Assembly (NCBI RefSeq): GCF_000177235.2
Contig: NC_014829.1
Location: forward strand, 3,038,001 to 3,102,000
Origin: Evansella cellulosilytica DSM 2522
Lineage (GTDB): Bacteria; Bacillota; Bacilli; Bacillales; Salisediminibacteriaceae
Reading direction: 5' to 3'
Length of the DNA stretch: 64,000 nucleotides
Every line of letters begins with the position of its first letter. Positions within the stretch are counted from its first letter, which is position 1. The notes below the pieces were generated by a model. That model searched no databases. It had not been told where the DNA came from and worked only from the letters and a program-made list of their open reading frames with translations. Positions 1 to 64,000 of this stretch are shown here, in pieces. Position numbers and translations under genes: made by a program.

Positions 1-1
1 A

Positions 2-214
2 AGCTCAGCTTGGGGAGCTGCGTGGGTTAGTTTAAAGGCAGTAAACGAAGTTTCTAGCTTTTCTGATATTAAACGAGCCATTCCTATGAAGGATGTTATT
101 AAACCTAATATGGCAAACAATGAAACATATAAAAATTATTATTCCATTTATAATAGCTTGTATCAATCTTTAAAGCCTACTTTTGAAAAAATTGCTGTAC
201 TTAAAACCAATTAA
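2..214 (+). CDS. FGGY-family carbohydrate kinase, C-terminal end (partial)
   Basis: The window opens inside this gene; 70 residues and the stop codon remain. The segment starts SSAWGAAWVSLKAV and ends with a charged helical tail (YNSLYQSLKPTFEKIAVL). This matches the final helices of FGGY sugar kinases such as gluconokinase and xylulokinase, where a GAAWLAL-type helix is followed by a tail containing P-x(n)-Y and LY-x-x-LK. FGGY kinases phosphorylate sugars or sugar acids in the cytoplasm. The active-site portion is outside the window, so the substrate cannot be named; gluconokinase is the closest by appearance. No gene follows on this strand; a nested palindrome field begins right after the stop. 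Confidence 0.6.
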   Translation, partial: SSAWGAAWVSLKAVNEVSSFSDIKRAIPMKDVIKPNMANNETYKNYYSIYNSLYQSLKPTFEKIAVLKTN

Positions 215-235
215 GTAAGAGAAGAACTTTGTAAT

Positions 236-644
236 TAAGAAGAGGTCTACTCAAAAGGTAAAAATTCAGGGCCACTGAAAAAGTGAAAAACTTGCTGTTT
301 CGTTGCATTAATATTCATTATACCTCATTATAGGGAAAGTTGATGAGACCGGAGCAAGCGAGGTTACTGTCTCTTCCTCTACGAGCATATGCTACGGAGC
401 GTATCCGTCGAGACAACTCGAAGCATTAGCGAAGAAGAGTCGCTCGTTCCTGTGGGATCGAAGGCAGGGGTGAGACCCTCAGACCGCAGGTCAGGAGGCT
501 CACCAGCCGCCCACGGAAAGCGAGCTTGCGCAGGGATCATCAATTCACTATATACAGAGTAACTTATAATAATAGCTGATAATTATAGAATAAGTACTTT
601 TTCAGTGTCCTCAAAAATTCGACCTTTTAGAGTAAACCTCTTTT
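236..644. repeat. Nested palindrome field (family C outside family B outside a GC-richer core)
   Basis: Outer family C arms lie at 238-259 (AGAGGTCTACTCAAAAGG) and 621-644 (CCTTTTAGAGTAAACCTCTT). Inside them are family B arms at 268-286 (GGGCCACTGAAAAAGTG) and 595-612 (CTTTTTCAGTGTCCTC). Inside those is a GC-richer core at about 339-544, with TTGATGA and TCATCAA at its two ends. The same A/B/C arms occur elsewhere in the window as simple hairpins of about 45 bp. No coding sequence is visible between 215 and 709. Confidence 0.75.
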
Positions 645-709
645 CATGATAGCGTTCTTATTTAACGAGATTCTGTTCGTTTGTGCCTTTATTGGTCAGC
701 TTTTTTCTA

Positions 710-1501
710 TTAAACTATTTCAAATAATTGGCTTGTTGAAAAAAAGTGAGTACGTATGTTGGGGTACGCTTCCTTTACTAATTCAGCTAAATAGCTCATA
801 CCTGGTTCTTCACTTTCGGCGTGTCCAATAATCATTAGTGCTTTTTTCTTTCCTAAACTCAAAGCATCACGCACATATTCGGGTGTCTCCCACTCCGGAC
901 CCTCACCATATATAACTAAATCGACATTCTCCTTTTCAAAGAGTGGTATAGATAAATGACCACCACCACGGTATCCTACTAAAATTGCTATTTTGTTACA
1001 TACCATTTCTTTTTCTCCTACAAAGCGAATAAAAGAAATTCCTAATTTCCCCTTCACATCATGAGCGATTTCTTCTGCAGTACGTGTCGGTACGTTTAAA
1101 ATCGTAGCAATAGGATCATGCCTAGTTACATACTGCTCCCACTGTAATGCTTGTACAAGCCCCTTCATAACCCCATCAGGTTCATAGCGGTGCCAATAAT
1201 CATGAAAGCGAAAAATGGTTATATTCGATTGTTTGATCAATTCCAGCTTTTTATTTACTACATCATTCTTTTCTATTGTATTCGTATCCGAATGACTATA
1301 AAAGATGCCTTCATGTGTAATGAGTAAATTTGCTTCCAGTTCAATCGCCTTTTTAATAGCATCGTATGTAGGCATAAATGAAACCACAATTCCTGTGACA
1401 ACCTGGCTAGAGCACCCAAATTTTAACGTATCTACTGTATTATCTATTTTTACAATTGGTTTTGTTAATTGATCGATGACATCTTGTATTGTTGTCTTCA
1501 T
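710..1501 (-). CDS. NIF3-like (DUF34) dinuclear metal protein
   Basis: A 263-residue protein of the NIF3/YbgI/YqfO family, which forms ring-shaped hexamers and binds two metal ions; the cellular role is unsettled (often annotated GTP cyclohydrolase 1 type 2-like). The expected metal-ligand blocks are present: ITHEGIFYSH at residues 61-70 and a GHAESEEPGM block near residue 230. The gene lacks the long insert domain of YqfO, so it is the short form. The start at 1501 was chosen over an upstream ATG at 1540 because TGGAGGTCGC sits just before it and the family begins near this methionine. The gene stands alone between repeat fields. Confidence 0.85.
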   Translation of the reverse strand: MKTTIQDVIDQLTKPIVKIDNTVDTLKFGCSSQVVTGIVVSFMPTYDAIKKAIELEANLLITHEGIFYSHSDTNTIEKNDVVNKKLELIKQSNITIFRFHDYWHRYEPDGVMKGLVQALQWEQYVTRHDPIATILNVPTRTAEEIAHDVKGKLGISFIRFVGEKEMVCNKIAILVGYRGGGHLSIPLFEKENVDLVIYGEGPEWETPEYVRDALSLGKKKALMIIGHAESEEPGMSYLAELVKEAYPNIRTHFFSTSQLFEIV

Positions 1502-1611
1502 CTTTTGCGACCTCCATTCTATGCAGCTCATTTCCAACATATGTTAAGACTACAATTTCATTTTATATGAATATTAGTGATTATTGTTGATAAAAATGTC
1601 CCTCATGAGGT

Positions 1612-1715
1612 AGTAACCGCGACACCGAGCATTTACTTCCTGAATACGCTCCGAGTGCAGCTTCAGTTCTAAACTAGAAGAGGAAGAGACAAGTGCACGT
1701 CCAGTAGCGAAATCA
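1612..1715. repeat. Degenerate GC-richer repeat fragment
   Basis: The 373 bases between the NIF3-like gene and the isocitrate dehydrogenase hold no gene. This part contains GAATACGCTCCGAG and GAAGAGGAAGAGACAAGTGC. They resemble strings in the core at 339-544 (CTCTTCCTCT, CTACGGAGCG) and in the D element at 7376-7580 (AGAGGAAGAGACAG). It appears to be a decayed copy of the same palindromic family. Confidence 0.4.
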
Positions 1716-1773
1716 ACAGCAAAGTTTAACATACCTTTTTAAAAATAAAACAATGATTAACTTACTATATTTT

Positions 1774-1803
1774 TTGCCACAAAAAGTATATTTAGGTTAA
1801 AAT
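1774..1803 (+). promoter_or_regulatory. Candidate sigma-A promoter of the isocitrate dehydrogenase gene
   Basis: TTGCCA at 1774-1779 and TAAAAT at 1798-1803 are separated by 18 bases, about 70 bases upstream of the start codon. The fit to the vegetative consensus is moderate. Confidence 0.4.
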
Positions 1804-1819
1804 ATAACATGTTGGCTTA

Positions 1820-1837
1820 ATATTCCTATAGGAATAT
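1820..1837. promoter_or_regulatory. Perfect 18-bp palindrome, possible operator
   Basis: ATATTCCTATAGGAATAT reads identically on both strands. It lies between the candidate promoter and the ribosome binding site of the isocitrate dehydrogenase gene, where a repressor would block transcription. No regulator is assigned. Confidence 0.4.
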
Positions 1838-1874
1838 AGCATTTCAGAACATAATGGAAAGGGAGATGTTACAT

Positions 1875-3338
1875 ATGACAAAGAAACGCCCAATCACCAT
1901 CGCTCGCGGAGACGGAATAGGCCCAGAAATTATGGAAGCGACCTTAAATATATTAGATAAGGCAGGCGCAATGATTGAACCTGAATTTATTGATATAGGT
2001 GAAAAGGTTTATTTATCAGGTAATACTACCGGTATTTCAGATGAAGCATGGGATTCATTGCGCAGAACGAAAGTATTTTTAAAAAGTCCTATTACTACCC
2101 CACAAGGTGGCGGCTACAAAAGCTTAAACGTAACAATTCGTAAATCATTAGGGTTATTTGCTAACGTTAGACCTAATGTTTCCTATGCTCCTTTCGTACA
2201 GACTAAGCATCCAAACATGGATATGGTCATTATCCGTGAAAACGAGGAAGATTTATACGCTGGTATCGAACATCAGCAAACCCCTGAAGTCGTTCAATGC
2301 CTTAAGCTAATTTCAAGACCAGGTACAGAAAAAATTGTTCGTTATGCTTTTGAATATGCAAGAAAAAATAATCGTAAAAAAGTAACATGTATGTCTAAAG
2401 ATAACATTATGAAAATTACTGATGGACTATTTCATAAAGTATTTGACGAAGTATCTAAAGATTACCCAGAAATTGAAACGGACCATTGGATTATAGATAT
2501 CGGCATGGCTAAAGTTGCTGATACACCGCAAGATTTTGATGTTGTTGTTACGTTAAACCTCTATGGTGATATTGTTTCCGATGTTGCCGCGCAAGTTGCT
2601 GGAAGTGTTGGATTAGCCGGTTCTGCTAATATCGGTGACAATATCGCTATGTTTGAAGCTATTCACGGAAGTGCACCTGATATAGCTGGTAAAGGCATCG
2701 CTAACCCATCTGGACTTCTTCATGGAGCAATTATGATGTTAGTTCATATTGGTCAACCTGATGTAGCAGTGCGTATCCACAACGCATGGCTAAAAACATT
2801 AGAGGATGAAATCTTTACTGGCGATGTAGCTAAAGGAAGACCTTCTGTAGGTACAGCTGAATTTTCTGAGGCTGTCATTGCTCGACTCGGACAAAAACCG
2901 TCAACATTTACTCCAATTGAGTATAATGCTCCTGAGCCTGAAAGTGATGATACATTTAAACTTCCTCCATTAGTAAAGGACCGACCAAAAACAGATGTTG
3001 TTCGAGAATTAGACGGTGTAGATGTATTCGTTTTTAATAATGAGCTTACATCTGAAGAACTCGGACAAACGCTAGAAAATGCCGCTGGGCCTGAATTTAA
3101 TTTAGCCATTATTACTAATAGAGGCGTTAAAGTTTATCCGAACGGTTTCCCAGAAACATTCACCACAGACCATTGGCGTTGTCGCTTCCAGCTCAATGAA
3201 TCAGAAAGTAAATCTTCAAACGCAGCAATCCTAAAACTATTAACAAGAATTGAAGAAGCTGGAATTGATTTTATAAAAACAGAAAATTTATATAAATTTA
3301 ACGGTGAGCTAGGCTACTCATTAGGCCAAGGACAATAG
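1875..3338 (+). CDS. NADP-dependent isocitrate dehydrogenase, Thermus/Rickettsia type
   Basis: A 487-residue protein of the isocitrate/isopropylmalate dehydrogenase family that oxidatively decarboxylates isocitrate to 2-oxoglutarate. Family signatures include GDGIGPEI near the N-terminus, NVRPN, the ENEEDLYAGIEH substrate block, YGDIVSD, and HGSAPDIAGK with NPSG in the cofactor region. The C-terminal extension of about 140 residues is typical of the long Thermus-type enzymes; the usual Bacillus Icd is about 423 residues and sits in the citZ-icd-mdh operon. This gene is alone, so it may be a second or replacement enzyme. The start at 1875 follows GGGAG with 9-base spacing; an in-frame ATG at 1854 has no such site. 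A strong terminator follows. Confidence 0.88.
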   Translation: MTKKRPITIARGDGIGPEIMEATLNILDKAGAMIEPEFIDIGEKVYLSGNTTGISDEAWDSLRRTKVFLKSPITTPQGGGYKSLNVTIRKSLGLFANVRPNVSYAPFVQTKHPNMDMVIIRENEEDLYAGIEHQQTPEVVQCLKLISRPGTEKIVRYAFEYARKNNRKKVTCMSKDNIMKITDGLFHKVFDEVSKDYPEIETDHWIIDIGMAKVADTPQDFDVVVTLNLYGDIVSDVAAQVAGSVGLAGSANIGDNIAMFEAIHGSAPDIAGKGIANPSGLLHGAIMMLVHIGQPDVAVRIHNAWLKTLEDEIFTGDVAKGRPSVGTAEFSEAVIARLGQKPSTFTPIEYNAPEPESDDTFKLPPLVKDRPKTDVVRELDGVDVFVFNNELTSEELGQTLENAAGPEFNLAIITNRGVKVYPNGFPETFTTDHWRCRFQLNESESKSSNAAILKLLTRIEEAGIDFIKTENLYKFNGELGYSLGQGQ

Positions 3339-3371
3339 TTTGAATTTATTAGTTTTGTGCGAGAAAAGTAT

Positions 3372-3419
3372 GGGGTGATTGCAAAGGAAAAACAATCCTT
3401 TGTATCACCCCTTTGTTTC
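3372..3419 (+). terminator. Rho-independent terminator of the isocitrate dehydrogenase gene
   Basis: GGGGTGAT at 3372-3379 pairs with ATCACCCC at 3404-3411, extended inside by CAAAGGA/TCCTTTG, and is followed by a T-rich stretch. Confidence 0.85.
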
Positions 3420-3454
3420 GTTATTTATATAAAATTGGAGCGTGGTAATTACCG

Positions 3455-4192
3455 TTAGTATTTCCTTACTTTCACAATTAAAAATGGTGGTCTTCGAGCT
3501 TCATCTTTAAGCTCTTGCCTTTCCGATAACGCCTCCGGAACTACCTCAGGTTCATCTATTTCTTCAATGTGAAAGCCTACTTTTATTAACGTGTTAATGA
3601 GAGTAGATAAAGTCCTGTGATACTTCGTCACGTCATCAACGAACCAGTGTGCTTGTCTATAACCTTCTTCTTGATAGTGATCTACTGGCCAATATTTTTT
3701 AGCTCCGTTTTCGTCCTTTATCCATCCGTTCATCGGGTTTGCTGCAGTACAAATAGGGTGTTCAATAGAATATATAAAAAAACCATTCGGCTTTAAGCTA
3801 TCATACACTTTTGAAACGATTTGCTGATAATCTTCTACATAATGTAATGCAAGTGAACTAACTACTAGGTCATAATAAGCTTTTGGAAACTGTATATCCT
3901 CCATTGCTGAATGGATATATTTAATTTTTTTATGAGCATATTGTTCCTTCGCGATCGCTAACATTTTATTAGAAATATCAGTGCCAATTACTTCCTTAGC
4001 CCCATTCTCTATACAATAACGTGCAAATTGACCCATACCACACCCTAAATCTAAAATAGTCAAGTCATGCAACCTTGGTAGTAACTTTCGTATTGCAGGT
4101 TGCTCTAATACATCGTTTAACCCACCATGACCAAACCTTAAATTTCTGTACCCATTAAAAAACTGATCGTTATCATAAATATTCTGCTTCAT
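3455..4192 (-). CDS. Class I SAM-dependent methyltransferase
   Basis: A 245-residue Rossmann-fold methyltransferase. Motif I, ILDLGCGMGQF, lies at residues 46-56, an acidic motif II (VIGTDIS) follows, and SLALHYVEDY fits the post-motif region of the Methyltransf_11/25 group. The substrate cannot be read from sequence. The ATG at 4192 is preferred over a GTG at 4201 because AGGAAGGA ends directly before the GTG, too close for it but 9 bases from the ATG. It is the last of three minus-strand genes (GNAT and DUF4269 upstream), with short gaps that suggest co-transcription. Confidence 0.8.
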   Translation of the reverse strand: MKQNIYDNDQFFNGYRNLRFGHGGLNDVLEQPAIRKLLPRLHDLTILDLGCGMGQFARYCIENGAKEVIGTDISNKMLAIAKEQYAHKKIKYIHSAMEDIQFPKAYYDLVVSSLALHYVEDYQQIVSKVYDSLKPNGFFIYSIEHPICTAANPMNGWIKDENGAKKYWPVDHYQEEGYRQAHWFVDDVTKYHRTLSTLINTLIKVGFHIEEIDEPEVVPEALSERQELKDEARRPPFLIVKVRKY

Positions 4193-4245
4193 CTCCGTCA
4201 CTCCTTCCTTTACAGACTAAAGGGAAGAATTCCCTGTACTCTACT

Positions 4246-4758
4246 CTAGAACATATCTGCTTCTATAGTAGTCCAGCCGTAAATTGCTTCTTTTAATTTT
4301 TTTCCACCTATTTCAATCTCAACTATATCCAATTTCGTACCACCTAGTGCTTCATAAAATTGTATTGAAGGGTTATCCTCTAATACTAGGACAATCATCG
4401 AATTCATTCCATATCCAACTATTTCGTTCACTACTTGATTGAATAATCTTTTTCCTATTCCTCTTCCTTCGTATTCTTTTAAAATATAAATAGCATAAAC
4501 TTCACCCTCATACTCTTCATATTTAGCACTTCTTTCTTTACCACCTGTTGCAAAACCAACGATAGAGCCAAAATCTTCGGCAACAAATATTGGATTATTG
4601 TCAGCTATTCCCCTTTTCCACATTACCTCTCGTTGCTCATAAGAAAGGGTATTTAAATATTCTTCTGGAACAATGTTTTTATAAGTTGATTTCCAACTAT
4701 CTACATGTACTTTCGCTATTCCTTTTTCATCTCCTATCCTTGCTCTTCTAATAATCAT
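4246..4758 (-). CDS. GNAT-family N-acetyltransferase
   Basis: A 170-residue single-domain GNAT protein that would transfer acetyl from acetyl-CoA to an amine. It begins IIRRARIGDEKGIAKVH, the usual first strand and helix. The acetyl-CoA loop EGRGIGKRLF lies at about residues 97-106 and the C-terminal ENPSIQFYEALGG motif is intact. AAGGGGAC precedes the ATG. The substrate is unknown. It sits in an accessory cluster with a methyltransferase and two nucleotidyltransferase-like proteins, a set seen in drug-modification islands, although no specific resistance function can be claimed. Confidence 0.82.
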   Translation of the reverse strand: MIIRRARIGDEKGIAKVHVDSWKSTYKNIVPEEYLNTLSYEQREVMWKRGIADNNPIFVAEDFGSIVGFATGGKERSAKYEEYEGEVYAIYILKEYEGRGIGKRLFNQVVNEIVGYGMNSMIVLVLEDNPSIQFYEALGGTKLDIVEIEIGGKKLKEAIYGWTTIEADMF

Positions 4759-4784
4759 ATCAAGTCCCCTTTGCTATCGGTCAT

Positions 4785-5324
4785 TTATCTATGAATAATT
4801 CCTCTTTCTTTACCATAGTGAAGGAGAGACTCATAAGGATCCCCCTCCTCTATAGAAAGAACTTTACAAAATGCCGGCTCTGTTTTATATCCTTGCTCCT
4901 TTAACAACATAATTTTCTCTTTTAAGTGCGGTGACTCATGCAAAATATAATCTTCAATAATCATATGTAAGTATGCATATTGCTTTATTACAGGTACTGG
5001 CTGGCCAAATATTTCAAATTCAAACCCACTATAAACAAAATTAACCTTCATTACAGGATTATTTCTTATCTCTTTCATTTTCAAAGTGAATTCTTCTTTA
5101 TCACCGTATAACCCGTGAATTATATTTTTGAATGTAACAAAATCTTTCACTTCCAAAATGATATCTAAATCAGATCCAGCTACATTCAAATTGATTGGTA
5201 TCGTTCCACATAAAATTGGTGAATAGTCAGCTAAGTCGTTCATAATATTTAAATCTGTTAATGCAGCAAACGCCTGCTTCTGTATCTTTGATCCCTTTTT
5301 TAAATAATCTATTGTTAAAAACAT
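4785..5324 (-). CDS. DUF4269 protein, nucleotidyltransferase-like
   Basis: A 179-residue cytoplasmic protein matching my recollection of the DUF4269 family. The N-terminal part carries CGTIPINLN followed by GSDLDIILEV, like the G-S and D-x-D core of the nucleotidyltransferase fold, so a nucleotide-transfer or degenerate binding role is plausible. No function is established. The start at 5324 is supported by AAAGGAGCCAAT directly before it; an ATG at 5345 lacks a site. It is divergent from a second nucleotidyltransferase gene at 5498. Confidence 0.65.
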   Translation of the reverse strand: MFLTIDYLKKGSKIQKQAFAALTDLNIMNDLADYSPILCGTIPINLNVAGSDLDIILEVKDFVTFKNIIHGLYGDKEEFTLKMKEIRNNPVMKVNFVYSGFEFEIFGQPVPVIKQYAYLHMIIEDYILHESPHLKEKIMLLKEQGYKTEPAFCKVLSIEEGDPYESLLHYGKERGIIHR

Positions 5325-5497
5325 ATTGGCTCCTTTCATAATCAATCATGATAGATTTAATATAGTACCATATTTTAGGGGAATACGGTTCATATTTTTC
5401 TAGACTTGCGAACGAAAATTACAGATGTTCTGTTTCATGATACGTATCTTGCATTCATATACATAATAAAAATGTAGAGAGAGCTTGAGGTGAGGTT

Positions 5498-6205
5498 ATG
5501 ACAAAGCGATTGCAGCCTTTTGAGGTTGCTAAGCAGTTTATACAAAAGAACTTTCCACATTGCCATGGTGCTGTCTTAGCTGGAAGTGTCGTAAGGGGTG
5601 AAGCAACTGAAACCTCTGATTTAGATATTGTCGTCATTGATATGAACATAATTTCTCAATACAGAAAATCGGTGATGTTTTTACAATGGCCTATAGAAGT
5701 ATTTGTGCACAACGTCCAATCCTTAAAGCACATGTTTCAAGATGATTATGAGCGTGCGACGCCAACACATCAAACGATGCTTGCGGAAGGAATCACAATA
5801 GTCGATAAAGGAGTATTAGGTCCGATACAAAAAGAAGCTAAACTCATATTAAAGAACGGACCTCAAACTTGGACTAATGAAACGATAAAGAGAAAACGTT
5901 ACTTTATAACCGATGCATTAGACGATTTAATAGGGTCGTCTAATAGATCAGAAGAAATTTTTATTACAAATACGTTAGCATATTGGTTACATGAATTTGT
6001 ACTAAGAACTAATGGACATTGGATTGGAGATTCAAAGTGGATCATTCGAAGACTTCAACAGTTTGACCAAAATTACAGTGAAAGATTTATTGAAGCAATC
6101 GATGATTTTTATAAATATGGAAATAAACATAAGGTAATAGCCCTTGTTGATGATACATTAGCACCGTACGGAGGAAGATTATTCCATGGTTTTAAAGATG
6201 GATAA
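5498..6205 (+). CDS. Nucleotidyltransferase-domain protein
   Basis: A 235-residue protein with a classical nucleotidyltransferase head: GSVVRGEATETSDLDIVVID gives G-S at residues 29-30 and the D-x-D metal pair at 41 and 43. The rest is helical with conserved-looking aromatic residues, as in aminoglycoside or HEPN-associated nucleotidyltransferases. The acceptor is unknown. GAGGTGAGG lies directly upstream of the ATG. The gene converges on the next minus-strand gene with only 7 bases between stops. Confidence 0.72.
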   Translation: MTKRLQPFEVAKQFIQKNFPHCHGAVLAGSVVRGEATETSDLDIVVIDMNIISQYRKSVMFLQWPIEVFVHNVQSLKHMFQDDYERATPTHQTMLAEGITIVDKGVLGPIQKEAKLILKNGPQTWTNETIKRKRYFITDALDDLIGSSNRSEEIFITNTLAYWLHEFVLRTNGHWIGDSKWIIRRLQQFDQNYSERFIEAIDDFYKYGNKHKVIALVDDTLAPYGGRLFHGFKDG

Positions 6206-6212
6206 TAATATG

Positions 6213-6551
6213 TTATTCGATCAGAACTACTTCTTTTGCTGTCTCTCTTGGAGGATATGGTAAAACTTTAATAAGTTGGTCACTAAATGTTACTTTCACT
6301 TTGCTATCAATGTTTAACTTAGAATGTTCAATCTCCTCGCCATGTTTATTTATAAGAATACTATCTGCTTCTATGAACACATCGACTTGCTTATAAGATG
6401 GATTCACAAGCTTATTACTTTTTAATCGGAGAACAATCGGAAATTCGTCTTCTCCAGTATGAATTTCCTCAATAACAAAAGTTTCTTCCAACAAATAAAA
6501 GATCGTCAATAGAACAATGAAAAGAGATGCAAAAGCTACTAGTTTTTTCAT
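6213..6551 (-). CDS. Small membrane-anchored protein with a possible OB-fold tail
   Basis: A 112-residue protein. Residues 4-22 form one hydrophobic helix (LVAFASLFIVLLTIFYLL), leaving a polar domain that is probably extracytoplasmic. The tail (SKVKVTFSDQLIKVLPYP, then ETAKEVVLIE) resembles DUF3221/YobA-type strands, but the match is weak. The start is taken as the ATG at 6551 rather than the adjoining GTG at 6554, with AGGTGG upstream. It is followed 3' by the nucleotidyltransferase gene on the other strand; no function is known. Confidence 0.55.
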   Translation of the reverse strand: MKKLVAFASLFIVLLTIFYLLEETFVIEEIHTGEDEFPIVLRLKSNKLVNPSYKQVDVFIEADSILINKHGEEIEHSKLNIDSKVKVTFSDQLIKVLPYPPRETAKEVVLIE

Positions 6552-6580
6552 CACCTATACCACCTTTTATATAAGTTATC

Positions 6581-7201
6581 TTATTGAATAATGGAGCACA
6601 CATTTTTTCTAAATAAGCTCACAGGTTTATAGAACGTTTCAATTAACTTCCCCATTACTACAGCAGCGACGATTGTACCTATACCAATTGGGCCACCTAT
6701 AAAAAAAGCGATTGTTAATACTGTTAACTCCATCACAGTTTTCGAAAATGCGATGCTTTTACCTGTTCGGATGTGTATTGCCATCATTAATTGATCAATA
6801 GGATTTCTTGCAAAGCTTGATTGAAGATATGTGGAAATTCCAAGTGCAATAAATAAAATTCCTACGAAAAGAACTGGTACTTGGGTGACTAATTGTATTA
6901 TTTCTATATTCCGAAATACGACTTCTAACCACATATCTAAAAACGCACCAACTAAAAATATCGTTATTACTGCGGAAAAGTCTGGCGTCTTTTTCATTAA
7001 ATAAGCATTGATAAAAATTAACAAAAAGCCAATGATAAAAATCCAGCTACCGACTGTTAAACCTACATTTATTGAAAGACCAACGAATAAAGCGTCCCAC
7101 GGTCCAACACCTAAATTCGATAAGATCATTAAACTAATTCCAAATGACAGAAAAAATATACCGGTTATATAAAACATACCGATAATAAAAGATTGCTTCA
7201 A
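6581..7201 (-). CDS. YczE/YyaS/YitT-type integral membrane protein
   Basis: A 206-residue membrane protein with about five to six hydrophobic segments. Signatures of the COG2364 group are present: GISLMILSNLGVGPWDALFV near the N-terminus, and RNPIDQLMMAIHIRTGKS followed by GGPIGIGTI in the second half. The biochemical role is not established; B. subtilis YczE affects lipopeptide production. The start is a TTG at 7201 with AAGGTG five bases upstream. It lies 29 bases upstream of the small anchored protein and may share its transcript. Confidence 0.75.
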   Translation of the reverse strand: MKQSFIIGMFYITGIFFLSFGISLMILSNLGVGPWDALFVGLSINVGLTVGSWIFIIGFLLIFINAYLMKKTPDFSAVITIFLVGAFLDMWLEVVFRNIEIIQLVTQVPVLFVGILFIALGISTYLQSSFARNPIDQLMMAIHIRTGKSIAFSKTVMELTVLTIAFFIGGPIGIGTIVAAVVMGKLIETFYKPVSLFRKNVCSIIQ

Positions 7202-7286
7202 AATAACACCTTCTTTAAGAGCATTTATTCCCTACTATTCACCTTCATTATCATATCATAATTTAGTTGTTTAATGATTAAAAAAA

Positions 7287-7337
7287 GGAGGCTGTCCCAA
7301 AAGGTCAATGAAAATGACTTTTTAGGGAGAGCCTCTC
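7287..7337. repeat. Family A palindrome, copy 1
   Basis: GGAGGCTGTCCCAAAAGG at the left and TTTAGGGAGAGCCTC at the right form an imperfect hairpin. The same long form returns in inverse order at 33851-33904. Confidence 0.7.
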
Positions 7338-7375
7338 ATTTAAATAATGACCCTGTATTTTTCTATTGATAAGAA

Positions 7376-7580
7376 TAACTCGAAGAGCAACAGGCGGCGA
7401 CTCCAGCGACGATCGTTACATCACGATTAAGCTTCTCGTTGTCTCGACGGATACAACTCCAGAGCGTTGCATATAGAGGAAGAGACAGGTTGAGAGCTGA
7501 AGATCCCGCAGGGTGATTTTCCCGAGGAAGCTGAAATATTGCCCGCAGAAAGCGTCCTCCTACAGCAGTTCGAGTACTTT
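7376..7580. repeat. Family D palindromic element, copy 1
   Basis: The ends are AACTCGAAGAGCAACAGGCG on the left and GTCCTCCTACAGCAGTTCGA on the right, roughly inverted copies. Internal strings such as AAGATCCCGCAGGGTGATTT and CCCGAGGAAGCTGAA reappear on the opposite strand in copy 2 at 33266-33393. It is GC-richer than its surroundings, lies between two family A hairpins, and has no open reading frame of note. Confidence 0.65.
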
Positions 7581-7604
7581 AATAATAATTACCAGAAAAA
7601 AGAG

Positions 7605-7646
7605 AGAGGCTGTCCCAAAAGTTTATACTTTTGGGACAGCCTCTTT
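7605..7646. repeat. Family A palindrome, copy 2
   Basis: A near-perfect hairpin: GAGGCTGTCCCAAAAG pairs with CTTTTGGGACAGCCTC, with flanking A and T runs, so it could stop transcription in both directions. Confidence 0.8.
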
Positions 7647-7714
7647 ACTAGAAGGTTAGTATTAATAATAATGAATATATATAAATTTATAAACAAAAGT
7701 TTGATGAATCAAAT

Positions 7715-8182
7715 TTAAAGTCGTAGGGTATCTTTATGCTTCTCGTAATATATATATTCTAGATCAGTATATCCATACTTTTCGTAAATTTTCTCAAAAC
7801 TATTAATTATAGACAGACATTTTGAAACTACCATAAATTGTGTAACGTCACTGATACAGATTACCGTATGACTTCTAGAATGTAAAAAATCTTCTAAGTT
7901 GTTTGAGTCTTTTTCGAGTATCTTAGATTCATAAATGGAAAATTTAGAAAAAATTGGATAATAGTCATGCTTTACACTTAATAAAGTTTCCTTTATTCGG
8001 ATATTATCCAGAATAGATTCTTCCTCATTGAAAAAAGAAGTACTTGAATCACCAGGAAAATGAATTTCTTCATGTGGACCTCTAACCCAATATGAGGGGA
8101 TATCAAGAACATCTTCCAGTAATTTCAACAAAACCTGATTGTATTCATTCGGTATTGAGAAAATCAACCCAATTCTATCCAT
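7715..8182 (-). CDS. DUF2691-like protein
   Basis: A 155-residue protein beginning MDRIGLIFSIPNEYNQVL and ending with a YGYTDLEYIYYEKHK segment. Both ends resemble the DUF2691 family of Bacillus (IPN-x-Y near the start, DVQYI near the end). No catalytic motif or membrane segment is seen and no function is known. AAGGGAG precedes the ATG. Only 26 bases separate it from the stop of a broken upstream reading frame on the same strand, so it may once have been the second gene of a pair. Confidence 0.55.
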   Translation of the reverse strand: MDRIGLIFSIPNEYNQVLLKLLEDVLDIPSYWVRGPHEEIHFPGDSSTSFFNEEESILDNIRIKETLLSVKHDYYPIFSKFSIYESKILEKDSNNLEDFLHSRSHTVICISDVTQFMVVSKCLSIINSFEKIYEKYGYTDLEYIYYEKHKDTLRL

Positions 8183-8208
8183 ACTGATTTCTCCCTTAAT
8201 TTATTTAA

Positions 8209-8482
8209 TTATGGTCTTATAGGTATCGAACCACTATTATCCCAGTAAAGTACATGCCGAAATGTAAGGTTCCCACTATGAAAATAATCAATATCTTCTT
8301 TGAGGAGTTTTAAGCCGTCAAAATGCTGAATGACCTTAGCTGAAAGGTTAATCACTGATTCAGACTTGAACCAGAACCAAGTAATAACGCAATGAGCTCC
8401 TGATTAGACAGTGCATTTGATCCTTCTTTGATCATCCGCTCACGTGGACGTTCACTTTTCGGGGACATCCCGCTTTTTAAAA
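8209..8482 (-). pseudogene. radC remnant fused to an unknown C-terminal fragment
   Basis: From 8468 downward the minus strand reads MSPKSERPRERMIKEG and then LSNQELIALLLGSGS, the N-terminal signature of RadC (JAB-domain DNA repair-like protein). Near 8368 the frame shifts by one base, and the next frame continues KSESVINLSAKVIQHF and DGLKLLKE as in RadC. After that, instead of the rest of RadC (about 170 residues with the HxH metal site), a different tail, GNLTFRHVLYWDNSGSIPIR, runs to a stop at 8209. The gene is therefore frameshifted and truncated and cannot make RadC. Its upstream end abuts a copied 3' end of the neighbouring HAD gene. Confidence 0.75.
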
Positions 8483-8552
8483 CTGGTTATTTCATTGCAA
8501 CTTTAGAGAATAAATCTTGATTGTTTTTCAATTTTTCTAGTAATTGCTCTAG
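8482..8552. repeat. Direct repeat: copy of the 3' end of the HAD phosphatase gene
   Basis: These 71 bases repeat 8607-8677 with two mismatches by eye. The source copy contains the last codons and stop of the HAD gene. The two copies flank a family C hairpin. Confidence 0.85.
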
Positions 8553-8603
8553 AGAGGTTGACTTAAAAGGTCGATTTTTTACCTTTTGAGTCAACCTCTT
8601 TTT
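8553..8603. repeat. Family C palindrome between the two HAD 3' copies
   Basis: GAGGTTGACTTAAAAGG pairs with CCTTTTGAGTCAACCTC and T's follow. It is likely a terminator for the HAD gene, and it is bracketed by the 71-bp direct repeat. Confidence 0.75.
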
Positions 8604-8611
8604 ATCACTGG

Positions 8612-9346
8612 TTATTTCATTGCAACTTTAGAGAACAAACCTTGATTGTTTTTCAATTTTTCTAGTAATTGCTCTAGTGTACCTTGATCATCAATAGGAT
8701 ACTTTGGTTCTCCACGATCAATGACACACCCCTCTACTAAAAATGTTTTCATCCCAATTTGACTTGCTGATAAGTCTTCCTGCTTATCATTTCCAACCAT
8801 GATGCAATCTTGTGGATGAACATTAAGCTTGTCACATATGTATTGATAATATTCTTTATGCGGTTTTGTATATATGCTTTCCTCGTATACTGTAACGAGT
8901 TCAAAAGGTATATCATCAATTCTAGCCCATGTTAACCGATGATAAATAGCTGCTTTCGGAAAAACAGGGTTTGTTGCAACAGCTAGACGATAACCTTGGG
9001 ATAGTGCCTCTTCTAATATTTCTCTTGCCGTATTCGTTGGCTGACAAAGGTGAGAAAACGTAGGGAATACTTTTTCATAAAAATCGTCTAAAGTCGGCCA
9101 AATATCTTCTCTAGCCAGTTTTGTAATAGATAAAAATGTTTCTTCAAACACTTGCTCATTCGTCTTTGTTGCATCTAAGTTTTTTAACATCGCGTCAGTA
9201 CCAGCTAAAAGTGCTTGGATAAATTCATTAGGGTCGATAATATGTGCAACTCTCGGTGCAAGTTCTTTCAAATAATTTTTTACAAAAGCCTCTGTATCCA
9301 TTGGCAATAATGTACCGTCTAAATCAAATAATATAACTTTCGCCAT
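8612..9346 (-). CDS. HAD-superfamily phosphatase
   Basis: A 244-residue hydrolase. Motif I, FDLDGTLLP, lies at residues 7-15 (nucleophile Asp8, acid/base Asp10). Motif II is LAVATNP, the motif III lysine is in YTKPHKEYY, and motif IV is VGNDKQEDLSA. A helical cap lies between motifs I and II, as in the HAD-IA group. It would act on small phosphorylated metabolites in the cytoplasm; the substrate is unknown. AAAGGTG precedes the ATG. The last 71 bases around its stop are duplicated downstream. Confidence 0.85.
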   Translation of the reverse strand: MAKVILFDLDGTLLPMDTEAFVKNYLKELAPRVAHIIDPNEFIQALLAGTDAMLKNLDATKTNEQVFEETFLSITKLAREDIWPTLDDFYEKVFPTFSHLCQPTNTAREILEEALSQGYRLAVATNPVFPKAAIYHRLTWARIDDIPFELVTVYEESIYTKPHKEYYQYICDKLNVHPQDCIMVGNDKQEDLSASQIGMKTFLVEGCVIDRGEPKYPIDDQGTLEQLLEKLKNNQGLFSKVAMK

Positions 9347-9439
9347 TTTTGCACACCTTTCAAAACACTTTATTTTTTCACAATAATACCCACTGAATTA
9401 TACCATATACTTAATTATCTTCGTTACCGATAACCTTCT

Positions 9440-10207
9440 CTAATCATTCATGTTATTACTAATAACGGATAGTAGTTGCCTTAATTCTGCCACAGGAATT
9501 TGACCTGGAGCAGATGATTTTTTTGCTGAACCAAATGTAATAGCCGAGCCGAACAACTCTCCACTTATACGGCTAATAAGCCCCATTCCTTTCATGGACA
9601 TTGTAATAAAAGGACGGTCTGCATAATACTCCTTCATGCGATTTGTTGCACTTAATAAAGTAAGTACATCCTCATTATTATTAGGCATGACAGCAATCTT
9701 AGGAATATCTGCTCCAAGATACTGTGCTTTTTTTAATCGGTGAATAATGTCATCTTCAGAAGGGGTCTTTTCAAAGTCATGATTTGAAGCTATAATTCGT
9801 ACATCTTTTTCATGAGCAAAAGTAATGAGTGATCGTATACTTTTTTCTTCTTGAAATAATTCAACATCGATGAAATCAACTAAACGAGATTCTGCTATAC
9901 GTTTGTTTAATTCAAAGTAAGTAGAAGAGCTGATCTCCTTTTCGCCCCCCTCTTTTGCTGTACGAAATGTAAAAATAATTGGAGCATCCTTTAATATTTT
10001 TCTTATTTCACGTAAAGCATGTAGTACCTCTTCTAAATCAAACACTTTATGGAAAAAATCAACTCTCCATTCGACTAAATCATAAGCAATATTTTCAAGG
10101 TTCATTGCTTCTTCTATTAATTCTTTCATCGTCTCTCCAACAATAGGTACACAAATTTTTGGAGTCCCTTCTCCGATTACGATATTATTCACTTTATATG
10201 TTTTCAC
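9440..10207 (-). CDS. aroD: Type I 3-dehydroquinate dehydratase
   Basis: A 255-residue class I dehydroquinase, the third step of the shikimate pathway (3-dehydroquinate to 3-dehydroshikimate). The Schiff-base lysine falls at residue 170 (DIPKIAVMP) and the catalytic histidine at residue 143 (ASNHDF), the positions known for the enterobacterial enzyme. EWRVD near residue 46 and the MSMKGMGLISR block bind substrate. The start is a GTG at 10207, with AAGGGGGAC about 11 bases upstream. The gene is monocistronic and not with the other aro genes; it is divergent from the VanW gene. Confidence 0.93.
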   Translation of the reverse strand: MKTYKVNNIVIGEGTPKICVPIVGETMKELIEEAMNLENIAYDLVEWRVDFFHKVFDLEEVLHALREIRKILKDAPIIFTFRTAKEGGEKEISSSTYFELNKRIAESRLVDFIDVELFQEEKSIRSLITFAHEKDVRIIASNHDFEKTPSEDDIIHRLKKAQYLGADIPKIAVMPNNNEDVLTLLSATNRMKEYYADRPFITMSMKGMGLISRISGELFGSAITFGSAKKSSAPGQIPVAELRQLLSVISNNMND

Positions 10208-10385
10208 TTTATTGCTGTCCCCCTTACGACACCAGTTCCTAGTAATATTAACGTTAAATTTAACGATAACGAATCTGAAGCAATTTTACTAGTGAAAAAT
10301 AGCAAAAGTTGTCTTAAGTTTTAAATATTTTTGACACATTAAAAATCATGATCTACGAATAATAGCAATGGGAGGAAATGTGATA

Positions 10386-11291
10386 ATGAAGTATCTATTT
10401 TTTTTACTATTGTTTATTAGTGCTGAAGTAAACGATTCTGATAATTTATTCTTAACGTTAGACGGCGAAATACTTGCAACAATAAATAGAGATGCCTTTT
10501 CTTCTCCTGCTCTCGGGGAAGGAGTAATCGATGAGTACATATTCGACGACTTTTTAAACAAATTAGATGAGCAAATACTGAAAGAACCTGAAAATGCTTA
10601 TATTGATGATAGTGGGGCTATTATTACAGGTATTGATGGGTTTAAACTTGATCGAAGGAAGTTTACTACTAAGTTTTATGAATATTACTTCGGAACAGGA
10701 GCTGCTACAATTGAACTCCCTAAATTACCGTTACATCCAAAAGTAGATAGTGAGTTATTAGCCAATATACGTGTTCAACACATTGGTGGATACATCACAT
10801 ACTTTAATAAAAGAAACAGTGAACGGGCACACAATATCGCACTCGCTGCTAAAGCTATTGACAGCCATGTAGTATTTCCTGGGGAAGTATTTTCATTTAA
10901 TGAAGTAGTAGGAGAAAGAACGTTAGAAAAAGGGTACTTACCAGCCCCTGTCATCGTGAAGGGGGAATTATTCGAAGGGGTAGGTGGCGGCATATGCCAA
11001 GTATCTTCAACTTTATTTAATGCAGTCGATCGAGCTGGCGTTGAAATTATCCAAAGATACTCACATAGTAGGCGTGTCCCTTATGTCCCGCCAGGAAGAG
11101 ATGCAACTGTAAGTTGGTATGGCCCTGATTTCACCTTTAAAAACATTCATAATCAACCAATTTTAATTCGTGCAAAATCGCAAAACGGACAAATTTACAC
11201 AAATATTTATTCATCTGATGTCATTAATTATGAGCCAAGAGAAGTGCCAAGTGCACCTAAACAAATGCCGGAAGAAATAAAAATAGGCTAA
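10386..11291 (+). CDS. VanW family protein
   Basis: A 301-residue protein. Its C-terminal half is the VanW domain: R-A-H-N-I-x-L-A-A, FSFNEVVGERT, GGGICQVSSTLFNA, then SHSRRVPYVPPGRDA. The domain appears in vancomycin-resistance clusters and in many Bacillus surface or spore proteins; its activity is unknown. The N-terminus has a hydrophobic stretch (MKYLFFLLLFISAEV) that looks like a short signal peptide. The ATG at 10386 is preferred because GGGAGG lies upstream at proper distance; the ATG at 10368 would overlap that site. Confidence 0.82.
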   Translation: MKYLFFLLLFISAEVNDSDNLFLTLDGEILATINRDAFSSPALGEGVIDEYIFDDFLNKLDEQILKEPENAYIDDSGAIITGIDGFKLDRRKFTTKFYEYYFGTGAATIELPKLPLHPKVDSELLANIRVQHIGGYITYFNKRNSERAHNIALAAKAIDSHVVFPGEVFSFNEVVGERTLEKGYLPAPVIVKGELFEGVGGGICQVSSTLFNAVDRAGVEIIQRYSHSRRVPYVPPGRDATVSWYGPDFTFKNIHNQPILIRAKSQNGQIYTNIYSSDVINYEPREVPSAPKQMPEEIKIG

Positions 11292-11403
11292 AGCTGACTC
11301 AAAACTATACCATTAGATTTTCCATTTACCTTCAAGAAATAAGCAGAAGATGAACGTAGTAAACATGAGCTAATTAGATGTTTATTTTATATGTTTTTTA
11401 CGA

Positions 11404-11446
11404 TAAAAAACGAGACAATTTCACATAATGGAATGTCTCGTTTTTG
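11404..11446 (+). terminator. Terminator downstream of the VanW gene
   Basis: AAAAAACGAGACA pairs with TGTCTCGTTTTT around a short loop. Confidence 0.8.
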
Positions 11447-11490
11447 TTGAATGATATTTAGTTTTCTCCCTCTAAAAGGAACTTTCAGTG

Positions 11491-11530
11491 GAGGCCACTG
11501 AAAAAGTATAAAACAACTTTCTCAGTGCCT
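11491..11530. repeat. Family B palindrome, copy 2
   Basis: GAGGCCACTGAAAAAGT is followed by ACTTTCTCAGTGCC. It is the left part of a repeat field that fills 11450-11680 between the VanW and DMT genes. Confidence 0.65.
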
Positions 11531-11534
11531 TTTA

Positions 11535-11627
11535 TTTGTATTGCAATGGCTATGTTCGTCGCTCGCCTGGTAGGAGAAGCCCACTCCTATCAGGCTTTTT
11601 AACGAGTGCGACGGCTACGCACATTGC
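11535..11627. repeat. Long imperfect palindrome between family B hairpins
   Basis: GTCGCTCGCCTGGTAGGAG pairs imperfectly with CTCCTATCAGG and then CGAGTGCGACGGC. Outer GCAATGGC and GCACATTGC also match partly. It is GC-richer than its flanks and non-coding. Confidence 0.6.
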
Positions 11628-11628
11628 T

Positions 11629-11676
11629 TAGGGCCACTGAAAAAGTGAAAGAACACCACTTTTTCAGTGGCCTTCT
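11629..11676. repeat. Family B palindrome, copy 3
   Basis: AGGGCCACTGAAAAAGTG pairs with CACTTTTTCAGTGGCCTT around AAAGAACAC. It is probably a bidirectional terminator between convergent genes. Confidence 0.8.
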
Positions 11677-11720
11677 TTCAGTGCACTTTTTTATTATCTA
11701 TTGATTCAAAGTCCGTTACA

Positions 11721-12656
11721 CTAATTTGCAACCTTTTGCTGAGAGTCTACCGTTCCCTCTTTTTCCAGTTGTTTTTTCTCAGCTCCAATAATGACAAGAC
11801 CAGACATAATAATGATTGCCCCAATAATTTGGCCTATCATAATCGGTTCATTAAAGAATAATGCACCAGCCACTGCTGCAGCTGCTGGGACGACGTAACG
11901 ATAAAAATTAGCTTTCGTAGCTCCTACACGATTCATAGAAGCATTCCATACAAGGAATGCGACGACAGTACATAAAATAACGTTATATAAAATTGCACCT
12001 ACTACAGGTAATGTTAGTGTCGACCAATGAATATCGCTCCATCCACCTAATGTAAAAGGAATTAAAAACAAAGATCCAAATAAGATATACCACGTACTCA
12101 CACGAAGAGGCGAGTATTTCTTCATTAGTGGCATACAAGCTAGATTAAATAGTGCACCTATTAAGCTAACTGCTAGTGCTAATAAATTTCCAAGCATATA
12201 TTGACCTGATAAATCAAGATTATCGCTTCCACCACCTATAATTAGCGTAACACCAATTAAAGCAATGGCACCACCAAGAACAATTCTTTTTGTCATCACT
12301 TCTTTTGTAAAAAGCGGAGCAAACAAAGCAGCAAAAATTGGCCATGGTGCAACATTTAATAACGAAGCATTCGCTAGCGTCGTATACTTAATAGAATACA
12401 TGACGAGCAATTCCAAAATAGTAACCCCGAAAAATCCGATAATGACTAGCTTCAATAAATCGCGCTTTTCTACTTTTATACTTCCTTCTAATTTGTACAG
12501 TATAAGGAACAAAATTGGAACTGCCAATCCGAACCTCAATAAAGTAAATACCTCTGCAGTGAATACTTCCATTGCCCAGCGAGAAATACCGAAATTAATT
12601 CCCCATATTATAGAAATAATTGTTAGCCCAATGTAAAAAATTGAATTTCCCTTCAC
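11721..12656 (-). CDS. EamA/DMT-family transporter
   Basis: About 311 residues with ten predicted membrane segments and the two-fold EamA repeat (WGINFGISRWA near the start; second half from about residue 150). It ends with a charged cytoplasmic tail (EKKQLEKEGTV). Members export or import metabolites or drugs; the substrate is not predictable. Start choice: TTGGAG ends directly before an ATG at 12665, too close, but 9 bases before a GTG at 12656. The GTG is chosen, with 12665 and a TTG at 12671 as alternatives. Confidence 0.82.
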   Translation of the reverse strand: MKGNSIFYIGLTIISIIWGINFGISRWAMEVFTAEVFTLLRFGLAVPILFLILYKLEGSIKVEKRDLLKLVIIGFFGVTILELLVMYSIKYTTLANASLLNVAPWPIFAALFAPLFTKEVMTKRIVLGGAIALIGVTLIIGGGSDNLDLSGQYMLGNLLALAVSLIGALFNLACMPLMKKYSPLRVSTWYILFGSLFLIPFTLGGWSDIHWSTLTLPVVGAILYNVILCTVVAFLVWNASMNRVGATKANFYRYVVPAAAAVAGALFFNEPIMIGQIIGAIIIMSGLVIIGAEKKQLEKEGTVDSQQKVAN

Positions 12657-12800
12657 GTAAGTCATCTCCAATGTGTCTAAAAAATTGATACTATAATACC
12701 TTACTCTAAAATGGGGGGGAAAAACAATATAAAAATGTTGGCTAATTTAAACAAAATATAAAACATTTATGTTTATACAAAACTAAGTCAATTGTTCCGT

Positions 12801-13493
12801 TTACTCTAACAAACCATATTTCCGCTTAAATCGTTCTAATATTTTTATCCAAATACCTCCGAACACGAGTAGAAAAATGACGTTCGATACCGCATGCATT
12901 GTATCAAAAGGAGCACTCATTAAAAAGTATGGTATTAATAATCTCATATCTAATAAAGCTTCTGAGCCGAAAGCTGCAAGAAGCCCCCATAAGTTCATAA
13001 TCCAACCAAATAAAAATCCCCAGCTAATCGCAAAAAGAACTTTCCCCCAAGTTTTTTTCATAAAGGACTGATTTCTTAATAGTCCTGCAGTAAATCCGAC
13101 TAGTCCCCAGGCAATCATTTGCCACGGGGTCCAAGGACCTTGACCTAACACCATATTGGAAGAAAGTGCAGCTACTACACCGACTATTAGACCTGTCTCT
13201 GCTCCGAATACTAATCCTGCCATCATAATGACAAAGGTTGTCGGCTGTACACTAGGAATACTCGCAAATGGAATGCGGCTCACCGCAGCAATTGCAGCAA
13301 GTACTGCAAGTAATACGATTTCCCGCGCTTCAATAACTCGCCTTTCAAAATGAACAAGAAAAAGTAATATAGCAGTAATGATAACGCCAAAGCTTAAGAA
13401 TAAATAATGATTCACCCACAGAAGAGAGACAATGATAAAAATAATAAGCAGTGCGAAAATAAGTAGGCTCACTAATCCTTTCTTTGCTCGCAT
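12801..13493 (-). CDS. ECF transporter substrate-binding (S) component, probable cobalamin type
   Basis: A 230-residue membrane protein with about seven to eight hydrophobic segments. In the central domain, REIVLLAVLAAIAAVSRI and then GAETGLIVGVVAALSSNM are typical of S components. It is the last gene of a cobalamin-riboswitch operon and its start overlaps the ATPase gene by 22 bases, so it is the dedicated S unit of this transporter. Cobalamin or a corrinoid precursor is the inferred substrate, by regulation and neighbours, as for CbrT-type S components. GGAGGCAGTACTGTT precedes the ATG. Confidence 0.82.
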   Translation of the reverse strand: MRAKKGLVSLLIFALLIIFIIVSLLWVNHYLFLSFGVIITAILLFLVHFERRVIEAREIVLLAVLAAIAAVSRIPFASIPSVQPTTFVIMMAGLVFGAETGLIVGVVAALSSNMVLGQGPWTPWQMIAWGLVGFTAGLLRNQSFMKKTWGKVLFAISWGFLFGWIMNLWGLLAAFGSEALLDMRLLIPYFLMSAPFDTMHAVSNVIFLLVFGGIWIKILERFKRKYGLLE

Positions 13494-15112
13494 AACAGTA
13501 CTGCCTCCTCAATTGTTAAAACGTCGTCTCTCTCACCACGAAATAACCGTTGCATCATTGTCGTGTAAAAAAAGTTTCCTTTAAAGAATTGACTTGGTGT
13601 ATTTTCAGAAGTAATTTTCCCTTGAAACATCATACCGCATCTAGTTGCATGCTTTGCAACAAATTCTATATCATGAGAAGTGATTAATATTGTTACACCT
13701 TGCCGTTTCAATTCAACTAATATACTAGCTAACTGCTGCTTAGAAATAGGATCTAATCCCTTCGTTGGTTCGTCCAAAAGTAAAATCTTTGGCTTTCTTA
13801 TCAATAAGCATGCTAATGCTACTTTCTGTAACTCTCCACCACTTAAATCATACGGATGTTCCCTTAAAAGGTGTAAAATATTTAATCTTGCTAATAGCTC
13901 TGTAACCTCAACTTTATTTGTGACGTCCCATTGCTTTACTGTGTATTCTATTTCTTCTTCTACTGTCTCTCGAATGAAAAATAGCTTGGGGTTTTGTGGT
14001 AAATAGCCTATATCACCTACTATTTCTTTTCTAATAATAGATTTTAATTTTCTCTTCTCTAAAAGGACTTTTCCTTTTTGAGGTTTAATAATACCACAAA
14101 GAATTTTCAGAAATGTCGATTTACCTGAACCGTTCCCTCCTAAAAGCGCATATGTCTCTCCTTTATATAGTGTGAAATTTAAATCTTTAATTACCGGACT
14201 CCGTTCGGTATCGTATGTATAGAACACATGATTGGCACGCAAAATTTCTTCACTTAAGTCAACATCCACAGAGGTGACTTCTTTTTCTCTCATATGTATA
14301 TGAGATTCAATCCAGTTCCTTCCCTCTTTAATATTTAAAGGTACATCCAGTTCATCGTTATTATTAATATGTAAAAATAGAGATGGAATAGACGGAACAA
14401 ACTCTTTTTTATCAGTTGTCCATATATGTTGAACAACCTTTTTAGGATTTCCTTCTTGCACCAATCGCCCTTGATCCAGCAATACGATTTTATCTGCAAC
14501 AGAAATTACTTCTTCTAATCGATGCTCTGCCATAACAATAGTGATACCGAATTCTTCATTCAAACGAATGAGCATCGATAAAAAATCGCGAGCACTCACT
14601 GGATCTAGTTGTGCTGTAGGTTCATCTAAAAGTAATATGCTAGGTTGCATTAACAAAACCGAAGCTAAATTAAGCTGCTGTTTTTGACCACCTGAAAGCT
14701 CATGGGTCTTACGTTCTAGTAATTCCTGTGCTCCCATATAATGAACCATTTCAGCAACCCTATTCCTCATTTCACTCGTTGATAGGCCTATATTTTCAAG
14801 ACCAAATACAAGTTCATGTAATACTTCCTCCGCTACTACTTGATTTTCTGGATCTTGAAACACGAAGCCAATATCATGACTATTCTTGATGGTATTGATC
14901 TCGTTATTTTCAAAATTAATACTTCCTGTCTCTGTCCCGTGGGGCTTAATATCATTTTTTAATAATCGAAGTAGTGTACTTTTACCACTACCAGAAGGGC
15001 CAAACAAAATAACAAATTCTCCCTTCTCTATGTTTAGAGAAAGATTGTCAAGTGCAGGACGAGATGAATGAGGATAGGTAAATGACACATCACTTATTTT
15101 AATAAACGCCAT
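13472..15112 (-). CDS. ECF transporter ATPase, two fused nucleotide-binding domains (EcfA-A')
   Basis: A 546-residue fusion of two ABC ATPase domains. The first has Walker A GPSGSGKST at about 38-46, signature LSGGQKQQLNLA and Walker B ILLLDEPTAQLD. The second, from about residue 290, has GGNGSGKST, LSGGELQKVALA and ILLLDEPTKGLD. Both catalytic sites look intact. It powers the ECF importer with EcfT and the S component. In B. subtilis the general ecfA1 and ecfA2 are separate genes beside ecfT in the ribosomal-protein region, so this is a second, dedicated module. Its start overlaps the EcfT gene by 19 bases. Confidence 0.9.
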   Translation of the reverse strand: MAFIKISDVSFTYPHSSRPALDNLSLNIEKGEFVILFGPSGSGKSTLLRLLKNDIKPHGTETGSINFENNEINTIKNSHDIGFVFQDPENQVVAEEVLHELVFGLENIGLSTSEMRNRVAEMVHYMGAQELLERKTHELSGGQKQQLNLASVLLMQPSILLLDEPTAQLDPVSARDFLSMLIRLNEEFGITIVMAEHRLEEVISVADKIVLLDQGRLVQEGNPKKVVQHIWTTDKKEFVPSIPSLFLHINNNDELDVPLNIKEGRNWIESHIHMREKEVTSVDVDLSEEILRANHVFYTYDTERSPVIKDLNFTLYKGETYALLGGNGSGKSTFLKILCGIIKPQKGKVLLEKRKLKSIIRKEIVGDIGYLPQNPKLFFIRETVEEEIEYTVKQWDVTNKVEVTELLARLNILHLLREHPYDLSGGELQKVALACLLIRKPKILLLDEPTKGLDPISKQQLASILVELKRQGVTILITSHDIEFVAKHATRCGMMFQGKITSENTPSQFFKGNFFYTTMMQRLFRGERDDVLTIEEAVLLCEQRKD

Positions 15113-15972
15113 CGAATTTTGCCTCCGACTTCAATCAATAATGGAATACTTAAAAAAATGACAAAACAAAAGAAATAAAACGATTCAATATGACTTAAGA
15201 AAAGCGAGTCCATTACTGGATATATTTTTAAATGCAAGTAGCCATTTATTCTACCAATAATACAAATAGTAAGGAACAAGATGAGTGAAATGAGTAAGAA
15301 GTAGTCCATTCTTTTAAATCGAAAATGTTCATAACTGCTTCTTTTGTGTTTACCATATTCCCTCGCCTTCATAGAATCTGCCGTCTGTATGGCCTCTTCT
15401 AACGAGAAAGTTAAGAGGGCTTGTACATATAACAAACCATTTTTCACTCGATCCCTCCATCTTCCTCCATTCACAAATATACCTTTACTTTGCTGAACGA
15501 CAGAGATGTCATCTAACCGTCGCTTCATTAAAGGGATAAATCGTAATGTTAACATGAGTAAGACAGCAAACTGTGGTAGAAATCTTGCAAAGAGGTATAA
15601 TAACTTATTCGGAGTCATGACTTCATTGTAAGATATGAAGAGAGAGATGACACACATAATTGTTAAAGCTGTTATACTTCCGTTGACAACCGCTTCTAGT
15701 GTTATCCTATGTCCAAACACCTCAAATAATATGTGCTGACCTCTTTCATTAAAAACAGGGTTTAAGATAATGATTAATGCACCTGAAATGATGATAAAGA
15801 AAGCCCATTTCCTAAAACCTCTTAATCGATCTTGGGCGTAGTTAACTAGTAATATTAATATAAATGCGGCTCCCAAAACAGTAGGATGCTGGTATACCAT
15901 TAATAAAATGATAACACCAGCATAATAAAAGAACGTAACGAACGGATGAAAATGCTCAAATCGATTTATCAT
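15094..15972 (-). CDS. ECF transporter transmembrane component EcfT
   Basis: A 292-residue membrane protein of the CbiQ/EcfT family. It has about five hydrophobic segments with a long cytoplasmic loop. The coupling motif SMKAREYGK (A-R-x-Y-G) contacts the ATPase; a second motif, RFIPLMKRRLDDI, lies upstream. It overlaps the lipoprotein gene by four bases (ATGA) and the ATPase gene by 19, so translation of the operon is probably coupled. Confidence 0.88.
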   Translation of the reverse strand: MINRFEHFHPFVTFFYYAGVIILLMVYQHPTVLGAAFILILLVNYAQDRLRGFRKWAFFIIISGALIIILNPVFNERGQHILFEVFGHRITLEAVVNGSITALTIMCVISLFISYNEVMTPNKLLYLFARFLPQFAVLLMLTLRFIPLMKRRLDDISVVQQSKGIFVNGGRWRDRVKNGLLYVQALLTFSLEEAIQTADSMKAREYGKHKRSSYEHFRFKRMDYFLLISLILFLTICIIGRINGYLHLKIYPVMDSLFLSHIESFYFFCFVIFLSIPLLIEVGGKIRWRLLK

Positions 15973-16796
15973 GATTCACTCGTATAATCCTCTGTATATT
16001 TCCAATATATCTTATCTCCCTCTTTAACAGATGTAGCCCCAGCGCTCCTAGTTAAACTAGTTCCATTAATATATGCTAACCAACCACTTAACGGTCCGTA
16101 ATCAAATTCATATACATTATAGATACCTTTGACATAGGCTGTTACCCCTCTCCCACTATAATCTACATGAATATTACGTTTATTCGCTTCTTTTAATAAT
16201 ATATCTAGCACTGTATCTCCGTCCGCATACTCTACCGTTACTTCTCCAATAATCGTACCTATATCTTTAGGGCCTTGGACAGTTAACGTTACAGTTGGTA
16301 AATTATTATCTTCTTCTGATGGAGTTGTACTTTCGTTAGACTTATCTGATTTGTTACTATCCTTTTGATTATCAGACTCTTTTTTTCTCGGTTCTTCTGG
16401 ATGTGAACGCTCTTCCTTTTGTGATTGACTTTTCTTTTCACTCGAATCATTATGATTACTACTTGATGACTCTTCACGATCTTCTACTGTATCAGCACTA
16501 GTAGATTTGCTTGAATTTGCAGTTTCACTATCATTCGGATCATCTTTATGTAAAGATTCCTCTACCTTTTCAATAGATTCCTCTTTTTCTTCCGTATTAT
16601 CGTCTATTTCCACTTCATTTATTTTTAAGTCATTATTAATATCGCTAAATTTCCGTTCACTTATAGCATCTTTTCCAGTCAAATCAGAAATCGTTAATGA
16701 AGAGCTATTTTGTCCTTGTCCACAACTAACTAAAAATAACACCATGACAGTAAATAGGAGTAAACGAAATAACTTACTTATATAAGTGACCTTCAA
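15969..16796 (-). CDS. Lipoprotein with DUF4430 (transcobalamin beta-like) domain
   Basis: A 275-residue lipoprotein. The signal peptide ends in lipobox LVSC, so Cys25 would be lipidated. Residues about 45-165 are a hydrophilic Ser/Glu/Lys/Asp-rich spacer. Residues about 168-270 form a DUF4430 domain, with YADGDTVLDILLKEANK, then YEFDYGPLSGWLAYING. DUF4430 is related to the C-terminal beta domain of intrinsic factor and transcobalamin, which covers bound cobalamin. With the riboswitch and ECF genes, this points to a membrane-tethered corrinoid-binding protein. The start is a TTG at 16796 after AGGAGGGAAACAAG. Confidence 0.85.
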   Translation of the reverse strand: MKVTYISKLFRLLLFTVMVLFLVSCGQGQNSSSLTISDLTGKDAISERKFSDINNDLKINEVEIDDNTEEKEESIEKVEESLHKDDPNDSETANSSKSTSADTVEDREESSSSNHNDSSEKKSQSQKEERSHPEEPRKKESDNQKDSNKSDKSNESTTPSEEDNNLPTVTLTVQGPKDIGTIIGEVTVEYADGDTVLDILLKEANKRNIHVDYSGRGVTAYVKGIYNVYEFDYGPLSGWLAYINGTSLTRSAGATSVKEGDKIYWKYTEDYTSES

Positions 16797-17134
16797 CTTG
16801 TTTCCCTCCTATAAATGTATATCGGTTTATTATCTCGATTCTTGTTCTTCAAAAAAACGTGAGTAAAGAGGATGACTCAAAAGGCACTTTTATACCTTTT
16901 GAGCCAAACTATAAGCTAAGCAGGGTGTCTCCATAGTAACTACTCTAAGTGGATCGAATAAAAGAAAGTATAAGAATCGAGTGTAGCCATTGCCATGACT
17001 TTCTATAGACTATGAGACAGCCTCATCCTAACAAAATCGTAGTTGTTACTCTAAGCTTACATAATATAAATAAACGGTATGTGATGTCAGTTTCTTACCT
17101 GACTTCACTTCATACTTTTTTAAACTTTTTTTAT
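16797..17134. repeat. Gap inside the cobalamin operon with a family C hairpin
   Basis: 338 bases without a gene separate the two surface-protein genes. A family C palindrome lies at 16866-16909 (GAGGATGACTCAAAAGG, then CCTTTTGAGCC). Further right, GAGACAGCCTCATCC at about 17011 resembles a family A/C arm. If the hairpin terminates, expression downstream would be reduced or would need its own promoter. Confidence 0.6.
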
Positions 17135-18436
17135 TTAATTCAATACTTTTCTTCTTTGTGTAAAAAAGATAACTGTCCCAATGAGAAAGAATAAAGCACC
17201 AAGAGCAAGTACATGATAATTGGAAGTTGCTGTGTCAGGAAGGCGTTCTCCTTCTTGACTAGTGGTTTCTGTTTCGTTTGATGATTGATGTTCTGCCTGA
17301 TTATTATTCTCGTTACCATTTGATTCTCCATCAGTTACAACTACCTGTTCATTGTCAACCTCTTGATCTTCTTTGAGCTTTTCCTTTTTTTCCTCTTCTT
17401 CAATTAACTCTTCTTGTTCTTCAGTGTCAACATCACCCGGGGAATCTACAGGTTCCTGTGTCTCTTCATCATTTGGATCCTCGACCTGATCACCTGGAGT
17501 TTCTTCGATAGGTTCAGGTTCAACCTCCGGCTCTACATAACTAAAGTCATATAAATGACTAACTCCTAAATTGTTATAAGCTACTAAAGCTTGAAATGCT
17601 TGTTCTGTTGACATACTATTTTCTGATGTATCGCTTAATAGCCATTTATATGCACCGTTTTCTAGTTGGTAATCTAGTAAATGTTGAAGGGGGTGGTGTC
17701 CATCATTATAAAAAGGCTCTTGTGTAACATCGACTCCTACAGATGACAATCCTATAATAACCTGAGCTGCAGTGTTTGAGTTAACACCCCAGTTATCAAA
17801 CCCTCCGTCTTCTTGCATGACGTCAGCTAATAATGTAACAGCCTTGTCAATTTCAGCTTGTACTTCATCTCGATCTTTATAAAAACCAAGAGCTGTTAAT
17901 GCCATGCCCGTGAAATCTAAATCGGCATTAACACCATCCCAGCCCCAACCACCATGAGGTAGAGATTGTTCTAGAATTTTATTTAATAACTTTTCTTCTG
18001 TCCACAAAGCGTCTTCAGGTATATCGTATTCCCCTGTATTTAGTGCAATCAATCCATAAATTTGCGCAGATAGCATATTTATAAATTCATCAGAATATAC
18101 TTTCTCGATTAAGTTTACCCCTTCAAAGTCTGTAGGGTCCTCGCCTATTGCAGCTACAGCAATGACCATTCTCTGTAAACTAGTACCCCTTAGTACTTGA
18201 TCCAGATCCTCAACTAAATACCCTCTATAAAGTTCAGATACGTCATCTGGTAAATGATTAGCCTTCGCCAATGCTGCTATGGACCAATCTGTATAATGCT
18301 CTGTTTCAATTAAGTGTGCAGCAGTTCGTTCTATATCTTGTTTCACCTCTTGACTAGCTAACACATTCAACGGAAATAATAATAGAACAAGTATCATTGC
18401 GACAATAGATTTTCTTAATAAAAGTAATTTAGACAT
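17135..18436 (-). CDS. Sortase-anchored alpha/alpha-barrel (prenyltransferase-like/transcobalamin alpha-like) surface protein
   Basis: A 433-residue secreted protein. A signal peptide covers residues 1-27 (LLLFPLNVLA). Repeats of the prenyltransferase/squalene-oxidase type fill about 30-300, such as GGWGWDGVNADLDFTGMALT, GGFDNWGVNSNTAAQVIIGL and GAYKWLL. An acidic Pro/Glu spacer of about 95 residues follows. The end is a cell-wall anchor: LPDTA at 399-403, a hydrophobic helix, and QRRKVLN. The alpha6/alpha6 fold is that of the cobalamin-binding alpha domain of intrinsic factor. The gene directly follows the cobalamin riboswitch, so a wall-anchored corrinoid receptor is inferred. GGGAGAGCGAAAA precedes the ATG. 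Confidence 0.85.
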   Translation of the reverse strand: MSKLLLLRKSIVAMILVLLLFPLNVLASQEVKQDIERTAAHLIETEHYTDWSIAALAKANHLPDDVSELYRGYLVEDLDQVLRGTSLQRMVIAVAAIGEDPTDFEGVNLIEKVYSDEFINMLSAQIYGLIALNTGEYDIPEDALWTEEKLLNKILEQSLPHGGWGWDGVNADLDFTGMALTALGFYKDRDEVQAEIDKAVTLLADVMQEDGGFDNWGVNSNTAAQVIIGLSSVGVDVTQEPFYNDGHHPLQHLLDYQLENGAYKWLLSDTSENSMSTEQAFQALVAYNNLGVSHLYDFSYVEPEVEPEPIEETPGDQVEDPNDEETQEPVDSPGDVDTEEQEELIEEEEKKEKLKEDQEVDNEQVVVTDGESNGNENNNQAEHQSSNETETTSQEGERLPDTATSNYHVLALGALFFLIGTVIFFTQRRKVLN

Positions 18437-18473
18437 TTTTCGCTCTCCCTCTTTTTTATGTAATATTTTGGCA

Positions 18474-18498
18474 TAAAAAAAATCCCCTTGAAGGAGAA
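18474..18498 (-). terminator. Terminator hairpin of the cobalamin riboswitch expression platform
   Basis: On the minus strand TCTCC pairs with GGGGA around TTCAA and is followed by eight T's. It lies between the aptamer and the first start codon, so ligand-bound RNA would end here. Confidence 0.7.
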
Positions 18499-18575
18499 GT
18501 TTGTCAAAGAAATAAACTTACAAAACAGTTCACTTCTTAACACCCTCCTATCCTCGTAGTACTGGTGAAAAAATA

Positions 18576-18712
18576 AAATAGGCAGGTTTCCTGGCTCATG
18601 GTCATAGCTTCCTACGTCTTCCCATCATTAAGACAGTGACATACTGTAGGTTGCTCCCATTTACAGTGGCGGGACCGCGTTGGATTTTCACCAAACTTCC
18701 CTATTAAGCTAA
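18576..18712 (-). promoter_or_regulatory. Cobalamin (B12) riboswitch
   Basis: On the minus strand the RNA contains GGGAAGTTTGGTGAAAATCC, GCCACTGTAAATGGGAGCAA, and the B12 box AGCCAGGAAACCTGCC at about 18581-18596. These are the conserved core, receptor region and 3' box of the cobalamin aptamer. It precedes the surface-protein/ECF operon, and a terminator hairpin follows. Adenosylcobalamin binding would switch the operon off. Confidence 0.96.
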
Positions 18713-18840
18713 GATTCTATCACGAGAATTTTAGCACCTATTTTAACTTTCAATATTTTTATGTCGAATGTAATAATAACATAATGGATTGATTAATGTA
18801 TATGATGAATGTTAAAAATTTTTAAAAAACTACTTTAAGA

Positions 18841-19404
18841 CTATTGAAATAGCATGAATTTAATTAATAACGCAAATACTCTAGCTAGCAATATCCCAAA
18901 CAGCAAGAGTGAGAAAGTAAATAACCACTTCGTTAAATTCTCTATTATGATATAAATAATAACAGATTTCTTCCTTGGAATTTGTCCCACTTTTATACGG
19001 TATGACAGTGGTCGAATTGGTAAACCAACAGTTCTTTTCAATTTCTCAAAATCTCTTTCCACATATCTGCAAAATTCTTCAAAATGAATATTTTTATCAT
19101 CTGAATTTTTTATCAAATTATTTCTAAACTGATGATATGCATGTAAACAATCTGGGTGAAACAACTCATAGTACGTTTTCACCAATTTATTTACTTCGTT
19201 TATGATTGCAATACCATCATCTCGACTGATTTGTTTGTATAAGTACGGCTCCATCACTTTAAAAATCGGTAAATATACGCTATATAGTCTTTGCTTTGCG
19301 ATTGAAACTCTTCCCTTTCTTGATGCAACAAAAAAACCTAAAAAAAACGAGATGCTTACTAACAAGATACTATATAATAATATGTGTTCTGTATGAATGT
19401 TCAC
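18841..19404 (-). CDS. Membrane protein of unknown function
   Basis: 187 residues with a hydrophobic helix at each end (residues about 8-28 and 155-182) and a cytoplasm-like charged middle. The middle is rich in aromatic and basic residues (HPDCLHAYHQFRNNLI, CRYVERDFEKLKRTVGLP). I do not recognise the family. The start is a GTG at 19404 with GGGGGAGGGGGCATA upstream. It is not part of the cobalamin operon, being on the far side of the riboswitch; it follows plsY on the same strand by about 110 bases. Confidence 0.6.
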   Translation of the reverse strand: MNIHTEHILLYSILLVSISFFLGFFVASRKGRVSIAKQRLYSVYLPIFKVMEPYLYKQISRDDGIAIINEVNKLVKTYYELFHPDCLHAYHQFRNNLIKNSDDKNIHFEEFCRYVERDFEKLKRTVGLPIRPLSYRIKVGQIPRKKSVIIYIIIENLTKWLFTFSLLLFGILLARVFALLIKFMLFQ

Positions 19405-19511
19405 TATGCCCCCTCCCCCTTTATTAATTCCACCAGAGCATGAATAGCTTACATTCGTAACCCTTTAAGCAAAAAAATACGACATTCATATATATGAATG
19501 CCGTGACCTAC

Positions 19512-20153
19512 CTATGATTTGATGATTTCCTCACTAAGTTCCTCTTTTATTTGTTCCTGATACTTCTTTATTCTTTTATCTGTTATTTTGACTTCTTTAC
19601 CGCAAATATAATTCGTTATATTCGATCGATGTAAATAAACCATAAATAACGAAAATAACGTAAATAATAGCATCAGCTCAAAACTACCTATAAAAATGGA
19701 ATGAACGGTTAACGCAATGCCAATGGAAAGCGAACCAAAAAAAACATACTTTGTAATAAAAATAACTAAAAAGAATGTAGAGTAGCCGCTTAGAAATAAT
19801 ATCGGGTTTATTGTAATGAGAACTCCAGCTGTAGTAGCGACAGCTTTCCCACCACGAAAGTTAGCGAATACAGGAAAACAGTGTCCTAAAATGACGGCAA
19901 CCCCGATATACACTGGATTAACCTCAATAGAAAATATCACAGGTAATGAAACTGCAAGCACACCTTTACTAACATCACCTAATAAAACGAGAATTCCTGC
20001 TTTTTTCCCTAAAACTAGTGCACTATTGGATGCTCCTAAGTTTCCGCTTCCAAAATTTCTTACATCCGCTCCATACTTGAGCTTACCTACAATAAGCGCA
20101 AATGGTATAGACCCGATTAAATATGCTAATAATATAATAAAATAGGTTTCCAT
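19512..20153 (-). CDS. plsY: Glycerol-3-phosphate acyltransferase, PlsY-like
   Basis: A 213-residue integral membrane enzyme with five to six helices. It acylates glycerol-3-phosphate from acyl-phosphate, the first step of phospholipid synthesis. Motif 1 is GSIPFALIVGKL, then the glycine-rich loop FGSGNLGASNS, and motif 3 GHCFPVFANFRGGKAVATT. The canonical loop is GSGN-hydrophobic-GATN; here Thr is replaced by Ser, a mild change. B. subtilis has its plsY (yneS) near parE, so this may be a paralogue. Confidence 0.87.
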   Translation of the reverse strand: METYFIILLAYLIGSIPFALIVGKLKYGADVRNFGSGNLGASNSALVLGKKAGILVLLGDVSKGVLAVSLPVIFSIEVNPVYIGVAVILGHCFPVFANFRGGKAVATTAGVLITINPILFLSGYSTFFLVIFITKYVFFGSLSIGIALTVHSIFIGSFELMLLFTLFSLFMVYLHRSNITNYICGKEVKITDKRIKKYQEQIKEELSEEIIKS

Positions 20154-20341
20154 TTAATCACCCCATAGTTTCGCAATAAAGGTTCATAGATTTAATTATA
20201 TAATATATTGTCAATATTCATATACAATTAACAAAAAATGTAGAATTTAATTTTTTCCATACATATCGCTTACTGAATTGTTGATTCCTTTTTACCTTAT
20301 AATTAATGTATAATTATATTAACACTTTTTGTGGAGTGATA

Positions 20342-21595
20342 ATGATGAAAAAAGAACAAAAACATGACCCGTTCAAGAAATCTTTTGGAAGTTTAGAAAA
20401 TCTAGTAGATAAAATTAGTGATGTGTTGAGCTGTCCCGTCACGATTGAAGATGCAAACCATAACTTATTAGTATATAGTTCACATGATGAACGAACAGAT
20501 CAAGCGAGAATTGCTACCATTATCGGTCGAAGAGTACCAGAGAAAGTAATTAATCAATTTTGGAAGAACGGTATATTACCAAAGTTGCTTGAAACTAACA
20601 ATCCAGTAAGAGTACCAGAAATTATAGATATGGGTATTAGTAATAGAGTTGCTATATCTATTAAAGCTAATAATGATATTTTAGGGTTTATATGGGTTTT
20701 GGAAATTAACAAGCAATTGAGCGATAATGACCTAGCATTACTGAAAATGGCAGCAGAGACTGCTAGAAATCAGCTTTTACAAAGACAAGTACGAAAACAA
20801 AAGCAAACAAAAGGTTACCAAGAATTTTTTTGGCAACTCCTAACAGGACATTTAACTTCCACTGAAGAAATAGTGAATAAATTTGATCAATTGGAAATAA
20901 TCCCTCCTTCCTCCTTTTTCATTGTTATTTTTTCCTTTAATCATGACATTACTTTGGAAGAAGAACGTCATATTTCATATTTACTCACAATATCACAGCA
21001 AATTCGCACCGTTTTTTATGTCATTGATGGCAACGAATTGATTTTACTGAGTACTACAGTAAATGATAATGATTTTGATATAAATTTCTCTTCCTTTCTC
21101 ACAAACTTTACATCACAAATGAAAAAAAAGTTTAGTATTGATGACATAATAAGCGGCGCTGGAAATAAATACAATAAATATGAAAATATTGAGACTAGTT
21201 ATCAACAAGCAATTACAGTATTAAACTTAAAAAAGCAGTACCCAGACGAATTAATAAAAACTCATACGTATGAAAAATTAGGGATATTTCGATACATAGA
21301 GTTTCTTCAACAAAAAAATAAGGTAGATAACTATTATAATCAAGCCATTCTAAATCTAGAAAGCTATGATCAAAACCATAATACTCATTTATTACATACC
21401 CTCGATACATTTTTATCAATGGACAGTAACGTCAATGAAGCAGCCAATCAACTTCATATTCACACAAATACACTACTTTATCGTTTGAAAAGAATATCCG
21501 AAGTAGGAAAAATCAATTTGAAGAATATGAATGAAAAAACTTCTCTCTTCGTTGATATGAAACTATATAAGTTAAGTAAACAAACTCATTTGTAA
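20342..21595 (+). CDS. adeR: PucR/CdaR-type transcriptional activator, AdeR-like
   Basis: A 417-residue regulator. An N-terminal sensory region (residues about 15-145, GAF-like, starting SLENLVDKISDVLSCPVTIE) is followed by a GGDEF-like/PucR middle. The C-terminal helix-turn-helix is typical of the PucR family: LDTFLSMDSNVNEAANQLHI, HTNTLLYRLKRI. It lies directly upstream of ald in the same direction. B. subtilis AdeR is a PucR-type activator of ald, so regulation of alanine dehydrogenase is inferred. GGAG lies five to eight bases before tandem ATGs at 20342 and 20345. Confidence 0.82.
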   Translation: MMKKEQKHDPFKKSFGSLENLVDKISDVLSCPVTIEDANHNLLVYSSHDERTDQARIATIIGRRVPEKVINQFWKNGILPKLLETNNPVRVPEIIDMGISNRVAISIKANNDILGFIWVLEINKQLSDNDLALLKMAAETARNQLLQRQVRKQKQTKGYQEFFWQLLTGHLTSTEEIVNKFDQLEIIPPSSFFIVIFSFNHDITLEEERHISYLLTISQQIRTVFYVIDGNELILLSTTVNDNDFDINFSSFLTNFTSQMKKKFSIDDIISGAGNKYNKYENIETSYQQAITVLNLKKQYPDELIKTHTYEKLGIFRYIEFLQQKNKVDNYYNQAILNLESYDQNHNTHLLHTLDTFLSMDSNVNEAANQLHIHTNTLLYRLKRISEVGKINLKNMNEKTSLFVDMKLYKLSKQTHL

Positions 21596-21622
21596 AAATA
21601 CACAAATGAGTTTGTTTTATTT
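21580..21622 (+). terminator. Terminator of the adeR-like gene
   Basis: ACAAACTCATTTGT pairs with ACAAATGAGTTTGT and is followed by TTTAT. It overlaps the last codons of the gene and separates it from ald. Confidence 0.8.
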
Positions 21623-21695
21623 CGGAATGATGAACAATGAAAAATAAAATAATAAACTTTATACTTTACATACGAAACTTAAGGGGGTAGAAAGT

Positions 21696-22826
21696 ATGTT
21701 AATCGGTGTACCCAAGGAAATTAAAAATAATGAAAACCGTGTAGCTTTAACACCTTCTGGCGTTGATACTTTAATAAAATCAGGTCACCAAGTACTAATA
21801 GAAACTGACGCAGGAATAGGTAGTGGTTTTTCCGATGAAGACTATATAGCTGCTGGTGCTGTTATAGTAGAAAAAGCGTCAGATGCTTGGACTGTAGAAA
21901 TGGTGATGAAAGTGAAGGAACCACTTCCAGCAGAATATCAATACTTCCACAAAGGATTAGTGCTATTTACGTATCTTCACTTGGCAGCTGAGCCGGACTT
22001 AGCGAAGGCATTAACGGAAAATGAAGTAATAGCAATTGCCTATGAAACAGTAGAGGTTAATCGAACGTTACCATTGTTAACACCGATGAGTGAAGTTGCT
22101 GGAAGAATGGCAACGCAAATTGGTGCACAATTTTTACAAAAATTTAACGGTGGTAAAGGAATACTGTTAGCTGGCGTTCCTGGCGTCTCTAGAGGTAATG
22201 TCACGATTATTGGTGGTGGTGTCGTAGGCACGAACGCCGCAAAACTAGCCATTGGTCTAGGGGCAAACGTAACAATTATTGATTTAAGTGCTGACCGATT
22301 AAGGCAGCTCGATGATATTTTTGGGAATAGCATTCAAACACTTATGTCAAATCCTACTAATATTGCAAATACAGTTGCAAACTCAGACTTAGTTATTGGT
22401 GCTGTTCTCATTCCTGGAGCTAAAGCACCTAAGCTAGTGACTGAACAAATGATTCAAAGGATGACTCCTGGCTCTGTCATAGTAGATGTTGCTATAGACC
22501 AAGGAGGAATATTCGAAACAGTAGATCACATTACAACTCATGATAATCCAACTTATAATAAACACGGGGTCGTTCACTATGCCGTTGCAAATATGCCAGG
22601 AGCTGTTCCTCGAACATCTACAGTAGCACTCACAAATGTAACCGTTCCATATGCTCTACAGATTGCCAATAAAGGTGTTAAACAAGCAATTTCCGAAAAC
22701 CGAGCTTTAGAGATGGGGGTTAACACTGCTGGTGGATTCATCACTTATGAAGCAGTTGCTAAGGATCTCGGCTATGGTTATGTAGCAGTTGATGTGGCTT
22801 TAGAAAAAATCGCAGTTAACAATTGA
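21696..22826 (+). CDS. ald: Alanine dehydrogenase
   Basis: A 376-residue NAD-dependent enzyme converting L-alanine to pyruvate and ammonium, used for alanine catabolism and sporulation in Bacillus. Active-site residues are at their usual places: Arg15 (NENRVALTP), Lys74 (MKVKEP) and His95 (TYLHLA). The Rossmann loop is [10 protein letters not shown], and [10 protein letters not shown] is a family signature near the C-terminus. GGGGGTAGAAAGT precedes the ATG. The adeR-like gene lies upstream with a terminator between. Confidence 0.96.
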
Positions 22827-22834
22827 TAAGAAAA

Positions 22835-22877
22835 AACTAAAAACGCGCTTCGTGAAGCTCGCTTTTAGTTTTTTCTT
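22835..22877 (+). terminator. Terminator of ald
   Basis: AACTAAAAACGCG pairs imperfectly with CGCTTTTAGTT and is followed by TTTTTCTT. Confidence 0.8.
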
Positions 22878-22878
22878 A

Positions 22879-22970
22879 GAAGCGGTGAAGAAAGGATGCC
22901 ACATGTCTTTAACGTAGTAGTGAGTGCTCTTCTCGCTACTACGCGTGGCATCTTTTCCACCGCCTTTTTT
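22879..22970. repeat. Family E structured element, copy 1
   Basis: Outer arms GAAGCGGTGAAGAAAGGATG and CATCTTTTCCACCGCC are inverted copies. The inner hairpin GTAGTAGTGAG/CTCGCTACTAC encloses TGCTCTT. The same inner core (GAGTGCTCTTCTCGCTA) repeats after the spxH terminator. It lies directly 3' of the ald terminator. Confidence 0.75.
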
Positions 22971-23008
22971 TATAAATTTTTACCTTTTACCCCTTTATTA
23001 TGATGTCG

Positions 23009-23320
23009 TTAATGGTCATGCTTTTTGTGCTTGTCCCATTTAGGGATAAAATTGTTCTCTTTTAATTCATTATATTTCTTTTCAACAAAAGAAATCATCT
23101 TCTTTCCTTTTTCCTCTGTAAAAACACCGAATTCAACATATTTGTTAATGATCTCTACCTTTTTCTCCAATGCCTTCTCTTGTAATGTTGCCATCTCATC
23201 CATTTGCTCTGCAGTTAATTCAACATCTTCATTCATTCCATGAGCGCCAACCTCTGAAGAAAAGCCAACACTAAATAACATAATAGCTGACAACACCCCA
23301 ACTACTAACTTACGTTTCAT
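23009..23320 (-). CDS. Secreted DUF2680-like small protein
   Basis: 103 residues with a signal peptide (residues 1-26, ending VGAHG) and a short helical domain. The domain has the pattern LTAEQMDEMATLQEKALEKK, then YVEFGVFTEEKGKKMISFV, as in DUF2680/YckD proteins. The tail is His/Lys-rich (WDKHKKHDH) and could bind metal. AGGAGGGTTTGT precedes the ATG at 23320, and an upstream ATG at 23359 is rejected. Function is unknown. Confidence 0.65.
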   Translation of the reverse strand: MKRKLVVGVLSAIMLFSVGFSSEVGAHGMNEDVELTAEQMDEMATLQEKALEKKVEIINKYVEFGVFTEEKGKKMISFVEKKYNELKENNFIPKWDKHKKHDH

Positions 23321-23511
23321 ACAAACCCTCCTAAAAAAATGTAGTAGTAGTGTCTGCAAATTTTATATTTTTATCCATTTTTTTCATACATATTGAGGTG
23401 TACATAACATTCAGACTTAAGGAGGATGTAAATACAACCTCCAGGACGTTTTTTGCAGTTTTTCTATTCGTTAAAATGGAAGCAAGAAATAAAGATTAGA
23501 GGTGATGAAAA

Positions 23512-23634
23512 GTGATCATCGCAATGATAAAACAAAAATTATATGTAAACATTGAAAATGAGATTAGAACAAAAAAGTTCATTGAGCAGCATAAAAACAA
23601 AATTTACAGAGAATATCCTACTAGGTTGTTTTAA
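23512..23634 (+). CDS. Possible 40-residue basic peptide
   Basis: A GTG-initiated frame, preceded by AGAGGTGATG, encodes VIIAMIKQKLYVNIENEI and then basic helical residues ending REYPTRLF. The ribosome binding site is good, but no family is recognised and a family C hairpin follows at 23716. It may be a real micropeptide or chance. Confidence 0.35.
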   Translation: MIIAMIKQKLYVNIENEIRTKKFIEQHKNKIYREYPTRLF

Positions 23635-23715
23635 AATGTATATGACGTTATCCTTTGCTAACGTGAAAATTACTATGTGAGGAGTCGTTTACTTAGATTC
23701 TATTTGAAAAAAATT

Positions 23716-23756
23716 AAAAGGGTAACTCATAAGTTCAAGCTTTGAGTCACCCTCTA
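23716..23756. repeat. Family C palindrome
   Basis: AAGGGTAACTCATAAGTTC followed by TTTGAGTCACCCTC. It lies between a possible small gene and the ypjP-like gene, on convergent strands. Confidence 0.65.
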
Positions 23757-23760
23757 TTTT

Positions 23761-24375
23761 TTATGACATCCACTTTGGTGGCGTATTTTTATCCCAATAA
23801 ATATCTCCTAAATGGTGATGCTCTTCAAAATCATCTTCACTTAAATGATAATGAAAATTAAACCAATACCCTTGTTTAGGTCGAATATCACGTCTCACAT
23901 CGAAGCGAGCTACTTCCGTGTTTGTTCTCACATCATATATGTTAAATATTTTTTCACCGTAACCGTTAGCAGGATTTTCGGAAACTTCATAATGGCGAAG
24001 ATCTTCTTCCTCAGCCTCGATTAATAAATCCTTAATTACTTCTTCCATATTTGGCATCACTGTGCTCATAAGATCGGACTCTACTTTATTAACAATTCTC
24101 GGGCCTAACTTATTTACTGTTTGTTCTATCGCTTGCTCTGTAATAAGGTGAATAAGATCATCTGTGTCAAATTCATCCGATTCTTCAAATAGATCTATTT
24201 CATCAACTTGATCTACATGAGAAAAATCAGTTATTTGATCTGATTCTGAATCTGGTAATGAAAGCTCATTGTTATCAGCATACGCATCTAAATAGTTGGG
24301 TGGTATAAATACACCCAATGTCATAAAAGTGATAGCGATTACAGAAATTTTTTTCATCCATAGCTTCCATCTCAT
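23761..24375 (-). CDS. YpjP-like protein
   Basis: A 204-residue protein with an N-terminal signal or anchor helix (residues about 7-28). Next comes an acidic stretch (residues 35-75) and a C-terminal domain ending FHYHLSEDDFEEHHHLGDIY and DKNTPPKW. That ending is the hallmark of YpjP of Bacillus, whose function is unknown. The acidic, secreted-looking composition suggests it acts outside the membrane. AGGGGAG lies nine bases before the ATG at 24375. Confidence 0.8.
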   Translation of the reverse strand: MRWKLWMKKISVIAITFMTLGVFIPPNYLDAYADNNELSLPDSESDQITDFSHVDQVDEIDLFEESDEFDTDDLIHLITEQAIEQTVNKLGPRIVNKVESDLMSTVMPNMEEVIKDLLIEAEEEDLRHYEVSENPANGYGEKIFNIYDVRTNTEVARFDVRRDIRPKQGYWFNFHYHLSEDDFEEHHHLGDIYWDKNTPPKWMS

Positions 24376-24436
24376 GATTCATTACTCCCCTATTAAGTGA
24401 TTATACCTATTATTTTATCATTTTTTTATAAAAAGT

Positions 24437-24562
24437 CTATTTATCTTTATTACAAATAGATGAATTTTCATCAGAAATATGCTTAATCTCCATGTTACAG
24501 CACTGACTAGTATTGCTTTGATGCTTTTTAAAAAATACTCTTTTGAACCATTTTTGTAACAT
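24437..24562 (-). CDS. Small cysteine-pair protein (41 residues), probable metal-associated peptide
   Basis: The peptide starts MLQKWFKRVFFKKHQ, continues NTSQCCNMEIKHISDE and ends SSICNKDK. AGGAGGTGTTCAGG directly before the ATG makes translation likely. The Cys-Cys pair with a following hydrophobic residue, and the ArsR regulator and permease next door, resemble the short CC-motif peptides that accompany ArsR-permease clusters in firmicutes. Metal binding is inferred. It starts 12 bases after the YrzI-like gene, so the two are probably one operon. Confidence 0.62.
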   Translation of the reverse strand: MLQKWFKRVFFKKHQSNTSQCCNMEIKHISDENSSICNKDK

Positions 24563-24574
24563 CCTGAACACCTC

Positions 24575-24724
24575 CTAAAAGAATCTTCTCGTTTGTACAT
24601 ATTGAGCGCGTTTATATAATAACTCTTCTTTAATGCGTTGTTGATTCCTTTCACTTCTTATGTTCTCGACAGTATATCTTCTCTTTGAGATTGTAATTGT
24701 TAAAAAAAATAGGTGAAATATCAT
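24575..24724 (-). CDS. YrzI-family small protein
   Basis: A 49-residue peptide beginning MIFHLFFLTITISKRRYT, followed by a charged helix. The hydrophobic FFLT-x-TI start and the KR then acidic/basic helix match the YrzI family of small Bacillus proteins (sporulation-associated by annotation). AAAGGAG lies before the ATG at 24724. It sits between the permease-like gene and the Cys-pair peptide, all on the same strand. Confidence 0.65.
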   Translation of the reverse strand: MIFHLFFLTITISKRRYTVENIRSERNQQRIKEELLYKRAQYVQTRRFF

Positions 24725-24803
24725 TTTAAATACACTCCTTTATATTTTTGGCTATGATAAACTTTGATGTTGACTTTCACTTCAGGACGCTCGCTTGTCT
24801 CTT

Positions 24804-25154
24804 TCACCAGGAAAAATGCTGGCCTTGTTGTATATTCCCTGTGATAACACCATTTTTTATCGATTTACTATATCCTAATTTTTCAAGAAGAAGTCCAATT
24901 ATTACCGATAAGCTTGCTGTTATTATTATGTAAGTAATCGCTACATTCCACCCCATCAATGCCGCCATGAGCGTAATGAATGCAAATAACAAAGCGAGAG
25001 TAATAGCAGTTATTAAGCTTGAGTTTTTAAGTTTATCTCTTATCTTTTCATGCGGAATAAATCCTCGTATCATATTCATGAGAATGGATACAACAATAAA
25101 TAGGATAATGAGTTTTATCAATAGTTGAACAAACATTTGTAACGTTTCACTCAT
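24804..25154 (-). CDS. Short permease-like membrane protein, possibly internally deleted
   Basis: 116 residues with three to four hydrophobic segments. The start (RGFIPHEKIRDKLKNSS) resembles the first part of the YraQ/DUF318 permeases, and the end (LMGWNVAITYIIITASLSV, then EKLGYSKSIKNG) resembles a middle part. Full permeases have about 300 residues and a Pro-Cys-Ser-Cys core in between, which is absent here, so this may be a shortened relative or a deletion product. AGGAGGTGATCC precedes the ATG at 25154. Two ArsR-type operators lie upstream. Confidence 0.5.
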   Translation of the reverse strand: MSETLQMFVQLLIKLIILFIVVSILMNMIRGFIPHEKIRDKLKNSSLITAITLALLFAFITLMAALMGWNVAITYIIITASLSVIIGLLLEKLGYSKSIKNGVITGNIQQGQHFSW

Positions 25155-25175
25155 AAGGATCACCTCCTCTTATTA

Positions 25176-25228
25176 ATCAATTTTTTTTGATGTAAAACAC
25201 AATTGTTATTAAATCAACTTTTTTTGAT
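25176..25228 (-). promoter_or_regulatory. Two ArsR-type operators upstream of the permease-like gene
   Basis: ATCAA-N6-TTGAT occurs at 25176-25191 and 25213-25228, both with a T-rich spacer. On the minus strand a -35-like TTGATT overlaps the distal site, and TACATC overlaps the proximal one with 17-base spacing, so bound repressor would occlude the promoter. Confidence 0.75.
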
Positions 25229-25259
25229 ATAATAGATTTGAAAGTAGCCCAGCAATTTA

Positions 25260-25574
25260 TCATTTATCTGGGCGGAATAAACAGCATAATTCTTCTGAAA
25301 GTAAATGATCAATAGATTGGTTATTAATTGTATAGTAATTCCATGTCCCCTTTTTTTCTTTTACAATAATGTCAGCATCTAATAAAATCTTAAGATGGTA
25401 TGAGAGCTTTGATTGAGGAATCTCTAATAAATCCGTCAAATCACACACACATGTAGAACCTTGTCTACAAAGTATAGACAATAAGTGTAGACGTTTATTA
25501 TCGGCTAATGCCTTAAACCTCTTTTCGTAAAAAGAAAAATCATTTTCATTTTTTAATGGTATCGAAAGTTTCAT
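25260..25574 (-). CDS. ArsR/SmtB-family metal-responsive repressor
   Basis: A 104-residue winged-helix regulator. ALADNKRLHLLSILCRQG, then STCVCDLTDLLEI, then QSKLSYHLKILLDADI form the ArsR fold. The CVCDL motif in the first recognition region is the thiol site of arsenic/antimony-sensing ArsR proteins. Another Cys pair (EELCCLF) lies near the C-terminus. GGGAGGGGTTACG precedes the ATG at 25574, and an earlier ATG at 25625 is rejected. Two operators lie just upstream and two more upstream of the next gene, so it likely represses itself and the permease/small-peptide group. Confidence 0.88.
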   Translation of the reverse strand: MKLSIPLKNENDFSFYEKRFKALADNKRLHLLSILCRQGSTCVCDLTDLLEIPQSKLSYHLKILLDADIIVKEKKGTWNYYTINNQSIDHLLSEELCCLFRPDK

Positions 25575-25593
25575 CGTAACCCCTCCCTGATTA

Positions 25594-25667
25594 ATCAATT
25601 TTTTTTGATACAATAAAAATACCACTCCCTTCCATAAAAAGCAAGTGTTAAATCAATTTTTTTTGAT
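25594..25667 (-). promoter_or_regulatory. Two ArsR-type operators upstream of arsR
   Basis: ATCAA-N6-TTGAT occurs at 25594-25609 and 25652-25667. All four sites in this cluster share half-sites ATCAA/TTGAT and a T-rich spacer. A minus-strand promoter (TTGCTT, 17 bases, TATTTT) would lie between the two, giving autoregulation. Confidence 0.75.
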
Positions 25668-25780
25668 TTATTTAAAATAGGCTAACACACAATCAAAAGT
25701 TAAATACAGTCATAACGTAGTATTGAAAAGGGTGTTTTCTCAATTCTCCCTTACCATCATTAAAGGAGGCTCGATAGAGA

Positions 25781-25885
25781 ATGTCACACACTCATTCAAA
25801 CTTTAGTGGATTTCCTTTTGTATTGGTGATGTTCATTTTATTAGTAATTATTGGCGCTGTAATTGTTGGAGGGCATGGTTACTAA
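25781..25885 (+). CDS. YjcZ-family micropeptide 1 (34 residues)
   Basis: MSHTHSNFSGFPFVLVMF and then ILLVIIGAVIVGGHGY. The F-x-L-V-x-F-I-L-L-V-I-I-G helix followed by a glycine-rich tail is the YjcZ family of very small Bacillus membrane peptides linked to sporulation. AAAGGAGG lies upstream. Three further paralogues occur in this window. Confidence 0.8.
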   Translation: MSHTHSNFSGFPFVLVMFILLVIIGAVIVGGHGY

Positions 25886-25950
25886 TTAACCTATAAAGAG
25901 GTTTTCTAAAGCTAATTAGGTAGATTAAGGCTCACTCAAATGGATATACC

Positions 25951-25995
25951 AAGGGACACTGAAAAGTGAAAGAACATCACTTTTTCAGTGCCCTC
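25951..25995. repeat. Family B palindrome, copy 4
   Basis: AAGGGACACTGAAAAGTG pairs with CACTTTTTCAGTGCCCTC. A further half-arm, TTTTTCAGTGCCCTC, follows at about 26008-26022. It lies between a micropeptide and the convergent exporter gene. Confidence 0.75.
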
Positions 25996-26081
25996 GGTTA
26001 TTTCCTTTTTCAGTGCCCTCTTTAATTGCCAGAGTCAGCATCTTTAAATATATCCTCTTATTCTCATTATAAAAATTCTAA

Positions 26082-26828
26082 TTATAATAGCAGATTTATC
26101 CCACCGACAGCAGCTAAAATTAAAATAGTTACGTTAAAATACTTTTGTGGAATAAGCGGTAAAAATTTTATCCCTAAGTACGTTCCAAGTAAAATTGCTG
26201 GGACAAGCCATAAATTAAATGTAATCGTTTCAAATGTAATCAGCCCTAAGCCAATATACATTGGCACTTTAATTAAATTGACAGACAAGAAAAACCACGC
26301 ACCAGTACCAATAAATTCTTTTTTAGGCAGAGCAATTGCAATGAGGAATATCGCCATAATTGGACCAGCTGCATTACCTATCATCGTCGTGAATCCAGCT
26401 AATGTCCCCATTACACCGATGAAAACTCTAGATTCCGGTAATACGGCTAAAAATTTTGTTCCCCACTTGTCCCGTGTTACTTGGATAGCAATAAGGACTA
26501 AAACGATCGCTCCTAAAATAATTTCTATTGGCCGACTTGCTTCTACAAAAAACAGTAAGATAAATCCTAGCGCGATACCACCAAGCACCCATGGTAATAA
26601 TGACATTAATGTTTTCCAATGTACACTTCTTCTATAGTACGTAACTGCAATAATGTCAGCAGCAATTAACATCGGTAAAACTATTCCTATTGATTCCCTA
26701 GCTGGGAAAATGGAAGCCATTGCAGCTACAACGAGAATTCCTAAAGTCGGAAGTCCAGTTTTTGACATTCCAATTAACAGTGCACATATTGCTACTAATA
26801 TAAAAGCTCCCCAATCTAATCCTAACAA
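26082..26828 (-). CDS. TauE/SafE-family sulfite exporter-like permease
   Basis: A 248-residue protein with about eight membrane segments. Family features include GMSKTGLPTLGILVVAAMA near the N-terminus and a repeat, TLAGFTTMIGNAAGPIMAIF, in the second half. Members carry sulfite, sulfoacetate or other organic anions; the substrate is unknown here. The start is a TTG at 26828 with GAGGGGG seven bases upstream. Confidence 0.85.
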   Translation of the reverse strand: MLGLDWGAFILVAICALLIGMSKTGLPTLGILVVAAMASIFPARESIGIVLPMLIAADIIAVTYYRRSVHWKTLMSLLPWVLGGIALGFILLFFVEASRPIEIILGAIVLVLIAIQVTRDKWGTKFLAVLPESRVFIGVMGTLAGFTTMIGNAAGPIMAIFLIAIALPKKEFIGTGAWFFLSVNLIKVPMYIGLGLITFETITFNLWLVPAILLGTYLGIKFLPLIPQKYFNVTILILAAVGGINLLL

Positions 26829-26973
26829 TTTTTGACCCCCTCAGATGTTTTTCTATATATATTAGGCACTAATACAATCATTTTAGTATCTCATTCATAA
26901 AGTGTAAACAGATAGGGTATTAAAGCATCAACCCTATGAAAAACCTAACCTAACTTAAGGAGGCTAGATAGAT

Positions 26974-27090
26974 ATGTCACACACTCAAACTACAGCACCA
27001 TTCGGTGGGTTTGCTTTTGTATTAGTGGTGTTCGTACTATTAGTAATCATTGGTGGCGTTGCAGTAAGCGGCGGCGGTTACACTTACTAA
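26974..27090 (+). CDS. YjcZ-family micropeptide 2 (38 residues)
   Basis: MSHTQTTAPFGGFAFVLVVF and then VLLVIIGGVAVSGGGYTY. It shares the MSHT start and the hydrophobic core with micropeptide 1. AAGGAGG lies upstream. It is followed by micropeptide 3 in the same direction. Confidence 0.82.
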   Translation: MSHTQTTAPFGGFAFVLVVFVLLVIIGGVAVSGGGYTY

Positions 27091-27203
27091 GAAAATGATT
27101 GTTTTATAGGCAGAGAAACAAACAATTTCATGTTATAAATCATAAAGTATAGCATAAGGGAGTATAGCTCCCTTAGAAGTCAAACTAGAAGGAGGTTTAA
27201 AGA

Positions 27204-27287
27204 ATGACTTACGCACCAGGCTTTGCATTAGTGCTAGTGTTGTTCATCCTCTTAGTAATTATCGGCACAGCCGTAATTAGCTACTAG
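27204..27287 (+). CDS. YjcZ-family micropeptide 3 (27 residues)
   Basis: MTYAPGFALVLVLFILLVII and then GTAVISY, almost only the membrane core of the family. GGAGG lies ten bases before the ATG. A strong terminator follows at 27318. Confidence 0.78.
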   Translation: MTYAPGFALVLVLFILLVIIGTAVISY

Positions 27288-27317
27288 TTGAATTTCAAAA
27301 TAACCCCCTATATGATA

Positions 27318-27350
27318 GCCGACTTCAATAAATTGAAGTCGGCTTTTTTT
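27318..27350 (+). terminator. Terminator after the micropeptide pair
   Basis: GCCGACTTCAAT pairs with ATTGAAGTCGGC and is followed by seven T's. Confidence 0.92.
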
Positions 27351-27411
27351 AAGCTATTATACTAAACATTGCATGCTCTTTCTTACTTCTAACCTCTCAA
27401 ATCCTACTATA

Positions 27412-29658
27412 TCACTTTTTCATTTTTTTCATAACCGCTTTCACTTTATTTCTAAATATAAGTAATTCTTCTGTACTTATGTTTTCATTACTGTACATCG
27501 CTTTTTCAAACGTATTTCTTAAACTGTTGAATTCTTCCTCTAATATTGGATTTTGCATGCTCCAACGATGCACCATACTTTCAAATGTATCGTCCTTGTA
27601 ATGATTATATCCTTGTAGTATGCCGTAATCCATTAACCTTTCAAACTCATATTTTACAATTGCTCGTGTCGTTTTCCCTTTTCTTTTTATTACTCTTTTT
27701 ATAAAATAACGTAACTGCCTTCTAAATAATAATATACTGATCACAATAGTTATTAGGAGCGCAATGAAAATAAAATGTCTTTTAGTCAATAATTCTTCGC
27801 GCATCTCCCCTGTTCCATCTTCATCATCTAGGTTATTCTGCTCATTATTAGAGGTAGATTCCTCCAGTTCAGGTGAGATAATTGGAAGGGAAAAATTAGG
27901 TGTAGGTTCAAAGGGAATCCAACCATACCCTTCAAAATAAACCTCTACCCATGAGTGTGCGTGTGAATTATTTACTTGATATGTTCCTTCACCACGACTA
28001 TGTGGATTTAAATAATTGATATATGGATCTTCATCTAATACCCCTTGTGTAAAACCCTTCACCCAACGAGATGGAATTCCTAAACCTCTAGTTAAAACAA
28101 CCATAGAAGTGGAAAAGTAATCACAATAACCTTCCTCAATTTCAAATAAAAACCGATCGACAAAATCATCACTCTCACCTAAGCTATCATTAGGATTATT
28201 TTCGTACGAGTAAGTGTTTTTCAAATACTGCTCAATCGCCTTTACTTGATCATATATATTCTCTTCACCTTCTGTTATTTGATTTAAAAGATCAAATACT
28301 CGTTCAGGTATATTTTCAGGTAATTGTACATATGGCTCTAGCTCTTTAGGCAGAGGGAATGGTTCTACATCGCGTAACGCTACTTCATTTATAATAGGGA
28401 CCTTTGAAACAATGTGATACTTTTCTGGAAAAACATCACCATCCCCAATATAATGAATGGACTCACTCCGTGGTAACCAAACAAAATCTGAGTTCGAAGG
28501 TATATTTTCCTTTATCAGACTACTGTAATAATGATCCACCTCTTCTATTTCACTGACTACTTCAATGTGCTCAATAGCATAAGCTCCAAAAAGTACTGGG
28601 AATATTTCGATAGGATATGTAGTAAATTCTACTGTATATTCTACTTCACGTGTTTCAAGTAAACTTCGGTTAACGTATTCAGGTAAATCCTTACTAAATG
28701 ACTCGTGTTCTTTGCTATCTATAAACACAACATTTTCTACGTAAACATCCGGATCACTTATTTCCCAACCACTCCCATTATAAAAATCACGTGTTTCACC
28801 ACGCCAATAATATGGAATTGTTGTCTCAATGTTCATCACCGGTGAGTAATCAAAACGAAAGCCACCCCCTAGATTGTTATCATCCCGTCTGTATCCTGAA
28901 GCTCTATCACGATTTAATCCGTTTTCAAGGCCGTCATTTCCACTTCGCTCTGATAATGTTTCTTGAGTTTCATTGTCACTAAAAATGGCATATGGATCAC
29001 GTAATAAAGGGTCCGTATCAGGAAGGAAAATGCTAGCAAATAACACTAGAAAAAAGAAAATGAGTACTGGAGCAAGTAGTGTTTCTGGATAATAAGTTAA
29101 ATGCGCCCAGCCTTTAGGACTTTTCCTTCTTAGCATTTTGAAATGAAAAACAATGAGTAGAAGCAAAATCGTACTTACAACTAAAACAACATCAACCCAT
29201 AACGATAAGTTAGAAAATGTATCTAAAAACACTAGTGTTATAGTCGTAACAAATAATGTCAAAATTGATCTCGCTTTAGATCTAAACCAAAAAACAGTAA
29301 AAAAATATAACAGCCATAAAACAAATACATACCAAGTCTGATAAATATTTTGTTGCAGTTGTGGAAGGTCTCGCGAAACGACTGTTATGATTCCATCCCA
29401 TGTAGGTGAAAGAAATAAAGTAGGCCTCCACCCTAAAATTGTAACAGCTCCAACTGCTAAAACAACAAGTTGTAATAGTCGGTTACCTACGCGTGTCGTT
29501 AAAGGAAACATTTCCATTAAACAGATGATCAAAAATACGAATAGCATAAAATGTTGTATTTCAAAACGATAATAGTCTGCAAATGGGGAGATAAATGCGT
29601 ACAAAAATAAACACATTAAAAAAATTGTACAACGGTCCAGCCAATCGAGAGATTTCAT
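27412..29658 (-). CDS. TgpA-like membrane protein with transglutaminase domain
   Basis: 748 residues. Five or six membrane helices fill residues 1-210, then a large extracellular region. The transglutaminase-like core has Cys in EEGYCDYFSTSM (about 515), His in NNSHAHSWVEVYF (about 570) and acidic FEPTP. One more helix near residue 640 precedes a cytoplasmic DUF4129-like tail. It is the last gene of a MoxR-DUF58-transglutaminase operon, like B. subtilis yeaC-yebA. Its role is unknown; a protease or crosslinking activity at the cell surface is likely. The start follows GGGAGGGATTAAACT. Confidence 0.88.
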   Translation of the reverse strand: MKSLDWLDRCTIFLMCLFLYAFISPFADYYRFEIQHFMLFVFLIICLMEMFPLTTRVGNRLLQLVVLAVGAVTILGWRPTLFLSPTWDGIITVVSRDLPQLQQNIYQTWYVFVLWLLYFFTVFWFRSKARSILTLFVTTITLVFLDTFSNLSLWVDVVLVVSTILLLLIVFHFKMLRRKSPKGWAHLTYYPETLLAPVLIFFFLVLFASIFLPDTDPLLRDPYAIFSDNETQETLSERSGNDGLENGLNRDRASGYRRDDNNLGGGFRFDYSPVMNIETTIPYYWRGETRDFYNGSGWEISDPDVYVENVVFIDSKEHESFSKDLPEYVNRSLLETREVEYTVEFTTYPIEIFPVLFGAYAIEHIEVVSEIEEVDHYYSSLIKENIPSNSDFVWLPRSESIHYIGDGDVFPEKYHIVSKVPIINEVALRDVEPFPLPKELEPYVQLPENIPERVFDLLNQITEGEENIYDQVKAIEQYLKNTYSYENNPNDSLGESDDFVDRFLFEIEEGYCDYFSTSMVVLTRGLGIPSRWVKGFTQGVLDEDPYINYLNPHSRGEGTYQVNNSHAHSWVEVYFEGYGWIPFEPTPNFSLPIISPELEESTSNNEQNNLDDEDGTGEMREELLTKRHFIFIALLITIVISILLFRRQLRYFIKRVIKRKGKTTRAIVKYEFERLMDYGILQGYNHYKDDTFESMVHRWSMQNPILEEEFNSLRNTFEKAMYSNENISTEELLIFRNKVKAVMKKMKK

Positions 29659-29661
29659 AGT

Positions 29662-30891
29662 TTAATCCCTCCCTATCTCAGTAGCCAAATTTCGAAGGGT
29701 TGGAATACTGTATACACGTATCCCTTCCACTTTCATTTTGCGTAACCAATGCTTTGATGAAATATCATCTCTGTTTTTTTGAATCCAAAAATGATATGGT
29801 TTGACATTCATTCTCTTTAGCCATTTGAACTGGTTGAAGAGTTCCTCATTCGATTTTGGTGTAATGATAGCCATAATTGATCCTTGTTCTAGCTTTAATC
29901 TTGGATCCTTTAACACTTCATGAATTTTTATACTCCCATCCATTTGAATGTGTAATAAATGCTTATCGATTAAGTAAGAATACGATACATCCCTTTTCGG
30001 TTCAAAATAAGTGGCTTTATCGCCTATTGATAGTAACCCTATTATCATCCCTTTGTTTCTCACATATTTGATGATAGAAGCAACACAGCTTACTGCCAAT
30101 TCAAAGTGTTCTTCGTTTGTATAAGCTAAGTAATTCCTATCAATAACAAGCCAAACAGTCGGAAGCGACTCTCTTTCAAATTCCTTCGACTTTAATTCCC
30201 CTGTTTTTGCGGTAGCCTTCCAATGAATTTGAGAAAGTCGATCTCCTTCTACATATTCTCTAATCCCATCGAGGTGTGTCGTCTCCTTTTTATTCAAAGC
30301 CCAATTATGAGAATGAGAGACAAAGTTTTTCGTCTGTGACAGATTCCAGTATGGGATAGTTATCGTTTTCGGATACACATGAAATCTCACTCGTAAATGT
30401 AGCTTTTTTTTATGATGGAACAAGTTAAATATGTCGCCTGTTGAACATTCTGTCTCACCAAAATAATAAGAGCCACGTCTTATATTCTCTATCGTATATT
30501 CAATTTCACCACGACGATAATAATTAGGTACGAACGAAGACTCTAGTATTGATAAGCCATCATGGTGATGATATAACTGATCCTTTACAAACACATACGT
30601 TATTGGCCAGAAGCCTGGAACTTCAAACCTTGTTTTCAAATGAAGCGTTGCCCCTGCTTCTATTCTCTCTACAATTGAATCCCTTGTCCCCTTTATGTTA
30701 GCTATACCACTCCATCTTTCTAACAACATTGGATATAATGTTAGTAATGTTACGATAAATAAAAGGACAAACGATAGTTTTCCACCTTCAAATAAAAATA
30801 ATAGTAAACTACAAAACCAACTACATACTAAACTAAAAAATAAAAATCTTTGATTCCTAGGTATCCAACGACTAATTTCCTGAAGTAACAT
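29662..30891 (-). CDS. DUF58 protein
   Basis: A 409-residue protein with two N-terminal membrane helices (residues 15-55) and a DUF58 domain. The domain carries HLDGIREYVEGDRLSQIHWK, typical of the family, then a vWA-like fold (PTVWLVIDRN). DUF58 proteins pair with MoxR ATPases and are thought to act with them in assembling or activating membrane or surface complexes. The stop lies three bases before the transglutaminase start, and AAGGGAAG lies upstream of the ATG. Confidence 0.87.
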   Translation of the reverse strand: MLLQEISRWIPRNQRFLFFSLVCSWFCSLLLFLFEGGKLSFVLLFIVTLLTLYPMLLERWSGIANIKGTRDSIVERIEAGATLHLKTRFEVPGFWPITYVFVKDQLYHHHDGLSILESSFVPNYYRRGEIEYTIENIRRGSYYFGETECSTGDIFNLFHHKKKLHLRVRFHVYPKTITIPYWNLSQTKNFVSHSHNWALNKKETTHLDGIREYVEGDRLSQIHWKATAKTGELKSKEFERESLPTVWLVIDRNYLAYTNEEHFELAVSCVASIIKYVRNKGMIIGLLSIGDKATYFEPKRDVSYSYLIDKHLLHIQMDGSIKIHEVLKDPRLKLEQGSIMAIITPKSNEELFNQFKWLKRMNVKPYHFWIQKNRDDISSKHWLRKMKVEGIRVYSIPTLRNLATEIGRD

Positions 30892-30905
30892 ACTTCACAC
30901 TTCCC

Positions 30906-31844
30906 TTACGTTAGAGGTGCCTCTATATTTTTTAGTATTGATTGTAATATTTCTTCTTCCTTAACTCCGTTAATCCTCGTCTCCTGTTTCAATATCATTC
31001 TATGGCAAAACACATATGGTGCTAAATGCTTTACGTCATCTGGTGTAACAAAGTTACGCTCTCTTATAAACGCCAATGCTTTTAGGGCATGGACAAGCGC
31101 TTGTGTTCCTCTTGGGCTAACACCTAAATAAATATTTTGATGATTCCTCGTTGCTACAGCAATATTTAGAACGTAATCTATTAGTTTATCATCGACATAG
31201 ACGTCATAAATCTGCTCTTGAAGCAACTGTATCCCTTCAATATTTGTAACCGCTTCCAAAGAATTAACTATGTTTTTTCTCCGTTTAGATTTTAACAAAT
31301 GCTTTTCTGTGTTCTTATCTGGATAGCTAAAATAAAGTTTTATCATAAAACGGTCTAATTGGGCTTCAGGTAATACATAAGTTCCTTCAAAGTCAATAGG
31401 GTTTTGTGTTGCCATAACAAAAAAGGGCTGTGGGAGGGCATATACATTACCATCAATGGTTACTTGCTCTTCCTCCATCGCCTCTAGAAGTGCAGATTGT
31501 GTCTTCGTCGAAGCTCTATTAATTTCATCCATTAATAAAAAGTTGGTCATAATTGGTCCTTGCTGAAAAATAAACTTCTTTTCATTAGGATGGTAAATTG
31601 AAAAGCCTGTAATATCAGTAGGTAATAAATCCGGATTACATTGCACCCTTCTATATTCCCCATGGATTGATCTTGCTAATGCTTTCACAATTAATGTTTT
31701 CCCTGTTCCTGGCACCCCTTCTAAAAGAACATGTCCTCCCGCTAACAGTGCTGTCAAAATAATATCCACTTCAGCATGTTTACCTAATAAAGCTTTTGAC
31801 AAGTTCTCCTGTATATTTTTGATTACTGTTTGATCAACTTTCAT
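30906..31844 (-). CDS. MoxR-family AAA+ ATPase
   Basis: A 312-residue AAA+ protein. Walker A is GVPGTGKT at 43-50, Walker B FLLMDEINRAS, and sensor 1 VMATQNPIDFEGTY. It ends in the AAA lid domain with SPRGTQALVHALKA. It acts as chaperone-like ATPase for the adjacent DUF58 and transglutaminase proteins. The start at 31844 has AAGGGG at suitable distance; the ATG at 31853 overlaps that site. The promoter of the three-gene operon should lie in 31850-32000. Confidence 0.9.
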   Translation of the reverse strand: MKVDQTVIKNIQENLSKALLGKHAEVDIILTALLAGGHVLLEGVPGTGKTLIVKALARSIHGEYRRVQCNPDLLPTDITGFSIYHPNEKKFIFQQGPIMTNFLLMDEINRASTKTQSALLEAMEEEQVTIDGNVYALPQPFFVMATQNPIDFEGTYVLPEAQLDRFMIKLYFSYPDKNTEKHLLKSKRRKNIVNSLEAVTNIEGIQLLQEQIYDVYVDDKLIDYVLNIAVATRNHQNIYLGVSPRGTQALVHALKALAFIRERNFVTPDDVKHLAPYVFCHRMILKQETRINGVKEEEILQSILKNIEAPLT

Positions 31845-32066
31845 AGCAATCATCCCCTTCGCTATAACGAATTAAAGTGTTAAACATATAATTCTCTCTT
31901 TTTTTCTTATATCCTTCCAATTTGTCATAAAGAAGTCTCATGCTAGGAAAATAAACGCTACATCACGATGTTAAAAACGTAATCGAAGAATTTTCACACA
32001 TAAAACGGTATAATGGAAGTGACTTACTTACATACCGATACAAATAAAATGTGAAAGGTGATCTAT

Positions 32067-33116
32067 ATGACTTATCCAAATGTGCAAGATACAGTAAGCT
32101 TAATAAAAGAATTAGTCAGTATTCCTAGCCCTTCTGGGAATACGAATAAAGTTATTTCCTTTGTTGAAGATTATTTAAACAAACTGAATGTGGAAACGAA
32201 ACGAAATCGTAAAGGCGGCCTTATCGCAACCATCCGTGGCAAAGATACCGAAAATCATAGAATGCTAACTGCGCATGTTGATACACTAGGTGCGATAGTA
32301 AAAGAAATTAAACCTAGTGGTAGGTTAAAGCTTGACCTCATAGGTGGTTTTCGCTACAACTCTATTGAAGGAGAATACTGTGAAATAGAAACTTCTGCTG
32401 GTGATATTTATTCTGGCACCATTTTAATGCATCAAACATCTGTACATGTCTACAAAAATGCGGGTAAATATGAAAGAAACCAGGATAATATGGAAGTTAG
32501 AATCGATGAAAAAGTACACAGTGCTGATGAAGTACGGTCACTTGGCATTGAGGTTGGTGATTTTGTATCGTTTGATCCTAGAGTACAAGTTTTACCAAGT
32601 GGTTATATAAAGTCTCGTCACCTTGATGATAAAGCGAGTGTTGGTATCTTGCTACAATTAATCAAGCAAGTTGTTACTGAAAAATTACAATTACCATACA
32701 CTACTCAATTTCTCATCTCAAATAACGAGGAGATTGGATATGGTGGAAACTCAAATATCACACCAGAAACAGTTGAATACTTAGCGGTAGATATGGGAGC
32801 AATGGGTGATGGTCAGGCTACTGACGAGTATACAGTATCCATCTGTGTAAAGGATGCCAGTGGTCCGTATCACTACGAGTTAAGGAAAAACTTAGTCTCA
32901 CTAGCAAAAGAAAATAAAATTGGTTTTAAGCTCGATATTTATCCATATTATGGATCTGATGCATCTGCGGCAATTAGATCTGGTAATGATATTGTCCATG
33001 GATTAGTCGGCCCTGGAATAGACTCTTCACACGCCTTTGAACGTACTCATATTAGCTCTATTGAAGAAACAACAAAGCTATTATATCACTATGTACAATC
33101 AAAGATGGTTGATTAG
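32067..33116 (+). CDS. M42-family metallo-aminopeptidase
   Basis: A 349-residue peptidase of the glutamyl aminopeptidase/endoglucanase M family, like B. subtilis YhfE. Metal and catalytic positions are visible: TAHVDTLGAIV (His, Asp), KSRHLDDKASV (bridging Asp), SNNEEIGYGGNS (Glu-Glu), VDMGAM (Asp) and DSSHAFERTH (His). These enzymes form dodecameric cytosolic complexes that trim peptides. The ATG at 32067 follows AAAGGTGATCTAT; the GTG at 32058 falls within that site. Confidence 0.9.
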   Translation: MTYPNVQDTVSLIKELVSIPSPSGNTNKVISFVEDYLNKLNVETKRNRKGGLIATIRGKDTENHRMLTAHVDTLGAIVKEIKPSGRLKLDLIGGFRYNSIEGEYCEIETSAGDIYSGTILMHQTSVHVYKNAGKYERNQDNMEVRIDEKVHSADEVRSLGIEVGDFVSFDPRVQVLPSGYIKSRHLDDKASVGILLQLIKQVVTEKLQLPYTTQFLISNNEEIGYGGNSNITPETVEYLAVDMGAMGDGQATDEYTVSICVKDASGPYHYELRKNLVSLAKENKIGFKLDIYPYYGSDASAAIRSGNDIVHGLVGPGIDSSHAFERTHISSIEETTKLLYHYVQSKMVD

Positions 33117-33200
33117 AAAGAGGCTTATAAAGGTACGCCTTTGGAATTGGCATTTTAGCGAATGGGTACTTAAAGCATAACTGCTTATATAATATTAATA

Positions 33201-33237
33201 GAGGCTGTCCCAAAAGTATAAACTTTAGGGCAGCCTC
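33201..33237. repeat. Family A palindrome, copy 3
   Basis: GAGGCTGTCCCAAAAGT pairs with ACTTTAGGGCAGCCTC. It opens a repeat field of about 700 bases that also holds a D element and an IS remnant. Confidence 0.75.
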
Positions 33238-33265
33238 GCTCTGTTTTCTGGTAATTACTATAAGA

Positions 33266-33393
33266 GTACTCGAACCGCTATAGGCGGACGCTTTCCGCGG
33301 GCAATGCTTCAGCTTCCTCGGGAAAATCACCCTGCGGGATCTTCAGCTATTGCTTTTCCCGCTGGAGTCGCCGCCTATCGCTGTTCGAGTTAT
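33266..33393. repeat. Family D palindromic element, copy 2
   Basis: The left arm GTACTCGAACCGCTATAGGC matches the right arm CGCCTATCGCTGTTCGAGT in inverse orientation. The middle has CTTCCTCGGGAAAATCACCC and CTGCGGGATCTTCAGC, the opposite strand of copy 1 at 7376-7580. It is non-coding. Confidence 0.7.
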
Positions 33394-33531
33394 TTATATC
33401 AATGGAAAACCACATCGGCATTACTTAGATAATAAACTTGCTTATTTTTAACAGAAATGAAAAATAAAAAAATCGCTCTAATTAGTATAATTAAAGTACC
33501 ACCAATAACCTACCAAAGGAGCGATTTTCTT

Positions 33532-33750
33532 ATGACATATGATTATATACCTTTCAAAAATTATAACATTGAACAGCTCTATTTACCAATGGATTTAGAA
33601 GTACATATACCAGAGAATCATGTATGTAGAACTGTTCATGAAGCAGTTGAACAGATTAATACGAATTTTCTGTTGCACCTATGATGGTGGGGGAAGATCA
33701 CCTTACCACCCATAAATGATGCTTAAAGTTATCCTCTATGCGTATACTTA
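33532..33750 (+). pseudogene. IS1182-family transposase remnant (N-terminal part)
   Basis: An ATG after AAAGGAGCG starts MTYDYIPFKNYNIEQLYLPM and continues HIPENHVCRTVHEAVEQIN, the usual opening of IS1182-type transposases. The frame closes at 33684. A different frame then reads GRSPYHP-stop-MMLKVILYAYT, the next conserved IS1182 block with a Lys-to-stop change. The catalytic domain is missing. AAAATCGCTCT before the gene and GGAGCGATTTT around its ribosome site form an inverted pair that may mark the element end. Confidence 0.72.
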
Positions 33751-33850
33751 GAAGATTTGATCAAAGAACATTAAAAAAAGACAAAAAGGTGGGCTAATTT
33801 CACCCACTACTATTCTTTAGTTTAGATAAAACAGTAAAAAACAAAAAAAA

Positions 33851-33904
33851 AAGAGAGACTCTCCCTCTAAAGTCACTTTCAATGACCTTTTGGGACAGCC
33901 TCTT
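33851..33904. repeat. Family A palindrome, copy 4
   Basis: AAGAGAGACTCTCCCTCTAA and then CCTTTTGGGACAGCCTC. It is the inverse of copy 1 at 7287-7337 and closes the field that starts at 33201. Confidence 0.7.
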
Positions 33905-33942
33905 AAAAAATGCGGCAGCTCGGTACTTTGCTTACAAATGAA

Positions 33943-35178
33943 TTAATATTTTTTAAATAATAGAGTTGCATTATGTCCACCAAAACCAAATGAGTTAGAT
34001 AACGCTACGTCTACATTTACATGCCTGGATTCATTTGGGATGTAATCTAAATCCAATTCTTCATCTTTAGTTTTATAGTTAATTGTTGGGGGCAAAATAC
34101 TGTCTTTCATCGATAATAATGAAAAAATGGCTTCGACGGCTCCGGTAGCTCCTAATAAGTGACCAGTCATAGATTTTGTTGAGCTCACGCCTAGATGATA
34201 CGCATGCTCACCAAATACCTCTTTTATTGCTTTCGTTTCAAACAAATCATTGTAACTAGTCGAAGTTCCGTGCGCATTTATATAATCGACTTCACTAGGT
34301 GAGACTCCTCCATCCTCTAAAGCTAATCTCATTGCACGTTGACCACCCTCACCGTTAGGCGCTGGTGTCGTGATATGATGGGCATCACCGGTAGCACCAT
34401 ATCCAACTATTTCCCCATATATCTTCGCTCCTCTTGAGAGCGCATGATTTAATTCCTCTAGTACTATAATTCCTGATCCTTCTGCAATAACAAAACCATC
34501 TCTATTTTTATCAAACGGTCTACTTGCACTATTTGGATCATGATTTGTAGAAAGTGCTGTCATATTAGAAAAACCTGCTATTGTCATTTCTGTAATAGAA
34601 GCTTCAGAACCACCAGCGATCATCATATCAACTGTCCCATTTTGTACAACTCGAAACGCATCCCCAATCGAATTTGCTCCCGAAGCACAGGCAGTTACCG
34701 AACAATTATTAATCCCTTTTATACCTAGTTCTATTGACACCCTTCCTGATGCCATATCAGGAATAAACATTGGTATAATAAAGGGACTAACTCGCTTTGG
34801 TCCTTTATCTAAAAACCTTTTATGCTGTATTTCGAACTCGTCTAATCCACCAATCCCGGACCCAATCCAAACACCTACTCTTTCTGGGTCGACATTATCA
34901 CCGATATTTACAGCTGCATCACGTACAGCCATTTTACTAGCAGCAATCGCAAAGTGCGTAAACCTAGCCATTCTTCTAGCTTCCTTAAAATCTATATACT
35001 CTTTTGGGTCAAAACCTTTCACTTGTCCGGCAACTTTCACATTAAATTGATCAGTATTAATCCCAGTTATAGGTGCTATTCCAGATTGTCCATTTTTTAT
35101 GTGTTCCCACGTTGTTTCTATGTCATTCCCTAACGGCGTTACCGCTCCAATACCTGTAATAACTACCCGCTTTTTCAT
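33943..35178 (-). CDS. fabF: Beta-ketoacyl-ACP synthase II
   Basis: A 411-residue condensing enzyme that elongates acyl-ACP with malonyl-ACP. The Cys-His-His triad is at the classical places: Cys164 (VTACASG), His303 (NAHGTST) and His340 (SMTGHLLGA). Full length is present. The gene stands alone here, whereas B. subtilis fabF follows fabH, so it may be a paralogue or a relocated sole copy. The ATG at 35178 follows GGGAGAGAGT, with an adjoining GTG at 35181 as alternative. Confidence 0.92.
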
Positions 35179-35463
35179 CACACTCTCTCCCTACTATTAT
35201 TTTCTATTAGTCAATCATTTTATTGTTTTATTACCAGGTATAACTAACTACCATTCATTATAACTATTTTTAGATGGAAAAGACAGTACAAAGGAAACGA
35301 TCGATTTCAAAAAAAAACGGGTTAAAGTTGTCTCGAAACGCTCCGCTTTTCGATTTTTATATGTACACTATTCTTATAGGTTCTCCTACCTATAAGTAAG
35401 TATTTTCTAAAATGAATAGACTTTATGAGTGCTCAAAAAATATAAATCTTCTATTCCGTCCTA

Positions 35464-35643
35464 CTAATTCTCGCTATCTTCTATAAACGTATTTTTAAGT
35501 GACGACTTTCTCTCTGTATCTTTTATACCTAACTCTCTTTTAATCATTTTTAAATCCTCTAAAATCTTTTTAGTATTTATCCAAGTAGCTAATATTGCTA
35601 TAATTAATACAATAGAGAGAATGAATGATAAAAAATATAACAT
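35464..35643 (-). CDS. Small single-pass membrane protein (59 residues)
   Basis: MLYFLSFILSIVLIIAILAT is a membrane helix, followed by a charged helix, TKKILEDLKMIKRELGIKD, and a polar tail. AAAGGGGGGCTAAAATAAT lies before the ATG. The helix-plus-basic coiled segment resembles small membrane proteins of unknown role in Bacillaceae. It is upstream of fabF on the same strand, 285 bases away. Confidence 0.55.
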   Translation of the reverse strand: MLYFLSFILSIVLIIAILATWINTKKILEDLKMIKRELGIKDTERKSSLKNTFIEDSEN

Positions 35644-35812
35644 ATTATTTTAGCCCCCCTTTCCCAATCCTATTTATTTAAATCTTCCATATCTATTAAT
35701 ATATTCCTGCATTTAAGTTGTATTTCCACTTATGAATCAGTAAGAACGAGGTTGATTGATAAGATTGATTTATAACCATGAAGTAGTGCCAGGACCAGTT
35801 GCACTCACTTGA

Positions 35813-35862
35813 AAAAGGATGACTCAAAAGGTCGAAATGTTACTTTTTGAGTCATCCTCTTT
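35813..35862. repeat. Family C palindrome
   Basis: AAGGATGACTCAAAAGGTC with TACTTTTTGAGTCATCCTC. It is just 3' of the small basic protein gene at 35877 (minus strand) and probably terminates it. Confidence 0.75.
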
Positions 35863-35876
35863 CGGAGATTATCATC

Positions 35877-36026
35877 CTACGACCATTTATTTAATAGCTT
35901 TTCTCCTTCTTTTGTTAAGAAGATTTTACCTTCTTTCTTACCCTTCATTAAATGCTCTGCAGTCATGGATTTATTCGAACGACTATTTTGATTTTTTCTT
36001 CCTTTGAAGATTTTCATTTTAATCAT
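35877..36026 (-). CDS. Small basic protein (49 residues)
   Basis: MIKMKIFKGRKNQNSRSNKS and then a helix, MTAEHLMKGKKEGKIFLTKE. It is highly basic with no membrane segment. GGGAGATGATGAA lies before the ATG at 36026; a longer frame to 36146 lacks a site. It resembles no family I can name; being beside sporulation-type micropeptides it may be spore-linked. Confidence 0.5.
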   Translation of the reverse strand: MIKMKIFKGRKNQNSRSNKSMTAEHLMKGKKEGKIFLTKEGEKLLNKWS

Positions 36027-36241
36027 TTCATCATCTCCCTTTTGTTTTAGGAATATTTGATGATATTCACTTTTTATTATTGTAGTCATTTCTAAAAAAT
36101 GTGTGTTTGCCCACATTGTATTTTTTAATGTTTTTAACGACAACATTAGCCCATTTTTAATTTGTAACTGCTAATTAACTATACAAAAAGTAGCTACCTT
36201 ACATATGTTGTAGTAGCCCTATACGAAAGGGGGGTTCGATT

Positions 36242-36343
36242 ATGGGTTACGGACACCACGGAGGCGGTTTTGCAGCAGGGTTTGCTTTAGTCCTTGTTCT
36301 GTTTATTCTGCTCGTCATTATTGGAGCAGCATGGGCTTGGTAA
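36242..36343 (+). CDS. YjcZ-family micropeptide 4 (33 residues)
   Basis: MGYGHHGGGFAAGFALVLVL and then FILLVIIGAAWAW. It is the closest of the four to B. subtilis YjcZ in its Gly/His-rich head. AAAGGGGGG lies upstream. In B. subtilis yjcZ follows yjcA, consistent with the yjcA-like gene further right. Confidence 0.85.
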   Translation: MGYGHHGGGFAAGFALVLVLFILLVIIGAAWAW

Positions 36344-36361
36344 ATTCAGCAAGAAATTATT

Positions 36362-36413
36362 AAAAAAAAGAGGGTGACTCAGAAGGTTGAATTTTTACCT
36401 TTTGAGTCACCCT
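36362..36413. repeat. Family C palindrome
   Basis: AGAGGGTGACTCAGAAGGTT with ACCTTTTGAGTCACCCTCT. It follows the micropeptide gene and would act as its terminator. Confidence 0.8.
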
Positions 36414-36542
36414 CTAAGTATTGTGCGAAGTCTCCACAAACCTATAAAGCCCAGTATAAGTGGCGTTTTTATAGTTTGCTCGGGGCGCATGGAGCCATAG
36501 CCTGAACTCTTAATAGCTTTTCGGACAGCGCTCTTCTTACTA

Positions 36543-37193
36543 TTAATGAAGTTCGCTAAAAAGCCGCTCTTGAACGAGAATGGTGTCAATTGGACACTCA
36601 TCAGCATCCCTACCGTATTGCCAAGCCCAAACGTTTCCACCACAATTAGGTGCTACTGGATTGTAACGAGGCATTTTCGTTTTAGCTGAAATGCCGACTT
36701 CTGGTTCTGCACTCCAAAGTACCGTTTGTTCTCGTACGAGATCACTTCTCTCAGCTGCTTGACAATAAGCTTCATTAAAAGGGCCTTCCGTAGGATCATT
36801 GTATATTCCAGGTCGATAATTACTATTATAAAACCTTTCCACCCAAGCAATAATCCAATCTGCATCTACTTCAAAAAAACGCTCTACATTGGCAAAGATG
36901 AATACCCCTTCGTCGATGCCAACTCTTTGTGCATTATAAATCGCATTTTGAGCTGCAATTCTTCCTGCTTGATAGCCTACTGCAGAACGGAAATTATTAT
37001 AAATAGGCATCACCTTTATACCATTATTTTTTAAGAAAGAGATTTCTGTCCTTGTTAGCCCTTCACTAACATTTTCAATTGTATTTAAGTATCTTCCCCA
37101 CACGTCAGGTTGACCGAAGTTACTTCGTACACATTGTAACAGCTGCTCGTTGACTGCAGCTGCTGAGTCAACTCCCCATATTAATTTTTGCAT
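36543..37193 (-). CDS. DUF1906 glycoside-hydrolase-like domain protein
   Basis: A 216-residue single-domain protein of the Rv2525c-like glycoside hydrolase group (TIM barrel). It begins WGVDSAAAVNEQLLQCVR, has the acidic strand ends typical of the fold (GVFIFANVE, WIIAWVERF) and ends with VWAWQYGRDADECPIDTILV. There is no signal peptide, so it may act in the mother cell or spore rather than be secreted by Sec. Activity is unproven. GGAGGCGTTAAT precedes the ATG. Confidence 0.78.
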   Translation of the reverse strand: MQKLIWGVDSAAAVNEQLLQCVRSNFGQPDVWGRYLNTIENVSEGLTRTEISFLKNNGIKVMPIYNNFRSAVGYQAGRIAAQNAIYNAQRVGIDEGVFIFANVERFFEVDADWIIAWVERFYNSNYRPGIYNDPTEGPFNEAYCQAAERSDLVREQTVLWSAEPEVGISAKTKMPRYNPVAPNCGGNVWAWQYGRDADECPIDTILVQERLFSELH

Positions 37194-37592
37194 ATTAACG
37201 CCTCCCTCACCTCACTATATGTAAACGCAATAGTGAAAAGTGACTATTCCGAAAGAAATTAAAAACAATTGACCTATTTTTTTATATTTCCGCTACATAG
37301 CTATACAAGCCATCTTTTTAATCATAAAATACATTAATCCCTTCCTAAAATGAGTTCATGTTAAAAAGGTTTCTCCTTTATAAATCTAGGATGTTTTTAC
37401 GGCTCGCCCTCTCTCTAACCATGAACTATAGTTTTTAGGAAGGGATCACCCTCTCCCTATATGAGGGAGACGGGTTAAAAAGGGATTGCGACGATTTGAC
37501 AGCTTCTCCTAAAAGAAATAATTCCAGGTAAGATAGCCGCCTGTTCTTATCATACAGAAAAGCACTCTGAACAGAATCAGAGTGCTACATCA
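37194..37592. other. Intergenic stretch without recognised gene
   Basis: About 400 bases between the DUF1906 gene and DoxX. It holds a modest dyad (CCCTCTCCCTATATGAGGGA at 37450-37469) and the DoxX terminator at its right end; otherwise nothing is seen. Confidence 0.5.
37556..37587 (-). terminator. Terminator of the DoxX gene
   Basis: AGCACTCTGA pairs with TCAGAGTGCT, and TTTTCT follows on the minus strand. Confidence 0.85.
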
Positions 37593-38093
37593 TTATACTG
37601 TTGTTGCTTCTGCATTCCCTTTACTTCTAAATAGCTTTGCACGAAGATATGGTATGACCCAACGGTCTCCTCCGAATTTACCTGCGTTGTAACCAGCAGC
37701 TAAAATAAAGATTGTGATCAATGTCATCCAAGGATTTGTTGAAATTGTCCCTGCAAACATAAACGCAAAATTCATCATGATACCAAAGAAAGCAGCTGCC
37801 GTCGTTAACACACCGATGATTAGTCCTAATCCTACAAGTAGCTCTCCCCAAGCGACCATAAAGCTAAATGTACCTGCATACGGTAAGGCAAAGTTCTCTA
37901 TAAATGCGTGGTATGTTGGATACGTTGCCGCTACTGTTTCGTTTGCTACTACGCCGTGTAAATAACCACTTGCATCAAATCCACCTGTCACTTTTCCCCA
38001 TCCTGCTGTTAACCAAGACCATCCTAAGTAAATTCGTAATACTGTTAAAATACCTGCTGCGATTTTGTTGTTTCTTATAAAGTTCATAAACAT
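37593..38093 (-). CDS. DoxX-family membrane protein
   Basis: A 166-residue protein with four membrane helices. Family features are RIYLGWSWLTAGWGKV at the N-terminus and WGELLVGLGLIIGVLTTAAA in the middle. It belongs to the DoxX/thiosulfate-quinone oxidoreductase-like group, in Bacillus often linked to redox or oxidative-stress membrane complexes; no direct function is proven. AGGAGGAATGTAAC precedes the ATG. Confidence 0.85.
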   Translation of the reverse strand: MFMNFIRNNKIAAGILTVLRIYLGWSWLTAGWGKVTGGFDASGYLHGVVANETVAATYPTYHAFIENFALPYAGTFSFMVAWGELLVGLGLIIGVLTTAAAFFGIMMNFAFMFAGTISTNPWMTLITIFILAAGYNAGKFGGDRWVIPYLRAKLFRSKGNAEATTV

Positions 38094-38316
38094 GTTACAT
38101 TCCTCCTAAAGGTTATAAAATATGATAATAGCAATTTTGAATAATACAAGTTCCACTTTACTAATATTGAAGTTTATTTTGTTTAGTGATCACTAACTTT
38201 CTTCACTTTTAGTATATAACGGAAAACACTATTACGACTGTTGTAACTGTGAACATATAGTTGCAAAACAGTGACTAATCTGTGACATACATCACACCCG
38301 ATTATTCTGCATAAGA

Positions 38317-38356
38317 AAAGACGTTATAGCAGTAAAGCTGCTATAACGTCTTTTCT
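38317..38356. terminator. Bidirectional terminator hairpin
   Basis: AAAGACGTTATAGCAG pairs perfectly with CTGCTATAACGTCTTT. It lies between DoxX and the next minus-strand gene, whose transcript it probably ends. Confidence 0.85.
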
Positions 38357-38437
38357 TTTAAGGCTGTTTTCGTAAACATTGTTGTTATTTAAGACTTTGT
38401 AAAACGAAAGGTGGAGACTCCAGAAGGAAAAGCAATA

Positions 38438-38482
38438 AGGGCACTGAAAAAGTGGTGTTCTTTCACTTTTTCAGTGCCCTCC
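38438..38482. repeat. Family B palindrome, copy 5
   Basis: AAGGGCACTGAAAAAGTG pairs with CACTTTTTCAGTGCCCT. The 40 bases before it (ACGAAAGGTGGAGACTCCAG) recur before copy 6 at 41270, so a longer unit has been copied. Confidence 0.82.
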
Positions 38483-38565
38483 TTTTCGGCGTTTAAGCCC
38501 GCTAGTATGCACATCGGATAAATTCCACTGACAAGACTTTCTACCTCTCGTTGGGTCACTATTGA

Positions 38566-38829
38566 TTATATCGATTCATCTACGTACTTCCCTTTACCAC
38601 TTAATTCATTTTCTACCTTTTCACCGATATGTTTTATTTTTTCTTTATTTAGCTGTTTATGTTTATAATCGACTTTTTCTTTTTCATTGAAGTACGTTTT
38701 CTCCTTTGTTACATCAAAAAACTCAACTATTTGCGTCGGTGCAGTTGGGCTAATATTCGTTCTACTATTATTCTTTCTTTGATTGTACAAAATAAACTGT
38801 TCATCTTTCATTGGTGGTATATATCCCAT
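38566..38829 (-). CDS. Uncharacterised Bacillaceae protein starting MGYIPP
   Basis: An 87-residue hydrophilic protein: MGYIPPMKDEQFILYNQR at the N-terminus, then Lys/Glu-rich segments. The MGYIPP-x-x-DEQ start recurs in short uncharacterised Bacillus proteins. It lies among sporulation-type genes (yjcZ-like, yjcA-like), which hints at the spore coat but proves nothing. The ATG at 38829 follows AGGTG; the GTG at 38838 is within that site. Confidence 0.6.
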   Translation of the reverse strand: MGYIPPMKDEQFILYNQRKNNSRTNISPTAPTQIVEFFDVTKEKTYFNEKEKVDYKHKQLNKEKIKHIGEKVENELSGKGKYVDESI

Positions 38830-39033
38830 TACTAGCACCTCACTTCATCGTTTTTAATAAGCTATACCCGCTCATACACTTTCTAAACGAAACGCTTTTA
38901 TATGATGAAAATATATCATTCTCGTGGATGCCTTTTATTTATCACAATAAGTACTAGACGACTGTGGAAACGTGTATACATCACTTGATTCAACAACAAG
39001 GTCTTAACACAGCGAAACGAACAAAATTATTCA

Positions 39034-39495
39034 TTATTTACTGTGATCAGATTTAGTAATATTTGAAGACTGCTTCACGTTATTTTTGAACCATTCATAA
39101 TCAGAGGTAGTGTTGTTTTGTTCATTTACAATATTCGAAGGTTCTTGAGGATTTACAAAAGGTGCTTCGTTTATATTATTTGACTTTTCTAATTCTTTTT
39201 CCTTCTTTTCGGATATCATTTTTTCCTTTTCTCTCGTCATAATTTGAATATTAGCTTCTAACTGTTCCTTTTCTAACAATAGTCCTTTTTTTTCGTTAGT
39301 TAACTGTTCCATTTTATCTTCTAATTTACGATTTTCTTTCTTTAACATATCATTTTCCACTTTTAATTCTTCTAGCAATTTGTAATGATAGTTTTCCTCA
39401 TAATCCTTTACTTTGTTACGATATTTTTGTAATTCTGATTGCAGATATATTACCTTTTGTTTCACTTGAACAGGTGTTAATTTTTCCTTCGCCAC
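39034..39495 (-). CDS. Coiled-coil protein of unknown function
   Basis: About 153 residues. From residue 10 to about 105 there are continuous Lys/Glu heptads (EENYHYKLLEELKVENDML, KKENRKLEDKMEQLTNEKKG), a long coiled coil, then an Asn/Ser-rich tail. There is no signal peptide. GGGGGC lies 8 bases before a GTG at 39495, chosen over an ATG at 39519 that has AAAGG directly against it. In B. subtilis the same place near yjcA and fabI holds coat genes, so a coat or scaffold role is possible. Confidence 0.55.
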   Translation of the reverse strand: MAKEKLTPVQVKQKVIYLQSELQKYRNKVKDYEENYHYKLLEELKVENDMLKKENRKLEDKMEQLTNEKKGLLLEKEQLEANIQIMTREKEKMISEKKEKELEKSNNINEAPFVNPQEPSNIVNEQNNTTSDYEWFKNNVKQSSNITKSDHSK

Positions 39496-39595
39496 TGTAA
39501 CTGCCCCCTTTTTTTCCATCCTTTATTACTACCATATGTATGAAATATTAAAACTTGCTAACGAAGCGATTTTTTAAAAAATGATGAAGAAATTT

Positions 39596-39665
39596 TGCCA
39601 CATTATTCTGAAGTAATCTTGAGTACTCTGCTAGTTACTACGCACTTTCGGAAAGATTCCACAAC
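39596..39665. repeat. Family E element, decayed copy
   Basis: GAGTACTCTGCTAGTTACTACGC recalls the inner core of the intact E elements, and GGAAAGATTCCAC the outer arm. It lies directly 3' of the epimerase terminator when read on the minus strand. Confidence 0.45.
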
Positions 39666-39679
39666 CATTTAAGAAGAAA

Positions 39680-39709
39680 TAAAAACTAGCTTTATGAAGC
39701 TAGTTTTTA
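39680..39709 (-). terminator. Terminator of the epimerase gene
   Basis: AAAAACTAGCTT pairs with AAGCTAGTTTTT; a T-rich run follows on the minus strand. Confidence 0.85.
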
Positions 39710-39753
39710 ATCTTTTTCTAGTGCAAGTTCAATATTGACTTTTTAGTATTAAC

Positions 39754-40677
39754 TCATTTGCGTTTTGTCTCTTTTATTAATTCATTTAAATACCACTGGA
39801 CAGTTTTTTCTAATGCAGCACCAAATGTATGGGTCATCTTCCAACCGAGTTCACGTACTGAGATGAGGTCTTCTTCCTTATGAATTCTTTTTTGAGTAAA
39901 TACAGGAAAACTACACTTCATGAGTGATTCCTGTCTTTTCATTCGCGCAAGGATATTTTTTACTACTTCTATATCTTTTTTTGGTTCACTCGTGTGAATA
40001 TAGTATGTTTTCCCTATTCGTCCTTTCATTAAAGCTAAATATATTGCTTCACATTGATCCTTAACGTACACCCACTCTCTTATTAAGCCTTCATTGCCGT
40101 ATATAGGAATAGTTAAGTTATTAACTGCTTTTGTAATGACATTAGGAATAAATTCACTATGCCTTTGATCCTCCCCAAAACTACAGCAGCTTTTTACGGA
40201 TATAATTGGAGCGCCATATGTTCGAAAAAACGAGCGTATATATAAGTCTGTTGTGTTTTCTTTTCCCATATATGAAACAAAAGGTTTCCTATGAGAACCA
40301 ATGACTTCACTAGAAGAAACATATACCATTCGTTTTGCTTTCCCTTTTCTTAATTGCTCCAATAAGTGAACTACACTTAAATCACTTTCTTGTTTTGAAA
40401 TAGAAGGGACCAACGTGCAATCGTCCTTTAAATCCTCAAAATAAATGATTGCGTCATAATTGATATCAAATAGATTATTTACCGAATATTTATCATCTAG
40501 ATCTGTCTCAATAAAACGATATTTTTTTAAACTATTTAGTTTCTTTTCGGTTCCATTATAATCTGATTTTTTACGGTCAGCATTAGTTATAAATGTATGT
40601 GGATGCTTTTCTGCAATCATCTTTATAAAGTAGGAACCAATAAAACTCAATCCTCCAGTTACAAGGATATTTTTCAT
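39754..40677 (-). CDS. NAD-dependent epimerase/dehydratase (extended SDR)
   Basis: A 307-residue protein. The nucleotide-binding start is ILVTGGLSFIGSYFIKMI (TGGxxFIG). The serine-tyrosine-lysine region is altered: SSSEVIGSHRKPFVSYMGKE keeps a Y-x-x-x-K-like pattern (Y-M-G-K-E, one residue short). It resembles dTDP-glucose dehydratase/UDP-glucose epimerase-type sugar-nucleotide enzymes, but catalytic competence is uncertain. Located in a spore-gene region, it may serve spore-surface polysaccharide. Start after AGGTTACC at 40677. Confidence 0.75.
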   Translation of the reverse strand: MKNILVTGGLSFIGSYFIKMIAEKHPHTFITNADRKKSDYNGTEKKLNSLKKYRFIETDLDDKYSVNNLFDINYDAIIYFEDLKDDCTLVPSISKQESDLSVVHLLEQLRKGKAKRMVYVSSSEVIGSHRKPFVSYMGKENTTDLYIRSFFRTYGAPIISVKSCCSFGEDQRHSEFIPNVITKAVNNLTIPIYGNEGLIREWVYVKDQCEAIYLALMKGRIGKTYYIHTSEPKKDIEVVKNILARMKRQESLMKCSFPVFTQKRIHKEEDLISVRELGWKMTHTFGAALEKTVQWYLNELIKETKRK

Positions 40678-40738
40678 TGGTAACCTCCCTTTTCTAAATT
40701 ATAGATAAGCGATATTCTCATCCGAATTTCAGTATTCA

Positions 40739-41089
40739 TCATAGCCATTTTATAATGGCCGATTCAATAATCGAAGCAACTGCCGAGGCTGCTAATATGA
40801 TGATAATAACTGAAACAATTGTAGGTAGTATGAAGTAACTGCATAATAATAAAATACTCGACCAAATACTCATACACCAATGACAAGTAAAAAGCTCACC
40901 AAGCCATTTTTTCCAACCAACATCCTCAATCACAATGACAGTTTCCACTTCTCCAGATTCATCGGTTTCTTCTTCGTAAGTTAAGAATATCTTTCTTATA
41001 AACAATGTTATAGAATCATATAGTAATAAATGAGTTAATCTGAAAACTGCTAGTGCAAATAACATAAATTGAAATCCATGTAATGTCAT
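40739..41089 (-). CDS. yjcA: YjcA-like DUF1360 sporulation protein
   Basis: A 116-residue protein with two to three hydrophobic segments and the DUF1360 signature, FALAVFRLTHLLLYD at the N-terminus and LGELFTCHWCMSIWSS. The Cys-x-x-Cys pair could bind metal or form a disulfide. B. subtilis YjcA belongs to the same family and is made in sporulation. The ATG at 41089 follows AGGTG by nine bases; an in-frame GTG at 41101 is within that site. Confidence 0.8.
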   Translation of the reverse strand: MTLHGFQFMLFALAVFRLTHLLLYDSITLFIRKIFLTYEEETDESGEVETVIVIEDVGWKKWLGELFTCHWCMSIWSSILLLCSYFILPTIVSVIIIILAASAVASIIESAIIKWL

Positions 41090-41269
41090 TTCTTTTCGCA
41101 CCTGCTTATAAAGAAAATAGTGAGAGGCCCCTCTCTCTATCCATATGATAAAAATTCATTTTTGCTAATGATCTAAGAAAAATCACTTTTCTAAAAGCGT
41201 TTTTTGTAAAACTTGTTGCTTTTTCAGACTTGGTGAAACGAAAGGTGGTTACTCCAGCGGGAATATGAA

Positions 41270-41311
41270 GAAGGGCACTGAAAAAGTTGATCTGCACTTT
41301 TCAGTGCCCTC
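41270..41311. repeat. Family B palindrome, copy 6
   Basis: AAGGGCACTGAAAAAGTTG with CACTTTTCAGTGCCCTC. CGAAAGGTGGTTACTCCAGC before it matches the flank of copy 5. The remaining 41090-41484 shows only GC-richer fragments (GCGAAAAGCGTCCGCTTGT near 41368), like family D ends. Confidence 0.8.
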
Positions 41312-41484
41312 AATGCAACAAACGGAGCCATTGCCAGTGAATTTTTCCCTATTAGTTATAGCCTTGTCCGCGAAAAGCGTCCGCTTGTAGGGCAACCAAG
41401 CTAACAAATTTAATTCAAAACATCAAACTTTACGAAAAGAGCCTATCTAAATGATACTTTAAGTACCTATTTCATCTAACAAGA

Positions 41485-41531
41485 AAGGGTGACACAAAAG
41501 GTTGAATTTCCCCCTTTCGTGCCACCCTTTC
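41485..41531. repeat. Family C palindrome beside the intron 3' end
   Basis: AAAGGGTGACACAAAAGGTTG with CTTTCGTGCCACCCTTT. Compensatory changes in both arms (GTGACA and TGTGCC-type) keep it paired, which argues for selection on the hairpin. It begins 14 bases downstream of the intron end. Confidence 0.75.
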
Positions 41532-41544
41532 TATCTCTCCTCAA

Positions 41545-43594
41545 ATAGAGTAGGCGCATGAAATTATTCATGCGCCTCTCACAGATCCGTACGTGCGGGT
41601 CATCGCATACGGCTCCTCCATGATTATCCCCGTTGGGGATGATGATCATTGTAAAGTTTTACAAGTGAGACAAGACCGATTTCTACGAACCATTCTTTAG
41701 GTAAAGCAGTATGTACTGGGGTAGACAAAGAGCTTCTCCATCTATTCATACGCAATCTAGGGAGATCTCCTTTCCATTTTCTTTTCCTCAGTTCCCTGTG
41801 CAATTTCCTAATATTTCTCCAACTTCTTAATTGAACTGATCTTAATCTTCTACGTATCCATCCATCAAATATAGTGAATATAGTCTTCCCATAAAAGTGA
41901 CCAAAGTAGTTACCCCAACCTCTTAGGTATGGATTAAGTTTTTCTTTAATCAATGTCTCGATGTTTACGGTTTGGTTTCGCCTAGTGATCTCCTTAACCT
42001 TTTCTTTAAATTTCTTTAAAGCTTTAGGAGATGCAGAAACATAATAACCACCCTTGAATTCGTGACCCAAAAATAGAAATGGTTCTTCTAGGTTATTAAC
42101 AACCTTAGTCTTTTCAGGGTGAACCGTTAAACCTAGTTCCTCGTTTAAGAAGCGAGTTACTGATTTAAGGACTCTTTCAGCCCCTTTTTGTGATTTACAA
42201 CATATAACAAAGTCATCAGCGTACCTTGTGATTCGATGCCCCCGTTTTGTCATCAGTTCATCGAGTGGGTGTAAATAGATATTTGCAAGTAATGGACTAA
42301 TAACCCCACCTTGAGGTGTTCCTTTTTCAGTAAGGTGGAAGCTTCCTCCATCCATAACCCCTGCTTGTAAAAAACTCTGAATCAACCGAATAACACTACC
42401 GTCTACTACTTCTTCCCTTACAGCTTGAATGAGTTTATCCTGTGGGATTGTATCAAAGTAGGCTTTTAGATCAGCGTCAATTACGTACACATACCCATCC
42501 ATTAAATCCTTTCGGATTTTCTCTAATGCCATATGTGCACTTTTATTCGGTCTGAATCCGAAACTACAATCCAAAAATTTGTCTTCGAAAATTGGCTCTA
42601 TAATGCGACGTACAGCCGCTTGAACAACACGGTCTCTCACAGTAGGAATTCCTAAAGGTCTTTTCGTCCCATCCGTTTTTGGAATAAATACACGCTTCAC
42701 GGGTCTCGGTCTATAGGCCTTTTCTTTTAATTCACGTTGAAGAACTTGTACATTGTCCTCCACCCCGTGTTCAAAAGTACGGATAGAAACTCCATCTACT
42801 CCTGCAGACCCTCGATTTCGTTTTACCTCTTTGAATGCTTCCTCCATGTTGGACATAGCCCATACCTTATCCATTAAGCTATACCATTTTCTCTTTTGTG
42901 TAGACTTTACTCCATCACGAAAACTCTTCTGATTTAATCTCTCGCTCATGTTCGTATCCTTCCCTTGGCTCTCTCGGATGACTAGCACACGGCATTTTCC
43001 GAGTTTTACCTAAAGTACTCCGTCCCAAACGGTCTACTTACTATTCGACCCCAGTTCTTAGGCTCCACCTCACTGGCTTCTGCTTGGCACATGACGGCTT
43101 TCTAAATTGAATTGCTTTTCTTCCATGGACAGACGGGCTTCGCATCAAGTCCCTTCCTTTTGGGTAAGGGCTCGCCTTAGCAACGCCATGCTAAGTCACT
43201 CGCCATTACGACTTTTCCGACGAGCTTATTCACTAATATCCCCTGCTCTGACTTCTCACCACCCATAATCCCAACTCGCCCCTCACGGACTTGTTTGAGA
43301 GTTACCACTGCATAGCGGAGATGATGAGATCTCCTTGGGTCACGTCATCAAACTTTCCCTCGAACCCAGTCCTCATAACTTACAGAACCCTCTTGTGGCA
43401 CTGGACTTCCCCATCTTTCGCAAGGTTATCCGATTCTGTCAGCCAACATGGTGGTTAGTCGTCTGTTCCGAGATTCGCCTTCAGGTCCTCCACACATTTC
43501 CTCGCGGACATGCACTACCTGTCAGCTATACACTTCCGCCACTTCGGCGTGTTAGGGACTTCCACCCATTAGTTCGATGCGCTGCCAAGCGCAC
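41545..43594 (-). mobile_element. Group IIC intron
   Basis: On the minus strand it starts GTGCGCTTGGCAGCGC at 43594, a class C 5' end. The 3' end has domain V (GAGCCGTATGCGATGACCCG, GCACGTACGGATC) and a domain VI hairpin (AGGCGCATGAA/TTCATGCGCCT), ending near CTACTCTAT at 41545. A reverse transcriptase is encoded inside, and no endonuclease domain follows, as expected for class C. It is directly preceded by a hairpin with TTTTTC, the usual target of class C introns. Length about 2.05 kb; it appears intact. Confidence 0.9.
41624..42949 (-). CDS. ltrA: Group IIC intron reverse transcriptase/maturase
   Basis: A 441-residue intron-encoded protein. RT blocks in order: VFIPKTDGTKRPLGIPTVRD, SFGFRPNKSAHMAL, DADLKAYFDTI, GTPQGGVISPLLANIYL and the catalytic YADD at 243-246. 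The thumb/GIIM maturase region is LNPYLRGWGNYFGHF. No HNH endonuclease domain follows, typical of class C. It ends in a basic tail. The ATG at 42949 after GGGAAGGATACGAAC is chosen over 42988. It splices and mobilises the intron that holds it. Confidence 0.94.
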   Translation of the reverse strand: MSERLNQKSFRDGVKSTQKRKWYSLMDKVWAMSNMEEAFKEVKRNRGSAGVDGVSIRTFEHGVEDNVQVLQRELKEKAYRPRPVKRVFIPKTDGTKRPLGIPTVRDRVVQAAVRRIIEPIFEDKFLDCSFGFRPNKSAHMALEKIRKDLMDGYVYVIDADLKAYFDTIPQDKLIQAVREEVVDGSVIRLIQSFLQAGVMDGGSFHLTEKGTPQGGVISPLLANIYLHPLDELMTKRGHRITRYADDFVICCKSQKGAERVLKSVTRFLNEELGLTVHPEKTKVVNNLEEPFLFLGHEFKGGYYVSASPKALKKFKEKVKEITRRNQTVNIETLIKEKLNPYLRGWGNYFGHFYGKTIFTIFDGWIRRRLRSVQLRSWRNIRKLHRELRKRKWKGDLPRLRMNRWRSSLSTPVHTALPKEWFVEIGLVSLVKLYNDHHPQRG

Positions 43595-43625
43595 GAAAAA
43601 GAACCGTGCTACTACCGCACGGTCC
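43595..43625 (-). terminator. fabI terminator used as intron target
   Basis: On the minus strand GGACCGTGC pairs with GCACGGTTC around GGTAGTA, followed by TTTTTC and then the intron 5' end. It starts 11 bases after the fabI stop. Confidence 0.85.
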
Positions 43626-43635
43626 TTAAAAATGA

Positions 43636-44415
43636 TTACATTAATCCAATTGTATTATAACCACCGTCAACATGAAGAATTTCACCCGTAATACCTCGTG
43701 ATAAGTCGCTCATTAGAAACAAAGCTGTATCTCCTACTTCATCTTGTGTAACTGGTCGTTTTAAAGGCGCATTATCTTCCATTTCTTTAAGCACATCATT
43801 AAATCCACCAATTCCTTTAGCAGCTAACGTACGGATTGGTCCAGCAGAAATGGCATTTACACGAATTCCTTCTCCACCGAGATCATTTGCTAAGTACTTT
43901 ACACTGGCATCTAATGAAGCTTTTGCTACACCCATAACGTTATAATTTTTCACAACTCTCTCTCCACCAAGATACGTCAGTGTAACCACGCTTCCACCTT
44001 CCGTCATCATCGGACGAGCAGCTTTTACAACTGCTGTTAATGAGTATGCACTTATATTTTGCGCTAGTAAAAAGCCATCTCTCGTAGTATTTAAATATTC
44101 ACCAGTAATTTCTTCTCTCTTTGCATAAGCAATACAATGTGCAATCCCATGTATAACACCTACTTGCGCTTGTATGTCCTGAAACGCTTTTTCCACTTCT
44201 TCGTCATTAGTGACGTCGCATGGCAAAATAATAGAGTCATTTCGCTCAAGCGTTTCCGCTAAAGATCTAACATTCTTTTCTAAACGTTCTCCTTGATATG
44301 TAAAAACAAGTCTTGCGCCTGCTTTTGACAAAGACTCTGCAATCCCCCATGCTATACTTCTTTTATTAGCTACGCCCATAATTACATACGTACGATTACT
44401 TAAATCAATTTTCAT
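43636..44415 (-). CDS. fabI: Enoyl-ACP reductase I
   Basis: A 259-residue NADH-dependent enoyl-ACP reductase, the last step of each fatty-acid elongation cycle and the target of triclosan. MGVANKRSIAWGIA is the FabI cofactor loop. Tyr148 (TYLGGE) and the Tyr158-x6-Lys165 pair (YNVMGVAK) form the active site. It ends GEILHVDGGYNTIG. AGGGGTGGCC precedes the ATG at 44415; a longer frame to 44448 is rejected. A group IIC intron sits just behind its terminator. Confidence 0.96.
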   Translation of the reverse strand: MKIDLSNRTYVIMGVANKRSIAWGIAESLSKAGARLVFTYQGERLEKNVRSLAETLERNDSIILPCDVTNDEEVEKAFQDIQAQVGVIHGIAHCIAYAKREEITGEYLNTTRDGFLLAQNISAYSLTAVVKAARPMMTEGGSVVTLTYLGGERVVKNYNVMGVAKASLDASVKYLANDLGGEGIRVNAISAGPIRTLAAKGIGGFNDVLKEMEDNAPLKRPVTQDEVGDTALFLMSDLSRGITGEILHVDGGYNTIGLM

Positions 44416-44600
44416 AAAGGCCACCCCTATAATAGTTGTTATTAGCACTTGGTACTAATTTTACTTTGTTTTTTTCAAAACGTCAATCAGATTACTTTTT
44501 CTTACCAAAATGCTCCATTTATCTTAAGTGGTTTAACTAGATAATACTCGCTGATTCGTGTAACACTATTAATAAGTTTTATTTAAAAGGAGTGATCATA

Positions 44601-45356
44601 TTGTATGATGTAATTGGAGATATACACGGCTGTTATCAGGAATTGGTAGAATTACTCCAAAAGCTTGGATATCAATTTGAAGAAGATAATTTATCTCATA
44701 AAGACAATCGCAAACCAGTATTTTTAGGTGACCTGACGGATCGGGGGCCCGATTCCATATCTGTAATTAAATCGGTATGCACGTGGGTAAAAAACGACCA
44801 GGCACTTTATTGCCCAGGTAATCATTGCAATAAATTATATCGTTACTTTTTAGGTAGAAATGTTGTTATTAGCCACGGTTTAGAAACGACCGTAGCGGAA
44901 TTGGAAGCGCTTACTCAAAAACAATATCAACATCTTTCTTCTATGTTTAAACGTTTATATGAAGAATGCCCACTTTACTTGCAGCTCGATGATGGTAAAT
45001 TAGTGGTCGCACATGCAGGCATAAGACCTCAAGACATTGGGAAGACGAATAAAAGTGTAAAAACCTTCGTTCTATACGGAGATATTACTGGAGAGAAGCA
45101 TCCCGATGGACGACCTGTCAGAAGGGATTGGGCAAAAAAATATACATATGAATGCACAGTAGTTTATGGGCATACCCCTGTCAAACAAGTACGTCAAGTT
45201 GAAAACACAATTAACATTGATACTGGTTGTGTTTTCGGAAATCGTTTAAGCGCATTACAATGGCCAGAAAAATCAATCGTTTCTGTTTCTTCCCATCAAC
45301 CATTTAACGAAGAAAAATTTCATCCTATAGAAGAAGATGCTTATGGCTTCCAATAA
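44601..45356 (+). CDS. prpE: Ap4A hydrolase/serine-threonine phosphatase PrpE
   Basis: A 251-residue PPP-family phosphoesterase. Metal-ligand motifs are GDIHG, FLGDLTDRGPDS, PGNHCNKLYR, VVAHAGIR and YGHTP. In B. subtilis PrpE is a bis(5'-nucleosyl)tetraphosphatase and protein phosphatase. The start is taken as TTG at 44601 (Leu-Tyr-Asp-Val-Ile), since AAAAGGAG lies about 8 bases before it and the known protein starts M-x-Y-D-I-I. A GTG at 44592 falls inside that site. It is convergent to the pseudouridine synthase gene. Confidence 0.92.
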   Translation: MYDVIGDIHGCYQELVELLQKLGYQFEEDNLSHKDNRKPVFLGDLTDRGPDSISVIKSVCTWVKNDQALYCPGNHCNKLYRYFLGRNVVISHGLETTVAELEALTQKQYQHLSSMFKRLYEECPLYLQLDDGKLVVAHAGIRPQDIGKTNKSVKTFVLYGDITGEKHPDGRPVRRDWAKKYTYECTVVYGHTPVKQVRQVENTINIDTGCVFGNRLSALQWPEKSIVSVSSHQPFNEEKFHPIEEDAYGFQ

Positions 45357-45435
45357 TTTACTCAACACCTTCACTTACCGCTAAAACTAAAGGACAATAA
45401 ACAACGTTGGTCTTTCTTTTATACTTTCTTTTAAA

Positions 45436-45477
45436 AAAGACATTTAACTCTTTAGATAGCTAGTTAAATGTCTTTAA
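45436..45477. terminator. Bidirectional terminator between prpE and the pseudouridine synthase gene
   Basis: AAAGACATTTAACT pairs with AGTTAAATGTCTTT. Confidence 0.8.
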
Positions 45478-45517
45478 TACACTATTCCAAAATTGTACTT
45501 CTCTACTCATCACTCAT

Positions 45518-46414
45518 TTAGAACTTGCTCATCGCATCTTCAATATCATCTGGAATAGGACAATGAAACGTATACTCTCGTTTATTAATTGGATGAAAAA
45601 AAGATAATTGATGAGAATGCAACGCTTGTCGATCAATATAGCGGACGTCCCCTCCATATAAAGTATCTCCTAATAAGGGGTGTCCAATTGCACTCATATG
45701 AACCCTAATTTGGTGGGTTCGTCCAGTTTCTAATGTCAACTGTAAAAGTGTAGCTCCACTATACCTTTTCAATACTTCGTAGTGTGTTATAGCGCTTTTA
45801 CCGAATTCATTTACTTCTCTTTCTATAATACTTGTCGTTTTCCTTGAAATAGGCAAATCGATTGTATTATAATCGTCCGACAAAATGCCCTCGACTAACG
45901 CAACGTAAGATCGTTTAATCTCATAACTTTTTTGCAGTTTCACACATAGGTCATGCATATAACGGTGTTTAGCTACCATGACTAAGCCAGAGGTATCTCG
46001 GTCAAGACGACTAACAGCATGAAAAGTAGAAGGTATTCCATTTTCTATGTAATAAGCCAGGATTGCTCCTGCTAAAGATGGTTCCCCTTCATTACGTGTT
46101 GGTATAGTGGGCAAATGAGGAGGTTTATTTATAATTATTACATGCTCATCCTCAAAAATAATATGAAGCTTTATTTTGTACGGCTTAATAGAACGACTTA
46201 CTTTTTCTTTAGGGAAAATTACCTCTATTACATCGCCTAAGCGAAGTGTATACCTAACATTCTCTTCTTTTCCGTTAACAGTAATTTGACCTCCATTAAA
46301 CTTTATATCTGCTAAAGCTTTTCTTGAAATTTGTTTTTCTTCTCTTAAATAATCCCTTAATAATTTCCCAGTGGCAGCATTATCTATAACCCATTGTAAT
46401 CGAATACTTTTCAT
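45518..46414 (-). CDS. RluA-family pseudouridine synthase (YjbO-like)
   Basis: A 298-residue RNA modification enzyme. An N-terminal S4-type RNA-binding domain (GKLLRDYLREEKQISRKALA) precedes the catalytic domain with HAVSRLDRDTSGLVMVAK, where the first Asp after Arg-Leu is the nucleophile. LETGRTHQIRVHM is the second family motif. The target base is not predictable; B. subtilis YjbO/RluD-type is the counterpart. The start is the ATG at 46414, overlapping the nadK stop (TAATG), so it is translationally coupled. Confidence 0.92.
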   Translation of the reverse strand: MKSIRLQWVIDNAATGKLLRDYLREEKQISRKALADIKFNGGQITVNGKEENVRYTLRLGDVIEVIFPKEKVSRSIKPYKIKLHIIFEDEHVIIINKPPHLPTIPTRNEGEPSLAGAILAYYIENGIPSTFHAVSRLDRDTSGLVMVAKHRYMHDLCVKLQKSYEIKRSYVALVEGILSDDYNTIDLPISRKTTSIIEREVNEFGKSAITHYEVLKRYSGATLLQLTLETGRTHQIRVHMSAIGHPLLGDTLYGGDVRYIDRQALHSHQLSFFHPINKREYTFHCPIPDDIEDAMSKF

Positions 46415-47208
46415 TAGCCTGTTATAAAAGATTCCTTTACTCTTTTCCAAAACGGGAAAGGTCGAAACCTAGCAAATCGAACTTTTTCCTCTGCGACCCT
46501 GCACTGAATAGCTTTCACGTCATGCTGTATTAACGTTCGATGATCAATTGTCACATGGAAATCAGCATCCTTTATTGGCTTTAAAAGACATACATGATGT
46601 TGTGGGAGCACTAATGGGGATCCAATAGTTCGATACACTCGATTATTAATAGATGCCATTTCTGCTACTTGAAACGTTGCTAAAGAAGGATGTAATATAG
46701 CTCCACCAAGAGCTTTATTATACGCTGTACTTCCAGAGGGCGTAGATATACATAATCCATCTCCTCTAAATGTTTCAAACAACTCCCCTTTTATTTCTAT
46801 ATCCATGACAATGGAACCTTCTGTACTTTTCACAGAGCACTCATTTAATGCTAAAAATTGCTGACTATCTTTTTGACCATAATAAGTAATCGTTACTTCA
46901 AGCAGTGGATATTCAACAATTTTAAAAGGCGTTTTTGCAATATGAGTGACCAACTTCTCCACTTCCTCTGGTTGCCAATCTGCATAAAAACCTAGATGAC
47001 CTGTATGTACACCAACAAAAGCTGTTTCATGTAGTCGATGAGAATATTCATGAAAAGCTTTTAATAATGTTCCATCTCCACCTACAGAAATAACTATCTC
47101 AGGTTTTTCAGCATCCAATTCTAAATGGAAGTCGTCTAAGTACTGTTGTATTTTCTGCGATATCTCTTGGGAGTCACGATCTCCCCGAGAGCAAACTGTG
47201 TATTTCAT
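46414..47208 (-). CDS. nadK: NAD kinase
   Basis: A 264-residue enzyme phosphorylating NAD to NADP. The diacylglycerol kinase-like core has [15 protein letters not shown] (GGDG), LNECSVKS (the NE motif) and the [20 protein letters not shown] loop. B. subtilis NadF/PpnKA has the same genomic place. GAAAGGGTGCACCAAT precedes the ATG. It lies between relQ and the pseudouridine synthase gene, with a one-base overlap to the latter. Confidence 0.96.
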
Positions 47209-47232
47209 TATTGGTGCACCCTTTCATGGAAA

Positions 47233-47862
47233 TTACCTAACAGAATCCCTTTTTTTTGATAGAATCTGTTGCGCTTCTTGGACTTCTCCGCGAATTTGCG
47301 ACATCTCTTCATCTAATCGAAACGCTGCTTCCGCCGCCCTCTGTAAACGTTGTTCGACTTCTGCAGGAATTTTACCTGCATATTTATATTGAAGGGAGTG
47401 TTCTATTGTAGCCCAAAAATTCATTGCTAACGTTCTTATTTGAAGTTCAACTAAAATTCTCTTTTCCCCACCTTCAATCATTTGAACTGGGTATTTTAGA
47501 ACGAAGTGGTAAGAACGGTACCCACTATTCTTTTTATGTTTTATATAGTCACGCTCTTCAACTATTTCAAAATCAGTTCTCGCTCTTACTAACTCTACAA
47601 CTGTATCTATATCTCCAACAAATTGACACATCACCCGCACACCAGCTAAGTCTTGCATCTTTTCTTCCAGCTCATTTAAAGGTATATTCTTCCTCTTAGA
47701 CTTTTGTAAAATACTTGAAACAGGCTTAACTCTCCCAGTAACGAATTCAATAGGAGTATGTTGAGAGGATAACTGGTATTGCTCTCGTATACCTTTTAAT
47801 TTAATTTTCATTTCGTCTACTGCCTGTTTGTAAGGAGCTAGTAAAGTGTTCCAATCCAACAT
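47233..47862 (-). CDS. relQ: Small alarmone synthetase RelQ
   Basis: A 209-residue single-domain (p)ppGpp synthetase (SAS1, YjbM). It transfers pyrophosphate from ATP to GDP/GTP and acts as a tetramer. Typical blocks are FVTGRVKPVSSILQKSKRKN, LAGVRVMCQFVGDIDTVVEL (the acceptor Asp lies in DLAGVR), YIKHKKNSGYRSYHF and ELQIRTLAMNFWATIEHSLQ. No hydrolase domain is present. It begins an operon with nadK and the pseudouridine synthase; gap to nadK is 24 bases. Confidence 0.95.
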   Translation of the reverse strand: MLDWNTLLAPYKQAVDEMKIKLKGIREQYQLSSQHTPIEFVTGRVKPVSSILQKSKRKNIPLNELEEKMQDLAGVRVMCQFVGDIDTVVELVRARTDFEIVEERDYIKHKKNSGYRSYHFVLKYPVQMIEGGEKRILVELQIRTLAMNFWATIEHSLQYKYAGKIPAEVEQRLQRAAEAAFRLDEEMSQIRGEVQEAQQILSKKRDSVR

Positions 47863-47910
47863 GTAATCACCACCAACTAGAAAGCATAAATGAATAACTT
47901 TCTATGCACT

Positions 47911-48300
47911 TTATAAATGAAAAGCATTCTCTACAGATAAGACAAAATCTTTTCCGTAGTTGCTATTATCTTTTATGTTTTCAAGGAGAGTGTTTAACTC
48001 CTCTAAGAAATTGTTAAGCTGTATTATGATATTTTCTTCTTTATGTGAGAATACAACGAACATTGGTAGTCCATTTGTTTTCATTACCTCTAGTTCGCTC
48101 CATACCGCTAATGGAAATCTTATATGTACGTAACCTTCATTATCTTCCAATATGTATACAAATGCTTTTGCATCAGAATCAACAAGAATCTGCTCTCCTG
48201 CCTTCAGTTGTTTTATATAGCTTAAAGGTTCTTCAGCTTTTACTAGTGCTTCACCTTGATCTTCATTTAGAAAAATTTCTTCTACTGTCCATGATTTCAT
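47911..48300 (-). CDS. yjbL: UPF0738 protein YjbL
   Basis: A 129-residue cytoplasmic protein, no catalytic motif, with GYVHIRFPLAVWSELEVMK in the middle. By position (between relQ and the CYTH gene) and look it is the YjbL/UPF0738 family of unknown function. The start is taken as the ATG at 48300, with GGAGGGTGA upstream; a GTG at 48312 directly abuts the site. Confidence 0.8.
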   Translation of the reverse strand: MKSWTVEEIFLNEDQGEALVKAEEPLSYIKQLKAGEQILVDSDAKAFVYILEDNEGYVHIRFPLAVWSELEVMKTNGLPMFVVFSHKEENIIIQLNNFLEELNTLLENIKDNSNYGKDFVLSVENAFHL

Positions 48301-48486
48301 GATCTTATTCACCCTCCATAATAACTCCTAAATCATTCCACATTTAGTTTATCATAATTTTTATAGCACTACACTTTTCAGTCGTATATAATTATATAGT
48401 AAAAGAAAGTGTTCCATGAAATGATAAGAAGATGTTTACAAATTGTTAACAAAATTTCTTTATGAAAAGATTTGTAGGTGAATGTA

Positions 48487-49071
48487 ATGAGTCATGAAAT
48501 AGAAATTGAATTTAAAAACATATTAACTGAAGAAGAATACTCGCGTTTGCTACAAACGTATTCTATACATTTGAATGATGTTATTTCACAAGTAAATTAT
48601 TATTTTGACACAAAAGATATGGACTTAAAAAATAACCGTTGCGCATTACGAATAAGAAATAAAGAAACCTTGTACACGTTAACGTTGAAGCAATCTAGCG
48701 AAGAGAATACAATTTTTGAAACGCATCAAAGTCTCAATAAAGAAGAGTTTGAAGATGCCATTTCATACGGTCATCTCCCTAAAGGCGATGTAACACATCA
48801 ATTAATATCGATAATACCTCATTCAAAAAATGTTCAGTACTTAGGAAAGCTTACAACAGAACGTGCTGAAAAAAATTTGGTTGAAGGTCTTTTAGTACTC
48901 GATAAAAGTTATTACTTTGATACAGTTGATTACGAATTAGAATTTGAATGTGATGACGTAAAGTCTGGACAAGCCTTCTTTAACCAACTTTTAGAAAAAA
49001 ATCGTATTCCTAAAAGAAAAACGGACAGTAAAATGAGCAGATTTTTTCAAAAAAAAATTGAGGAAGAATAA
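48487..49071 (+). CDS. yjbK: CYTH-domain protein (YjbK), probable triphosphatase
   Basis: A 194-residue protein with the CYTH (triphosphate tunnel) motif [16 protein letters not shown], the E-x-E-x-K signature, at residues 2-18. Later strands carry [17 protein letters not shown] and YELEFECDD, the basic and acidic tunnel residues. Members hydrolyse inorganic triphosphate or related substrates. TAGGTGA lies before the ATG at 48487, and GTG at 48478 is rejected. It is divergent from yjbL. Confidence 0.88.
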
Positions 49072-49103
49072 GTACTTTTATTTTGCAGAATGGGGATAAA
49101 GAT

Positions 49104-49757
49104 ATGAAAACAAATATGATGAATGACTTTTATCAGTGGCAAGTTCTTCGTTCTTGGGGAGAAAATCAATCAAAAAAATTAACTTCGACTCCTTTAAATG
49201 CTACTAGCATGTTCCAAGGGTTGTTAGACAATGAATTAGAAAAGCTTTCAAATAATATATCAAAGCTTAATGGGATGACTAACCATGTGCCATTATTGCA
49301 ATTTAATGAAATGGTACACACTCCTTTTAATACACAAATAGAAAGTACAAATGAAAGAGCAAAACCATATTTATCCCTTATAGAATCAGCTGCAAAAAAA
49401 CATGGGGTAGATGCAAACCTTATCTATTCTGTCATACAGCATGAATCTAGCTTTCGTTCCAACGCTGTTAGTCCAGCAGGAGCGAGAGGGCTAATGCAGT
49501 TAATGCCGAAAACAGCCAAAAGTCTTGGTGTCGTAGATAGCTTTGATGCACAGCAAAACATAGATGCTGGGACTCGTTACTTAAAATCTATGATCGATCG
49601 TTACAATGGAGATATCTCATTAGCACTTGCTGCATATAATGCTGGACCTGGTAATGTGGATCGATATGGTGGAATTCCTCCATTTAAAGAAACGGAAAAA
49701 TACGTACCAACAGTACTGGATACATTTAGGAAGCGTTCTATTCCAAATGTCATATAA
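49104..49757 (+). CDS. yjbJ: Lytic transglycosylase YjbJ
   Basis: A 217-residue SLT-type lytic transglycosylase that cleaves peptidoglycan. The catalytic glutamate is Glu114 in [19 protein letters not shown], followed by [14 protein letters not shown] and [16 protein letters not shown]. The N-terminal 85 residues are polar with no evident signal peptide, as in other YjbJ homologues. The ATG at 49104 follows GGGGAT. A terminator follows at 49788. Confidence 0.9.
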
Positions 49758-49787
49758 ATAACATGAATTGCAAATACTCTAATGATA

Positions 49788-49832
49788 TAGAGGGTACTCC
49801 AAAGAAATAAAAATTTTGGGGTACTCTCTTTT
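49788..49832 (+). terminator. Terminator of yjbJ
   Basis: AGAGGGTACTCCAAA pairs with TTTTGGGGTACTCTCT and is followed by T's. Confidence 0.8.
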
Positions 49833-50024
49833 TCTATTTCTGTACTATAAACACCATAAATAACATAATAATGTTTGAAAAATGGCATAATAATTCACAT
49901 TTGTTGCTGAATAATATGAATGCTTGTTACAATAAGTTTACAATAGAAAGATTATTAAATGATAAATAAACTAAGCATTAAAATATATGTAAAAAAATAG
50001 CGGTATGCTAGAGGAGAAGGAACA

Positions 50025-50408
50025 ATGCATTCACAATTTGAGAAAACACCTTTTGATGAAATTGGTGAGGAGAATGTACATCAATTAGTAGAACGTTTTT
50101 ATGAACTAGTTGCTGTTCATCCAGCACTAGCACCAATTTTTCCAGATGATTTTACCGAGACAATTCGAAAACAAAAACAATTTTTGACACAATTTCTCGG
50201 CGGACCACCTTTATATTCAGAAGAGCATGGTCACCCGATGCTTCGCGCTAGACACATGCCTTTTCAAATAACAGAAGAAAGAGCGAACGCTTGGCTAGCT
50301 TGTATGTCTCAAGCAATGGCTGATATTGAACTACAAGAACCTATTAGATCGCAATTATTCGAAAGATTAACATATACCGCTCATCATATGGTAAATACAA
50401 AAGTGTAA
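50025..50408 (+). CDS. yjbI: Truncated hemoglobin YjbI
   Basis: A 127-residue group II (trHbO) globin. FYELVAVHPALAPIFPDD, RKQKQFLTQFLGGPPLYSEE and HPMLRARHMPF carry the heme-binding residues, with the proximal His in the last block. It is followed by spxH with 21 bases between, so the two are co-transcribed. In Bacillus it may protect against peroxide or nitrosative stress, and its pairing with SpxH fits a thiol-stress unit. AGAGGAGAAGGAACA precedes the ATG. Confidence 0.93.
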   Translation: MHSQFEKTPFDEIGEENVHQLVERFYELVAVHPALAPIFPDDFTETIRKQKQFLTQFLGGPPLYSEEHGHPMLRARHMPFQITEERANAWLACMSQAMADIELQEPIRSQLFERLTYTAHHMVNTKV

Positions 50409-50429
50409 TTTGTTTCAGGGGGATAGGAT

Positions 50430-51350
50430 ATGACTTCTAAAGAAGAAAAATTTATTTGTAATGATGAATTAGGCCTTTGTTGTCCAGAGGAGCCTTCCTC
50501 CTATTATAAGGACCGTAAAAAGAAGCCAATCGAAATTTATATGTTTATTGATCCACTATGTCCAGAATGCTGGGCACTAGAACCAATTGTAAAAAAACTA
50601 CAAATGGAATATTCACCGTACTTCACTTTACGAACTTTACTTGCCAATGAGTTAAAGTCATTAAATCAACCAGCTGGTTCTAAAAAGGCAGCACATATTA
50701 GAGAATTAGCTCGTTCTTATGATGAAACAGCAACAAGAACCGGTATGCCTTGTGATGGTGATGTATGGTATGAGGCTACACCTACAACGCCGTATTTAGC
50801 CATATTGGCTATTAAAGCCGCCGAACTTCAAGGAAAAGCAATCGGCTCCAAGTTTTTGCGCCGCCTGAGAGAAGCACTATTTCTCCATAAACAAAACATA
50901 GCTTGTGAAGAAGTCTTAATAGAATGTGCAAACAAAGTAAAAGGCTTAGATGTTAACGAGTTTAAACAAGACTTACACTCTAAAACTTCTTCCAAAGCTT
51001 TTCAAAATGATGTTTGTACGACGAAGGAAATGGAAGTAACTGCCGTACCTACTTTAGTTTTCTTTAATGATAATGTAGATGAGCCTGGGCTAAATGTACC
51101 TGGTTTATACGACTACCCTACTTACGTTAGAATAATGGAAGATATGTTAGGTGAACAAATGGAAAAGTGTCCTCAAATGACGTTAGAAAGCTTTTTAGAA
51201 TTTTATTCTGTCGTTACTACGAAAGAAATTAGTGTTGTTTTTGATTGGACTATTGAACAAACGGAAAAAAAGATGAAAAAGCTCCAGATTATGCAACTAG
51301 TAGAACGTGTTCCTGTAAAATACGGAACTCTATGGCGCTTTATTCAATAA
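50430..51350 (+). CDS. spxH: ClpXP adaptor for Spx, SpxH (YjbH)
   Basis: A 306-residue DsbA-like (thioredoxin-fold) protein that delivers Spx to ClpXP. The CPEC motif is at residues 44-47 (DPLCPECWALEP), and a Cys-rich head (CNDELGLCC) may bind zinc. The C-terminal helices are typical. Its substrate Spx is encoded 8 kb away in the same block. CAGGGGGATAGGAT precedes the ATG. It is followed by a family E tandem array. Confidence 0.95.
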   Translation: MTSKEEKFICNDELGLCCPEEPSSYYKDRKKKPIEIYMFIDPLCPECWALEPIVKKLQMEYSPYFTLRTLLANELKSLNQPAGSKKAAHIRELARSYDETATRTGMPCDGDVWYEATPTTPYLAILAIKAAELQGKAIGSKFLRRLREALFLHKQNIACEEVLIECANKVKGLDVNEFKQDLHSKTSSKAFQNDVCTTKEMEVTAVPTLVFFNDNVDEPGLNVPGLYDYPTYVRIMEDMLGEQMEKCPQMTLESFLEFYSVVTTKEISVVFDWTIEQTEKKMKKLQIMQLVERVPVKYGTLWRFIQ

Positions 51351-51392
51351 AAAAGACTAAAACTAGCCATAAAGCTAGTTTTAGTCTTTTTT
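51348..51392 (+). terminator. Terminator of spxH
   Basis: GACTAAAACTAGC pairs with GCTAGTTTTAGTC and is followed by six T's. Confidence 0.9.
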
Positions 51393-51780
51393 AAAAGCAG
51401 TGGAATTTCGCCGTATCCCTTCATGTATTAGCGAGTGCTCTTCTCGCTAGTACGCACGGCGATTAAATTCCTCTGCCTAGTTTTGATACTTTTAAAACTA
51501 GCCATAAAGCTAGTTTTAGTCTTTTTTAGAAGCAGTGGAATTTCGCCGTACCCCTTCATGTACTAGTGAGTGCTCTTCTCGCTAGTACGCACGGCGATTA
51601 AATTCCTCTGCCTAGTTTTGATACTTTTAGAACTAGCCATAAAGCTAGTTTTAGTCTTTTTTAGAAGCAGTGGAATTTCGCCGTATCCCTTAAAGTACTA
51701 GTGAGTGCTCTTCTCGCTAGTACGCACGGCGATTAAATTCCTCTGTCTAGTTTGAGATACTTTCTTTATTTAAAACTAGC
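51354..51780. repeat. Tandem array of 135-bp family E units
   Basis: AACTAGCCATAAAGCTAGTT occurs at 51361, 51496 and 51631, an exact 135-base period, with a fourth, broken unit from 51774. Each unit is a terminator hairpin plus a long palindrome: outer arms GCAGTGGAATTTCGCCGT and ACGGCGATTAAATTCCTCTG, inner TAGCGAG/CTCGCTA around TGCTCTT. Copies differ at a few positions. It is non-coding. Confidence 0.9.
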
Positions 51781-51831
51781 CATAAAGTGTGGAAAAATGC
51801 CGCTTCCATATTTTTATACTTGTCTTACAAT

Positions 51832-51864
51832 GAAAAAAATCAGGTGGGGTAACCTGATTTTTTC
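51832..51864. terminator. Bidirectional hairpin after the tandem array
   Basis: GAAAAAAATCAGGT pairs with ACCTGATTTTTTC. It is a terminator-like structure. The 420 bases that follow to 52283 show no gene. Confidence 0.75.
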
Positions 51865-52283
51865 AATCGGAACATTGTCAAGTTTATCTATGAAAGGGGT
51901 ACGTCCAGGGGTTTGTGACGTCTATTAAACACATACACTTTAGGGGGAGCTATGTGATTCCTTTCACAACTTTAATTTATCAGAGTTCATGTATGAAAGC
52001 AATCAAGTCGTGATCTTTTTCACAAAATCGTCAAATACTCTTTTCAAATCTAATTTAATATATATAAATGAATGAATTGCATAATTATCGTCCCTTAAAA
52101 ATAGTACCTCCCTAATTATCTCATTTAGTATTCTTAGAAAGTGAATGATGAAATTTATTATTAAATAAAATCAATGAAAAAAGAACATCTTTGTCTATTT
52201 TCTAATATACCTGCATATTTGTTAATAAAAGGAGTAGTCAGGCTGTCTATGTTTATTAATTAACTAAAGGAGGGGGACTAGAT

Positions 52284-52466
52284 TTGCTTATTTTTCTCAT
52301 ATTTATGTTCCTATGTATTGTTGTTTGTTTCTTCTTAGTTATATTAAGTTTGTTACATTTGTTCCCTTTTTGGGTCTCTATGCCATTGCTGTTGCTTTCC
52401 ATTATCATTTTTACACACACAATAAATGAGCGGCATCGCTTTAAGGGATTTAGACCATCAAGGTAG
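52284..52466 (+). CDS. Small two-helix membrane protein (60 residues)
   Basis: LLIFLIFMFLCIVVCFFLVI and then LLLLSIIIFTHTINERHR make two membrane helices with a basic tail. The TTG start at 52284 is preceded by AAAGGAGGGGG. In B. subtilis a small gene (yizD) occupies the place between yjbH and pepF, but homology is not shown. A family C hairpin follows and separates it from pepF. Confidence 0.6.
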   Translation: MLIFLIFMFLCIVVCFFLVILSLLHLFPFWVSMPLLLLSIIIFTHTINERHRFKGFRPSR

Positions 52467-52467
52467 A

Positions 52468-52517
52468 AAGAGGGTGACTCAAAAGGTTTGGAATTTACCT
52501 TTTAGGTCACCCTCTTA
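52468..52517. repeat. Family C palindrome
   Basis: AGAGGGTGACTCAAAAGGTT with ACCTTTTAGGTCACCCTCT. It lies between convergent genes. Confidence 0.8.
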
Positions 52518-52559
52518 TTACTTTTAATGTAAAGCCCATATTATCGCACTTGCAACTTT

Positions 52560-54374
52560 TTATGCTTCAGATAATAACTCCTCTAACTCTGTTAACGTTT
52601 CTTCAAACACTGCTAGTGCTTGCTTAATTGGTTCGGAAGACGTCATATCCACTCCAGCCTTTTTAAGTACTTCAATTGGATAATCTGAATTACCTGCCTT
52701 TAAGAAATGGTCAATGTATCTTTGAACAGCTGGTTCACCTTCATCAAGAATTTGCTTTGCTAATGCCGTCGCTGCACTATACCCTGTAGCATATTGATAT
52801 ACATAAAAATTGTAATAAAAATGAGGAATTCTTGCCCATTCTAATGCAATTTCATCATCAATAACGATGTCATCTCCAAAATACTTTTTATTTAAATCAT
52901 AATACATACTACTGAGAAGGTCTGGTGTTAACGGTTCTCCGTTTGCTGCTTTTTCATGCATTAATTTTTCAAATTCTGCAAACATCGTTTGACGGAAAAC
53001 AGTTCCCCTAAAACCTTCAAGGAAATGATTTAATAAATATAAACGCTTCTGCTTATCATCTGTCACCTTTAATAAATAATCATTTAATAAGGCTTCATTA
53101 CAAGTAGATGCTACTTCTGCAACGAAAATCGAGTAATTTGCATAAGGATAAGGTTGATGTTTTCTCGTATAATAGCTATGAACGGAATGTCCAAACTCAT
53201 GTGCTAAAGTAAATAAGTTATTGACATTGTCCTGCCAGTTCATCAAAATGTATGGCATCGTTCCGTATGCTCCCGATGAATAGGCTCCACTTCTTTTTCC
53301 AACATTTTCTTCAACGTCTACCCATCTATTATTGAAGCCTTCTTCAACTATAGATACATATTCCTCACCAAGTGGTGCTACCCCCTTTGTAACAAGATCT
53401 TTTGCTTCCTCATAAGGGATTTTCATATCTACTTCTTTTACTAATGGTGTATAAAGATCATACATATGAAGCTCATCTACACCAAGAACCTTCTTACGTA
53501 GCTTTACATAACGGTGCAATAAATGTAAATGATCGTTTACAGTTGAAACTAGCTGATCATACACCACCTCTGGTATATCATTTTTACTTAGTGCTGCCTG
53601 CCTTGCCGATTCATAATTTCTTACATTTGCATTAAAAATGTTCCTTTTTACATTACCACTAATTGTGCTAGCAAAAGTATTTTTAAATTTACCATAAGTA
53701 TCATATACGGCCTTAAATGCATCTGATCGAACTCTTTGATCGTCACTTTCTAAAAATCGAATATAACGTCCATGTGTAATTTCGATTTCATTACCTTCTT
53801 CATCCTTCACAGAGGGAAACTTCATATCTGCATTATTTAACATTCCAAATGTATTTGAAGAACTATCCGTTACTTCGCTTACTTGTGCTAATATTGATTC
53901 CTCTTTTTCACTTAATACGTGAGGTCTTTGACGATTTATCTTTTCTAGTGCGTGCTTATAAAGCTTGAGTTCATCTTTTTCATCTAGAAATTGGTTAATC
54001 TTTTCCTCTGGAATAGAAAGAAGTTCAGGTGTAACAAAAGAAGCCGCATTAGATACTTGTGATAATAATTGACTTGCTCGGTCATTCAAACCTTGATAAA
54101 AAGAATTCGTAGTATCTTGATCATATCGCATATGAGCATATGTATACAATTTCCCAAGAAGAATTGATACTTCATCTTGGTATTTTAAGAGATCATATAA
54201 TGAATCTGCTGATTCTCCTAGCTTTCCTTTAAATTCCTTTAGTTTCGGTAGCATCTCTTTCACTTGAGAAAAGTCCTTTTCCCAATCATCGTTTGTTGCA
54301 TAAATATCCTCTAAATCCCATGTTAACTCTTTTGGGATTTCATCTCTTTTTGGTAAAGATGTCGTATTTGCCAT
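52560..54374 (-). CDS. pepF: Oligoendopeptidase F
   Basis: A 604-residue M3-family metallopeptidase cleaving oligopeptides in the cytoplasm. The zinc motif is LAHEFGHSVHSYYTR (H-E-x-x-H) at about residue 390, with downstream EVASTCNEALL as third ligand. GTMPYILMNWQ and IPHFYYNFYVYQYATGYSAA are conserved in PepF. It lies beside coiA, as in B. subtilis. GGAGGGC precedes the ATG. Confidence 0.96.
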   Translation of the reverse strand: MANTTSLPKRDEIPKELTWDLEDIYATNDDWEKDFSQVKEMLPKLKEFKGKLGESADSLYDLLKYQDEVSILLGKLYTYAHMRYDQDTTNSFYQGLNDRASQLLSQVSNAASFVTPELLSIPEEKINQFLDEKDELKLYKHALEKINRQRPHVLSEKEESILAQVSEVTDSSSNTFGMLNNADMKFPSVKDEEGNEIEITHGRYIRFLESDDQRVRSDAFKAVYDTYGKFKNTFASTISGNVKRNIFNANVRNYESARQAALSKNDIPEVVYDQLVSTVNDHLHLLHRYVKLRKKVLGVDELHMYDLYTPLVKEVDMKIPYEEAKDLVTKGVAPLGEEYVSIVEEGFNNRWVDVEENVGKRSGAYSSGAYGTMPYILMNWQDNVNNLFTLAHEFGHSVHSYYTRKHQPYPYANYSIFVAEVASTCNEALLNDYLLKVTDDKQKRLYLLNHFLEGFRGTVFRQTMFAEFEKLMHEKAANGEPLTPDLLSSMYYDLNKKYFGDDIVIDDEIALEWARIPHFYYNFYVYQYATGYSAATALAKQILDEGEPAVQRYIDHFLKAGNSDYPIEVLKKAGVDMTSSEPIKQALAVFEETLTELEELLSEA

Positions 54375-54480
54375 AGAAAAAGCCCTCCATATATTTTATT
54401 AATATAGTTTTCTGTTACATTATTCGATAAAAAAATAAAAATCCCTTTCCATTTCAAAAAATATTTCTAAACTCGAATGA

Positions 54481-55695
54481 TTATTCCACTACATTGCTAC
54501 ATAATCCCCCCTCTATCTTGCTTTGAATGTATAAATCATCCATACATAGTGTGTCCAGCTGTTTATTTATATTAATATGATGTATAACAAAGTATACATT
54601 ATTATATTGTTTCTTCAATACGTTAAAATACGTAAGCATATCAAAAAATTCCGTGATTGCTTCAAATAGAAGCTCCTTTGGATGTTTCCCTAAAGGTCTT
54701 AAGTGAAATATCCCAATTTCTATAAGGTAATATAATTGATTCATTATTTTACTAGCCTCAATTTTACCGTTTAGTATATTCTTATTAATACATTCTATAA
54801 TTATCCATGATTGCCACCACATTGGGGCTGTATTGAAGTAAAAATTTGATTGTAAAGGTAAGCAGCCAAGCGCGGGAAAGTAATTGAGGTTAAGTTGATA
54901 CTGTTGAAATATTCGTAGCATTGCTTTTTCTGTACGTGTCATTGATAAATAACACTTTTGACGTCTTAATTTAATTTCATATTGCCAGTGTGTGTAAAAC
55001 GTTTTTAAAAAATGAGTGTATGATATTGTAGGGGTCAGCCCTTTTAGTGAAAATAACTGAACGGGAGATATATTAAAGTCGCTGTGAAGAGGAAAAATAA
55101 TCGTTTTTTGTCTTGTTACATATTTAAAGTTTGTATATATAGTCCAAACAGAGTCCTTAATGTCTAAATAAATTGCGTGCCATTGAGGTGATGGCCGCAT
55201 TAGCAACGCATCTAATACGTTTGTCTTTCTCATGATAGGATGAGAAAATTTATTCTTTAAACCAATCCAAATCGGCACAAATCCTTGTTCTAAATAATTA
55301 TGATCCCGTCTTCTATGAACTTCTTCTGAAAGAAAGGCTCTTTGTATTTCAATGACATACTTTACTTTTTTTATTTCCACATACACATCAGGTCGTTGTT
55401 TCATTTTTGGAATATACCATTCCACTTTCGGATGAAACCCATGCTTTTGAAGCCAATTTGCGACCAAAAGCTTTCCTTTTTTGTGATCTTCTGTTTCTCT
55501 TTTTTCCGTACATTGACTATCAGGCATATGTGAAAAATGCCAAGATTGTTGTGTGCCTAGCTTTAGTATCACTTTTTCCTTACAAATAAAACATTCGTAT
55601 TCAAATATACTTCTATCTCTTTCCAACTCCTCTCTCGTCCAATTTTTATTTAGTAAATGTAGAATAGAACCGTTACTGCGCATAGCAACAAACAA
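54481..55695 (-). CDS. coiA: Competence protein CoiA
   Basis: A 404-residue nuclease-like protein needed for DNA recombination during transformation. The N-terminal Cys pair (FEYECFICKEKVILKLG), the HFSH motif and the restriction-like PDVYVEIKKVKYVIEIQRA (D-x(n)-E-x-Q) are present. Its place next to pepF matches B. subtilis. The start is taken as TTG at 55695 (LFVAMRSNGS), six bases after AGAGGTG; longer GTG starts overlap that site. It suggests the species is potentially competent. Confidence 0.88.
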   Translation of the reverse strand: MFVAMRSNGSILHLLNKNWTREELERDRSIFEYECFICKEKVILKLGTQQSWHFSHMPDSQCTEKRETEDHKKGKLLVANWLQKHGFHPKVEWYIPKMKQRPDVYVEIKKVKYVIEIQRAFLSEEVHRRRDHNYLEQGFVPIWIGLKNKFSHPIMRKTNVLDALLMRPSPQWHAIYLDIKDSVWTIYTNFKYVTRQKTIIFPLHSDFNISPVQLFSLKGLTPTISYTHFLKTFYTHWQYEIKLRRQKCYLSMTRTEKAMLRIFQQYQLNLNYFPALGCLPLQSNFYFNTAPMWWQSWIIIECINKNILNGKIEASKIMNQLYYLIEIGIFHLRPLGKHPKELLFEAITEFFDMLTYFNVLKKQYNNVYFVIHHININKQLDTLCMDDLYIQSKIEGGLCSNVVE

Positions 55696-55789
55696 GAAAA
55701 ACACCTCTTTCTCAGGTTTAATATACTTTTTTGGGGATATATCATTTAGAAAGGGTCGGACGGTATCCCACCTTCAAGTAAGATACCGA

Positions 55790-57301
55790 CTATAAAAGCG
55801 GAGATAATAGCCTTGAGGTAGATTCAATGACTTTATGTGAAAAAGAACGATTTTTAAATACATCTTCTCGAATTACTGTAGAGTGTTCCATATCGTATAT
55901 AAAATCACTCACTAACCGCTCTACACTAGACGTTTGGTAAAGAAAGGCGTTCACTTCAAAATTTAAATGAAAGCTTCTCATATCCATATTGGCTGTACCG
56001 ATCGATGCAATTTCATGGTCAACAATAATTAACTTACTGTGCATGAATCCTCGATTATATTCATAAATTTTTACACCAGCCTCCAACAGTTCAGGAAAAT
56101 AGGATCTTGAAGCATAAAAAACAATACGTTTATCAGGTCTATTAGGAACTAATATCCGAACATCAACACCGCTAAGAGCAGCAATTTTTAAGGCACTTAA
56201 AATATCTTCATCTGGGATAAAGTATGGTGAAGCAATCCAAATCGACTTGTTTGCAGATGTAATCATCGTAAAAAATAACTTTTTTAAAATTTCCCACCTG
56301 CTATCCGGACCACTCGCGATCATCTGAACGCCACCATCATCTGGCTTAGATGCTAAACTAGGAGATAAATAATTTTGATGGAAGGCATTTTCCTTTGTTT
56401 CATAATACCAATCTCTTAAAAATATAAGTTGTAAGCTGCGAATAGCCTCTCCTTGAACAAAAAGATGTGTATCTCTCCAATGTCCGAAATATCTATTTTT
56501 CCCTAAGTATTCATCCCCTATATTTAATCCTCCAATAAATGCATAAGTTGTGTCAACAACAATAATTTTTCGATGATTACGGTAATTGATTCTATGATTA
56601 AATAATGGAAATTTCACTGGGGAGAACGGGACAATTTTTACACCAGCCTGTCGCATCTCTTCCACATAATCATTATTTAGTTTCCAGCTACCAACAGAGT
56701 CATATAAAAATCTTACTGCAACGCCAGCTTTCGCTTTATCTATAAGAATCTGCTTGATTTCCTGCCCAATCTCATCATGTCGTACGATATAATACTCAAG
56801 GTGAATGTGGTTCTCGGCTTTTTTTAAAGCTTCCACTATATATGTAAACGTTTCCTTCCCATCAGTCAATACTTTTGTCTCTGTTTGAAACGAGATCGGA
56901 TTATTGCCTATTTTATTAGCTAACCTAAATAGCTTTTGCTGATGGTCTGACATTCTTTTTAGCTTCGTCTCATCAAGGGGACGGTTGCCCTCCATATGGT
57001 GAAAAGCCTGTTCATCTTCAATCGCTTTTTTATTGAATGATTTTCTTTTCCTTACATTTTGACCAAACATTAAATAAAAGAAAAAGCCTACTATCGGGAA
57101 TGTACCTAACACTACTAACCAAGTTACTGTTTTTGTTGGATTTCTATTTTCAAAGAATATAACGACTGCAATAAAAAAAGCGGATAAAGAAAACAAAATA
57201 CTAAATACACCGACAACCCAGCTCTCCCAATATTGTCGTGTAGCAAATAATACAATACATAGAATTGTTAAAAAGACAATTAATTGAATACGTTTTAACA
57301 T
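55790..57301 (-). CDS. cls: Cardiolipin synthase
   Basis: A 503-residue phospholipase D-superfamily enzyme making cardiolipin from phosphatidylglycerol. Two N-terminal membrane helices (residues 5-55) precede the catalytic part. Two HKD motifs are intact: NHRKIIVVDTTYAFIGGLN and MHSKLIIVDHEIASIGTAN. It lies between coiA and mecA, where B. subtilis has no cls, so this is a lineage-specific insertion in an otherwise conserved order. Confidence 0.93.
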   Translation of the reverse strand: MLKRIQLIVFLTILCIVLFATRQYWESWVVGVFSILFSLSAFFIAVVIFFENRNPTKTVTWLVVLGTFPIVGFFFYLMFGQNVRKRKSFNKKAIEDEQAFHHMEGNRPLDETKLKRMSDHQQKLFRLANKIGNNPISFQTETKVLTDGKETFTYIVEALKKAENHIHLEYYIVRHDEIGQEIKQILIDKAKAGVAVRFLYDSVGSWKLNNDYVEEMRQAGVKIVPFSPVKFPLFNHRINYRNHRKIIVVDTTYAFIGGLNIGDEYLGKNRYFGHWRDTHLFVQGEAIRSLQLIFLRDWYYETKENAFHQNYLSPSLASKPDDGGVQMIASGPDSRWEILKKLFFTMITSANKSIWIASPYFIPDEDILSALKIAALSGVDVRILVPNRPDKRIVFYASRSYFPELLEAGVKIYEYNRGFMHSKLIIVDHEIASIGTANMDMRSFHLNFEVNAFLYQTSSVERLVSDFIYDMEHSTVIREDVFKNRSFSHKVIESTSRLLSPLL

Positions 57302-57367
57302 AATTTTCCCCTTTTTATCTCTCTATGCTCTATCTTTAAATATACTATGAATTAATCATTTAGGAAA

Positions 57368-57397
57368 CAAAAAGCCGATGGAATCCATCGGCTTTTG
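57368..57397 (-). terminator. Terminator of mecA
   Basis: AGCCGATGGA pairs with TCCATCGGCT and a T-rich run follows on the minus strand. Confidence 0.88.
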
Positions 57398-57424
57398 TTA
57401 AAATATCCCATTAAGACTTTTTAC

Positions 57425-58081
57425 TTAAGAAAACTTTGAACGTAATTGGGACAATGCATTTTCGGCAAAGATTTCTTTTCCATACTCTGAAATTCGATGT
57501 ATCGTTATGTCCGATTCATAACCGTATTCGAGCATACGACTAAGAAGGTTATCTTGCTCATCATCAGTATACGTTTCGTCTAGCGTCACGTATACATAAT
57601 AGACCCCCTCAAAGCTATACATGCTTGTTTCAACTTCATCATAAAAGACATGACTTAAAGAAATGATGTCTTCGAGATCCTTAAATCCTAGAACAACACT
57701 TAAAGAATGATCTTTTACTAATTCAGTATCTTTATCACCGGCAAACTGACTATCAAGCATATCGACAATATTATTATCCACTGGCATATCATCCTTTTCT
57801 TCATCCATTGGGATTTCAAGTTTAAGGTTTCCATCACCACTCATTTGTCCGCGCGTTACGATAATCTCTAATCCTTTTTCTAGTGCGTGTACTTGCACCC
57901 ACAACGGCCCATTTAATTCGAAACTTTCTTGATCATTTGCTTCGTTCATCATTTCGAAAAAAAGTTCTTCTCCACGTTCACGGTTATACCATATTTCATC
58001 TTTATGAAAACCGCGACGTTCCATGTCGTGGTAGGTAATATAAAACTTAATCGTAGTATCGTTTATTCTCTCAATTTCCAT
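57425..58081 (-). CDS. mecA: Adaptor protein MecA
   Basis: A 218-residue ClpC adaptor that brings substrates such as ComK and Spo0A-related targets to ClpCP. The N-terminal domain begins MEIERINDTTIKFYITYHD, followed by ERRGFHKDEIWYNRERGEEL. An acidic linker of residues 95-120 joins it to the ClpC-binding domain (VFYDEVETSMYSFEGVYYVY). Gene order matches B. subtilis, with coiA one gene away. The ribosome site AGAAAGGGTG precedes the ATG. Confidence 0.95.
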   Translation of the reverse strand: MEIERINDTTIKFYITYHDMERRGFHKDEIWYNRERGEELFFEMMNEANDQESFELNGPLWVQVHALEKGLEIIVTRGQMSGDGNLKLEIPMDEEKDDMPVDNNIVDMLDSQFAGDKDTELVKDHSLSVVLGFKDLEDIISLSHVFYDEVETSMYSFEGVYYVYVTLDETYTDDEQDNLLSRMLEYGYESDITIHRISEYGKEIFAENALSQLRSKFS

Positions 58082-58586
58082 TTGTTCTCACCCTTTCTTA
58101 GAGTCTTGCGTCTACATTGAGAACAACCACCTTATAAGTTATGAGTATTTTATACCCAATTAAGAAAAAAGTAAACAACTTATGATTGCCAATAACAACT
58201 TTCTTTTTTCTAACTACAATTATACAATATTACCTTCGAATTTAAAAACTTTGTGATATTGTATAGTATGTTCATAGCCTTGGAAAAAATGACCTTAATT
58301 TTAGTCCTTCTACGCATTAATTTTTTACTACTTCAACATATTCCCCCACCTTGGGTAGCTCCAGCTTCTCCCACACTTTGTTTATATCAAATTACCAACA
58401 GCTTTTTACCGATCTACCTCTGTGAAATTCCTTTCTCTGCATAGCAAATGAAAAAGAATGAAAGTAAGTTCTGAAATAGTAAGAGCTTGTATATATATTA
58501 TTGAAGATTCCTTGTCTATTAGACGATGACTATATTTAAAAATAACTAATTCTATTTTAATTGGATAACTAAGGAGGAATCAACCT
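58082..58586. other. Long intergenic stretch upstream of the TerC gene
   Basis: About 500 bases between divergent mecA and the terC-like gene. No riboswitch signature (no GGGGAGTAGC) was found. A GC-richer patch at 58341-58380 (CCCCCACCTTGGGTAGCTCC) stands out from AT-rich flanks. A short frame through it is not supported by a ribosome site. Confidence 0.4.
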
Positions 58587-59249
58587 TTGAGCTCAGAATT
58601 TATCATTTCTCTTCTTACAATTATTGGTATCGACATTATACTTGGTGGTGACAATGCAATCGTTGTTGCTCTAGCGTGTAGAAAGCTACCACCACATTTA
58701 AGAAACAAAGCAATCATTGCTGGTATTATGCTCGCCATTGCCGCTAGAGCAATCCTCACACTTGTCGCCGTTCAATTATTGGCTATACCATACTTAATGA
58801 GTATTGGTGGTATATTGCTCCTTTGGATTGCCTTTAAATTAATGACGAATACAGAAGAAGATCACGATATTAGAGGAGAAGCAAAAGTGAGTGATGCGAT
58901 TAAAACAATCGTAGTAGCTGATGTAGTCATGGGCTTTGATAATGTACTAGCTGTTGCTGGTGCTGCTAATGGAAACGGAGTACTAGTATTAATAGGACTT
59001 TTAGTTTCTGTCCCAATTATTATTTGGGGAAGCAAGCTTATTCTTTACTTAATGACTAAATTTTCTTTTATCATTTATATTGGTGCTAGTATCCTCGTAT
59101 ACACAGCAGCAAAGATGATCTTACACGAAGCTGCAGTTTCAGATTTCATTGATCGTGTTGGAGTAAATGCAACGATGTTCACAATATTACTTGTAGTTCT
59201 AACTTTATTAGGAGGCTGGCTGTACAATCGTAAAGCTCTTCAATCTTAA
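58587..59249 (+). CDS. yjbE: TerC-family membrane protein (YjbE-like)
   Basis: A 220-residue membrane protein with about seven helices. IDIILGGDNAIVVALACRKL and VVADVVMGFDNVLAVAGAANG contain the paired Asp-Asn motifs of the TerC family. In B. subtilis the relatives YceF and YkoY mediate metalation by exporting Mn, and YjbE is a third member, at this map place beside spx. The start is a TTG at 58587 with AAGGAGG nine bases upstream. Confidence 0.9.
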   Translation: MSSEFIISLLTIIGIDIILGGDNAIVVALACRKLPPHLRNKAIIAGIMLAIAARAILTLVAVQLLAIPYLMSIGGILLLWIAFKLMTNTEEDHDIRGEAKVSDAIKTIVVADVVMGFDNVLAVAGAANGNGVLVLIGLLVSVPIIIWGSKLILYLMTKFSFIIYIGASILVYTAAKMILHEAAVSDFIDRVGVNATMFTILLVVLTLLGGWLYNRKALQS

Positions 59250-59267
59250 AAACCTGCTATAAAATGA

Positions 59268-59311
59268 AGAGGGTGACTTAAGGTCAATAACAACCTTTCT
59301 AGTCACCCTCT
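59268..59311. repeat. Family C palindrome
   Basis: AGAGGGTGACTTAAGGTC with ACCTTTCTAGTCACCCTCT. It lies between the convergent terC-like and spx genes and probably terminates both. Confidence 0.75.
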
Positions 59312-59317
59312 TACTTA

Positions 59318-59719
59318 TTATTCATTTACTAATTTTTTTGTTGCTTCTTGCAGCTGGAAAGTTCTTACTTTTCTTGGTAAGAATCTGCGAATCTCAGCCT
59401 CATTATAGCCTACTTGGATTCGTTTTTCGTCAAGAATTATCGGACGTCTTAACAGACCGGGATTATCACTAATTAACTGAAATAATGTTTGTAGCGGCAA
59501 AGCATCTACCTCAACATCTAATTCTTGAAAAACCTTAGAACGAGTAGATATTATTTCATCTGTTCCATCCTCAGTCATTCTTATTACTTCCTTTACCTCT
59601 TCAACAGATAAAGGCTCTGAAAAAATATTTCTTTCAACAAATTCAATATTGTTTTCTTGCAACCATGCTTTTGCCTTTCGACAAGAAGTACAACTTGGTG
59701 ATGTAAATAGTGTAACCAT
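59318..59719 (-). CDS. spx: Transcriptional regulator Spx
   Basis: A 133-residue ArsC-family regulator of thiol stress that binds the RNA polymerase alpha C-terminal domain. The redox switch is Cys10-x-x-Cys13 ([14 protein letters not shown]), and [19 protein letters not shown] contains the Gly and Arg residues used for polymerase contact. Degraded through SpxH-ClpXP, whose adaptor gene is at 50430. The yjbC-like GNAT gene lies upstream as in B. subtilis, but about 570 bases away with a small gene between. Confidence 0.95.
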
Positions 59720-60106
59720 GTATATATTCCCCTTTCCATAATTTGTCCAAGAGAAGCGTGTATGTGAATGAATTGATATCTTATGTTTACAATATGTATT
59801 ATACTATAATTATTATAATTTGGATAGAACTTTTTTTAAAAGTTGACTTCTAATAATGGTATCGTTTTTTTACTCTAACAGTAGTCAATTACCCAATAAA
59901 ACAAATATTAAAACGTATTTCTAATGAAAATATGAAGTTTTTTTTATATTTTTTATAAATTAGACCTATATCCTAACCAATTCCAACAAAAAAAGTGCTT
60001 ATTTTACATAAAGTGATATTTTCAATTAGACTCTTTCATTATCAATTTAAAAGGGGATTCCAAAGAAATATTGATTTAAATGGATATCCCCCGTAACAAC
60101 ATTTAT
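59720..60106. other. Spx upstream region
   Basis: 387 very AT-rich bases without a recognised gene or palindrome. Spx is known in Bacillus to have several promoters, which could lie here; no single clear -35/-10 pair is claimed. Confidence 0.4.
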
Positions 60107-60235
60107 TTATGCAATTGTTTTTGATTGAGTACTTGGATTACGCTTAGGAATTTTGTTTACTTCATCCCACTTACGCTTTAAATAATCTTTCCACAGTTCC
60201 TTTTTCAACCTTTTCCTTTTCGTACTTCCTTTCAT
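60107..60235 (-). CDS. Small basic protein (42 residues)
   Basis: MKGSTKRKRLKKELWKDYLK and then RKWDEVNKIPKRNPSTQ. Half of the residues are basic or acidic, with Trp and Tyr in one helix face. GAAGGAGAGTGTTTACG precedes the ATG, so translation is likely. The family is not recognised. It sits 53 bases downstream of the GNAT gene on the same strand. Confidence 0.6.
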   Translation of the reverse strand: MKGSTKRKRLKKELWKDYLKRKWDEVNKIPKRNPSTQSKTIA

Positions 60236-60288
60236 CGTAAACACTCTCCTTCATTTATTGTGCTTTAAAAGACGAAAGCAAGAAAGAC

Positions 60289-60849
60289 TTATGGAGCTGA
60301 TTGTTCATCTGACTCAAAGCTAAATACTTCATCAGCATCCTCATATGGCATTCCATACAATTCCTCATCTTTGTACGTATGAATGTTTTCATACGTGTGA
60401 CGAAGCTTCTCATAAATACTTTCTTCTGATTCATTCGAAGGCGACCAATATAAAATTTCTAATTCATTGATTTCCCCTGTTGCTATAGATCGACGATGAT
60501 AACCTATAGATTTAGCGTGTTTAAAGCCTTCACGCTTATAAAAACGTTGCCTTTTTTGTGTATCTGAATCATCATAATCAATTGGTTCAACCTCTAAAAT
60601 AATTGGTTTACTTTTAGATTTTAATTTATCTAATAACTTTTTTCCTAGCCCTTGTCCTCTTGCCTCATTAGAAACAAAAAGGTAATCGATAAATATAAAG
60701 TCATCCATTTCAACATACATTAGCACATGATTTGGGCCATCATCTTTTTTGTATATTTCTCTCTTTTCCTTTAAAAGTAGTTCCATATGCTCTTTCGATT
60801 TCATTTCTTCTATAGGAAAGTATTGGTTTAACTTTTCATACCAGTTCAT
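60289..60849 (-). CDS. yjbC: GNAT acetyltransferase YjbC-like
   Basis: A 186-residue GNAT protein. The acetyl-CoA loop EARGQGLGKKLLDKLKSK is in the expected place, followed by FYKREGFKHAKSIGYHRR; an acidic tail (DADEVFSFESDEQ) follows. In B. subtilis yjbC is directly upstream of spx and co-transcribed. Here a small basic gene and 390 bases intervene, so co-transcription is less certain. Substrate unknown. Confidence 0.82.
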   Translation of the reverse strand: MNWYEKLNQYFPIEEMKSKEHMELLLKEKREIYKKDDGPNHVLMYVEMDDFIFIDYLFVSNEARGQGLGKKLLDKLKSKSKPIILEVEPIDYDDSDTQKRQRFYKREGFKHAKSIGYHRRSIATGEINELEILYWSPSNESEESIYEKLRHTYENIHTYKDEELYGMPYEDADEVFSFESDEQSAP

Positions 60850-61187
60850 TGATGTTTAACCTCTCTTTTCCTGTTTAATTTAGCTTGCTTTCGTTTAACG
60901 CAAGGTAACATATCTCCTTATATTATATGCGATATTTCCAAAATGATAAACAAGATTACTACATGCTTACAACTCATTTTTGTTAATATTATCTGGTTAT
61001 GACTATCGATCTTTCTCATAATAAAAGATACAATGAAATCCTTTGTATAGCTTGTTTTTTCATAAATAAATGCACTGTTTAAGGTTAGTGTTAAATTTAT
61101 TCAAACAAAGGGGCGAGACACATGCTTGAATAGCATTAGCTAATGATCCACCAGAGCGGGGTAGAGGAAAATGATCACCCTATAGGC

Positions 61188-61232
61188 GAAAAAAAGATGA
61201 CCGTAAAGGCTACTTGCAGTTACGATCATCCT
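61188..61232 (-). terminator. Terminator of the glycoside hydrolase-like gene
   Basis: GATGATCGTAA pairs with TTACGGTCATC on the minus strand, followed by seven T's. Confidence 0.85.
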
Positions 61233-61239
61233 CCGTGTA

Positions 61240-62445
61240 TTATGGTTCTAAATAATTTACTCCTCTTGTATAGCGGTTGTTAGCATTCCATAACAGAAAT
61301 TCGTAAATATCGTTGTCATATAATGCCCTAATTTGTGCTTCAACTTCATCAACACCATATGTCATGTAATTTCCTGGCCCTAACCATGAAGCAGTGAAAT
61401 CTTGAATCCACGGACGTGAGACAGGTGGCGTTTCCAATGCACCTAACACTTCATTTTCCACTTTAGCGTACTCATCAACTAATTCATAAGGATATAGGTC
61501 AGGTTTATCAATACCAAAGTATGGTGTCCAATGACTTGGATAAATCATCGAAGAGATCACGTCTACGTTATCAGATATTCTTGAAAAATTTTGTCCGATC
61601 CCTGGCGCCTCGGAAATTGTCGCTGCATAACCAAAAATGTCAACAGACACGTCTACATCATATGGCTCCAATTGCTCTCTCGCATATGCCACGAAGTCTG
61701 TAACTGCATCCACTCGTTTTTGTACGTTGTCATCCCCATCAGTGTATGGCCCAACATCATATTCTAAAATATCATCACGACGCTCGAATCCTTCTGGAAA
61801 ACGAACATAGTCAAATTGGATTTCTTGAAAGCCCATCTCAGCAGCTTTTATTGCGATATCAATGTTATAATCCCAAACTTCTTTTAAAAAGGGATTAACA
61901 AAAGCTTCATTACGATTATTTTTCCAAACTTCACCGTTTTCTAAAAAGGAAAGATCTGGTCTTTTTTCAGCAAGAACGGAATCCTTAAATACAACGACTC
62001 TTGCTATCGGATAGATTTCGTGCTCCTCTAGCCTACTCATCATTGCTTCAGTATCTGGGATGAAGTTTTGAGAGATCTCATAATATGGTGAATCTTCGTC
62101 AGGGCGATAAGTTAACCAGCCGTGATCCTCTTTAATATCAATTACCATTGAATTCAGCGCTGTCGTATCCAGGAACTCAATTAATTCATCAAAACGTTGA
62201 ACACCTACCGTATTTCCTGTTACGTATATCCCACGCACCGCATCCGGGTATTCAAACGTATACCCTGAATCAAACACAACAAATCGAGCAACAATGTCTG
62301 GCCACTCTCGTTCAACTAGGTTCGTTTGCTTTTCTTGGTGGTATGCAGCTGTTTTTACTTCATCTGCTTCTTCAGCGAAAGCACTTGCTCCACCAAAAAC
62401 TAGTAAAGCCGTGATACTTGCTAAAAATAGTTTCGTTTTCCCCAT
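61240..62445 (-). CDS. Secreted putative glycoside hydrolase (DUF4015)
   Basis: A 401-residue exported protein. The signal peptide (residues 1-24) ends ASAFA. The TIM-barrel domain carries AVRGIYVTGNTVG, MVIDIKEDHGWLTY, YPIARVVVFKD, GFQEIQFDYVRFPEG (likely catalytic region) and SVDIFGYAAT, the order of the DUF4015 family. It is thought to act on sugar polymers of the envelope; substrate unproven. The ATG at 62445 is used, with a GTG at 62454 as alternative. It is monocistronic with its own terminator. Confidence 0.88.
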   Translation of the reverse strand: MGKTKLFLASITALLVFGGASAFAEEADEVKTAAYHQEKQTNLVEREWPDIVARFVVFDSGYTFEYPDAVRGIYVTGNTVGVQRFDELIEFLDTTALNSMVIDIKEDHGWLTYRPDEDSPYYEISQNFIPDTEAMMSRLEEHEIYPIARVVVFKDSVLAEKRPDLSFLENGEVWKNNRNEAFVNPFLKEVWDYNIDIAIKAAEMGFQEIQFDYVRFPEGFERRDDILEYDVGPYTDGDDNVQKRVDAVTDFVAYAREQLEPYDVDVSVDIFGYAATISEAPGIGQNFSRISDNVDVISSMIYPSHWTPYFGIDKPDLYPYELVDEYAKVENEVLGALETPPVSRPWIQDFTASWLGPGNYMTYGVDEVEAQIRALYDNDIYEFLLWNANNRYTRGVNYLEP

Positions 62446-62738
62446 CGTATTCACAACCTTTTCTATTTCTGTTATTTCTTAAGGTGCTTCTCAAAATCAC
62501 CATTATACTAGTAGCCCATTTCCTTTTTGAACTTTCAAAAAATGAATGTTTGGACAACTTATTACCTTAATTATACATTGGAAAGCACCATACACCAATG
62601 CACAATTTATATTTCACTATTCCTTTTTTTGTAATAAATAGCTTCATTTCTCTATTATTAGGAATAATATGCTAGAAACATAGAAAATATCATTATTACT
62701 TTTTCCTGTTCTCGTTTTTAAGAAATAGAAAAAAGGGA

Positions 62739-62767
62739 TTGACAAATATATAAAAAGTAAATACAAT
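62739..62767 (+). promoter_or_regulatory. Sigma-A promoter of the HD-domain gene
   Basis: TTGACA at 62739-62744 and TACAAT at 62762-62767 with a 17-base spacer, 41 bases upstream of the start codon. An excellent match to the vegetative consensus. Confidence 0.85.
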
Positions 62768-62807
62768 ATTGAACAATATACTTTTTTATATAAAGGAGGA
62801 GGTACTA

Positions 62808-63332
62808 ATGAAACGTGTCACATTACTTGATGTGTATCAGCACCCTATCGCGCAAAAATATATTACCCGGTCTGGGTTAGCTCATGCTATCTCCACTGCC
62901 CAGTATGCATTCGATTATTCGCAAGAATTTGATGTAAATCCTGATCTAGCTGTAAAGGCTGCTTTTTTACATGATATCGGTCATTACACTTGGTATAAAA
63001 ACGGCTCTTGGGACTACAGCTTATATAAACAAAATGACATCCATGCAATTAAAGGAGCAGAAAGAGCACATAAACTTTTAATTAGACTCGGAGAAAATCC
63101 TGTTTTTGCGAAAAAAATTGCTTTAGCTATTTTGCTTCATACAGATTCTTACTTACCTGATGGTAATCTTCAGTTAGAACCGCTTCAAGAAGTGGTTGCA
63201 TTAGCCGATAAAGCAGATGAAGAACCTGGAGGTAAGCATCACTACAAAACCATTTCAAATAGCGAAGCAATCTTTAAATTAGAGAGCTTAGACAAAAAGG
63301 TTGAAGGTAAATTAAACTTGCGCATTAGCTGA
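62808..63332 (+). CDS. HD-domain phosphohydrolase-like protein
   Basis: A 174-residue protein of the HD superfamily. His26 (SGLAHAIST), the HD pair at residues 55-56 (AAFLHDIGHYTWY) and DKADEEPG near residue 140 are the metal-binding positions. It would cleave phosphate esters of a nucleotide or similar. The start follows AAAGGAGGAGGTACTA. A clean sigma-A promoter lies upstream; the substrate is unknown. Confidence 0.82.
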   Translation: MKRVTLLDVYQHPIAQKYITRSGLAHAISTAQYAFDYSQEFDVNPDLAVKAAFLHDIGHYTWYKNGSWDYSLYKQNDIHAIKGAERAHKLLIRLGENPVFAKKIALAILLHTDSYLPDGNLQLEPLQEVVALADKADEEPGGKHHYKTISNSEAIFKLESLDKKVEGKLNLRIS

Positions 63333-63368
63333 AGAAGCCTACAATTTTGTAGTGCTTTATTTTTTTTC

Positions 63369-63397
63369 TTGACCAGACAGTTACTTACTGATAGATT
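63369..63397 (+). promoter_or_regulatory. Promoter driving the manganese riboswitch
   Basis: TTGACC at 63369-63374 and TAGATT at 63392-63397 with a 17-base spacer, 24 bases before the aptamer. Confidence 0.7.
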
Positions 63398-63420
63398 AAT
63401 AGTAATAGAAAAACACCCTT

Positions 63421-63524
63421 TAAAAAGGGGAGTAGCGACCTCACGGTTAACGGATCGTCATTACGGCGAATATTACGCTCGGTCCGTTAAGCTTTGCAAT
63501 AGCAAAGTACGCAAGACCTTTTTA
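63421..63524 (+). promoter_or_regulatory. yybP-ykoY (manganese) riboswitch
   Basis: The aptamer has the hallmark AAAGGGGAGTAGCG at 63423-63436 and ends TACGCAAGACCTTTTTA at 63508-63524, which pairs with TAAAAAGG at 63421-63428 to close helix P1. Between them, TTAACGGATCG pairs with CGGTCCGTTAA and GCTTTGC with GCAAAG. In known members Mn2+ binding turns the gene on. It precedes a cation antiporter gene. Confidence 0.92.
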
Positions 63525-63580
63525 TGAAATGACAGTAGTTCATGCTTACTATTGCCATTTCATAAAAAGGTCTGTTTTTT
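63514..63580 (+). terminator. Riboswitch terminator hairpin overlapping P1
   Basis: AGACCTTTTTATGAAATG pairs with CATTTCATAAAAAGGTCT, followed by GTTTTTT. The 5' arm shares the P1 strand, so aptamer folding with Mn2+ and this terminator exclude each other. Confidence 0.88.
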
Positions 63581-63607
63581 GTTCATAAAAAAGGAGAAGC
63601 GATTAAA

Positions 63608-64000
63608 ATGATGTACTTGATTTTTTTATTAGCAGCAACCATTACTGTTTATTCTTCCATTAAATTATCAACCTATGCAGATGTGCTTAGTGAGCGAACT
63701 TCTCTTGGTGGAATGCTAGTTGGAACATTACTGTTAGCAGGGGCAACCTCCTTACCAGAGGTTACTACAAGTGCTAGTGCCGTGTTCTTAAACAACCCTG
63801 ATATCGCCGTCGGAAATGTATTAGGAAGCAATTTATTCAATTTATTGATTTTAGCGACCATTGACCTTATTTATAGACGAAGACAAATGATGACAGAAAT
63901 TCATAAAGATCATCTTTTTACAGGCTTTATAAGTCTGGGCCTAACTGGTTTAGTATTGGTTACTATTCTCGTTCCTACTGGAATCACCCTATTCAATATC
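63608..64000 (+). CDS. Na+/Ca2+ (CaCA) antiporter-family protein, partial
   Basis: 131 residues are in the window and the gene runs off its end. Helices 1-2 start MMYLIFLLAATITVYSSIKL, and the alpha-1 repeat is clear: GTLLLAGATSLPEVTTSASA and GNVLGSNLFNLLI. The CaCA family exports Ca2+ or other divalent cations in exchange for Na+ or H+. Control by a manganese riboswitch suggests Mn2+ efflux or homeostasis. AAAAGGAGAAG precedes the ATG at 63608 (63611 is also possible). Confidence 0.85.
   Translation, partial: MMYLIFLLAATITVYSSIKLSTYADVLSERTSLGGMLVGTLLLAGATSLPEVTTSASAVFLNNPDIAVGNVLGSNLFNLLILATIDLIYRRRQMMTEIHKDHLFTGFISLGLTGLVLVTILVPTGITLFNI

Follow-up and report, generated by a model that had tools for sequence, protein, structure and literature searches.

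Whether a wall-anchored toroid protein and a membrane-bound DUF4430 lipoprotein jointly sandwich a corrinoid is the interesting question raised by an operon of the Bacillus-like bacterium Evansella cellulosilytica DSM 2522 (GTDB lineage Bacteria; Bacillota; Bacilli; Bacillales; Salisediminibacteriaceae). The window, the whole stretch of DNA that was analysed, comprises 64,000 nt and corresponds to positions 3,038,001–3,102,000 of the forward strand of contig NC_014829.1 (assembly GCF_000177235.2); the operon was examined in window positions 12,801–18,712. We read it, with a probability of about 0.75, as an operon for corrinoid uptake through an ECF importer of the CbrT type, with a cobalamin riboswitch and Gram-positive transcobalamin-like surface proteins. 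This reading is based on the riboswitch, the CbrT-like S component, the conservation of the operon, the fold classes of the surface proteins and the B12-using genome.

Operon layout and importer

An open reading frame check agreed with the first-pass annotation in placing all five genes on the minus strand at the coordinates listed in Table 1. From 5' to 3' the order is cobalamin riboswitch, wall toroid, DUF4430 lipoprotein, EcfT, fused EcfA-A' and S component, and the Rfam, Pfam and reading-frame matches bear out each of these parts as originally named. The absence of BtuF and BtuCD from the operon is likewise upheld by the lack of any PF01497 or FecCD match in Pfam among the five proteins. 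This rejects an identity with BtuFCD, a system that resembles the present one in taking up B12 with an extracytoplasmic capture protein (predicted here).

Table 1. Features of the operon in window coordinates
Feature	Positions	Strand	Details
Cobalamin riboswitch aptamer RF00174	18564..18756	-	cmscan 117.7 bits, gathering 31.5, E 7e-29, full length
Putative expression platform	18472..18566	-	long hairpin versus short hairpin then U8 (terminator)
Wall-anchored alpha/alpha toroid protein, gene 1	17135..18436	-	433 aa; signal peptide, toroid ~27-305, acidic linker, LPDTA sorting signal
Gap between genes 1 and 2	16797..17134	-	338 nt; repeated palindromic element, two parts ~17026-16978 and ~16918-16864
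DUF4430 (SLBB, transcobalamin C-terminal type) lipoprotein, gene 2	15969..16796	-	275 aa; TTG start
EcfT transmembrane component (CbiQ family)	15094..15972	-	PF02361 E 5.1e-12
Fused EcfA-A' ATPase	13472..15112	-	546 aa; two ABC_tran stretches, 231 bits; TIGR04520 and TIGR04521 above cut-off
S component, CbrT homologue	12801..13493	-	PF12822 6.9e-12; ~55 extra N-terminal residues

From gene 2 onward each gene overlaps the next, by 4, 19 and 22 bases in turn. The spacing between genes 1 and 2, in contrast, greatly exceeds the median of 69 nt in 60 relatives, only six of which have a wider one. This gap contains a 15-pair hairpin at 16906–16873, and its palindromic element occurs as 41 stretches in the same genome at E ≤ 1.1e-4, itself counted. 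Given the wide gap and the repeated element, we can only infer a single five-gene transcript.

The first-pass annotation placed both a riboswitch and a terminator ahead of the operon. The riboswitch stands, with a score well above its gathering threshold, whereas the terminator-like site is weak, being a six-pair hairpin (18497–18483) followed by U8, and some of its bases also pair within a longer hairpin (−26.6 kcal/mol, z −2.84). We infer from these folds that the platform may switch between terminator and antiterminator.

At E ≤ 1 the S component retrieves a single PDB sequence, 6fnp_A, that is CbrT (E 1.1e-14, residues 56–227). With this CbrT homologue, EcfT and two EcfA domains, the importer is predicted to be of the ECF-CbrT kind. 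The ECF-CbrT of Lactobacillus delbrueckii, published in 2018, likewise combines a homologous S component with an ECF module; from the available part of that paper (PMC5997447), the present operon differs in encoding its own A-A' and T components, in its fused ATPases, in the N-terminal extension of its S component and in its two surface proteins. The work on the L. delbrueckii importer made use of an E. coli laboratory strain lacking btuF, btuC and metE.

The two surface proteins and their relatives

The product of gene 1 carries a sorting signal of the LPxTATN type (NF058670, 43.5 bits; cut-off 32) and a Gram_pos_anchor match (21.6 bits; cut-off 20), and the sortase family PF04203 is found at four places in the genome, all in agreement with the wall anchoring originally proposed. 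Its toroid is predicted with high confidence (residues 27–305, pLDDT 95.5, 12 helices). Neither Pfam (E ≤ 1) nor an iterated profile detected a DUF4430 in the wall protein, so that toroid and DUF4430 do reside on separate proteins here. The DUF4430 domain (PF14478, E 1.7e-15) occupies residues 193–268 of the lipoprotein, whose TTG start is preceded by GGAGG and whose N-terminus, ...LFLVSC, reads as a lipobox and hence predicts export; a DUF4430 lipoprotein on the membrane, as first annotated, is thereby supported. The genome encodes a second DUF4430 lipoprotein away from all three of its B12 riboswitches; the domain is therefore not exclusive to B12.

Among 80 related loci, 60 have the order toroid, DUF4430, T, A, S on one strand. 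Infernal placed a cobalamin riboswitch ahead of the first toroid or DUF4430 gene, no more than 400 nt away, in at least 44 of 49 loci chosen from the 80, with positions mapped by coordinates alone and contig identity unchecked. Within these 49, the matches listed include no same-strand upstream riboswitch for L044, L068, L072 and L075, and that of L065 is more distant, 2.2 kb upstream. Searching with a strict B12-box text pattern gave an upstream match in only 34 of the 80 loci.

Judged from these sequences, the split architecture is not typical of the relatives examined. DUF4430 lies within the toroid chain, in one to three copies, in 40 of 43 LPXTG-anchored relatives, and these fused forms are usually accompanied by a DUF4430 lipoprotein as an extra. 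Wall proteins devoid of any DUF4430 are those of the window and of Latilactobacillus fuchuensis and L. graminis (L065 and L077); one further relative is truncated by a contig end. The two Latilactobacillus loci share with the window a toroid-only LPXTG protein, a separate DUF4430 and the same gene order, but their wall protein has two tandem toroids. Since the window lineage and Latilactobacillus are distant groups and wall relatives are mostly fused, complete separation of toroid and DUF4430, with no cap other than the lipoprotein left in the operon, may have arisen more than once.

The window toroid is only 34–42% identical to those of 11 relatives, nine of which are 46–70% identical among themselves (the other two, L033 and L040, are 41–50% identical to the rest). 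The S, A, T and DUF4430 proteins of the window show no comparable identity gap to genus relatives. The end branch of the toroid is 1.88, against a median of 0.42, and the S+EcfT branch is 0.25. Thus, the toroid appears to be evolving unusually fast. Its low identity led us to weigh horizontal replacement of the gene, and placement with L004, L005 and L007 is not rejected by the tree data (p-AU 0.27). However, a quick tree of 37 rows puts the toroid within the expected 13-row Bacillaceae group, albeit with weak support (73), and fast evolution after domain loss, itself putative, is the simpler reading.

Such divergence, set beside a wall protein that lacks the DUF4430 usual in its LPXTG-anchored relatives, also lends some weight to the idea that corrinoid is handled by the lipoprotein alone, together with CbrT, and that the wall toroid either is drifting after loss of a B12 role or has turned into a general surface protein. 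At L030 and L045 a DUF4430 gene is present and no toroid was found at the locus. We regard this idea as possible but rather doubtful, in view of the intact reading frame of gene 1 directly behind the riboswitch, the confident toroid model and the retention of 15 of the 17 columns conserved at 90%, including the invariant D148 and T150 as well as Q253. At 80% conservation the toroid keeps 26 of 34 columns, and only four of 74 others keep fewer; the DUF4430 domain of the window keeps all 21 columns conserved at ≥90% in 15 relatives, and DUF4430 has invariant Gly, Trp and Asn residues.

The probable cargo

On its gene content the host appears to be a B12 user. Its genome encodes a MetH activation domain, an NrdJ match of 606 bits and a corrinoid adenosyltransferase, and gave no match to CbiD, the sole marker of B12 synthesis searched. 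Including that of the operon, RF00174 riboswitches number three in the genome, and the other two seem to precede a metE frame and nrd genes of B12-independent reductases. A single gene in the genome matches PF01497, and its locus is read as holding two different permeases of FecCD-like type.

That the cargo is another corrinoid (cobinamide or another cobamide) or cobalt, and not B12 itself, seems improbable. The assignment of EcfT to the CbiQ family would suit this alternative, as would the transport of cobinamide besides cobalamin recorded for the L. delbrueckii ECF-CbrT in the available part of its description (PMC5997447). Against cobalt, the S component is CbrT-like, neither Pfam nor the PDB sequence search gave a CbiM match among the operon proteins, and without CbiD cobalt would be unneeded for B12 synthesis by that route. 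Import of cobinamide is compatible with our reading of the locus as a corrinoid uptake operon.

Animal B12 carriers and a possible joint mechanism

Intrinsic factor and transcobalamin join an alpha6/alpha6 barrel to a DUF4430-related beta domain. They and haptocorrin share a toroid fold and a DUF4430-type beta domain with the present system, which differs in having two separate anchored proteins and a toroid without PF01122. Pfam gave no PF01122 (Cobalamin_bind) match in the window toroid; among 75 toroids only that of L. fuchuensis has one (25.4 bits, cut-off 25), in which no single stretch passes alone and which is unlisted in a whole-protein scan at E ≤ 0.1.

The expectation that a fold search with the wall toroid would retrieve kin of intrinsic factor was realized in part. 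The toroid fold was recovered and transcobalamin is listed, but with no preference over other alpha/alpha toroids: farnesyltransferases (the first-ranked at TMq 0.65) and terpene cyclases outrank transcobalamin, chains of which appear at ranks 28, 29, 32, 34, 36 and 37 of the 50 matches listed (TMq 0.58–0.64). This list, with a polysaccharide lyase at rank 33, might suggest an extracellular enzyme of the terpene cyclase, prenyltransferase or polysaccharide-lyase type, as might the only Pfam match of the toroid at E ≤ 0.001 (SQHop_cyclase_C, 22.5 bits against a cut-off of 26.1) and the squalene–hopene cyclases that are the best PDB sequences for the toroid profile (best 60 of 61), but such an enzyme is very unlikely for an exported, wall-anchored protein behind a B12 riboswitch that lacks DXDD. 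That motif is characteristic of class II terpene cyclases, and in an alignment to squalene–hopene cyclase none of 75 toroids has Asp at its fourth position.

A naturally fused toroid–DUF4430 relative, L036, is more informative for the animal carriers. With both domains considered jointly, a fold search places only transcobalamin, intrinsic factor and haptocorrin in the first 15 PDB positions, at E 2.8e-10 to 2.8e-8, against 5.5e-5 for the match that follows. The L036 model superposes on transcobalamin at TM 0.38–0.51 and rmsd 9–11 Å, and hence does not reproduce the relative placing of the domains. Against PDB sequences, profiles of the toroid (23 sequences), DUF4430 (16) and the fused proteins (9) retrieved no cobalamin binder at E ≤ 10 (for the toroid, among the best 60 of 61), which leaves no sequence link to the animal proteins at that threshold. 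Because the 15 best folds of the fused relative are animal B12 carriers, the interpretation as a transcobalamin-like system has good support in its main lines. The earlier description of the two proteins as halves of a transcobalamin holds for the domain types, toroid and DUF4430, although the window toroid alone does not favour transcobalamin.

The concept of B12 capture by such proteins is not new. In the available part of their paper, Burroughs et al. (2007; PMC1796856) described surface proteins with toroid and SLBB (SLBB superfamily) domains in CbiO/CbiQ operons, and proposed B12 scavenging, an origin of the animal proteins and joint action of several surface SLBB proteins. Their system and ours share a DUF4430-type domain, an alpha/alpha toroid, export, wall anchoring, a CbiO-like/CbiQ-like operon and a proposed role in B12 scavenging. 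However, the common architecture described there is a single chain of toroid and SLBB domains. The new part is therefore narrower, namely a toroid-only wall protein with DUF4430 on a separate molecule.

We propose that scarce B12 would permit expression of the operon through its riboswitch, with B12 presumably repressing it. Outside the cell, corrinoid would be captured by the wall toroid and by the DUF4430 lipoprotein, which would face outward from the membrane; it would thereby be concentrated at CbrT, to which it would pass, and CbrT with the operon's own EcfT and EcfA-A' would import it across the membrane. By analogy with the animal carriers, wall toroid and membrane cap might close in trans over one corrinoid and deliver it to CbrT on opening; we offer this sandwich tentatively, and consider separate binding of corrinoid by the two proteins about equally likely.

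Among the open-licence papers retrieved, we found no binding test of the idea, put forward in 2007, that the B12 carriers of animals descend from surface proteins of Gram-positive bacteria. As the halves are small and naturally separate, each can be expressed by itself, so that both the closing of a cap over a toroid and the transfer to an ECF importer become testable piece by piece. The operon thus bears on how Gram-positive bacteria capture a scarce vitamin outside the membrane for an importer that has no soluble binding protein.

Operon architecture and distribution

The cobalamin riboswitch and the five genes after it all lie on the minus strand, spanning window positions 18756-12801, and overlaps of a few bases join genes 2 to 5. 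The first-pass annotation had described a riboswitch, a wall toroid, a DUF4430 lipoprotein, EcfT, EcfA-A' and an S component here, and this description is correct. The only PDB sequence match of the S component at E<=1 is 6fnp (E 1.1e-14), labelled in the search as a membrane protein, which we take to be the ECF-CbrT entry. About 55 residues precede the CbrT-matching part; this N-terminal extension is often shared, since the matches of many relatives begin at query residue 1-5.

Positions of features in the window and elsewhere in the genome (G000, own genome; L087 and L088, stretches of it)
Feature	Position	Strand	Remarks
Cobalamin riboswitch RF00174	operon start, 18756 side	-	full length, 117.7 bits
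Gene 1, exported protein, 433 aa	18436-17135	-	alpha/alpha toroid, LPDTA sorting signal
Repeat element	16864-17026		between genes 1 and 2
Gene 2, DUF4430 lipoprotein, 275 aa	16796-15969	-	PF14478, E 1.7e-15
Gene 3, EcfT	15972-15094	-	
Gene 4, fused EcfA-A'	15112-13472	-	
Gene 5, S component	13493-12801	-	
S-component extension	13329-13493		
Group II intron	41545-43511	-	RF02001 and RF00029 matches
Frame within intron, 454 aa	42988-41624		read as reverse transcriptase
Third riboswitch and nrd frames	L087:3864-9939		
Second DUF4430 lipoprotein, 150 aa	G000:C1:529179-529631 (L088:8180-8632)		

A search with the S component found 104 confirmed places in genome contigs, and the best 80 of the 104 were kept as loci. 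Gene order and strand are shared by all five genes in 60 of these 80; some of the others are distant and some are cut by contig ends. Genome-wide riboswitch searches, run for 49 of the 80 loci and mapped by coordinates rather than contig names, found a cobalamin riboswitch in all 49 genomes; in 44 one lies no more than 400 nt ahead of whichever toroid or DUF4430 gene comes first. Within its own family the window toroid has a patchy distribution: six of 35 genomes, its own among them, match at E<=1e-10, and all six belong to the same genus. Divergence of the query could hide others from this count.

The element between genes 1 and 2 is built from a pair of repeated segments, each about 50 nt long and about 110 nt from the other. 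It has 41 genomic stretches at E<=1.1e-4, itself included, with both segments at similar spacing in six of the other places, and resembles a MITE or REP-type repeat. A 15-pair hairpin formed by one segment could reduce read-through into gene 2.

Separation of the toroid from DUF4430

When an iterated DUF4430 profile was run over all toroid proteins, 40 of the 44 with an LPXTG-type motif carried DUF4430 in the same chain, as two copies in 35, one in 4 (among them L017, cut by a contig end) and three in 1. The four without it are the window protein, L065, L077 and L019, the last cut by a contig end. Complete separation recurs in the Latilactobacillus loci L065 and L077, where Pfam places DUF4430 on a separate protein and finds none in the wall protein, which has two toroids. 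Ten toroid-only proteins, mostly from clostridial loci, have no LPXTG motif; some are cut by contig ends or have broken frames, and several adjoin separate DUF4430 proteins. Three Evansella and Litchfieldia records (L004, L005 and L007) appear to be genus mates of the window, because their riboswitch coordinates equal those of the same-genus genomes G007, G002 and G005; each has two DUF4430 domains in its toroid protein (Pfam E 5e-26, 1.1e-19 and 1.4e-24). The proposal that the two halves lie on separate proteins is thus borne out by the profile, with DUF4430 on the lipoprotein. The complete separation in the window is real and exceptional among wall-anchored relatives, and looks derived.

Giant surface proteins ordered toroid-DUF4430-DUF4430-toroid occur in five Paenibacillus operons (L031, L034, L035, L036 and L037), with SLH anchor domains in L036.

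Compared with 11 relatives, the window toroid shows 34-42% identity; nine of the 11 share 46-70% among themselves. Its end branch in a quick tree is 1.88 (median 0.42; S plus EcfT branch, 0.25). The window S, A, T and DUF4430 sequences differ from those of the genus mates roughly as much as the mates differ from one another, and the tree test does not reject a grouping of the toroid with them (p-AU 0.27). It retains 15 of 17 columns conserved at 90% and 26 of 34 at 80%, fewer of the latter being retained in just 4 of 74 others; D148 and T150 are invariant in 75 of 75 toroids, and the lipoprotein retains all 21 conserved columns. The window toroid thus seems to have lost in-chain beta domains and to have evolved rapidly with its core preserved. 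It may now partner the DUF4430 of the lipoprotein, or its old task may have relaxed.

Fold comparisons and cobalamin physiology

The window toroid model (75 sequences, pLDDT 95.5) has 12 helices. Because farnesyltransferases and terpene cyclases, its top PDB fold matches, outrank transcobalamin (ranks 28, 29, 32, 34, 36 and 37 among the 50 matches listed), the modelled toroid by itself is not diagnostic. A second model, of the natural Paenibacillus chain L036 with toroid and DUF4430 adjacent in transcobalamin order (40 sequences, pLDDT 90.4, pTM 0.71), has a PDB top 15 composed entirely of transcobalamin, intrinsic factor or haptocorrin (E 2.8e-10 to 2.8e-8; next, 5.5e-5). Since TM is modest (0.38-0.51) and rmsd 9-11 A, this predicted chain matches both carrier domains in order and not in placing. 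PDB sequence searches at E<=10 gave no cobalamin binder among the matches listed (60 of 61 in one search). PF01122 is matched by one of 75 toroids, from Latilactobacillus fuchuensis, at 25.4 bits against a cut-off of 25 with no single stretch passing alone, and is not listed in a whole-protein scan at E<=0.1.

The genome has two further cobalamin riboswitches. One lies directly ahead of a frame read as metE; the other immediately precedes frames read as nrd genes of B12-independent reductases, comprising an aerobic pair and the anaerobic nrdD/nrdG, and a sub-threshold NrdJ-model match there fits a reductase. It also encodes NrdJ (606 bits), a corrinoid adenosyltransferase and a MetH activation domain, in a frame flagged with one TAA; CbiD, the synthesis marker searched for, was not found. 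The gene content therefore points to a cell with B12-dependent enzymes, probably without synthesis by the CbiD route. A B12-gated choice of ribonucleotide reductase is possible. The lone PF01497 gene adjoins two different permease frames and one ATPase frame, and looks like part of a siderophore system rather than BtuFCD.

The second DUF4430 lipoprotein gene, flanked by frames read as glycoside phosphorylase and signal peptidase II, lies near none of the three B12 riboswitches, so DUF4430 may not be solely a B12 domain.

Proposed corrinoid capture and its precedents

Most likely, low B12 would leave the riboswitch open and the operon on, the wall toroid and membrane DUF4430 would trap corrinoid, and CbrT, which Rodionov et al. 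2009 reportedly predicted, would import it with EcfA-A'T. The parts and context of this surface capture and ECF import, already proposed by the first-pass annotation, are observed, and the reading is reasonable. It was anticipated in outline in 2007: Burroughs et al. 2007 (PMC1796856) described the SLBB domain and reported that it is fused to toroids and to wall anchors and is encoded in CbiO/CbiQ operons; they proposed B12 scavenging and transfer to animals. We equate SLBB (transcobalamin-like clade) with DUF4430, which is placed at the C-terminus of transcobalamins in PMC4350170; ECF-CbrT is characterised in PMC5997447. Among the work listed by our literature search, which included PMC12075633 and mostly sources other than subscription journals, no later study tests these surface proteins. 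Whereas the 2007 proteins commonly have the toroid fused to SLBB, the window has toroid and DUF4430 on separate proteins; this complete split is what is new, and it is worth a binding test.
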